Shown here: positions 1 through 35,563 of the stretch, in pieces | Position numbering within the stretch: position 1 is the first letter of the stretch | Layout: the number at the start of each line of letters is the position of its first letter | DNA from: Porphyromonadaceae bacterium | Lineage (GTDB): Bacteria > Bacteroidota > Bacteroidia > Bacteroidales > Porphyromonadaceae | DNA: 35,563 nucleotides | NCBI GenBank assembly: GCA_030528445.1 | Contig: JAUMYV010000018.1 | Span: 1-35,563 of the forward strand | Direction of reading: 5' to 3' | Made by a program: the position numbers and the translations under genes | Notes under the pieces: model-generated | Seen by the model: the letters and a program-made list of their open reading frames with translations, nothing else | Database searches by the model: none | Told to the model about the DNA's origin: nothing

Positions 1-54
1 CTTGAATACAAAAAGAAATGGGGCTATGCCAAAAGCCAATTTTGACACAGCCCC
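1..54. repeat. Left arm of a perfect 54-bp terminal inverted repeat
   Basis: The first 54 bases are identical to the reverse complement of the last 54 (35510-35563). Identity stops exactly after CCCC at position 54, where the next bases differ (a here, t in the other arm). The inner 35 bases (20-54) form a near-palindrome whose reverse complement begins GGGGCTGTGTCAAAATTGGC; the outer 19 bases are CTTGAATACAAAAAGAAAT. A sharp inner border and no visible outer border suggest that this is the end of a longer dispersed element continuing outside the window, probably an insertion sequence. The window may therefore be a contig bounded by two copies of it (inference). Confidence 0.9.
20..54 (-). 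terminator. Hairpin terminator after the DUF805 gene
   Basis: Read on the minus strand, GGGGCTGTGTCAAAA pairs with TTTTGGCATAGCCCC through about 15 base pairs, two of them G-T, around a 5-base loop, followed by ATTTCTTTTTG. This fits a rho-independent terminator for the minus-strand genes ending at 87. The hairpin is also part of the terminal repeat, so its terminator role may be acquired. Confidence 0.65.
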
Positions 55-86
55 ATATTTGTGTTTGAGCCAATCCGCCGCTAGGA

Positions 87-641
87 CTAAACACTCTCTG
101 CTCCAGTAGAAGGTAGCGCTTTGGGATCCGGTCCGTAGCGATTGTCACCACGCGTACCAGCCTTTAGGAAGAATATAATCAACGTAAGCGAGAGAGCCAC
201 CGAGACAATACCAAGAATGGCATTAGTCCCCATCATCAGCATCAAACTCTCGGCAGAGTCAGAGGTCGGATCAAAGAATATCATAGCATACCAGAGAATC
301 ATCATGACCAATATCGCCAAAGCCCACCAACCAGAACGATTAATATCGTGCAAGCGTCGGATGCAGATGGTCAGGAATGGAGGCAAACTAATGAGCGAAA
401 AGGCTAACATCAAGGACATCATGCGCAAATCCCCAGCCATACCCGTGGGGGCAACACTCGAGATCCATGCTTGATCGTCGTGCGGAGCAAAAAGCAAAAT
501 GCCCACAAGCGAAAGAATAAGCTGAATCATCAGATAGAACAACTGAAACCCCCAAAACTCTCTGCGGCGTGCTCGACCACGAGGATTGGCATAGTTGACC
601 GTATAGCAGTCTTTGAAGTAGCTAAATAAACTCTTTTTCAT
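87..641 (-). CDS. DUF805 family inner membrane protein
   Basis: A 184-residue integral membrane protein with the DUF805 pattern. A conserved GRARRREFW block sits at residues 22-30, before the first membrane segment (about 31-52). RRLHDINRSGWW at about 95-106 lies between the next two segments, and GTRGDNRYGPDP follows the last segment near the C-terminus. About four membrane segments are visible. Biochemical function is unknown for the family. The gene begins 17 nt after the nitroreductase stop and is followed by a hairpin terminator, so it is probably the last gene of the operon that starts with glycogen synthase. The length is usual for the family and nothing looks broken. Confidence 0.85.
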   Translation of the reverse strand: MKKSLFSYFKDCYTVNYANPRGRARRREFWGFQLFYLMIQLILSLVGILLFAPHDDQAWISSVAPTGMAGDLRMMSLMLAFSLISLPPFLTICIRRLHDINRSGWWALAILVMMILWYAMIFFDPTSDSAESLMLMMGTNAILGIVSVALSLTLIIFFLKAGTRGDNRYGPDPKALPSTGAESV

Positions 642-658
642 AACGCTCAGATATTGTT

Positions 659-1243
659 TTACTTGATTGCACGATAGATGAGCTCCTCACGCTTGCGCTT
701 AGGAACATAGTGTCGCTTTGCTTCGTCACGATAGTAGCGAATATCAGCCTCAGCCTCCACATCTCTGACCTCAACCTCCTCAATAGGTTTACCTATGGCG
801 ACAATGCTAATGGGAGTAAGATATTCGGGCAGGTCAAGCATGGCGGCTATTCTCTTGGGGTCGAATGAGAGGAAAATACATGCACCAAAGCCAGACTCCA
901 CAGCCATCAGCCCGAGAGCCTCTAGCTGCAGCCCTTCATCGAATCTAGCGCTCGAAGACAAGCGCGTATCCAAGATCTGAATAACGAAAGCCGTAGGGCG
1001 CTCATCCTCATTAGGCTCTGGCCATTCAGGCAGATACCCTGCCCAAACGACAGACTGGCTGAGCGTATGGCATAGAGCATCGTCCGTCACGAGTACATAC
1101 TTGAGCGGTTGCATATTGCGTGCCGAAGCCGTGTAGCGTAGCCCCTCAATCCAAGACGACATCAGCTCTTGACTCGGACGTATCGACCGGTCGAAACGGC
1201 GGTAACTACGGTTGCGTTTAAGTAGCTCAATCAACTGCATCAT
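659..1243 (-). CDS. Nitroreductase family protein
   Basis: A protein of 194 residues with the nitroreductase fold pattern: an N-terminal NRSYRRF motif (residues 11-17) typical of the FMN phosphate-binding segment, a central SARNMQP segment, and a C-terminal IGKP followed by a charged tail. Members are FMN-dependent NAD(P)H oxidoreductases acting on nitro compounds, quinones or other acceptors; the substrate cannot be read from sequence. An ATG at 1243 was chosen because the longer reading frame runs back into the protease gene, whose stop is at 1248, and the extra residues do not resemble the family. The 4-nt gap to the protease stop suggests translational coupling. A DUF805 gene follows 17 nt after it. 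Confidence 0.8.
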   Translation of the reverse strand: MMQLIELLKRNRSYRRFDRSIRPSQELMSSWIEGLRYTASARNMQPLKYVLVTDDALCHTLSQSVVWAGYLPEWPEPNEDERPTAFVIQILDTRLSSSARFDEGLQLEALGLMAVESGFGACIFLSFDPKRIAAMLDLPEYLTPISIVAIGKPIEEVEVRDVEAEADIRYYRDEAKRHYVPKRKREELIYRAIK

Positions 1244-1247
1244 AGTT

Positions 1248-3565
1248 TTATTGATAAATGAATTTAAGCGTTCGCTTCTCTCCCTCAGCCTCAATCTGGA
1301 CAACGTAAACCCCGCCTGTGACCAAGAAATCAACTGGCACTACATACTCTGTAGCAGAAGATAGCTTCTGCTGATGCACGAGCTGTCCGCTCAAGCTATA
1401 CAGACGTAGCTGCGCTGAAGCAAACCGCTTGGGCAGGAGTACATAGAGACGAGACTGATAGTAATAGCACTGTATCTCTGCTCCGTGTAGCGCAGGGCTT
1501 GGAATAGGCAATACATTGGGGGAAGTAGGTGACTGAACTAGGAGGTCGACCCAGAGATCTCCATTACGAGGCGTCCAACCTGTTTGGTCAAGCTCAAACA
1601 TATTCCAGCTCGTAGCAGTCTTACGCTTAGCTTGATACAAGAAAGGGAAACGAATAAATTCGCTTGCGGACTTAGGGGTGAGCGTCAGCATATACGAGCC
1701 TCGACCTATTGCGGAGGGCTGAAGATCTGATAGACTTGGAACAAACAGCTCGATAGTGTCGGCGTCTAGAGTCCGATCTGAGCTACCGAAGCGGTTCTCT
1801 TGTCTATCATAACGATCGAACGTCGCAGCATTCAGCTCCGTCTCCCAAACTATTCGTCCAAGAGTCTTGCCATCGGCTAGCTCTCTGAGCTTAATATCCA
1901 TCTGAGGGAAAGATGTCTTGAGATGCTCCTCTCCACGGAATAGAAGATAGACACCAAGAGGCGTAACCTCCCCTTCTTTGAGGTTAATAACTCGGCCGAT
2001 GCCTCTAAGTTTCTCATCGGATAAAACCTGAATATCATCTTGTTTGGGAGAATTAGGCGGAAAATCGCTCAAGCGATAAACAGCATTAGAGACATGTGGG
2101 TCATAGCCCTCACACAGAGTCTTACCCGTATTGTCTGGGTCGAGGAAGGGCCTGAGGCTCATCGAATCGGTTCTCTCTACCCACGTGCGATGAATGGCGT
2201 AGTAGTGATCGCTCTCGGGTGAGGTACAGGTCGAGGCACCACCAGTGAGCGCACCAATCAAGAGACCATTCCTATCAAACAAACCCGAGCCAGAGGATCC
2301 TCCAGCCGTCGTCCCGATCTCCCAGCGCGGTATGTACCAATGCTTCTCATCCCAAGAAAGCCCGATACCTATGCTGTAGTTATCTTCTATTGCTATTGGC
2401 TCATCGGTTGTTTGGTTATATCGCTTGGTCGTTGCCAGTGGATGATGAATCCCAACGTAGGGATGTGGTGGCGTAGGGCTAATGCTCCAACCAGCAAAGC
2501 AGGCGTTGTACGCTGTGGGGATAGGCAATAGATTACCATCTACATCCTTGGGCAAACCTGTGATGCGGAGCAGTGCCATATCGGCCTCGGGGTTATAGGC
2601 GACTAGTTCTGCTCCACTAAGCGTCATCTCCTCCGTCCCTCGTATGTTACCATTGGTCTTTTGGCTCTGGAAGCCAAAGAAGAAAACCGTCGTCTTGGCT
2701 TCTTGTTTGATTGCCTCTATATCATCAAGTTCATAGAGACGATTGACGTTGTGAGCCGCTGTAAGGACGTAAGCCGTGCCATCACCTCGCAAATTATTGA
2801 TTAGTGTACCTGTGCTATATAGACCGCCATTGACTACCTGCAGAAGCGTAGCTCGCGATTGTCTATTCCACTCGGGGAATGCCACGACATTGCGCGCGCA
2901 GTCTAGCTTAGGGAGCGCATTGCGGTTGTGATCAAATATCGGCTCTCCAGCAATTGCACTGCGTATGGCCTGAGCACGCATACCTAGAAAATCGTGGTGT
3001 AGCTTATCAATAACAAAAGGAACGATGCGTGCCCCTCTAGGAGGACATTCGTACTCTAGAGTAATCTGTTCGCCCTGTACGGGGGCTAAGCTGAGCAGCC
3101 CGTCGGGGTTATTATTGGCATCGGTAAAAGCTCCTCGCCTAAGCCTGTCTGCTCCGTAGATATATAGGGCTGCATCCTTGGGTAAATGGTACTGGCGTAG
3201 GGTTAACCCAATCCCCTTTGCATTGGGACTTGTGATGGTGCATCTCCACGTGTAGCAACCCCTATCATCAATCAGCCACTCACCACAGCTCTCTGGCGAT
3301 AGGTTTAGATCTCTACTCACAGCGAAGCGAAGCACACGAAACGCCTGCTCTCGCGAGGTCTCCTGTGGCAAATCCTGCTCGCAGAGCTCTGGCAAGCGAA
3401 GATGTACCACAGACTCCCCCCCCCCTGGCTATTTGCTGCGACAGCTCTCATTTCGATGCCACTAGAGCTTCGCGCGGGACGGTGTACCGAGTACTGCCCC
3501 GTGGCTTGATAGACAAACCCTAGAGATAGTAATAGTATAAAAATCTGCCTAAACCTATTCATCAT
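1248..3565 (-). CDS. T9SS-secreted trypsin-like protease (lysyl endopeptidase-like), frame broken at a G10 tract
   Basis: Two overlapping frames together encode one secreted serine protease. The first (from about 3565) gives a signal peptide (MNRFRQIFILLLSLGF, cleavage near ATGQ) and runs to AANSQGGG. The second (1248-3410) carries the protease: TAAH with His at 2753-2751, EADMALL (candidate Asp) and GGSSGSG (candidate nucleophile Ser), in the order His-Asp-Ser of family S1 as in lysyl endopeptidases. The last 80 or so residues (LYSLSGQLVHQQ, then a GGVYVVQI strand) match a type A type IX sorting domain. The frames meet at ten Gs; upstream of the tract the protease frame has a TAG. With 8 or 11 Gs they would join as SQGGGESVVHL or one Gly shorter. 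As sequenced, translation from the signal peptide ends at 3317. Either a phase-OFF gene or a tract-length error. Confidence 0.82.
3416..3425 (-). repeat. Poly-G tract (G10 on coding strand) inside the protease gene
   Basis: Ten consecutive Cs on the plus strand, ten Gs in the coding direction, lie about 50 codons into the protease gene. No other homopolymer this long was noticed in the window; the next C runs are six long. Tracts of this length are typical slipped-strand mispairing sites. Confidence 0.9.
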
Positions 3566-3601
3566 AAAATCCACACAATTAGTCGTGTCGTTTTGCTTGC
3601 T

Positions 3602-5224
3602 CTACTTAATGCCTTTGTAGGCCTTGAGGTAGTGCTTGTAGAAGTGATTCCACTCGGCTTGCTCTGCCAGGACCATAGCCTCCTCGCATAGCTCCTTGGT
3701 CGATCCCAACTTCCCAGAGGCAAGCGCCTCAATATGCTCAGCAATCTGTTCGACTACCTCCTGTGTATTGTAGTCCGTTCGCTCCACGAGACGCACTGGC
3801 ACCCCCACCTCTGAGTAGCGTTTCTGCCCGCGGAGCTGATCATCAGCCCACAGCCCGAAACCTGCAAAGTTGGTCGTAATAGTGGGCACACCGAAAGCAA
3901 TACTCTCCAGTGGCGTATAGCCCCAAGGCTCGTAATAGCTTGGATAAACCGTCAGATCCATACCAATGAGCAAATCGTAATAGCTGAGATTTAGAATGCC
4001 ATCACTACCGTGCAGATAGCAGGGGACAAAGATTATATTGACCTTCTCGTCTGCTTGGTCAAGGCCAAGATAGCGGAAGTGGCTCTGTGCCGCATCGTCA
4101 GCCATATTGTGTAGCCAGTGCGTCAGACTAGGGTGCTGGAGTGCCCCTGTCTTCGCCTCCTCTGGGTGCTCTAGCAGATATTTGAGGTCTGCACGTGCCT
4201 CTGCGACCCAAGCTGGTACGAGTAGGAAGGCAACGATGGGTCGCTTACCCGTGTAGCTATGTCTGAGTTTGGCTACAGACTCAACGAATAGATCGATCCC
4301 CTTATTGCGATACTCATAGCGCCCACCTAGGGAGACGAAGCATGCCTTGTCGCTGATGGTATACCCCGTAAGCGCCGAAGCCACAGAGGCAAGGCGCTCG
4401 CGAGCCTGCTTGCGTGCACGCTCAAAAGCACGTCCCTTGGGGACGAAGTCTCCCTCGAAGCCATTGGGCAGTACTACTGGCTCTCGCTCTATGAGCTGCT
4501 TGCACTCGCGAGCCGTAAGTTTGCTTACAGTGGCGAAGCAGTCTGCCGCGTGTGCGGCAAGTTTCTCTACCGAGTGCTTAGCCTCTACATTCAATTCACG
4601 AGCCATTTGGTCTCCATTGTAGTGCTCCATGTAGGCGTAGAGTTCCTTGCCGTTGCCCGCAATAGAGCGACCTACCGTAGTGGCATGAGTGATAAACATC
4701 GTACGGAGCTTCGGCTCTATCGCCTTGGAGTAGAGTAGTCCCATCCCTGTTTGCCATTCGTTGAAGATTGCGATGTGCTTGCTCCTCTTGGGTAATATCT
4801 CGAAGATGCTGTGCATCACACGCGCTGCTGCCACACCAAATAGGCTTGCCTGGTCGTAGTCCCCATAGCCTTTGTCGCTCTGCAAACCATACTGCTGCCA
4901 CATCTGGAAGTAGAGGGCATCGCGCTCCTGCCACAGAGGCGAGAAGTCGACCAGTACGACGGCTGGCTTACCTGGTACACTCCAACGCCCGACTACAGTA
5001 CGCAAGGGGAACTTGGACTGTTGTTTATCGACCCACTTCTGTAGCTCCTCGGGGACATCTGGCTCGAAATCCATGGGCAAGGCCTCACCCTGCTGAGCCA
5101 ATAGAGGACCAATAAAAACCACCGAGCCCTCGTGCGCCTGCATCATCGCTCTAGCCCTCGAACTAAGGACGGTATAGATACCGCCCATTTTATTGCATAC
5201 TTCCCAGCTTGTTTCTAGTATCAT
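3602..5224 (-). CDS. Glycogen synthase (GT3-like glycosyltransferase)
   Basis: A cytoplasmic protein of 540 residues, predicted to add glucose from a nucleotide sugar to a growing alpha-1,4-glucan. The N-terminus ETSWEVCNKMGGIYTVLSSR matches the Lys-x-Gly-Gly loop region (K12, G14, G15) of glycogen synthases. FNEWQTGMG and THATTVGRSIAGNG match the animal and fungal type GT3 enzymes better than GlgA of family GT5. The C-terminal lobe has YYEPWGYTPLESIAFGVP, an E-x7-E motif that holds the donor nucleotide. Family assignment is from motif recognition only. A TAnnTTTG-type box lies 40 nt before the ATG. The protease gene starts about 36 nt after its stop, so the two may be co-transcribed. Confidence 0.85.
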   Translation of the reverse strand: MILETSWEVCNKMGGIYTVLSSRARAMMQAHEGSVVFIGPLLAQQGEALPMDFEPDVPEELQKWVDKQQSKFPLRTVVGRWSVPGKPAVVLVDFSPLWQERDALYFQMWQQYGLQSDKGYGDYDQASLFGVAAARVMHSIFEILPKRSKHIAIFNEWQTGMGLLYSKAIEPKLRTMFITHATTVGRSIAGNGKELYAYMEHYNGDQMARELNVEAKHSVEKLAAHAADCFATVSKLTARECKQLIEREPVVLPNGFEGDFVPKGRAFERARKQARERLASVASALTGYTISDKACFVSLGGRYEYRNKGIDLFVESVAKLRHSYTGKRPIVAFLLVPAWVAEARADLKYLLEHPEEAKTGALQHPSLTHWLHNMADDAAQSHFRYLGLDQADEKVNIIFVPCYLHGSDGILNLSYYDLLIGMDLTVYPSYYEPWGYTPLESIAFGVPTITTNFAGFGLWADDQLRGQKRYSEVGVPVRLVERTDYNTQEVVEQIAEHIEALASGKLGSTKELCEEAMVLAEQAEWNHFYKHYLKAYKGIK

Positions 5225-5263
5225 TATGTTGTTTCGTTTGAGTTTTTTAATCTGATTTTACCC

Positions 5264-5271
5264 CAAAAATA
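5264..5271 (-). promoter_or_regulatory. Candidate -7 promoter box of the glycogen synthase operon
   Basis: The plus strand reads CAAAAATA, giving TATTTTTG on the minus strand, which matches the Bacteroidota -7 consensus TAnnTTTG 40 nt before the glycogen synthase ATG. No TTTG -33 box at the usual spacing was found. Confidence 0.4.
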
Positions 5272-5320
5272 TGCCACTTAGTACAAATAAGCAACTAAAC
5301 CTCTCGTGCCTGAACTGACT

Positions 5321-7474
5321 CTAGACGAAAGTACGCCAGAGCATAGCCACTAGAGCAGTCACGACGATGCCTAGCCCTAGAGGCAAGAAAGTCGCGATAG
5401 CCGTCCAGCGCAGGCTACCTGTCTCCTTGTATATGGTATATATGGTGGTGCTACAAGGATGATGAAGCAAGCAGAAGAGCATCAGATTGACAGCAGTAAG
5501 CATCGTCCACCCCCCAGCCTGTAGCAGCGCCTTGGTTTCTTCGGGACTTCCCTCGGTCAGCACTCCAGCCGCGCCACTACCCAGATCAGGATTCATCAGC
5601 ACGGTAAGCATCAAGACTGTCGGGATAACAATCTCGTTGGCTGGGATAGCGAGTACATAAGCCAGCAGGATGATTCCGTTTAGCCCGAGAAACCAGCCTG
5701 GGGCATCGAGCCAATGCACCAGATGAGCCGCAATACTATCGCCACCTATATGGACATTCCCCGAGAGCCAAATAAGTGCTCCAGCAGGTACAGCGAAGAT
5801 GACCGCTCTACCCAGTACGATAAGCGTACGATCGATGAGTGAGGTATAGAGCGTACGCCAGAACTGAGGCGGACGGTATGGTGGCAGTTCTAGGTGGAAG
5901 GTAGAGACCTCGCCTCGAAGTACGGTACGAGAGAGTAACCACGAAGAGGCGAACATAAGTGTAATGCCCAGCAAGACGACCAGCAGAACGCTCCCAATGC
6001 TCGCTAGAGAAGAATAAGCGCTAGGAACAGCAGCCCCGATGAAGAGCGTCCCGATGAGGATCTGCGTCGGCCAGCGCCCATTGCAAAGGGAGAAGTTATT
6101 GGTAATAATGGCGATGAGCCGCTCTCGGTTACTATCAATGATACGCGTGGAGACAACACCCGCGGCATTGCACCCGAAGCCCATACTCATGGTCAGAGCC
6201 TGCTTGCCGTGGGCACCAGAGCGGCGAAACAGTTCGTCGAGATTGAACGCCACGCGAGGCAGATAGCCAAAGTCCTCCAAGAGCGTAAAGAGCGGAAAAA
6301 AGATCGCCATCGGCGGGAGCATCACCGACACCACCCATGCCGTGGCCAAATAAACGCCATCGACCAGTAGACCTGTGAGCCACCAAGGCGCTTGCACATA
6401 CTCAAAAGCAGAGCGAAGCAGCGGATGCAGATAGCCCACGAGTAGCTCGTTGAGCCAACCAGAGGGATAGTTGGAACCTACTATTGTCAGCCAAAAAACC
6501 AAGGCCAATAGACCTATCATAATCGGGAAGCCCCACCTACGGCTCGTCAGGATCTTATCTAGCTTGACGTCGAGGGATGAACGGCCACGGCTATTGCCTT
6601 GGCGCACCACCTCCGAGCAGATTTGCTCCGCCTCGGCATAGATCCCCTCTATCCAGCGCTCGTGCAGATCCTCACCTAGCTCTAGGTGTATCTCTCGCGC
6701 TAGAGCGAGCAGAGACTCCGAGCCGAAACGCTCGACGATACTAGGGTCCTCCTCCAGCAGTCGGTAGGCAATCCACTGGACGTTGTTGTTCTCTGGATAA
6801 GCCTGCTGTACTGCCTCCTTCAGCCGAGCTACTTTCTTCTCTGCCTCTCTAGGCAGAGAAGTGTTGCGTCTAGGCCGACAGACAATCTCTCCGCTAGCCA
6901 CCCCCCTCATCGTAGAGAGTAGCTCCTCCATGCCCACAGACGACCTGGCCGAAGCCCCCACGACGGGGACGCCCAAGCGACGAGCTAGGGCATTGAGGTC
7001 GACTTCGATATCGTTGCGCTTGGCTTCGTCAAGTAGATTAACGCAGAGGACAACTCTATCGGTAATCTGCAGCACCTGTAAGATCAGGTTCATATTGCGC
7101 TCCAACCTCGTCGCATCGGCCACGACTACCGTTACATCGGGGGCATCGAAGAGAATAAAGTCTCGAGCGATCTCTTCGTCCTCACTTGTCGAGGAGAGAG
7201 AATAGGTACCCGGTAGGTCAATGATGCGGTACTCCTGACCAGCATAGGCAAAAGCTCCCTCTGCTTTGCCGACAGTCTTGCCTGGCCAGTTCCCCGTATG
7301 CTGCTTGAGCCCTGTTAGGTTGTTGAATATGGTGCTCTTACCTGTATTGGGATTACCTGCTAGAGCTATGGTATAGCGTGCTTGAGTCGCTCGCTCTCCT
7401 CTGCGCTCAAGCTTAGCCGAGCGAGCTTGCGGACAGGCGGAGCACCCCGAGGCGGATGTACATTGCTTACTCAT
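5321..7474 (-). CDS. feoB: Ferrous iron transport protein B (GTPase-coupled metal transporter)
   Basis: A 717-residue inner membrane protein. The N-terminal G domain shows G1 GNPNTGKS (residues 40-47), G3 DLPG (86-89) and G4 NLLD (146-149); the rest is membrane segments with FeoB Gate regions, for example [11 protein letters not shown] and the [17 protein letters not shown] block near the C-terminus. It imports Fe2+, with GTP hydrolysis gating uptake. In Porphyromonas gingivalis one FeoB paralogue has been linked to manganese, so the metal is not settled here. The first 14 residues have three cysteines (C5, C11, C14) before the G domain, a possible metal-binding tail. The gene starts 20 nt after the DtxR-FeoA gene, so both are probably co-transcribed and metal-controlled. 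Confidence 0.96.
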
Positions 7475-7494
7475 TTATATAAATTAAGGACTAG

Positions 7495-8463
7495 TTAATT
7501 CTTCTCAATCAAGATATACTGAGCTTGATCATGCCGTAGCGCAATAGCCGAGCCGCGCACCACATAAGCTATGGGATTACCCATAGGGCTCTTCATCTCG
7601 ATACTCACACGACTACCACGCACGAAACCCAAATCCATCAGACGCCTGCGCATCGCCCCCCGACAGCTCGGCGAGAGGGCTACGATGCGTACCTCCTCGC
7701 CCTCGGATAGAGCCGTCAGCCGTCTTACCCTAAGCGCCTGCTCGACTACCTCGTCTGTAGGCTCAATCTGCGTGAGCGTGAGAGCCTCTAGGGCGACAAG
7801 AGGTAGAGTATGCTGCTCACCCTCGTAGAGAAAGACAAAATGATTGGGACTGACTCGGGTAATCTGGAGGACGGCACTACGAGCTAGATGTGTCTGATTG
7901 ATTTTGGCAAAGAGCTCGGCATCATCATCCTCGATATGCAGTAGCCGAAACCATTGCCCAGGGGTGATGCGTCCGGCAACTAACTGATTCGTCTGGGGCA
8001 GCTCTAGCGTATGGGTAGGAATGGGGTCTCCATGGGGGTCAAAGAGAGGATTGCGCAGTAGGGACGAGATGCGAGCCTGTTCCTCCTCACTAATGTGGTG
8101 CTCCATCTTATTGGCCATCTGGTGCCAATCCTCGGGCTTGTAGCCAGAGTGCTCGGCCAAATACTTCTCGTAGATGCGATGCGCTCTGATTAGGCGCAAT
8201 GCCCTATGCTCCCCCTGCTCGGTGAGCTTGAGGGGCATGGACTGCATATCACCGCTGAGCACGAGCGAGCCAACAATCTGCGCAAGCAACTCGTCCGACA
8301 GCCTAAGCCTCTGGGCAATTGCCTCTACGGTAGTGCTCTCCTGCGTCTCTGCGGCATGATAGACCGCCTTGAGGAAATCTTCCTCCGCCTCCTGTAGATG
8401 CCTTCTGGCCGGGCGGGGCGAGATAGCTCTGTCGAGTAAGTATTTCATTGACCGGAATCCCAT
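7495..8463 (-). CDS. DtxR-family metal-dependent repressor fused to FeoA domain
   Basis: A protein of 322 residues, two modules in one chain. Residues about 20-160 form a DtxR/MntR winged helix (EAEEDFLKAVYHA, then a recognition helix region around LRLSDELLAQIVGSL) and metal-binding dimerisation region (SEEEQARISSLL). The last 80 residues are an SH3-like FeoA domain (PSCRGAMRRRLMDLGFVRGSRV, SPMGNPIAYVVRGSAIALR). It likely senses Fe2+ or Mn2+ and represses this unit, and the FeoA part may act on FeoB. No separate feoA is seen beside feoB, so the fusion may supply that function. A second in-frame ATG at 8448 (MKYLLDR) is an equally plausible start. Confidence 0.9.
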   Translation of the reverse strand: MGFRSMKYLLDRAISPRPARRHLQEAEEDFLKAVYHAAETQESTTVEAIAQRLRLSDELLAQIVGSLVLSGDMQSMPLKLTEQGEHRALRLIRAHRIYEKYLAEHSGYKPEDWHQMANKMEHHISEEEQARISSLLRNPLFDPHGDPIPTHTLELPQTNQLVAGRITPGQWFRLLHIEDDDAELFAKINQTHLARSAVLQITRVSPNHFVFLYEGEQHTLPLVALEALTLTQIEPTDEVVEQALRVRRLTALSEGEEVRIVALSPSCRGAMRRRLMDLGFVRGSRVSIEMKSPMGNPIAYVVRGSAIALRHDQAQYILIEKN

Positions 8464-8497
8464 CGCTGTAAGATTTTAGTTGCGTATATCTATCAGA

Positions 8498-8505
8498 CAA
8501 AATTA
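8498..8505 (-). promoter_or_regulatory. Candidate -7 promoter box of the dtxR-feoA/feoB operon
   Basis: CAAAATTA on the plus strand is TAATTTTG on the minus strand, a match to TAnnTTTG 35 nt before the ATG at 8463 and 50 nt before the one at 8448. No convincing -33 box or DtxR operator dyad was found. Confidence 0.45.
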
Positions 8506-8577
8506 GTCTTTTTACATAACACCCTCTATTTTCGCCAAATTGAACGAGGTAGAGAGGAGCTAAATATTCTCGTGAGG

Positions 8578-9198
8578 CTACTGCTCCTCTTGTGGCAAGG
8601 TGTAGAGTAGATGCGTTCCCCAGCCGATGGAGCCGAGTAGCCCCGTTTGCCTAAAGGCTCGGAGCTCGCGACCTGCAGCAGTCCGCTCAAGGCCTGTCAT
8701 CGTCGCGTATGTGCGGATGTTCAAGGCCGAATGCTTGCGAAGATATGCTAGAGCCAAATCAAGTCGCTCGGACTCATCCTCGACAATGGCTCCTCTATCG
8801 GGGGCTTGAGTGCGAGACAGATCGCAGTGGGCGTTTGCCTGACGTACAAGCACTTTGTCTGCTCGGAAGTTGATTCCTCCAATCTCAATGCTTGCCGCAT
8901 TGCGCTTGGTGCCACCTTCTTCTTCAGGCTCCGCTCCACGCCTGATCGCCAGTTTGGCCGTGAAAGTGCCCAGTCCATCGACCTTGACGGAGTATCCCTC
9001 GGCTACTTTGCCTGCTACCTCATCACTAAGCAAAGCCACGAGCCCGAGGACGTCTCCCTCGGTGAAGCTAGAGGCTGCAGAGATCTTGCGGGCAAGCTCT
9101 TGAAGGCTGATGCGCTGTGTAATTTGGATTTTGGGATACTTAATTCGCTTGCCTTCTCCCCTCAGATCAGGCAGCTCTGCCATAATATACTTAGCCAT
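8578..9198 (-). CDS. HU-family DNA-binding protein with C-terminal winged-helix-like domain
   Basis: A protein of 206 residues from the ATG at 9198 (MAKYIMAELPD). Residues about 18-115 resemble the HU/IHF-like proteins common in Bacteroidota (SLQELARKISAASSFTEGDVLGLV, then VKVDGLGTFTAKLA). These are about twice as long as canonical HU because of an extension. Residues about 130-206 (LDLALAYLRKHSALNIRTYA, GRELRAFRQTGLL) look like a small winged helix. It probably binds DNA as a nucleoid-associated or regulatory protein. An upstream in-frame start at 9240 would add a hydrophobic stretch absent from the family. It appears to be a single-gene unit with a -7 box 40 nt upstream. Confidence 0.82.
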   Translation of the reverse strand: MAKYIMAELPDLRGEGKRIKYPKIQITQRISLQELARKISAASSFTEGDVLGLVALLSDEVAGKVAEGYSVKVDGLGTFTAKLAIRRGAEPEEEGGTKRNAASIEIGGINFRADKVLVRQANAHCDLSRTQAPDRGAIVEDESERLDLALAYLRKHSALNIRTYATMTGLERTAAGRELRAFRQTGLLGSIGWGTHLLYTLPQEEQ

Positions 9199-9237
9199 AA
9201 AAACAGTAGAATAAAAGATGAATAAAAAGTAGTTCAA

Positions 9238-9245
9238 CAAAGTTA
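9238..9245 (-). promoter_or_regulatory. Candidate -7 promoter box of the HU-like gene
   Basis: CAAAGTTA on the plus strand is TAACTTTG on the minus strand, matching TAnnTTTG, 40 nt before the chosen ATG at 9198. This spacing also supports that start over the one at 9240. Confidence 0.45.
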
Positions 9246-9288
9246 GTCAATAGCCAATAAAAAAATAGATCAGCCCTCAGAAAAGTTT

Positions 9289-9372
9289 AGAGCAAGCTTA
9301 GCTCTATATAGAGGACGTCTATCTCTACATAGAGCAAGTCTATCTCTACATAGAGCCAAACGCGCTCCAAAG
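9289..9372 (+). repeat. Four-unit 21-bp palindromic tandem array, copy 1
   Basis: Four head-to-tail 21-bp units start at 9289, 9310, 9331 and 9352. Each starts AGAG; units 1-3 end in CTCTATAT or CTCTACAT, so each unit junction is or nearly is a 12-bp palindrome of the form CTCTAyrTAGAG. Unit 1 begins AGAGCAAGCTTAGCTCT, itself almost palindromic. The fourth unit diverges and ends GCTCCAAAG, followed by AAT. The array shares unit number, period, orientation on the plus strand and both borders with the array at 27559-27642. It lies between the HU-like gene and the lipoprotein operon. A minus-strand reading frame across it gives a seven-residue periodicity, which follows from the 21-bp period. 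Confidence 0.85.
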
Positions 9373-9490
9373 AATTGTTTTCGGAGCAACCAATCATTGC
9401 CTCTACCGCTTCTATCTATTCCGTAGCGTAGATTCATTATGGCAAGCTTCAACTTGGTCACTAGACTTAGCTTAGGAGGTTAGCGTTTAC

Positions 9491-9522
9491 TTTGGCTTAT
9501 CCACTATTATTTAATACATTTG
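9491..9522 (+). promoter_or_regulatory. Promoter of the lipoprotein-ABC transporter operon
   Basis: A TTTG box at 9491-9494 and TACATTTG at 9515-9522 are 20 bp apart, matching the Bacteroidota primary sigma consensus TTTG-N(19-21)-TAnnTTTG. The ATG at 9565 lies 42 nt downstream. This is the best promoter match seen in the window. Confidence 0.7.
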
Positions 9523-9564
9523 TTAGCACTATTCATTAACTATTACATTTAACGAGGTAGATTT

Positions 9565-11178
9565 ATGAACAAGAACCTACTAAACAAGCTATTGCTACTA
9601 TTCGTTGTGGGAGCTGTCCTTTTCTCATGTTCTAGAAAGAATGAACATGCAGAGCGTATCCCCGCAGATGCGATTTTCGTCGCCTCTATCAACCTACAAA
9701 ATCTAGTCGACAAGTCTGGATACACTGCCGAGGATGCCAAAATCCTTGGAGCGAAGTTCGCCGAGGAAACCCACGGCTCTCTCTCGGCAGAGCAGATCAA
9801 GTACTTCCAGGAGCTTATCGCCGACCCTAGAGAGGCTGGTCTATCGCTCAAGGTTCCCGTGTATATGTTCTCCAGCCCTAATATCTCGTTTGCCCTAGTG
9901 GCTCAAGTAGATTCGGAGAAGAAGCTAGAGAAGTTCCTGCGTGAGTCGCTCAAAAAAGACGGCGAAGAAGTCACAATCAGCACTCAAGATGGCTTCCACT
10001 TTGCTAGCCTAGACAATATCGGGCTCATTGGCTACGACAGCCGCTCATGCGTCCTCACATTCGGCGAGCATACTGGTCGCGATGTTCAGCTCAAATACCT
10101 AAGTGAGGCGATGAAGCGCAAGGGTAGCGAGTCGATCATCAAGCACAGTGCCTACAAAGAGATGGAGCAGGAGCAGGGAGATTTGCGTATGTTCTACTCT
10201 CTCGGTGGTGTGATGGATCTAGCGATGAAGGGTTATGGAGCTCTAGGTGCCTCTATGGCACGAGAGATCTATTCCTTCAACATCGACAGTTGCTATGCCA
10301 TCAATAGCATCGCCTTCGAGGCTGGTAAACTCACATACGCACAGAGAATGCATACAGAGAACCTCAAGGCCAAAGAGAGCCTAGAAGAAATCTACAAGAT
10401 TGCGAAACCTGCGAAAGGCGAATTCATTAAGCACTTCCCCGCTTCTTCTTTGGCTTTTTTCAATATGGGTCTAGATGGAACTAGGCTTCTCAAGCTCATC
10501 TCTGGAGGCTCGCTTGGTGTGATACTTGCTATGGCAGAGGCCGAGGGTGTGAATTTCTCCAACGTCATTGCGAGCCTAGATGGAGACATAGCAGTGGGTC
10601 TGACAGGGCTACAAAGCGATCGGGTCAGCGCTACCCTACTGGCTAAGCTCAACGACGAGCAACCTCTACTAGCTCTGCTAGAGCACTTCTACACGCAAGC
10701 CACGGCACAGCAGGGAGAGGTCGATGCCGATTTTGTCAAGATCGACGACCATAACTACCAGACCATCATCGACAAGATGACTATTTCCTTCGGCGTGAAG
10801 AATAGCACCCTCTACATCTCATCTCTACCCCTAGAGCAAGTTTGGCAGGAATACAAACAGAACGCCTCCGAGATGCCAGAGGGGCAGCTTCTAGGCAAGT
10901 CGCCTGCAGTACTGCTGATCAACATCGCTCAGATCCTCAAGGTAGATCGTATCGCCAGCGAGCTAGCAGGAGAACCCCTCATCAAGCATCAAGTGGAGAA
11001 ATTCGCCAGCCTAAGCTCCTACTACAAAGACAAGAATACAAGCTCTACGGAGCTACACTTCAAAGATTCAAAAACTAATGCCCTCAAGCAACTCGTCGAT
11101 ATGATTCGTGAGGTCTCGGAGGCTAAACAGCCTACTCCTGCGGAGGAAGCGATACAAGAAGCTGAAGTCGCTCAATGA
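9565..11178 (+). CDS. Lipoprotein resembling DUF4836 proteins
   Basis: A protein of 537 residues with a lipoprotein signal (hydrophobic residues 8-20, lipobox VLFSC with Cys22), so probably anchored in the outer or inner membrane facing the periplasm. The start IPADAIFVASINLQNLVDKSG and the long alpha/beta body resemble Bacteroidota DUF4836 proteins, whose function is not known; the assignment is by resemblance. The ABC ATPase gene overlaps its stop by 4 nt (ATGA), and a good promoter precedes it, so it heads an operon with an ATPase and permease. It could be a transporter partner, such as a periplasmic subunit, though this is inference. Confidence 0.7.
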   Translation: MNKNLLNKLLLLFVVGAVLFSCSRKNEHAERIPADAIFVASINLQNLVDKSGYTAEDAKILGAKFAEETHGSLSAEQIKYFQELIADPREAGLSLKVPVYMFSSPNISFALVAQVDSEKKLEKFLRESLKKDGEEVTISTQDGFHFASLDNIGLIGYDSRSCVLTFGEHTGRDVQLKYLSEAMKRKGSESIIKHSAYKEMEQEQGDLRMFYSLGGVMDLAMKGYGALGASMAREIYSFNIDSCYAINSIAFEAGKLTYAQRMHTENLKAKESLEEIYKIAKPAKGEFIKHFPASSLAFFNMGLDGTRLLKLISGGSLGVILAMAEAEGVNFSNVIASLDGDIAVGLTGLQSDRVSATLLAKLNDEQPLLALLEHFYTQATAQQGEVDADFVKIDDHNYQTIIDKMTISFGVKNSTLYISSLPLEQVWQEYKQNASEMPEGQLLGKSPAVLLINIAQILKVDRIASELAGEPLIKHQVEKFASLSSYYKDKNTSSTELHFKDSKTNALKQLVDMIREVSEAKQPTPAEEAIQEAEVAQ

Positions 11179-11819
11179 TCCAGCGCATCGAATTGGAGGG
11201 CGTAGTCCCTCATGTATTCACAGAGGGTTGTCCCTGCTCCGAGGTTTGGCTCCAGAGCCTAACCCTAGAGCGGGGACGGCTCTATCTGATTGAGGCATCC
11301 TCGGGGGCGGGCAAGTCCTCGCTCTGTAGCTTCATCTACGGACATCGCTCGGACTACATGGGGCGAATCGCTTTCGACGGGCAGGATATCCGAGCAATCC
11401 AACCGGAGCGATGGTCTCAGATACGTAGAGAGTCTCTAGGTCTACTTTTCCAAGAGCTTAAGCTATTCGACAATCTGAGCGTTTGGGAAAACATACAAAT
11501 CAAGAATCAACTGACCCAGCAGCACTCACCAGAGAAGATTGTACATCTACTCACGCGGCTCGGCATCGGAGACAAGATCGATCAACCTACTGGCAAACTT
11601 TCCCTAGGTCAGCAGCAGCGTGTCGCTCTGATACGGATGCTGATGCAACCTCTGGACTTCATCATGCTAGATGAACCAATCAGCCATCTAGACGATGCCA
11701 ACGCCTCTACAGTGGCAGAAATTATCCTCGCCGAAGCTCAGCGCCAAGGGGCTGCCATCATCTGCACCTCTGTGGGCAAGGCTCTCCCACTACCCTACCA
11801 TCATATCTATCATCTGTGA
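11175..11819 (+). CDS. ABC transporter ATP-binding protein (LolD/MacB-like)
   Basis: A 214-residue ABC ATPase. Walker A is ASSGAGKS (residues 41-48), where GPSGSGKS is usual; the signature is LSLGQQQR, the Walker B region IMLDEP, and a histidine switch is not obvious, as the expected segment reads CTSVGKAL. Size and the neighbouring FtsX-like permease place it with the LolD/MacB/FtsE class, which power periplasmic processes rather than import. It overlaps the lipoprotein gene by 4 nt, and its TGA overlaps the next gene's ATG (TGATG), so the three proteins are probably made in coupled amounts. The substrate cannot be told from sequence. Confidence 0.88.
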   Translation: MIQRIELEGVVPHVFTEGCPCSEVWLQSLTLERGRLYLIEASSGAGKSSLCSFIYGHRSDYMGRIAFDGQDIRAIQPERWSQIRRESLGLLFQELKLFDNLSVWENIQIKNQLTQQHSPEKIVHLLTRLGIGDKIDQPTGKLSLGQQQRVALIRMLMQPLDFIMLDEPISHLDDANASTVAEIILAEAQRQGAAIICTSVGKALPLPYHHIYHL

Positions 11820-13018
11820 TGAATAAGCTTGTTCTGCGCCTGCTACGTCAGCACCTCAATCGAGGGCAGTTGGTTGGCTTCTTCCTTGCCAATCTAGTGG
11901 GTCTAATCATCCTACTCCTCGGCATTCAGTTCTATCAAGATGCAGCAGAGACGCTCAACGGCTCGGATCGACTGCTCCCCAGCGACTACCTCATCCTCTC
12001 CAAACCCGTTCAATCCGATCGACTGTTTAGCCATGGACAAACGACTTTCTCCAAGGACGAAATTGCGAGGCTAAGGAATCAGGACTTTACCAAGTGCTTA
12101 GGTCAATTCACCCCTGCTAAGTTTAGAGTGACTGCCAGTATTCACTTCGGCATCGAACTCTACACCTATATCTTCTTCGAGGCCGTCCCCGACGAATTTC
12201 TAGACGTTGCTCCCGAGAATTGGGCATTCACACCAGGCGAGAGTGTGCTCCCCATCATTATTCCCAGACAGTATCTAGGACTATACAATGCAGCGTTTGC
12301 TCAGAGCCAAGGGCTACCCCAAATCTCCGAGGGAGGCATCTCGCGTATTCCTCTAAGCATTACCGTGCAGGGGCAAGGGCGCGAAGAGGTGTATGAGGGA
12401 CGTATCGTGGGGTTCAGCAATCGCCTCAATACCATTCTAGTACCCGAGAGCTTCGTCTCGTGGGGCAATGAGCAATACGCACAGGGACTCACAGCAGATC
12501 CGTCTAGACTTATCCTACAAGCACGCAACCCCAGCGACCCTACTCTAGGCGAATATATCCAGCAGCACGGCTACCAAGTGGAGGGAGGCAATAAGACCAA
12601 TGAAGGCATGGCGATGCTACGCCTCATCGCCTCGGGGGTATTTGCTCTAGGACTACTCATCAGCTTGCTATCCGCCTATCTGCTGATGCTCAGCATCTAC
12701 CTACTCCTGCAGAAGAACACCAAAGAGCTAACCACCCTACTGCTCATCGGCTATAGCCCTAGGGATATTTACCGACCCTATTGGTGGCTTACCCTCGGCC
12801 TCAATGCTCTCGCGCTCGGACTCTCCGTGGGCATCGTGCTGATGCTACGTAGCCTATACCTCGCTTGGGGGCAGGCTATACTCCCCAATCTAGCTGGGGG
12901 AAGCGTCTTGCCTATGCTAGGATCTGGGCTAGGGCTACTCGCCCTATGCGCTATGCTCTTCGCATGGGCGATCCGAAAGCGAATCCTTAACCTACCAGCA
13001 TACGGAGCTATTAAGTAG
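11819..13018 (+). CDS. ABC transporter permease, FtsX-like
   Basis: About 399 residues with one N-terminal membrane segment (about 20-40), a periplasmic region of about 220 residues and three C-terminal segments (about 265-292, 318-346, 362-387). This is the topology of FtsX/MacB/LolC permeases. The MLSIYLLLQKNTKELTTLLLIGYSPRDIYRPYWW segment between membrane helices fits an FtsX coupling helix, but no motif is exact. ATG at 11819 overlaps the ATPase stop as TGATG and is preferred to the GTG at 11816. With the ATPase it should form a homodimeric or paired exporter or mechanotransmitter. No TM or frame damage was seen. Confidence 0.83.
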   Translation: MNKLVLRLLRQHLNRGQLVGFFLANLVGLIILLLGIQFYQDAAETLNGSDRLLPSDYLILSKPVQSDRLFSHGQTTFSKDEIARLRNQDFTKCLGQFTPAKFRVTASIHFGIELYTYIFFEAVPDEFLDVAPENWAFTPGESVLPIIIPRQYLGLYNAAFAQSQGLPQISEGGISRIPLSITVQGQGREEVYEGRIVGFSNRLNTILVPESFVSWGNEQYAQGLTADPSRLILQARNPSDPTLGEYIQQHGYQVEGGNKTNEGMAMLRLIASGVFALGLLISLLSAYLLMLSIYLLLQKNTKELTTLLLIGYSPRDIYRPYWWLTLGLNALALGLSVGIVLMLRSLYLAWGQAILPNLAGGSVLPMLGSGLGLLALCAMLFAWAIRKRILNLPAYGAIK

Positions 13019-13093
13019 CTCCAAGCAACAATAAAGACAAGTGTATGAACGTTTCTGAGCTAGAAACTCACTACACTTACACTGATCTACTCT

Positions 13094-14107
13094 ATGCGAC
13101 ATCGGCGCATTTTGCCTCTCGGCCTACTCTGGTTCTCCGCCTCCTCTCTATCGGGAGGTAGTCTACTGTGCCAAACTAGTCTCCCCGCCACACCTACAGA
13201 CACCCTAAGCCTACGAACCCGAGATGTGCTTGAGCTCCCCAAACTCCATCTAGACTCAACCCTCAAGCTAGGTGCACCAATTCGACCACAGTCGCCCTCG
13301 TATCAACTTCGCCCACAGCTACCCGAAATCACACGCCCTACCTTACAGGGGGACTTGACTTCGCTCCCCAAAGTTCAGCTAGCTCCTCCAAGTACAGATC
13401 ACAAGATTTTCTCCATCGGTCGGCTACGGCTAGAGAGCTTCCCTGAGCAAATTGACGAATTGAGCTATGCGAATACGAGACTATATGCGAAGCAAATTAA
13501 CCTGAGCACACAGCTAAATCCACTTATTCGGCTCAATGCCTCGGCGATGCTCGGGCATACACACTCGCCCTATCAGCCAGTGCCGGAGCAAATGTATCAG
13601 CTCTACACGGGGCTATCCATATCTCCGAGCCAAGATCTACGCCTCAATCTAGGCGTAGCCTTTAGGGAGCAAATGCGGTATCAGTACTGGAATCCGCACC
13701 TCTCGGTGCAGGCGAATATGAGCGATCGGCTTCGCTTGCAACTATACTCGGGGCTATCCCAGTACACTACTGCAAACCCAATCGGGCAATATAGCCTACA
13801 CGGCATCCAATACTATCTAGGTGGTAGGCTAGACTATGCTCTTGGGAAGAACGTGTATCTCTACGGGAATGCGCACACCTCCATACATCAAGGCATCATG
13901 GGGAGCACGATTCATCCATATCTCAACCAATGGTCGCCCTCTCTAGGCGGTGGTATCGGCTTCAACATCGAGGGCTGTGGCCCTATTGAGATTGGCGTGC
14001 AGTATCACTACAATCCGATAAGTCGGCGTATGGAGCCTATGCCCTGGGTCAATATCGTCGGGGCAGTCAATCTAGTGATCAAAGCGATCGCTAGCCTATT
14101 CGACTGA
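13094..14107 (+). CDS. Predicted outer membrane beta-barrel protein, unknown function
   Basis: A protein of 337 residues with a signal peptide (about 1-26, ending near LLCQT). A proline-rich segment (about 30-100) is followed by alternating strands, for example LYTGLSISPSQDLRLNLG, LQLYSGLSQYTT, and GGGIGFNIEGCGPIEIGVQY near the end. Tyr-rich alternating pattern suggests an outer membrane barrel, but no family was recognised. It starts 75 nt after the permease stop on the same strand, with no clear promoter box in the gap, so it may be read with the ABC transporter. A strong bidirectional terminator follows. Confidence 0.7.
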   Translation: MRHRRILPLGLLWFSASSLSGGSLLCQTSLPATPTDTLSLRTRDVLELPKLHLDSTLKLGAPIRPQSPSYQLRPQLPEITRPTLQGDLTSLPKVQLAPPSTDHKIFSIGRLRLESFPEQIDELSYANTRLYAKQINLSTQLNPLIRLNASAMLGHTHSPYQPVPEQMYQLYTGLSISPSQDLRLNLGVAFREQMRYQYWNPHLSVQANMSDRLRLQLYSGLSQYTTANPIGQYSLHGIQYYLGGRLDYALGKNVYLYGNAHTSIHQGIMGSTIHPYLNQWSPSLGGGIGFNIEGCGPIEIGVQYHYNPISRRMEPMPWVNIVGAVNLVIKAIASLFD

Positions 14108-14135
14108 TGGACTCCCAGATTTGCCTATAATAAGT

Positions 14136-14177
14136 GAACCCCTCCCCGAGCCAATAATGACTCAAGGAGGGGTTCTT
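14136..14177. terminator. Bidirectional terminator between convergent genes
   Basis: GAACCCCTCC (14136-14145) pairs with GGAGGGGTTC (14166-14175) through ten base pairs around a 20-base loop, followed by TT on the plus strand. It lies between the barrel gene stop and the minus-strand E3 stop at 14200, and could stop transcription from both sides. Confidence 0.72.
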
Positions 14178-14199
14178 ATTAGCCCAAAAGCCTAGTAAC

Positions 14200-15924
14200 T
14201 TACTTCTTCTTGGCAGGGAGGTGGATAGCCACGCCTAGAGCGTCAGCAATTGCCTCATAGAGCGCTTCGGAGTAAGTTGGGTGACCGTAGATCGTAGCAA
14301 GCACTTCCTCGGCCGTGGCTTCGATCTCCATAACAAGAGAGGCTTGGCTGATCATCTCGGCAGCCATAGCACCGATAATGTGGATACCAAGGATTTCGCC
14401 ATACTTATTGTCTAGGATAACCTTAACGAAACCAGTTGTCTCGCCAGATGCTAGAGCACGACCGTTAGCCACGAATGGGAACTTACCTACGCGGATCTCG
14501 CCATAGTGCTCCCGAGCTTGATCTTCGGTCAGACCTACCATCGCAACCTCTGGACGAGTATACACTACCGAAGGAGCGGAGAGGAGCTTGAGCTCTACGT
14601 GGTTGCCGTGCAGTGCGTTCTCGGCAGCTACCTCAGCCATACGGAAGGCTGTGTGGGCAAGCATCTTGATGCCATTGACGTCGCCAGGAGCATAAACACC
14701 CTTAACGCTCGTCTCCATATACTTGTCGACCTTAACCTTACCCTTCTCAATCTCTAGGTCTAGCTCGCCTACACCCTCTAGATCTGGCACACGACCGATA
14801 GAGAGTAGAGCCTTGTCTGCCTCGATCACTTCGCCGCTCTTGAGGACTGCAGCTAGACGACCAGAGCGGTCTTCGATGCGCTCGATAGACTTGCCTGTCA
14901 TCACTGTGATACCCATCTTCTCGAGGTCTGCACGCAGAGTCTCGGATACCTCACGGTCTAGAGCAGGGATAATGCGATCTGCCATCTCAACAATGGTGAC
15001 CTTAGTACCGAGAGCGCCCAAAGCTTGAGCCATCTCAACGCCAATGACACCACCACCGATTACAACCATAGAGGCAGGCTGTTCCTGTAGGCTAAGGATA
15101 TCGTCGCTCGTCATCACTGCAGGGTGCTCGATACCTGTAATAGGGATGCGAGCAACCTTGGAACCTCCTGCTAGGATGATCTTATCAGCCTTAATGATTT
15201 CCTTGCCATTGATCACCACATCCTTGTCTTGATTGATGCAGGCTGTGCCACGGAATACCTCTACGCCATTGCTCTTGAGCAGAGAGTAGACACCGCCCGT
15301 GAGCTTCTTTACGACGCTATCCTTGTAGGCTACGAGCTTCTTCATGTCTACCGTGAAGCTCGCATCCTTGAAGCTGATACCACGAGCAGCAGCCTGTGCT
15401 ACACCCTCGAGGATCTCGGCATTGCGCAGGAAGGTCTTCGTCGGGATACAGCCCTTGTTGAGACAAGTACCACCAAACTCATTCTTCTCAATAATGGCGA
15501 CCTTGGCACCCATCTGAGCAGCCTTAATAGCAGCTACGTAACCAGCAGGGCCACCACCGATCACAGCTACGTGATAGTCGCCCTCCATACGGATAAGGGG
15601 GAGTTTACCAGTCGTATCACTTGGTGCAGGTGCAGGCGCATCTGGTAGGATTTCGTCCTTGGTGCGTACAGTTTCTAGGCTCTCACCAGCCTCGCCGATG
15701 AAACCGATTACCTCTGCAATGGGCACAGTCGTGCCATCGCCGTGTACAATCTTGAGCAGAACACCATCTGCCTCTGCTTCTACTTCGGCACTCGTTTTGT
15801 CCGTCATGATCTCAAGGATTACTTCTCCCTTCTTGACGGCTTCTCCTTCCTGCTTCACCCAGCGAACGATTTCGCCTTCGGTCATATCAATACCCATTTT
15901 GGGCATAATGATTTCTGTTGCCAT
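14200..15924 (-). CDS. lpdA: Dihydrolipoyl dehydrogenase (E3) with N-terminal lipoyl domain
   Basis: A 574-residue enzyme that reoxidises dihydrolipoyl groups with NAD+. Residues 1-80 are a lipoyl domain with the modified lysine K43 in TDKTS. A linker rich in Ala/Pro (about 94-106) leads to the E3 core: FAD site VIGGGPAGYVAA (121-132), redox disulfide GGTCLNKGC (C154, C159), an NAD site VIGGGVIGVEMAQALGALG, and the catalytic HPTYSE pair (H548, E553). Lipoyl domains on E3 occur in some bacteria, usually along with one on E2. Here the E2 upstream has none. It begins about 49 nt after the E2 stop and ends the operon at the terminator near 14136. Confidence 0.95.
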   Translation of the reverse strand: MATEIIMPKMGIDMTEGEIVRWVKQEGEAVKKGEVILEIMTDKTSAEVEAEADGVLLKIVHGDGTTVPIAEVIGFIGEAGESLETVRTKDEILPDAPAPAPSDTTGKLPLIRMEGDYHVAVIGGGPAGYVAAIKAAQMGAKVAIIEKNEFGGTCLNKGCIPTKTFLRNAEILEGVAQAAARGISFKDASFTVDMKKLVAYKDSVVKKLTGGVYSLLKSNGVEVFRGTACINQDKDVVINGKEIIKADKIILAGGSKVARIPITGIEHPAVMTSDDILSLQEQPASMVVIGGGVIGVEMAQALGALGTKVTIVEMADRIIPALDREVSETLRADLEKMGITVMTGKSIERIEDRSGRLAAVLKSGEVIEADKALLSIGRVPDLEGVGELDLEIEKGKVKVDKYMETSVKGVYAPGDVNGIKMLAHTAFRMAEVAAENALHGNHVELKLLSAPSVVYTRPEVAMVGLTEDQAREHYGEIRVGKFPFVANGRALASGETTGFVKVILDNKYGEILGIHIIGAMAAEMISQASLVMEIEATAEEVLATIYGHPTYSEALYEAIADALGVAIHLPAKKK

Positions 15925-15972
15925 TTCTCTATTATTCTGTTATTTGTATTTTACTATGTTATTAGCTCCTAC

Positions 15973-17100
15973 TTAGACCAATAGTGGTAGCGGATTCTCT
16001 AGCGTAGCCTTGAGCTCCTGCATAAACTTAGCAGCAGCCAAACCATTGATTACTCGGTGGTCGCTGGTGAGGCTCATCTTCATGATCGGACGAATCACAA
16101 CCTCGCCATTGCGCACTACAGGCATCTCCTTGGTGCCCGCGATCGAGAGGATAGCAGAGTTGGGCTGATTAATGATAGAGGTGAAGCTCTCCACACCATA
16201 CATCCCGAGGTTGGAGATGGTGAATGTACTACCCTCTTGGTCGGCAGGCGTTAGCTTCTTGCCTACGGCACGCTCGGTGATATCCTTGAGGCGAAGCATT
16301 AGCTCCGTAAGACCCATCTTCTCGGCTCTGTGCACTACGGGGACGAGAAGTCCCTCGTCCATACCCACAGCCATAGCGAGATTCACATAGTTGTGTAGCT
16401 CGATCTGGCTTCCATCGCTTGAGAGCGATGCGTTGATATAGGGGTGATTCATCAGTGTGCGTACCACAGCGAGCGAAACGATATCTGTCACGGTGAGCTT
16501 CTTGCCTGTTTTCTGCTTGATTGGCTCCATGAGCTGAGCGCGAAGCTTAGATGCCTCGCCCATATCTACTTCGTAGTTGAGGACGAATGTAGGTGCAGAG
16601 AAATAGCTCTCACTCATTCGCTTGGCAATCACACGGCGCATCATATTCATAGGCACGATCTCCACATCGCCCTTAGGCTCTGCAGGGGCAGCAGGGGCAA
16701 TAGCTGGCGAAGGGGCTGTGCCCTTCATTTCTGGAGCCTCGTTCTTACCTGGAGTAGCGAAGTTGGTCTTCTTACGCTCGGGTGATGGGATAGTGAATAC
16801 ATCCAAGATATGCTCTAGGTTGGGTTCGCCCCTATCGCCAGCCACAGCCAGCACATCGGCACGAGTCACCTTGCCCCTAAAGCCGGTCCCCTTAATCTCC
16901 TCTACATTCACGCCATAGGCCTCGGCCATCTTACGAGCAAGAGGCGTCACACCTGCTCGCTCAACATAGGTAAAGCTAGCGACATCCTCACGATGGATGC
17001 GCCCTTTGTAGCCCGAGCCAACGATCTGATTCAGTTCAATGCCCATTCGGTGAGCAAGCGAACGAGCCGCTGGCGTGGCTCTTAATTTCTCATTTTCCAT
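15973..17100 (-). CDS. 2-oxo acid dehydrogenase E2 acyltransferase, lacking a lipoyl domain
   Basis: A 375-residue E2. Two peripheral subunit-binding domains stand in series at the N-terminus (about 5-38, RATPAARSLAHRMG; about 50-85, VTPLARKMAEAYG), followed by an Ala/Pro linker (about 110-145) and a CAT-like catalytic domain (about 150-375, beginning VPMNMMRRVIAKRM). No lipoyl domain precedes them: only 34 nt separate the ATG from the upstream gene's stop. The active-site motif reads SDHRVINGLAAAKF with H348 and N352, where an Asp is usual at the second site. It forms the core of the complex with E1 and E3. The acyl group is unknown (pyruvate, branched-chain acids or acetoin). Confidence 0.9.
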   Translation of the reverse strand: MENEKLRATPAARSLAHRMGIELNQIVGSGYKGRIHREDVASFTYVERAGVTPLARKMAEAYGVNVEEIKGTGFRGKVTRADVLAVAGDRGEPNLEHILDVFTIPSPERKKTNFATPGKNEAPEMKGTAPSPAIAPAAPAEPKGDVEIVPMNMMRRVIAKRMSESYFSAPTFVLNYEVDMGEASKLRAQLMEPIKQKTGKKLTVTDIVSLAVVRTLMNHPYINASLSSDGSQIELHNYVNLAMAVGMDEGLLVPVVHRAEKMGLTELMLRLKDITERAVGKKLTPADQEGSTFTISNLGMYGVESFTSIINQPNSAILSIAGTKEMPVVRNGEVVIRPIMKMSLTSDHRVINGLAAAKFMQELKATLENPLPLLV

Positions 17101-17134
17101 TATCCTGATAATTGAGTATTCTATACGATGTGGT

Positions 17135-17764
17135 CTATTTCTTCAGTCTGGCTAGTAGCTGACGAGAGCTATCCGAGAGCAAGACAACGGCTCCTGCTAG
17201 GATAGCAGTATCCTTGATCACTAGACGACCTGCTCCCGAGAGGAATGGAAATCCGTCTGCCCACTCACCTGCAGCCAAAGCCTCGGGAGAAGCATGTACC
17301 CACGTCTCGGGTGTTGTGATCAGGAAGCTAAGTGTACCAAGCGTCATGATGATGCAGAGGAGCTCGCCGATAACGCCAGAATATGGACAAAACATCCCAG
17401 AGAATACCAAGATACCGATCAGCATAATCAGGATCCCCAAACCACGAGAGAATAGATATGTACCATTCACTTCGTGCCATGCACTTTTGACTGGATCATA
17501 TTTGCCTTCTGGCACCTTATTGAGTGTATATTCCTTCACTACTCTACCATCCTGCGAAGTTACCTCATTGCTAGCATGCTTCATGAAGAAGCTCATCAAA
17601 GGACTATTAGCTACGAAGTGTACAATACCATTAGCCTCATAATTGGCAAACTTAAGTCCACCAATCCAAACGAAGATGATTAAGATAGCTACTCGGATGA
17701 GCTTATAACCCAAACCTTGTAGCGTAGAGAAGTATTCTAGGGCTTTGATGATGTTTTGTCGCAT
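17135..17764 (-). CDS. DUF417 (YkgB/RclC-like) membrane protein
   Basis: A protein of 209 residues with about four membrane segments. The start (RVAILIIFVWIGGLKFANYEANGI) and end (GAGRLVIKDTAILAGAVVLL) match the YkgB/RclC family, DUF417. RclC is linked in E. coli to survival of reactive chlorine, but the molecular activity is not established. A charged loop of about 50 residues (60-110) lies between the first and second segments. It lies between the VOC-fold gene and E2, ending 34 nt before E2, so it may be co-transcribed with E2 and E3. The 200 nt gap upstream could hold a promoter. Confidence 0.8.
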   Translation of the reverse strand: MRQNIIKALEYFSTLQGLGYKLIRVAILIIFVWIGGLKFANYEANGIVHFVANSPLMSFFMKHASNEVTSQDGRVVKEYTLNKVPEGKYDPVKSAWHEVNGTYLFSRGLGILIMLIGILVFSGMFCPYSGVIGELLCIIMTLGTLSFLITTPETWVHASPEALAAGEWADGFPFLSGAGRLVIKDTAILAGAVVLLSDSSRQLLARLKK

Positions 17765-17964
17765 CGAAATGTTTCTTGAATTTAATTGTATAACTTCTTT
17801 ATAAACAGTTGTACTGCCTCTGGCAGTAGACTATCGAAAAACCGAAAAACCTGTATGAACCGTGAAGCTATCGCATCCAATCCCCCATCGGTAATCATAG
17901 TAACCACCGAAAAGCATTCTATACAGAGGAACCGAGAGCTGACTAGCTAGACTTCTGTGAGCTA

Positions 17965-18405
17965 CTAGCGACTCTCTACATGCACCATCCACTGCACGCC
18001 AAAGCGATCGACTAGAGAGCCGAAATAGCCAAAGAACGTGTCGTGCATAGGAGTAGCAGACTTACCCCCCTCGGCTAACTTACCAAAGATACAATCGGCC
18101 TCGGAGCGATCCTCTAGGCTGATGCTGATGTAGCTATTGGTGCCGATGCGCAAGCGTTGCTTGGTGTCTGTGTACGCCTTCTCGGGGAGATGATCGTAGC
18201 CCATGAGCACGTTTTGCCCGACGGTGAGCTCTGCATACATCACATAGTCGGCATACTCCTCGGGGATAGTTGTCTCGGGACCTCCATCGGGCATCTCTCT
18301 GAAGCGAAACACTTTAGCCTCGCCACCGAATACCTTGGCATAGAACTCAAAAGCCTCTGCGCACTGGCGATCAAAGGCCAAGAATGGATTGAGCTTGCAG
18401 TTCAT
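17965..18405 (-). CDS. PhnB-like VOC-fold protein
   Basis: A 146-residue protein with the PhnB-like VOC signature: LNPFLAFDRQCAEAFEFYAKVFGG at the start and DTFFGYFGSLVDRFGVQWMVH at the end. Such proteins adopt a paired beta-alpha-beta-beta-beta fold, often binding a metal ion or a hydrophobic ligand. Most PhnB-like members have no known reaction. It lies on the minus strand between E1 beta (102 nt upstream) and the DUF417 gene (200 nt downstream), breaking the usual order of the dehydrogenase genes. No promoter box was recognised in either gap. Confidence 0.85.
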   Translation of the reverse strand: MNCKLNPFLAFDRQCAEAFEFYAKVFGGEAKVFRFREMPDGGPETTIPEEYADYVMYAELTVGQNVLMGYDHLPEKAYTDTKQRLRIGTNSYISISLEDRSEADCIFGKLAEGGKSATPMHDTFFGYFGSLVDRFGVQWMVHVESR

Positions 18406-18507
18406 AACTTTTGCAGATTACACTAGGCAAGCACACAGATACATCACCAACGTAGCGTTAAGCTTATTTATGATATATCTCCGTGCCTGCCTATGATTAA
18501 TTAATAA

Positions 18508-19512
18508 CTAGCGCTTCTCGACCAAACGCTCGATATACTTGAGGATGCGTTCTGGTTTGGGGAGCATAGCATCTTCGAGAGCGTGGTTGTAGGGAACGGG
18601 AATGTCGTCTGCTGCCAAACGCAGAATACGACCATCTAGATAGTCGAAGGCATCGCTCTCGGCAATCATCGCTGAGATCTCGCCGATGAAGCCTCCCGTC
18701 TTATGAGCATCGTTGACCAGCAAGACACGTCCTGTCTTCTTCACAGACTCTAGGATCGTATCCTTGTCGAGAGGCATTAGGGTACGTAGATCCACAACCT
18801 CCACTTCGATGCCCTTCTCACGTGCAGCATCGGCAGCCTCCAGCACTCGGCGGAGCATACGACCGTAGGTGATCACAGTCACATCCTTACCAGTACGCTT
18901 AAGCTCGGCCTTGCCAAGAGGAATGATAAACTCGGGATCTACGGGTACCTCGCCCTTGACGTTGTACTCGGCCTTGTACTCTAGGAAGATCACAGGATTG
19001 TTGTCGCGGATGGAGGCCTTGAGTAGCCCCTTGAGGTCGGCAGGCGTACCTGGAGCAACGACCTTGAGCCCTGGGATATGGCAGAACCAAGCTTCTAGGC
19101 TCTGTGAGTGCTGAGCAGCCGAACCTACACCAGAGCCAGCGGCGCAGCGGAATACTACAGGTACAGACCCCTTACCACCATACATATAGCGGGTCTTAGC
19201 TGCTTGATTGACGATATTGTCCATCATATAGACGATGAAGTCCATAAAGGTAACGTCTACAATGGGACGCATACCCGTGAGAGCAGCACCTACCGCACAT
19301 CCAGAGATTGCATTCTCACTAATTGGGGTGTCGCGCACACGTTCCTTACCAAACTCCTCGAGCATCCCTACGGATGTCCCGAAGTCTCCCCCGAAGATAC
19401 CCACGTCCTCGCCCATAAGGAATACATTCTCGTCTCTGCGCATCTCTTCGCTCATGGCCATGATCACGGCATCGCGCATCGACATCAGTTTTGTTTCTTG
19501 TCCTTCTATCAT
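18508..19512 (-). CDS. 2-oxo acid dehydrogenase E1 component, beta subunit
   Basis: A 334-residue transketolase-like subunit. [12 protein letters not shown] (about 35-46), [21 protein letters not shown] and the [25 protein letters not shown] region match PDH, branched-chain and acetoin E1 beta chains. The C-terminal domain shows [15 protein letters not shown] and [12 protein letters not shown]. With the alpha subunit upstream it forms the thiamine diphosphate-dependent E1 that decarboxylates the 2-oxo acid and passes the acyl group to a lipoyl arm. E1 alpha ends 122 nt upstream; a VOC-fold gene follows after 102 nt. The substrate class is not settled by sequence. Confidence 0.94.
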
Positions 19513-19634
19513 GATGATTATTTCTTTTTCTGCAAGTTAATTATTCCAGTAAAAATCTGCAACCTAATCATCTACCAAACAAAGCCATAGCGGAAGATGC
19601 TAAGCCAATGGGCAGACGTAGGCATAGGCAAACT

Positions 19635-20603
19635 CTACTCTGCGAAAATATCTTCGAATGCGCTCTCTGGTGCAGGCTGTTCACCTGCCATACCATACTT
19701 AACAGACTCCTCTACAGCCTGCTCACTCTCTGCCACTATCTTGTCTAGAGTCGCGTGGTCGGCAATCTTATTATCTACGAGATAGTTGCGAAACTTGAGG
19801 ATTGGGTCTTTCTTCTTCCATTCCTCTACTTCTTCCTTGGTACGATACTTACCGGGGTCGCTAGTTGAGTGCCCGAACCAGCGATAGGTAACGGCCTCTA
19901 CGAGGATAGGACCATTGCCAGCACGCACGTGCTCCATAGCCTTGTCAATAGCTTCACGTACAGCCAAAACATCATTGCCATCCTCAACAAATAGACCTGG
20001 GATATTGTAGGCTACGGCACGTTCGTAGACGTGCTTCGTGTTCATTACCGAAGTAATAGGCGTAGAGATACCATAGCCATTGTTGATGCAGTAGAATACT
20101 ACTGGGAGCTTCCAGATAGCAGCCATATTGATACACTCGTGGAAAGCGCCTTCGTTGCTCGCACCGTCGCCAAAGCAGCACATCACGACCTTACCTGTGT
20201 TTTTCATCTTTTGGGTCAAGGCGGCACCAGTGGCAATACCCATACCACCACCTACAATGCCATTGGCTCCGAGGTTGCCTCTATCTAGGTCTGCAATGTG
20301 CATCGAGCCACCTTTACCCTTGCAAGAGCCATTGGCGCGTCCCATGATCTCGGCCATCATTTCGTTGAGGTTCATCCCCATAGCTACGCTCTGTCCGTGC
20401 CCACGATGGTTACTTGTCAGCAAATCCCCCTTGCCAAGAGCCGATACAGCTCCTACGTTGGCAGCTTCCTCACCCACAGAGAAGTGCGTCATACCTGGTA
20501 CTAGACCACGGCGCACCATCTGATTGATTTTATTGTCGAAGTTTCGGATGTCCTCCATCTTACGAAACATATCGAGCAATTCTTCTTTCTTGAACTTTGA
20601 CAT
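19635..20603 (-). CDS. 2-oxo acid dehydrogenase E1 component, alpha subunit
   Basis: A 322-residue thiamine diphosphate enzyme subunit. HRGHGQSVAMGMN (near 82), the cofactor motif from GDGASNEGAF to NNGYGIST, and a phosphorylation-loop-like YRWFGHSTSDPGKYRTKEEV near residue 265 match the PDH and acetoin dehydrogenase alpha chains; the last stretch is close in style to acetoin (AcoA-like) enzymes. It acts with the beta subunit to decarboxylate a 2-oxo acid. A gap of more than 400 nt separates it from the flippase upstream, so the promoter should be there, though no TAnnTTTG box was recognised. Confidence 0.94.
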   Translation of the reverse strand: MSKFKKEELLDMFRKMEDIRNFDNKINQMVRRGLVPGMTHFSVGEEAANVGAVSALGKGDLLTSNHRGHGQSVAMGMNLNEMMAEIMGRANGSCKGKGGSMHIADLDRGNLGANGIVGGGMGIATGAALTQKMKNTGKVVMCCFGDGASNEGAFHECINMAAIWKLPVVFYCINNGYGISTPITSVMNTKHVYERAVAYNIPGLFVEDGNDVLAVREAIDKAMEHVRAGNGPILVEAVTYRWFGHSTSDPGKYRTKEEVEEWKKKDPILKFRNYLVDNKIADHATLDKIVAESEQAVEESVKYGMAGEQPAPESAFEDIFAE

Positions 20604-21038
20604 ACTATACTGTTTTTAATTACAAGCTCTATTTCTTCTGGAACACTTTCGGGTTTATAATATTCTTTCACGAAAACAATTTATAAATACCCAATGTTTA
20701 AGTGCATCACGATAAAATTGGCTCACAAAGATGCCTAATATATGTGATATGAGTCTTGATTCTGATATTTTTTCGCCCCAAAATACCTACATATAGGTAC
20801 CCCCTCTACATATCCTATACCTTTTTCAATAATCAAAGGTGCACACATGCCCTATCCAAACACGATCCGAAATGAATAAAAACTTATAAACTACTAGATC
20901 AATAAACTGAAAATGAAAAATAAAATTACATCTCAATCTAGTAAGTTTGTCTATCTCGATAAATTTAAGGGATTGGAACGCCTATTGAGAGCCGTACCAA
21001 AGTTTGGCGGATAACAATAATTCACACCACATCGTGAC
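20604..21038. other. 435-bp intergenic region with an unassigned small reading frame
   Basis: No RNA gene, known repeat or clear promoter box was recognised. It is AT-rich and probably carries the E1 alpha leader and promoter, read leftward. It also contains the 33-codon plus-strand frame described separately. Confidence 0.5.
20913..21014 (+). CDS. Unassigned 33-residue small open reading frame
   Basis: ATG at 20913 to TAA at 21014 encodes a basic, amphipathic peptide starting MKNKITSQSSK and ending LLRAVPKFGG. No family was recognised. It lies on the strand opposite to its neighbours and has no evident promoter, so it may be chance or a remnant of a longer gene. Confidence 0.2.
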   Translation: MKNKITSQSSKFVYLDKFKGLERLLRAVPKFGG

Positions 21039-22565
21039 CTACCGCCTAAGCAGCTTACGGATTCGCTTGAGGATAAAGATCCGCTCCTGCTCATTGAGAC
21101 CAAAGAACCACACCAAGAGGCCAATGAGCAGGGAGCTAACCGTACAAATAATACAGAGAGAGAGGAAGGTTTGGTCGAAAATCTGATTAATGTAGTACAT
21201 CAGCAGAGCCGAAGTAGAGGTAATCCCTAGGATTGGTACCCATACTCGTCTAAGATACTCCCGCACACTCAGCAGCACCTCTTGGCGCAATGCATAGAAA
21301 TTGCCCCAGACATAAGTAAGCCGCACAAGCGTCGCAGCCTGTAACGCGAAAACAGAGGCCAAACCTGCCTCGAAGCCGAAGTACACAATCGGCAACACCA
21401 TTAGAGAGATAGTCGTACCGATCAGCACACAGCGACGCACATGGCCTGTAGCCTGTACACCATTCCAGAGCGGTATGCCCAGCACATTAATGAGGCAGAA
21501 AGCCAAAATCCAGCGAGCATAGTCCGTGGCCTCGCTCGGCACTTCGCTCCCCAACCACAGATCTAGGACATAATCCATACGAAGCATGAGCGGTAGGGAT
21601 AGAACCCAAGTGAGGAAATAACTATATCGTGAGCTACCGTAGATGAGGCGTTTGTAATAGTCGATATCTCCCGTCGTATAGCTCTGTACCAGCTGCGAAC
21701 GCAGGGCTGTAAAGAACTGCACAGAGAAGTTGCCTACGGCTGAGTTTATTTGAGCTGCAATTCCGCGAGCGGCATTGACGATTGTACCGAAGAAGATATT
21801 GAGCAAGTAGTCCAGCCCATAATTCCACATGGCATAAGTACCAGCCTCTACCCCATTCCAACCGATGAAGCGATACATCTGATCGAATCGATCTCGATCC
21901 CACCGAATCGCCCCTCTACACTCGGGATGGGAACGAAAGCAAATAATGGCAGGTACGGACTTGACGACCATAACCAACACCAACGAACCCACGGCATAGA
22001 AAACCAACTTGTCGTATGGTGTGATAGAGAGCAGTAGCACAAGGGCTAACTTGAGCAGAGCGTCTAGGATACCAGCATAGGCATAGACTCGCATATTCTC
22101 TCGGGCAATCAGTACCGAATCGTAGATTGAGCCAAGTAGCATAACCGAGAGCGAGAGAATTGTACAATGAAAGACCCAGAGCGCAGCATCGAAACGCTCC
22201 ACAGGGATATTCAGTTTGTGATACATAAGGTATAGCCCAACCCCTTCTCCGATGATAATCACGGCTAAGGCCAGAGCAATATGTATAATCAAGCTAACTC
22301 CATAGATGCGCTTTAGACCCTCGATATTCCTCTGGCCTATTTCGTAAGCCAAATAACGCTGAGTCGCTGTAGCAAGCGATGAGGAGAGGAACACGAAAGT
22401 AAGAGCAATCCCCCCTACGATGTTGTAGATCCCATAGTCTACCGGGCCGAGTGCCTTGAAGATAAGCCGTGACGAATAGAGCATTACCCCCATCCACAGC
22501 AGCATACGTACAACTAGGAATACGGTATTGGTGGCGATGCGATCGCTACGTCCTTGGCTCGTCAT
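21039..22565 (-). CDS. Polysaccharide flippase (Wzx/MATE-like)
   Basis: A 508-residue membrane protein with about 12-14 membrane segments across its length. The N-terminus (RIATNTVFLVVRMLLWMGVMLYSSRLIFKALGPVDYGIYNIVGG) is typical of Wzx/polysaccharide exporters of the MOP superfamily. Such proteins flip lipid-linked glycan units across the inner membrane. It follows the GT2 gene by 67 nt on the same strand. Together with GT2 and an acyltransferase it suggests an envelope glycan unit, though no polymerase or full O-antigen cluster is in the window. The substrate is unknown. Confidence 0.88.
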   Translation of the reverse strand: MTSQGRSDRIATNTVFLVVRMLLWMGVMLYSSRLIFKALGPVDYGIYNIVGGIALTFVFLSSSLATATQRYLAYEIGQRNIEGLKRIYGVSLIIHIALALAVIIIGEGVGLYLMYHKLNIPVERFDAALWVFHCTILSLSVMLLGSIYDSVLIARENMRVYAYAGILDALLKLALVLLLSITPYDKLVFYAVGSLVLVMVVKSVPAIICFRSHPECRGAIRWDRDRFDQMYRFIGWNGVEAGTYAMWNYGLDYLLNIFFGTIVNAARGIAAQINSAVGNFSVQFFTALRSQLVQSYTTGDIDYYKRLIYGSSRYSYFLTWVLSLPLMLRMDYVLDLWLGSEVPSEATDYARWILAFCLINVLGIPLWNGVQATGHVRRCVLIGTTISLMVLPIVYFGFEAGLASVFALQAATLVRLTYVWGNFYALRQEVLLSVREYLRRVWVPILGITSTSALLMYYINQIFDQTFLSLCIICTVSSLLIGLLVWFFGLNEQERIFILKRIRKLLRR

Positions 22566-22632
22566 ACCACTTAATTTATCTCAAGTCTATTGATTTATTT
22601 ATAGTTCTATCCTTCGCCTCGACTCAATCCAA

Positions 22633-23529
22633 TTATCGGCTAGACGTCTCTAGGTCGAGAGAACAAAAATACATCAGTTTGTACAGCTGGAATAGCGCGA
22701 TGCAGTTGGGACGCCCTCTGAGCATCTCGCGGATGCAGGGGACAAGATGTCGGCCTCCCCAACCTACAAGCCGCGAGAGATGATAGCGCCTTAGTCCATG
22801 GTAGTACCCTAGGATCGTGATAGACATCCCCTCAAACTGATTCCGATGCTCATACAGATTACGTAGATACCGCTCTGTCGTCGAGAGGAAACCCTCGTCT
22901 GTTTCCTTTAATCTGTGCACTACTGGGGCATCAATGTGCACAAGAGGCACTTGATTGAGCCTAAGTATCTCACCCCAATAAGCGTCCTCGTAGCCCATAC
23001 CCATACGAGGAAAGGGGTACCGCAAGACCATTTCTCGAGGACAAAGGAAGCACATCGCGACGAACGACCTGTATGGCTCGGTTTCTCGTTCGGCGAGTGA
23101 ACGCATCTCCACCTGTGTACCATAGTGATATCGAAGTCGATTATCCGCCCTACAATCACGCGCATCATACCGAAAGCCTCCACATACGACAGCCTCTGGG
23201 TACTTTGCTCTAGCTCGCATATAGGCCGCAATCAGCCCCTCGATGGGCAGAACATCGGCATCGACATAGAGCAAACTAGAGCCTTTTGCTTTCGTGGCAA
23301 GCTCTTGGCGCATCAGCCCTGCGCCGATATTCTCCGAGGCGTGGTAAACCCATACTTCGGTGTGCCGAGCCGCTAGGCTATCGTAGATTGAGGTATAGTC
23401 CTCGCCAGAAGCATCATCGCCAAGGATAATCTCGAAGCTAAGCCCTAAACCAACGCACTGCTCCTGCAAACTGATTACCAGTGTAGTGCAGTCGTACCGA
23501 TAAACGGGGATAAGTATTGAGAGCATCAT
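22633..23529 (-). CDS. Family 2 glycosyltransferase
   Basis: A 298-residue enzyme with a GT-A fold. LSILIPVYRYDCTTLVISL starts the nucleotide-binding domain, LGDDASGEDY carries the first Asp cluster, and YVDADVLP is the DxD metal site. The C-terminal part (about 215-298) is basic and aromatic, and probably peripheral to the membrane. It transfers a sugar to an unknown acceptor, presumably an envelope glycan given the flippase after it. Its ATG overlaps the dprA stop by 4 nt (ATGA), so it is translationally coupled to dprA. Confidence 0.88.
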   Translation of the reverse strand: MMLSILIPVYRYDCTTLVISLQEQCVGLGLSFEIILGDDASGEDYTSIYDSLAARHTEVWVYHASENIGAGLMRQELATKAKGSSLLYVDADVLPIEGLIAAYMRARAKYPEAVVCGGFRYDARDCRADNRLRYHYGTQVEMRSLAERETEPYRSFVAMCFLCPREMVLRYPFPRMGMGYEDAYWGEILRLNQVPLVHIDAPVVHRLKETDEGFLSTTERYLRNLYEHRNQFEGMSITILGYYHGLRRYHLSRLVGWGGRHLVPCIREMLRGRPNCIALFQLYKLMYFCSLDLETSSR

Positions 23530-24635
23530 CGCGCTAGTGTATATAGCCCACCAGGCATTACTCGGATATGTGCATCTAGCTCCAAATCGAATAGCTGACT
23601 ATTAACTTCGCTTGCGGGCAAACCTGACTGACGGATAAGGTCATTGAGGTGTATCGGTTGATGCTCTGCTATAAGTCTAAGCAGAGGATGGTCGATTGGT
23701 GGTTCATCCGCAAATAGTAGCTTCTGCTGCACCGCTTGCCCTCTACGCTCCCAGCCTAGTGCTTGTACGATATCCTCGCCAGAGGTGACGAGAACGCCTC
23801 GCATCGACGAAATCAACTGGTTACACCCTTCGCTGTAGCGGTCGGTCAGCCTTCCAGGCACAGCCAGTACCTCACGATCGTAGTCCGCTGCTAGCTCTGC
23901 GGTGATGAGCGAACCGCTCTTAAGTCCTGCCTCTATGACGAGGGTAGCGTCGGTTAGACCTGCGATAATGCGATTTCGCCCTACGAAATTGAAGCGATCT
24001 GGTTTCGTCCCTAATGGATACTCCGAGACCCAAGCTCCACGACTTAGCATCTCGTTGGCCAGCTGTGTATGTACAGCTGGATATATCCTATCGAAACCGT
24101 GAGCTAGGACAGCCACAGTAGGCATATCTAGAGCCAAAGCTCTACGGTGAGCTAAGCTGTCTACCCCATAAGCCAAACCACTAACGACAAGTGTCTGGGG
24201 GAATAGCTCTGCCAGCTCGCCGAGCAAACGCTCACAGCAAGTCTGCCCATAGGTCGTCATATTGCGCGTCCCGACGACACTAATAGCAGTAGTAGTCTCC
24301 CAATCTGTATAGCTGCCTTTGCAATAAAGCAACGTTGGCGCATCGGCACAAGCAGCCAAGCGTTTGGGATAATCTCTTTCTTCAATAAAGTAGGTATGTA
24401 TATCCTGCCGAGCACACCAGTCGGCGATACGTTTGGCCTCATCAATGAGACTGGGTCGATAGAGATCATCAACAATCGACTGGCGTAGCTTAGGGCATCG
24501 AGCCTGCAAGGCTGCTCTATCGGCAAAAATCTCCTCCACTCCTCCCATACGCTCTAGCAATACCTTAGCGTGATGAGGGCCAATGTGCTTGGCTCTAGAG
24601 AGTGCTATTTGATATACCTGTGTCATGGCTGTCAT
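23526..24635 (-). CDS. dprA: DNA-processing protein DprA
   Basis: A 369-residue protein that loads RecA on incoming single-stranded DNA during natural transformation. An N-terminal helix-hairpin region (HIGPHHAKVLLERMG), the Rossmann-like core (VSVVGTRNMTTYG, VVSGLAYGVDSLAH, VLAHGFDRIYP, FVGRNRIIAGL, EAGLKSGSLITA) and a C-terminal winged helix (about 300-369, HLNDLIRQSGLPASEVN) are in the expected order. It starts inside the last 41 nt of the acyltransferase gene and overlaps the GT2 start by 4 nt, so it sits within an envelope glycan operon. ATG at 24626 is an alternative start. Confidence 0.95.
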   Translation of the reverse strand: MTAMTQVYQIALSRAKHIGPHHAKVLLERMGGVEEIFADRAALQARCPKLRQSIVDDLYRPSLIDEAKRIADWCARQDIHTYFIEERDYPKRLAACADAPTLLYCKGSYTDWETTTAISVVGTRNMTTYGQTCCERLLGELAELFPQTLVVSGLAYGVDSLAHRRALALDMPTVAVLAHGFDRIYPAVHTQLANEMLSRGAWVSEYPLGTKPDRFNFVGRNRIIAGLTDATLVIEAGLKSGSLITAELAADYDREVLAVPGRLTDRYSEGCNQLISSMRGVLVTSGEDIVQALGWERRGQAVQQKLLFADEPPIDHPLLRLIAEHQPIHLNDLIRQSGLPASEVNSQLFDLELDAHIRVMPGGLYTLAR

Positions 24636-25677
24636 GGCTCACAATGGGCTTAGGCTTCTTGGGCAAGGCCTTGCCGTAGCAGAGGAATGCCGAGATGCTA
24701 TTAGCTTTGATTAGACGTACTACAACTAGTGTGATACTCACCACTATGGCTGCGTAAGTGGTAGAGAGTACAATTTCCCATGAGATGGTTCGCCCTCCAT
24801 CTCTCAATATCCCAAATAGGAATGGCTTAACCATAGGGACAGAGAATAAGAAAAAATAGTGTGTGAAATAGATTGTCCTGCTCTCCTGCCCTAGATATGC
24901 TGCAAGTCTATTGAGGCGAGAGTCGCCTTTGCCTAGATGATTGACCAGTCCGAATGCCATAACGAGACCAGAGAGAGAGGCTGGTATCCCTCCCATCACA
25001 GAAGCTGATGTACACTCCATATATATGAGCAGGGTAAAAAGTGCCGCAGAGAGAGCCGTAACCTCTGGACGAAGCAGCACCCGCTCAAAAGAAGAGTACT
25101 TGCCGACAAAGTAGCCGAAGAGGAAATTGTGGTACAGATAGTTCATTTTCCCCCAGCTGAAAGCCTCATGCGTCACGGGGCTATAGGCTCTCCAAGGTAA
25201 ATCGACCCATAGGACGAAGGCAAGGCTCAGCATAGCCCACAGTACCTCAAGTGTGGCGTCGCCCTCTTTATTGGTATAGTGATTGAGGAGCTGGAAGACA
25301 AACCACAGAACGAACATCTCAAATAGCACCCACGTAAACCAGTACCCTCCATGGTGTATACCCAGAAGCATCTCATCTATAGATATAGAATAGAATAGGG
25401 CATAGAAGGTAGGCAGAGTAATGAGAGGCAAGAAGAGCTGCCTGGCCTTCTTACGCCAAAAAGCGATATGTCCACGAAGTGAAAACTCTAGAGGCCTTGA
25501 CGCGAGATAGCCCGAGAGAAAAACGAAGATTGGCATATCGATACTTCTGAGTACTGCCAATAGAGGGGAGCGGTAATAGGAGAAACCAAAGTGAAAAGAG
25601 TGACCAACTACCACGAGGAAGATGATGACGCCCTTGAGGACATCAATATGCTGCATATGGTGCTTACCTTGAGCCAT
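24595..25677 (-). CDS. Membrane acyltransferase (acyltransferase 3 family)
   Basis: A 360-residue integral membrane protein with about ten membrane segments. The start HIDVLKGVIIFLVVVGHSFHFG carries the conserved His of the acyltransferase 3 fold, and RSIDMPIFVFLSGYLASRP matches the second conserved block. Members O-acylate sugars in capsules, O-antigens and other glycans. Its 3' end overlaps dprA by 41 nt, and GT2 and flippase follow, which is in line with an envelope modification. A candidate -7 box lies 41 nt upstream. ATG at codon 8 is an alternative start. Confidence 0.87.
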   Translation of the reverse strand: MAQGKHHMQHIDVLKGVIIFLVVVGHSFHFGFSYYRSPLLAVLRSIDMPIFVFLSGYLASRPLEFSLRGHIAFWRKKARQLFLPLITLPTFYALFYSISIDEMLLGIHHGGYWFTWVLFEMFVLWFVFQLLNHYTNKEGDATLEVLWAMLSLAFVLWVDLPWRAYSPVTHEAFSWGKMNYLYHNFLFGYFVGKYSSFERVLLRPEVTALSAALFTLLIYMECTSASVMGGIPASLSGLVMAFGLVNHLGKGDSRLNRLAAYLGQESRTIYFTHYFFLFSVPMVKPFLFGILRDGGRTISWEIVLSTTYAAIVVSITLVVVRLIKANSISAFLCYGKALPKKPKPIVSHDSHDTGISNSTL

Positions 25678-25717
25678 CGAATATTTGCTACAAAATGAAA
25701 GATGTTTGATTTACCTC

Positions 25718-25725
25718 CAAAAATA
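25718..25725 (-). promoter_or_regulatory. Candidate -7 promoter box of the acyltransferase-dprA operon
   Basis: CAAAAATA on the plus strand is TATTTTTG on the minus strand, 41 nt before the acyltransferase ATG. A CAAA (TTTG on minus) at 25742-25745 is 16 bp away, closer than the usual 19-21, so it is weak as a -33 box. Confidence 0.35.
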
Positions 25726-25749
25726 CAACGAATAGCCAAGACAAAGGAC

Positions 25750-25976
25750 GAGGCTGTGGCAAAATTCGCTTTACCACAGCCTCTCCTCCTTTAAAGCACC
25801 TCATAATGCGCAAAATGCAAGGATTGCGTAAGCCGAGAGCAGAGCGGAGTTTACTCCAGCTATGCCGAGGTAAGCAATCGTGCGGGAGAGGGCGCTAAGA
25901 CTAAGGCTAACGACGAAGTCCGTGCAGAACAAATGTCGCAAGCAACATAGCCGTTTGTGCATGATGACACATCGCC
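25750..25976 (+). repeat. MITE-like dispersed element, copy A (227 bp)
   Basis: The left end is a hairpin (GAGGCTGTGG, 25750-25759, with CCACAGCCTC, 25774-25783). The right end is CATGATGACACATCGCC. The reverse complement of the right end (GGCGATGTGTCATCATG) resembles the left end family GGGGCTGTGTCAAAATT, so the element has imperfect terminal inverted repeats. The last 67 bp and the segment after the hairpin (CTCATAATGCGCAAA) match copy B at 30621-30806, which is inverted relative to it. No coding frame was recognised. No clear target duplication is seen. Confidence 0.65.
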
Positions 25977-26022
25977 GTATTCTCTCTCTCAGATAAGATC
26001 TACTGGGTATGAGGGACGGAAC

Positions 26023-26547
26023 CTAAGCCTTCCTATGGCTACGTCGATCTGCTAGCTCGAGCTCTTTGTCTCGTGTCATGCGGAACGAATGCTTATAGAA
26101 AATAAATAGAGGAATAGCGACACCTACCCCAAGGGCGAACATGATACTCGCAGCTGTGATGGCATTACTCAAAATCTGAGGCAGATACTCCTCGCGCTGC
26201 AGAGCGTCGTTGGTCTGCATAAACCGAATCATCCCCAAAAGTGAGCGATAGGCATACATCCCAGGGATCATGGGCAGAAGAGCAGGAAAAGCGAAGACCT
26301 CCGATGGGAAACGTGCTCGATAGGCGAAGTAAATCCCAACAAAACCAATAGTAACCGACGCAATGAAGGTCGCAATCGCTATCTCAACATCGACATAGGT
26401 CATCAGGGCGAAGCGTAGCATATGCCCGATAGCTGCCAAAATAGGCACATAGATGAAGGACTGCTTGGGCGGGTTGGATACCGCAGCAAATCCGCAGGCT
26501 GCTATAGCTGCGAGAACTCCATCGAGTAGTATAGACTGAATAATCAT
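26023..26547 (-). CDS. ThrE/YjjB-type exporter, C-terminal half protein
   Basis: A 174-residue membrane protein with about five segments, matching the second half of ThrE-type transporters (DUF3815/ThrE_2; YjjB in E. coli). LLPMIPGMYAYRSLLGMI (about 89-106) is the conserved PGxxxY region. Its start is 3 nt from the stop of the first-half gene upstream. ThrE exports threonine and serine; in E. coli the YjjP-YjjB pair is linked to succinate export, so the substrate is open. A basic, charged tail follows the last segment. A dispersed element lies in the gap downstream. Confidence 0.85.
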   Translation of the reverse strand: MIIQSILLDGVLAAIAACGFAAVSNPPKQSFIYVPILAAIGHMLRFALMTYVDVEIAIATFIASVTIGFVGIYFAYRARFPSEVFAFPALLPMIPGMYAYRSLLGMIRFMQTNDALQREEYLPQILSNAITAASIMFALGVGVAIPLFIFYKHSFRMTRDKELELADRRSHRKA

Positions 26548-26550
26548 AGA

Positions 26551-27372
26551 CTAAAGCAAGCTAAGGTTAAGAAGGACGAGGGTTAGACTAAGACCAATGG
26601 TGATACTCACCACAATAAGGATTGCATTAATCAGACGGGATACTCCATTGAGGATATATCCGTCGAGAAAGTCTACCATAGCGTTGATGAACGGAACCCC
26701 TGGGATGAGATATAGCACGCTCGTACTTAGAGCAATCTCGGGTGTATTGCTCAGCTCGAAGTGCATCCCCCAACCAACAGTAAAAGACGAAATAAAGGCA
26801 GCCACCAAGACGGTAAGATAATGGTAGGCGTGTCTTAAGTTCAGCTCTTGACGTGCGAAGAAACCTAAACAAGTCCCAACAAAGACCACCCCTGCTCCTG
26901 ACAGGTCTCCACCAAAGAGCAGACAGAACGCTCCATTGGCAAAGCTAATAAGCAGCAAAATCAACCAGCGGCTCACTCGAGGAGAGTTGAGGACATGCTC
27001 CAGATGTTGCTCCAAATCCTGCATGCTGGGCTTGTGGTCGTACACATACCAGCTCAGACGGCTAAGCTCGGCATTGAGAAGAAAGTTGAGCGGCAGGGTA
27101 CGATGGTGCGTCAAAGCTGTCACGGGGTGAGTAGAGCGCCTACGCTGCCCACCTTCGTGAGTACTCTTATCAATTAGGGTAATAGCGACGTTGCGCTGAA
27201 ACATCATCATCGTCGTTTCGTAGCCGTACGCCTGAGCGATACGGGTCGTATTGAGTACGATACGAGAAGTCTGCACCCCCACACTAGTCTGTATGGTGGC
27301 ATAGCGCAGCAGGAAATCGAGCAGAGCCTCCTGATCTATTTCTGAATTTTGGGGTAAGGTTGTTGGTTTCAT
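26551..27372 (-). CDS. ThrE/YjjP-type exporter, N-terminal half protein
   Basis: A 273-residue protein with a soluble N-terminal domain (about 1-125; LLDFLLRYATIQTSVGVQTSRI, then ALTHHRTLPLNFLLNAELSRL) followed by about five membrane segments (from about 136). It matches the DUF1212/ThrE_1 half (YjjP). PGVPFINAMVDFLDGYILNG (about 224-243) is the conserved PGxPxxNAxxDxxxG signature. With the second-half protein 3 nt downstream it should form the exporter. A TACATTTG box lies 27 nt before the ATG. Confidence 0.88.
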   Translation of the reverse strand: MKPTTLPQNSEIDQEALLDFLLRYATIQTSVGVQTSRIVLNTTRIAQAYGYETTMMMFQRNVAITLIDKSTHEGGQRRRSTHPVTALTHHRTLPLNFLLNAELSRLSWYVYDHKPSMQDLEQHLEHVLNSPRVSRWLILLLISFANGAFCLLFGGDLSGAGVVFVGTCLGFFARQELNLRHAYHYLTVLVAAFISSFTVGWGMHFELSNTPEIALSTSVLYLIPGVPFINAMVDFLDGYILNGVSRLINAILIVVSITIGLSLTLVLLNLSLL

Positions 27373-27398
27373 AATTGTATCCTCGGACTAAAACGCTA

Positions 27399-27406
27399 CA
27401 AATGTA
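27399..27406 (-). promoter_or_regulatory. Candidate -7 promoter box of the ThrE-type pair
   Basis: CAAATGTA on the plus strand is TACATTTG on the minus strand, an exact TAnnTTTG match 27 nt before the ATG at 27372. No TTTG -33 box was found at the usual distance. Confidence 0.45.
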
Positions 27407-27558
27407 CGGCTTTTCGGGCTTATACGGGCGACGAGATGTCATGAAGCATCAAAATAAGGACATAACCAACTTTCTGATCACATACCAAGAATCAAATATC
27501 CAACCAAATTTTCGGCGTTTGCCTCTACTAATGTCAGAGCATCTCCTCAAAATTCTCT

Positions 27559-27642
27559 AGAGCAAGCTTTGCTCTATATAGAGATAGTCTTGCTCTACGT
27601 AGAGATAAGCTTGCTCTACGTAGAGATAGATTAGCTCCAAAG
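27559..27642 (+). repeat. Four-unit 21-bp palindromic tandem array, copy 2
   Basis: Units start at 27559, 27580, 27601 and 27622. Junctions are CTCTATATAGAG, CTCTACGTAGAG and CTCTACGTAGAG, all perfect 12-bp palindromes. Unit 1 begins AGAGCAAGCTTTGCTCT and unit 3 contains AAGCTT at its centre. The fourth unit loses the CTCT end and closes with AGCTCCAAAG, then AAT, exactly as in copy 1 (9289-9372). The flanks share CCTCA before the array and CCAAAGAAT after it. It lies between the ThrE pair promoter and the receptor terminator, in a 460-bp gap without a credible gene. Confidence 0.88.
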
Positions 27643-27724
27643 AATGTCTTAGACCAATCGCAAGTCCTATCACGAGTACTTCACAACGCCCTCCCCTACC
27701 CTCCAAACTTCAACCAAAGAAAAA

Positions 27725-27760
27725 GGGCTGCCCCCGAGCATAGCACTCGAGCTGCAGCCC
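27725..27760 (-). terminator. Rho-independent terminator of the TonB-dependent receptor
   Basis: On the minus strand GGGCTGC pairs with GCAGCCC, with an inner CGAG/CTCG pairing, and is followed by TTTTTCTTT. It lies 72 nt past the receptor stop at 27833. Confidence 0.8.
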
Positions 27761-27832
27761 CTTCTAGAGATTTAATCAGGCTCTAAGCGATTTGATTGGT
27801 CGTCAGATACCTAATCAAAATGGATAATAACC

Positions 27833-30556
27833 TTAGAATGAGAACTTAACCCCCATATAGCCAGAGCGTGGCATCGTAGGGCCATAGATGTAGCCGCTAT
27901 CGCGGTCTGAGCCAAAGTCGAAGTCGTTCTGGAAAGCTCCGAAGAGGTTATTCAGCCCACAATAGACTTGTACCTTCGTCCTAGCAAACATCCGGAAGTC
28001 GTAGGAGATGCGTGCACCCATATCGAAGAATGATGGCGTATGCACAAGTTCATCCCACTGAGGTGCAGCGCTCTTGGCTTCGCCTCCCTCCATGACAGGA
28101 GCACCCTTCTCATCTACTAGACCAACCATGAAGCCCTGCTTACGCTTGCCTGCAACGATTGCTTCTCTATCCGTTACGGCAGAGTTCTGCCCCCAGACAA
28201 CGGCGTGTGGTGCCCACATACGGCCTGTGTATGTACCAGTCAGCGAGATATTCAGAGGCTTGATTGGGTTGATGCCAATGGTAAAGTAACCATAGAGCGA
28301 TGGTGTGCGCAGGATTTCCTTGCTCGTCATAGAGATCGTCTGAGCCTCGGAGTCTTCTGCCTCAGTCACAAACTCACTACCATCAGCCTTAGGCACATAG
28401 TCTAGGTACTGCTCTTCCTTATCAAGACCCTTAATCTTGTGTCGAGTCCCCCACTCTTGGTTGGCATCGTACTTATTGCTCGTTAGGGTCAGACCTGCCT
28501 GTACCTGTAGCCAGCGATAGGCAACCTTAGCCTCTAGGTTAGCCCCCATAACGGTAGCACCAGAGCTCACGATCTTGCCTGCATCATCCAGCCCATGGTT
28601 GGAGCGGCGGAAGTAAGTGATCCCATTCTCAGTATTGATCTTGTGGTTGGTAAAGACATCAAGCAGACGGGTATAGAAACCTTCGACAAGCACATTGAGC
28701 TGGGTCTCTGCTCCTAGGCGGAAGTACATATCGTTACTTAGGCTGAAGGCATGTGAGATCTCGGGACGGAGGTTATCGTCATTAACCACACGAGTAGCCT
28801 CTCCATTCACAACCCCTACATGTAGGTCTTCATCGAAGACCTGTGGTGCGCGGAAGCCCTTGGCGTATGTCGCACGTAGGTTAATGTTCTTCGTTGGGTT
28901 GAAGCGCACTGTAGCACGAGGGCTAAGAATCATATCCTTGACAGCAGAGTTCTGGTCGAGGCGTGCCCCTAGCAAGAAGCTCCACATATCATTCTTCCAC
29001 TCAATCTGTGCAAATTGGCTCGCATTGCGAATAGTCTGATTGATTGGCTCGGACAGAGACTTACCACCATACTTACCCTCGATCCAGTTCTCCGTGTACC
29101 ACTGACGAATAGGCATCACGTCCGATAAATCGTCATGTGTGTACTCGGCACCTACGAGTAACTGGGCAGGCATAAAGAATAGCTTCTCGAAGTCGTACGT
29201 ATACTGCAATCCACCGACATAGGTACGTCCACTAGTAAGCCCATAGTTAAGACCATAGTCTGATGGATGGATTGGGTAGCCAACGCGACCGCCGAGAATC
29301 GTCTTACCGCCAATCTTGATCTCGTTGCCATCTTTGTCCTTGGCTTTAGGTTCGCCAATGCCACCATAGTAGCTTTCTCGTCGTACAGCCTGTCCAGAGG
29401 CATAGACCTGTAGATGATGCTTGTAGCTCTCCGAGAAGAGATCGAACTTGATATTCCCACTATATACAGAGTGCTTAGTCGCTTCACGCACTGCAGCCAC
29501 ATGATCTGGCCAGTTTAGATGATCACCTCCTCGACGGTCCTCGTGGAAGGTATGTACCTCTGCCGTCAGTTTGGTCAAATCGCTAGGGCGGATGTAGGCA
29601 CGTCCGCCTAGGGCACGAGAGTCGAGACGACCAAGCTCTGTATAGTTATCGCCATTGACATCGTGACCTCTGCGGAAGCGAGACTGCCCAAAGACCATAG
29701 CTCCTGCGCGGTTGTCTTCACTTACGACAGAAGCATTGAAGCCTAGATTGTTGTCTAACGATTTGAAGCCCGTCATACCGAGAGATTCATTGACCATAAC
29801 GCTATTGTTTACTGGTTCCTTGGTGATTACGTTGACCACACCAGCGATAGCCGAAGAACCAAAAAGAGCTGAGCCTCCACCTCGAACGACTTCTACGCGC
29901 TCGATCATATTAGCGGGGATTTGCTCTAGACCATACACCCCAGCCAATGCACTCATCACGGGGCGGCTGTCAATGAGGATTTGGGAGTAACGACCATCTA
30001 GCCCGTTGATGCGCACCTGATTGAAGCCACAGTTCTGGCAGTTATTCTCCACGCGGACACCAGGTTGGAAAATCAAGCCTTGAGCCAGGTTTGTAGCATT
30101 AGCCTGCTCAAATGTTTTGCCGTCCACGACATTCACAAGCGTAGGGGCAAGGCGTCGCAGAGTGTTCTGTCGGTTGGAAGAAACAACGACTTCGTCTAGA
30201 CGAATGTCATCTTGAATAGCTTCGAAGTTGATTTCGATGGTGCGATTCTTCTCGATGACCACCACCCTCTCTTGGCTCTTATAGCCGAGCCCATGCATAA
30301 CCAAAGTGATTTTTCCAGGCTTTAGATGCTTGAGGTAATAGTGTCCAGTCGCGTCGGTAGCTGTCCCGAAGGTCGTGCCTTTGATTCCAATCGTGACGCC
30401 AGAGAGATGCTCTCCTGTTTTCTTGTCAATCACATGTCCAATGACATTGGCATCGGTGGTTTGATGCTTTCGCTACTCGATAGGCTCAGCCTTAATAACA
30501 GCCATTGGACTGACTGCTAGGTGTGCTAGCAGAAGTAATAGGTACTTACGATCCAT
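27833..30556 (-). CDS. TonB-dependent outer membrane receptor with an in-frame amber codon after the signal peptide
   Basis: From ATG 30556 the frame reads a signal peptide (MDRKYLLLLLAHLAVSPMAV), then EPIE, a TAG at 30475-30473, and continues in the same frame into RKHQTTDANVIGHVIDKKTGE and the rest. A carboxypeptidase-like domain (about 35-110), a plug domain (VVDGKTFEQANATNLAQGL, with NCQNCGF near 165), RVEVVRGGGSALFGSSAIAGVVNVITKEP and a beta barrel ending GYMGVKFSF follow. It is a TonB-powered importer, perhaps of metal or cofactor complexes (ligand unknown). Only one stop breaks an otherwise intact 907-codon frame, so it may be a recent mutation, sequencing error or poorly read leader; a GTG at 30433 could start the rest but would lack a signal peptide. 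Confidence 0.88.
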
Positions 30557-30602
30557 AGTAACAAATATTTTAAGTCAGTACTTACTTAGACTTATTTCGG
30601 CA

Positions 30603-30610
30603 CAAATGTA
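30603..30610 (-). promoter_or_regulatory. Candidate -7 promoter box of the TonB-dependent receptor
   Basis: CAAATGTA on the plus strand is TACATTTG on the minus strand, an exact TAnnTTTG match 47 nt before the ATG at 30556. The position expected for a -33 box falls inside the dispersed element that begins at 30621, and no TTTG is seen there. Confidence 0.5.
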
Positions 30611-30620
30611 TGAAAAAGAA

Positions 30621-30806
30621 GGCGGTGTGTCATCATGCACAAACAGCTGTGTTGTTTGCGACATTTGCTCCGTACGGAATTCGTTGTCGGCTTAGGCCAC
30701 ATACTTCAGAATGCTCCCTTCATACTCATTATGAGCATCTTAATCTTTGCGCATTCTGAGATACATAAAAAGGGGCTGCACCAAAAATGAATTTTGACAC
30801 AGCCCC
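30621..30806 (-). repeat. MITE-like dispersed element, copy B (186 bp)
   Basis: Read on the minus strand it begins with a hairpin (GGGGCTGTGTCAAAATTC to GGTGCAGCCCC) and ends GCATGATGACACACCGCC. The reverse complement of this end, GGCGGTGTGTCATCATGC, matches the beginning at 13 of 18 positions. It shares CTCAGAATGCGCAAA and a 68-bp 3' block (ATGTCGCAAACAACACAGC onward) with copy A at 25750-25976, in inverted orientation; the middle differs. It lies between the TPM gene and the receptor promoter box. Confidence 0.65.
30772..30806 (-). terminator. Hairpin terminator after the TPM-domain gene
   Basis: On the minus strand the hairpin GGGGCTGTGTCAAAA with its partner ending GGTGCAGCCCC is followed by TTTTTTATG. 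It lies 72 nt past the TPM gene stop and is the outer end of the dispersed element. Same hairpin family as 20-54 and 35510-35544. Confidence 0.68.
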
Positions 30807-30877
30807 TTGCATTCCAATGCTCGCAAACAATAGGTATGATGCACAGGAAATATACCCAACAATAGGTATCCCCAGTC

Positions 30878-32185
30878 TTACCATCCAGAGGTAGATCCAC
30901 CGCCACCCGAGGAGCCACCACCAAAGCCTCCTCCATAAGAGCCTGATGAACCACCTCTAGCGGCTCCAGAGATGACTGCTCCTACAACCGCGCCTAGGAG
31001 CCCAGCGTTGGGATCGACGAGTGTTTCACCTCTATCTTCGCGATCCTCTTCGTCGGTGTACGAGCAATTGACACAGGATCTGTATGCACGGATGAAGCTC
31101 TTCCCGCTCTGATCATAAAAGCGTCTGTAAGCATCCTCTTTCATTGTAAAATGATTACAATTGGGGCAACGCTTATAGCTAGTTTCCATTCGTACTAGAT
31201 CTGCAGCATCGACAACACTACAAGCACTACATTGATAAACAATATAGTAGCGAGACTTGAGCTTCATCTCGAGCTTCTGTGCCTGAGTCAGATGCTGCAT
31301 CGTCTGCCCCTTGGGTAGTAGCTTCATCGTCTGCTGATGGCAACTAGGACATATTGCCCCTAGAGCACCAAGACGCTTGAGTACTTTGTAGCGACGATAT
31401 ATCAGAATCAGTGTTACGGGCCAGAGCAGAAGTAAAAAAGACGTGATAATGAGTAGCGTATAGAGAGACCTAAGCTGTGGCACATGACGACGAGCCGAGT
31501 ATGGATCTCGGCTAAGGACAATATGCTTGCGAGCTGAGACAACAAACGATAGGAACATAGCCAAGAGAAGTATCCCAAGAAGCACGAGCACCACTGGCAT
31601 CAAGTCGTCGTCCTCTTTGGCTCGATTATCTCCATCTGCTACCCACGAGCTATCTGCCAAAACATGTCCCACAGCCCGAATACCCGAGATGATCCCTGCT
31701 TCGTAGTCGCCACTCTTGAAGTGTGGTAGCATATACGTACGCTGAATCTTGGAGGATATAGCATCCGTCAAGTCGCCCTCTAGACCATAGCCAACATCGA
31801 AGCGCACGAGCCTCTGATCCATCACAAGTAGGAGCAATAGTCCATTATTCTTACTCTTACTCCCCAGCCCCCAGAGACGAAATAGCTCTGTGGAGAAACT
31901 CTCTATATCACGATCGCCTATGGAGGGCAATATCACTACAGCAAACTCCACGCCATGAGCCCTGCGTATCGTCACTAGCTCACGATCTATACTCTGCACC
32001 TGAGCTTCGGTCAGCGTACGACCCGGATCGGATGTTAGGCGCAGACTATCTCTAAGCTGCACATTGGGGACATCCTGTGGCGTATACACCTGTGCCTGGA
32101 GGAGTCCTAGGAGCCCCCCAAGCACTAGAGCAAACGCCACTGCGAGTAGGCGTGAGTACATAGAGCCAAATACCTTCATAGTCAC
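30878..32185 (-). CDS. TPM-domain membrane protein with zinc-ribbon-like cysteine pairs
   Basis: A 435-residue protein. A signal peptide or anchor (about 9-31) is followed by a TPM domain (about 45-180; QSIDRELVTIRRAHGVEFAVV, then NNGLLLLLVMDQRLVRFDVGYGLEG). Two membrane segments follow (about 197-216 and 242-263), then a cytoplasmic-side region with four CxxC pairs (C279/C282, C319/C322, C340/C343, C371/C374) suited to two zinc ribbons. The C-terminus is a Gly/Ser-rich tail ending GGGGSTSGW. TPM proteins often sit beside LemA, as here with an 18-nt gap. The role is not established for the bacterial family. Confidence 0.88.
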   Translation of the reverse strand: MTMKVFGSMYSRLLAVAFALVLGGLLGLLQAQVYTPQDVPNVQLRDSLRLTSDPGRTLTEAQVQSIDRELVTIRRAHGVEFAVVILPSIGDRDIESFSTELFRLWGLGSKSKNNGLLLLLVMDQRLVRFDVGYGLEGDLTDAISSKIQRTYMLPHFKSGDYEAGIISGIRAVGHVLADSSWVADGDNRAKEDDDLMPVVLVLLGILLLAMFLSFVVSARKHIVLSRDPYSARRHVPQLRSLYTLLIITSFLLLLWPVTLILIYRRYKVLKRLGALGAICPSCHQQTMKLLPKGQTMQHLTQAQKLEMKLKSRYYIVYQCSACSVVDAADLVRMETSYKRCPNCNHFTMKEDAYRRFYDQSGKSFIRAYRSCVNCSYTDEEDREDRGETLVDPNAGLLGAVVGAVISGAARGGSSGSYGGGFGGGSSGGGGSTSGW

Positions 32186-32203
32186 TACCGCGTGAGCCTT
32201 AGT

Positions 32204-32797
32204 TTACTTACCGAAGTCCACAGTCGGAGCAATCTCGCTACCAGCCTGAGCCTCGAAGTATGGACGCTTCTCGAAGCCAGCTATCGAGGCCACAAGGTTG
32301 CTAGGAAAACGGCGAATGCCAGTATTGTACTTCTTAGCCGCTTCGTTGAAGTCTCGGCGTGCTACAGTGATGCGATTCTCCGTACCCTCTAGCTGGCTTT
32401 GTAGAGCCATAAAGTTCTCATTGGCCTTGAGCTCTGGGTATTTCTCTACGACTACCATCAGACGGCTAAGTGCAGAGGAGAGCGCATCTTGGTTACGTTG
32501 GAATTGTGCTAGAGCAGCCTCATCCATGTTATTAGCATCAATTGTGGTGCTAGTTGCTTTGCTACGAGCCTCTACGACAGCCTGTAGGGTTTCTTGTTCA
32601 TGAGCGGCATAGCCCTTGACCGTGGAGACAAGATTAGGGATTAGGTCTGCGCGACGCTGATATTGGTTCTCTACTTGGCTCCAAGCCGTATTGACCTCTT
32701 CCTCTTGCTGTACAAAGCCATTATATAGGCTTACACCCCAAGCCAGGGCTACGATTGCTAGGACTACTACACCTATTAGCACAAACTTTTTGTTCAT
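32204..32797 (-). CDS. LemA family protein
   Basis: A 197-residue protein with one N-terminal membrane anchor (about 5-24) and a mostly helical body. VNTAWSQVENQYQRRADLIPNLV and NITVARRDFNEAAKKYNTGIRRFPSN-like blocks (ENRITVARRDFNEAAKK, NTGIRRFPSNLVASIAGF) are conserved LemA features. The soluble part probably lies on the periplasmic side. Function is not established, although LemA and TPM proteins recur as neighbours. It is 45 nt after the flavin reductase gene, so it may extend the pyrBI operon, and the TPM gene follows after 18 nt. Confidence 0.93.
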   Translation of the reverse strand: MNKKFVLIGVVVLAIVALAWGVSLYNGFVQQEEEVNTAWSQVENQYQRRADLIPNLVSTVKGYAAHEQETLQAVVEARSKATSTTIDANNMDEAALAQFQRNQDALSSALSRLMVVVEKYPELKANENFMALQSQLEGTENRITVARRDFNEAAKKYNTGIRRFPSNLVASIAGFEKRPYFEAQAGSEIAPTVDFGK

Positions 32798-32842
32798 CTT
32801 CTTGACTAATTGATTGGTTACTATTCTTATGTTTTATTGATT

Positions 32843-33460
32843 TTACTTCAATTTGCGTGATTCGTGAGCTCGTCGCTTGCGTTCCTGCTCTCGAGAGGTC
32901 TTCTTTACCGACCATCCGAAGTGCCCAAGAAACTCGCCAAGGGCAAAGTACTCTCCGTGAGCGTATGCCAGCAGACCAGCACGCTCCATATCGAAGCCCC
33001 CTGTATTAGGATCAAGGTAGTGCTCATTGGCACGTACATTAATCACATCGGCGAGAAACATATCATGGCTACCCAGAGGAATGATCTCACGCACTCGGCA
33101 CTCTAAGCTCAGCGGACTATCCACCAGCAAAGGAGCCGAAATGAATCGAGCTGGCTCGATCTCTAGACCAGTCTCTGCGATCTTGTCGTACTTACGTCCA
33201 GACACCACACCGCACCAGTCGGTCTCTCGCGCCATCTCCACAGTCGTCAAGTTAAGCCCAAACTCCATGCGTTCCTTAATCATCCCGTACGAATGACGCT
33301 CCGGACGGATACTAACGTAGCACATGGGCGGATTAGTACAGACTGTGCCGACCCAACTAGCCGTGAAGAGATTCATCTCTACACCAAAATCGCCACAGCT
33401 GACGAGGATGGCTGGCAGAGGATAGACAAGAGTACCTGGCTTCCAATCTACACGTCCCAT
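32843..33460 (-). CDS. Flavin reductase-like protein (FMN-binding)
   Basis: A 205-residue protein of the flavin reductase-like split-barrel family. The start MGRVDWKPGTLVYPLPAIL and a central NLFTASWVGTVCTNPPMCYVSIRPERHSYGMI carry the FMN-binding pattern. It probably reduces or binds FMN, with the partner unknown. ATG at 33460 is chosen over 33502 because the latter would overlap pyrI by 41 nt and adds residues not typical of the family. The chosen ATG comes directly after the pyrI stop. A basic tail (residues about 185-205) ends the protein. Linkage to pyrB and pyrI is common in Bacteroidota. Confidence 0.85.
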   Translation of the reverse strand: MGRVDWKPGTLVYPLPAILVSCGDFGVEMNLFTASWVGTVCTNPPMCYVSIRPERHSYGMIKERMEFGLNLTTVEMARETDWCGVVSGRKYDKIAETGLEIEPARFISAPLLVDSPLSLECRVREIIPLGSHDMFLADVINVRANEHYLDPNTGGFDMERAGLLAYAHGEYFALGEFLGHFGWSVKKTSREQERKRRAHESRKLK

Positions 33461-33461
33461 A

Positions 33462-33920
33462 CTAGAGTAGTTGAGCTTCGCTACCCAAACATTTGCGTCC
33501 ACAATAATGGCACTCCAACTGTACGCTGTGCATATCCTGTGTCACGGAGAAACGCGTCGGCATGGGCTCGTTGTTGGTAATGCACTTAGGATTAGGACAA
33601 CGTACCAGAGCCACGACTTCCCTAGGGAGCTTGAGAGCTTTCTTCTCTACAACCTTGAAGTCACGGATAACGTTTAGTCTAATATCTGGTGCGAGAATGG
33701 TAATGCGGCTGATCTCTTCCTCTGTGAAAAAGCGGTCGGTCATCTTAATAATTCCCTTTCGCCCGCAGCGCTTACTCTCTAGGTTATTCCCTATCGTGAC
33801 GGGGGCAGAAAACTGATCTAGCCTAAGCAAAGAGACGATAGCGAAAAGCTTATCCGAAGGGATGTGGTCGAGTACCGTGCCATCACAGATACTCTCCACC
33901 ATCATTGTATTCTTATTCAT
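33462..33920 (-). CDS. pyrI: Aspartate carbamoyltransferase regulatory chain
   Basis: A 152-residue regulatory subunit. The N-terminal nucleotide-binding domain (VESICDGTVLDHIPSDKLF and GNNLESKRCGRKGIIKM) binds ATP and CTP, and the C-terminal domain holds zinc through C108, C113, C137 and C140 (RCPNPKC and CHYC). It sets allosteric feedback on PyrB in the second step of pyrimidine synthesis. It starts 37 nt after the pyrB stop, and the flavin reductase start follows the stop at once. Length and key residues are normal. Confidence 0.96.
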   Translation of the reverse strand: MNKNTMMVESICDGTVLDHIPSDKLFAIVSLLRLDQFSAPVTIGNNLESKRCGRKGIIKMTDRFFTEEEISRITILAPDIRLNVIRDFKVVEKKALKLPREVVALVRCPNPKCITNNEPMPTRFSVTQDMHSVQLECHYCGRKCLGSEAQLL

Positions 33921-33957
33921 ACCTATTCATTATATACTTGGTACTGAAACCTTGGAG

Positions 33958-34869
33958 TTAGAAGACTTCTACACCCAGCACCTCGCAGATGATGGACTGG
34001 CGCGTGTAGAGTCCATTCTGCGCCTGCTGCACATAGTAGGCCTTGGGATTGTCGTCTACATCTTGCGCAATCTCCCCTACTCGTGGCAGAGGATGAAGCA
34101 CCCGAAGATTATTCTTGCTTGCAGAGAGCATATCGTTGGTCAGGACATATACATTCTTAACCCGTTCATATTCCTCTAGATCGACGAAACGCTCACGCTG
34201 AACGCGCGTCATATAGAGGATATCAGCTTGATTGATTACTCTGCTGTCGAAGTCGCTCGTCTCCTCGTAGGGGATACCATGCTCATCGCAGAAGTCGAGA
34301 TACTCCTGTGGCATACGCAGCTCGTCGGGAGAAACAAAAATAAAGCGTGGGCGAAAGTGAGACAGCCCCTGAATAAGCGAATGTACCGTACGTCCGTACT
34401 TGAGATCACCCACCATCACGATGGTGCGATCGAAAAGCGTCCCTTGTGTCTTGCGAATAGAATATAGGTCTAGCAATGTCTGCGAGGGGTGCTGATTGGC
34501 TCCGTCACCTGCATTGACAATTGGGGCTCTATTGAGCTCCGAGGCATAGAGGGCAGCTCCCTCAAGGTAATGACGCATGATGATTAGATCGGCGTAATTG
34601 CCGACCATGCTGATGGTGTCCTTGAGCGTCTCACCCTTGGCGGAGCTACTTGTCGAGGCATCTGAGAAACCAATAATGCGTCCGCCTAGCCTATTGACTG
34701 CGGTCTCGAAGCTAAGACGAGTACGAGTAGATGGTTCGAAGAAAAGTGTGGCAATCACGTGCCCCTCCAAGAGTTTCCGATTCGGGCACTGCTCAAAGAG
34801 CTCAGCTCTGTCTAGGATGCGCACGATGTCGTCTGCGCTAAGCTGATGGATAGATACTAAATGTTTCAT
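33958..34869 (-). CDS. pyrB: Aspartate carbamoyltransferase catalytic chain
   Basis: A 303-residue enzyme from ATG 34869, forming carbamoyl aspartate from carbamoyl phosphate and aspartate, the committed step of pyrimidine synthesis. The phosphate-binding motif STRTR is at residues 47-51 and [14 protein letters not shown] lies near the C-terminus. [17 protein letters not shown] is the conserved central loop. The longer frame to 34890 adds MLADHIS, which is not typical. A -7 box lies 41 nt upstream. It forms the ATCase holoenzyme with PyrI. Confidence 0.96.
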
Positions 34870-34909
34870 TGAGATATGGTCAGCAAGCATTTAGGCTATG
34901 TAGACCAAA

Positions 34910-34917
34910 CAAAGATA
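34910..34917 (-). promoter_or_regulatory. Candidate -7 promoter box of the pyrBI operon
   Basis: CAAAGATA on the plus strand is TATCTTTG on the minus strand, matching TAnnTTTG 41 nt before the pyrB ATG. No -33 TTTG was found at the usual spacing and no attenuator-like leader was recognised. Confidence 0.45.
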
Positions 34918-35230
34918 ACCATTTTCGCCTATTAGGAACCAGAACGCCATTCGTTTTGACTCAATAGGCCTAGGGGCATCCATATCTCTAGCAAGGTCAA
35001 ATGAAGCCAAATGCTAATCGTCAAGTCCACAGAAGTATAGGTAAAAAAGTGACTTATACTGAAAAAAGTTGACAGTGGTGGTATAATTCTACGATTGGTT
35101 TACAGGTTCTTTTTATAATTCTAGTTTAGGTTCACACGCCTTACCCTTAGGTCTAATTTCGGTTGACACGAGCAAAGTTAGCCTTTTGTTTGGGATTCAT
35201 CCTTCAGTATAGCTCGGGGGCAATCTCGGG
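34918..35230. other. Intergenic region, probably including the IS3 remnant's 3' flank
   Basis: No credible gene is seen. The minus strand continues from the IS3 frame stop through short non-coding sequence to CTGTCAACTTTTTTCAGTAT (near 35060-35080), which resembles an insertion sequence end. The other end of the element is not in the window, so the exact border is not known. No RNA gene was recognised. Confidence 0.4.
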
Positions 35231-35509
35231 TCAATGTTCCCCCTTTGCTAGCAACGGACTCTCCGACTCTAGCGCAATGACTTGCATAGGCGTCTTTGCC
35301 GCAAGGGCTTGATATGGACACGCCTAATTGTACATTCGTACGGCTTGTTCTAGACAGAGGAGTGCCTGATCAAAAAATTGCTCCGAAGAAGAGATGTGCC
35401 ATAAGTTCTTAAGCGGATTGTTCATCCGATCGGCCAAGGCGTTATGCAGAGGATCTTCCGTCTGAGTCATACCGATGCGACAGCCTCGACCATGTAACAA
35501 TTCGGTGTA
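35231..35509 (-). pseudogene. IS3-family OrfB transposase fragment (truncated, internal stop)
   Basis: From 35509 the minus strand reads YTELLHGRGCRIGMTQTEDP, LHNALADRMNNPLKN, WHISSSEQFFDQALL and CLEQAVRMYN, then TAG (35326-35324), and continues ACPYQALAAKTPMQVIALES to a TGA. This is the C-terminal end of a DDE integrase-type IS3 OrfB, with NxLADRMNxxLK in place of the usual AERxNxxLK (the catalytic Glu appears as Asp) and YN-x-xxPYQALAAKTP matching YNxxRPHxxLxxKTP. The start is missing because the fragment abuts the terminal repeat at 35510. Two lesions and truncation mark it as dead. Confidence 0.82.
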
Positions 35510-35563
35510 GGGGCTGTGTCAAAATTGGCTTTTGGCATAGCCCCATTTCTTTTTGTATTCAAG
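35510..35563. repeat. Right arm of the 54-bp terminal inverted repeat
   Basis: It reads GGGGCTGTGTCAAAATTGGC inward border first, ends ATTTCTTTTTGTATTCAAG, and is the exact reverse complement of bases 1-54. Its inner border at 35510 abuts the truncated IS3 transposase, as expected if an element with a GGGGCTGTGTCA terminus had inserted there. Confidence 0.9.

What the first reader, a model, noticed from the sequence alone, without database searches (positions are those of the whole stretch)
1248..3565. Secreted protease gene looks phase-variable through a G10 tract
The signal peptide and the catalytic plus T9SS sorting parts of one protease lie in two frames that meet exactly at ten Gs. Counts of 8 or 11 Gs restore a single frame (GGG-GAG-TCT), while 10 does not. 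Long homopolymers inside the start of a surface or secreted gene are classical slipped-strand switches. If real, it would switch a type IX secreted, trypsin-like enzyme on and off. Tract-length sequencing error is the main alternative.
Basis: partly seen in the sequence, partly recalled or inferred. Interest (0 to 1): 0.78.

Follow-up and report, generated by a model that had tools for sequence, protein, structure and literature searches.

The report
Likely poly-G switch in secreted protease
A mouth-type bacterium related to gum-disease species carries a secreted protein-cutting enzyme whose gene is interrupted at a run of ten Gs, probably a random on/off switch of a kind known from other bacteria, although the switching itself has not been seen.

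Summary
On the minus strand a signal-peptide piece (3426-3565) and a 721-residue piece with a trypsin-like domain and a type IX sorting tail (1248-3413) lie in different frames that meet at a G10 run (3416-3425). The host is a Porphyromonas; its nearest named relative (COT-290 OH3588) has an uninterrupted orthologue with a shorter G run there. The downstream piece keeps its catalytic motifs and has no internal stop (dN/dS 0.056 against that relative). The genome has 7 G/C runs of 10 or more against about 2 expected. Of its 7 coding runs of 9 or more, 5 lie in surface-sugar genes. Four of 18 coding runs of 8 or more sit at frame changes: this protease, two glycosyltransferases, an acyltransferase. 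Runs of 10 or more occur in 24 of 26 genomes of the genus; two related genomes have them at two shared sites with different lengths. Slipped-strand phase variation is the best reading (0.57); recent decay and a tract-length error remain open, because no reads or second isolate of this species could be examined. It works like the meningococcal poly-C protease NalP, behind another secretion system: a new member of a known kind.

The parts
3426..3565 (-). Upstream piece: start codon, signal-peptide-like stretch and linker up to the tract
   Evidence: Translation; matches the N-terminus of the sister orthologue
3416..3425 (-). G10 run where the two frames meet
3317..3565 (-). What is read as the sequence stands: 82 residues and a stop
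1248..3413 (-). Downstream piece, 721 residues and a stop: rest of the protease; first possible start a GTG at 3408-3410
   Evidence: 81% identical to the sister orthologue
2253..2813 (-). Trypsin_2 peptidase domain (residues 201-387 of the downstream piece) with His, Asp and Ser motifs at residues 221, 278 and 374 (assignment of the catalytic Ser recalled from the family)
1254..1421 (-). Type IX secretion type A sorting tail (residues 665-720)
   Evidence: TIGR04183
3602..5224 (-). Upstream neighbour, glycogen-synthase-like gene, 36 bases away on the same strand
   Evidence: same order in the sister
659..1240 (-). Downstream neighbour, nitroreductase-family gene, 4-7 bases away depending on its start codon
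   Evidence: same order in the sister

Best explanation
A translational phase-variation locus. Slipped-strand mispairing at the G10 run, in a variable linker between the export signal and the enzyme, changes the run length, so that some cells make the whole type IX secreted protease and others only a short peptide. The sequenced consensus is in an off state. Shown: the two frames, the tract, the kept domains, and many long G runs in surface genes of this genome and of the genus. Inferred: slippage at this site, reversibility, and that the off state is temporary.
For: The two pieces meet at the longest class of G run in the genome. Downstream piece without internal stop, catalytic motifs kept, dN/dS 0.056 over 719 codons against the sister. 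7 runs of 10 or more against about 2 expected. 5 of the 7 coding runs of 9 or more lie in glycosyltransferase, phosphoethanolamine-transferase-like and PseF-like genes. Three other genes break at G runs: a GT4 and a DXD glycosyltransferase at G10 and an acyltransferase at G8. In relatives, a type I specificity gene is split at a C13 and a DNA methylase frame changes at a C10. Two sites shared by G025 and G010 differ in length, 13/14 and 12/10. The tract is above the poly-G/C cut-offs used for Neisseria (9, PMC5953494, passages) and Campylobacter (7, PMC6321876, passages).
Against: No reads and no second isolate of the species. The long run is private to this genome: 0 of 22 orthologues has 7 or more Gs there. 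Breaks grow with run length, 3 of 5 coding runs of 10, 0 of 2 of 9, 1 of 11 of 8 (for the protease), which slippage and length error predict alike. The orthologue of G021 is also split, over a G7, and a TonB receptor gene in this window has a stop behind its signal peptide, so plain gene loss happens here too. In relatives most long runs are outside genes, 47 of 57 by a crude rule, unlike this one. The dN/dS value mostly reflects time before the long tract arose.
Confidence: 0.57

Rival explanations
1. Recent inactivation: the gene lost its frame through a slippage event and is becoming a pseudogene; the run is only where it broke.
For: Long run absent in 22 orthologues; the G021 orthologue is split over a G7 and L027 is shortened; another surface gene in the window, a TonB receptor, has a stop just behind its signal peptide.
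Against: A single lesion in the gene, motifs and tail kept. G10 is longer than a random break point would need, and other surface genes of the genome carry runs as long.
Confidence: 0.22
2. Tract-length error in the assembly: the true run has another length and the gene is in one frame.
For: Draft of 134 contigs of unknown sequencing method; 3 of 5 coding runs of 10 are at frame changes, close to the two thirds that random lengths would give; one contig ends at a C10-A-C8 stretch.
Against: 12 of 13 coding runs of 8 or 9 are in uninterrupted frames, so homopolymer error is not general. This does not decide the matter for runs of 10.
Confidence: 0.15
3. Programmed slippage of RNA polymerase or ribosome at the run yields some full-length protease from every cell.
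For: Homopolymer runs can be slippery for polymerases and ribosomes (PMC3711429, passages, said there of poly-A/T).
Against: The sister orthologue is in one frame without a long run, and no conserved frame change at this site was seen among 22 orthologues.
Confidence: 0.06

Closest known systems
NalP of Neisseria meningitidis, phase-variable secreted serine protease (PMC3723659, passages)
   Same: A secreted serine protease gene with a G/C homopolymer in the coding sequence whose length sets the frame
   Different: NalP is an autotransporter (type V) and its length variation and off/on states were checked in isolates and by immunoblot; here type IX secretion, another genus, one sequence, no variation data; homology between the two was not tested
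Poly-G phasomes of Campylobacter and Neisseria (PMC6321876, PMC5953494, passages)
   Same: Runs of 9-10 G in several surface and sugar genes of one genome
   Different: Here only about ten runs of 9 or more per genome, and variation is not measured; in the relatives most runs lie outside ORFs
Lysyl endopeptidases such as Achromobacter protease I (4nsy, 4nsv, 1arb)
   Same: Peptidase region aligned over residues 189-439 with His, Asp and Ser motifs
   Different: Remote match (best E 2.1e-11); cleavage specificity not tested; type IX tail added
[quoted passage not shown] gingivalis (PMC5690328, part 1 of 2)
   Same: Phase variation reported in the same genus
   Different: Said there to resemble the pneumococcal system; no homopolymer is named in the part I read

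Membership tests
Slipped-strand phase-variable gene | Homopolymer of a length known to be unstable inside the coding sequence | tested here: met
   G10 at 3416-3425; cut-offs 9 and 7 in PMC5953494 and PMC6321876
Slipped-strand phase-variable gene | Run length decides the reading frame of a kept gene | tested here: met
   Two frames meet at the run; domains and motifs kept on both sides
Slipped-strand phase-variable gene | Run length varies between cells or isolates of the species | not testable with these tools
   One genome per species held; no reads
Slipped-strand phase-variable gene | Reversible change of expression | not testable with these tools
   Needs an assay
Type IX secretion type A cargo | N-terminal signal peptide and C-terminal type A sorting domain | tested here: met
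   TIGR04183 above its cut-off, Pfam tail model below its cut-off; signal peptide judged by eye; the two are in different frames in this sequence
Trypsin-like (Trypsin_2) serine peptidase | Domain above its cut-off with His, Asp, Ser motifs | tested here: met
   30 bits against 27.6; motifs aligned with 22 orthologues
Lysyl endopeptidase | Cleavage after lysine | not testable with these tools
   Only sequence similarity to solved lysyl endopeptidases

The most novel reading that the evidence does not exclude
Porphyromonas runs a genus-wide poly-G contingency system that covers surface sugars, outer membrane proteins, DNA methylation and type IX cargo, much of it at sites outside genes that could be promoters; in this species it disconnects a secreted protease from its export signal, so that populations are standing mixtures of protease producers and non-producers.
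Probability: 0.35. Interest if true: 0.72.

Novelty: new member of a known kind. Interest (0 to 1): 0.5.

Why it matters
Phase-variable secreted proteases are known from Neisseria. A poly-G switch on type IX cargo in Porphyromonas would mean that one clone can be a mixture of enzyme producers and non-producers, that annotations miss such genes as frameshifted, and that strain comparisons of secreted enzymes in this genus need tract lengths. My ten paper searches listed no paper whose title or shown abstract start describes homopolymer phase variation in Porphyromonas; the library holds open-licence papers only, and searches listed 20 of 72 and 20 of 143 papers.

Tried and rejected
General homopolymer error: tested by asking whether coding G8 to G10 runs elsewhere in the genome are in uninterrupted frames. 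14 of 18 are (the protease). It is rejected for runs of 8 and 9 (12 of 13 uninterrupted) but not for runs of 10 (2 of 5).

A tract conserved among orthologues was sought in 22 orthologues and not found at this place. A G10 in the G017 orthologue (codon 701, frame open) and a C8 in the G009 orthologue (codon 696) were seen; with several such runs per genome, one G10 among 22 orthologues is not surprising and I do not use it as support. My first orthologue script read ten minus-strand loci in the wrong orientation and was replaced. The shortened orthologue L027 was not followed up. Structure prediction, fold search, tRNA, repeat, RNA-family and phage/plasmid searches were not used.

Left out of the relatives' tract count: runs near contig ends in G004, G014 and G022 (C12, C14), and all runs of G002, G008, G013, G017, G018 and G019, which were not fetched. 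One run at a contig end (L108) and one beside a stretch of N (L137) were kept in.

Full report
Observation. On the minus strand of the window an ATG at 3565 opens a frame with a signal-peptide-like start, reaches a run of ten Gs at 3416-3425 and, as the sequence stands, ends after 82 residues. In another frame, from the tract on, 721 residues run without a stop to 1248. They hold a Trypsin_2 domain (E 9.9e-7) and a type IX type A sorting tail by TIGR04183 (28.5 bits, cut-off 23); Pfam's version of the tail scores below its cut-off (17.9 against 27). The nearest solved structures are lysyl endopeptidases, best E 2.1e-11.

Host and orthologues. The window lies in an unnamed 2.27 Mb draft of 134 contigs. 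The only named relative found is Porphyromonas sp. COT-290 OH3588, a strain from a dog's mouth sequenced on Illumina (PMC4392144, whole text). Its protease is 81% identical and uninterrupted (782 residues stop to stop) with a shorter G run at the same place. Six genes around the protease, from the DUF805 gene to the DtxR-FeoA gene, keep their order there. 23 of 26 genomes of the genus, this one included, have an orthologue at E 1e-80 or better. Of the 22 others, 20 have frames of 765 to 877 residues stop to stop and 2 are shorter, 679 (L027) and 538 (L031). L031, from the single-contig genome G021, continues in another frame, and the two frames overlap over a G7 run. None of the 22 has 7 or more Gs at the place of our tract; one (L029) has C7 near there.

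Is the downstream piece kept? Over 719 codons against the sister, dN is 0.111, dS 1.97 (near saturation) and the ratio 0.056. The His, Asp and Ser motifs line up with those of the 22 orthologues; L015 differs at the Asp position and L021 next to the Ser. Most of this divergence is older than the long tract, so it shows that the gene mattered, not that it still does.

Tracts in the same genome. Runs of 8 or more G or C number 23: 13 of length 8, 3 of 9, 6 of 10 and 1 of 11 (counted by hand). From the decay of shorter runs 1.7 to 2.2 runs of 10 or more are expected and 7 occur (P 0.002 to 0.007). I judge 7 of the 10 runs of 9 or more to be coding: two GT4-type glycosyltransferases (C23, C58), a phosphoethanolamine-transferase-like gene (C72), an HU-like gene (C77), a DXD glycosyltransferase and a PseF-like cytidylyltransferase gene (both C121), and this protease. 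The 11 coding runs of 8 lie in two acyltransferases, an outer membrane barrel, a DUF5074 gene that looks like a lipoprotein, a solute-binding protein, and housekeeping or phage genes such as FtsA, aldolase, MurB, TrkA, an oxaloacetate decarboxylase subunit and a tape measure. The contrast is suggestive only: glycan or LPS genes 5 of 7 against 2 of 11, two-sided P 0.049; surface or secreted genes 6 of 7 against 4 of 11, P 0.066. I chose the classes after seeing the data.

Frame changes at tracts. Of these 18 coding runs 14 lie in uninterrupted frames and 4 at frame changes. The four are this protease; the DXD glycosyltransferase, whose domain begins just behind its G10 in a frame that lacks an early start codon; the GT4 gene on C23, whose domain stops short at its G10 while a 48-residue glycosyltransferase-like end lies in another frame (that end judged by eye); and an acyltransferase on C6, whose C-terminal part lies in another frame behind its G8 and matches the end of the same Pfam model weakly, below its cut-off (E 0.0047). 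By length, 3 of 5 runs of 10, 0 of 2 of 9 and 1 of 11 of 8 are at frame changes. All four genes are secreted or surface-related. The pattern speaks against homopolymer error at lengths 8 and 9; at length 10 it fits slippage and length error alike.

The genus. 24 of 26 genomes of the genus have at least one run of 10 or more; in a wider set, these 26 included, 44 of 61 do. Of 57 runs in fetched loci of relatives 10 lie inside an ORF of 100 or more residues by a crude longest-ORF rule and 47 do not. Coding examples include a type I specificity gene split at a C13 and an outer membrane barrel with a G11 about 17 residues from its start, both in G012, and in G009 a DNA methylase frame with a C10 near its end and 143 further residues open in another frame. 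DNA methyltransferases and specificity genes are classic poly-G loci (the former named in PMC3711429, passages; the latter recalled). Other coding runs fall in an aminotransferase, a bPH_2 protein and a protein without a Pfam match. In G025 and G010 two tracts share their flanks but differ in length, 13 against 14 and 12 against 10; none of these four lies in a long gene. By its size G025 matches my memory of P. gingivalis ATCC 33277; no call names it.

Mechanism. The most likely reading is translational phase variation by slippage at the G run, in a variable linker between export signal and enzyme. The off form is a short peptide. A start at the GTG just behind the tract would give an enzyme without a signal peptide, which I think would not be exported (inference). 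The neighbours on the same strand are 36 bases upstream and 4 to 7 bases downstream, so an operon is possible but was not tested.

Known relatives. NalP of the meningococcus is a secreted serine protease with a poly-C tract of 6 to 15 bases, its states checked by immunoblot (PMC3723659, passages). Poly-G/C cut-offs in use are 9 or more for Neisseria (PMC5953494, passages) and 7 or more for Campylobacter (PMC6321876, passages). A genome note reports phase-variable type I systems in P. gingivalis (PMC5690328, part 1 of 2). Passages of a review of P. gingivalis regulation mention phase variation only in general terms (PMC9862357), and those of a phase-variation review name no Porphyromonas locus (PMC11868660). 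The finding works like NalP; whether the two proteins are homologous was not tested.

Verdict.

Noticed in passing
window 27833-30556, minus strand: TonB-dependent receptor gene with an in-frame stop just behind its signal peptide; the sister genome has no stop at that place but its copy is broken elsewhere (two frames and one internal stop).
   Followed up: partly
L083:2382-3334 (G000:C121): DXD-type glycosyltransferase gene whose frame changes at a G10, next to a PseF-like gene with a G9 in an uninterrupted frame and a GT52-type gene: a sugar cluster with two long runs.
   Followed up: partly
L071:1483-2660 (G000:C23): GT4-type glycosyltransferase whose domain stops short at a G10, with a glycosyltransferase-like end in another frame.
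   Followed up: partly
L069:1423-2645 (G000:C6): Acyltransferase gene whose C-terminal part lies in another frame behind a G8.
   Followed up: partly
L078:1538-3331 (G000:C72): Phosphoethanolamine-transferase-like gene with a G9 inside an uninterrupted frame.
   Followed up: no
L091:1907-3087; L140:2375-4012; L092:2448-5000: In relatives: a type I specificity gene split at a C13, a DNA methylase frame with a C10 near its end, and an outer membrane barrel with a G11 near its start.
   Followed up: partly
L103:2464 / L121:2527 and L104:2491 / L120:2410: Two sites outside long genes with the same flanks in two related genomes and different run lengths, 13/14 and 12/10.
   Followed up: partly
L086-L141: In relatives 47 of 57 long G/C runs lie outside ORFs by a crude rule; which promoters they might affect was not examined.
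   Followed up: no
L083:10062-10080 (end of G000:C121): The contig ends 12 bases behind a C10-A-C8 stretch, as if the run had stopped the assembly.
   Followed up: no
L031:2711-2817 (G021): The protease orthologue of a single-contig genome is split in two frames that overlap over a G7.
   Followed up: partly
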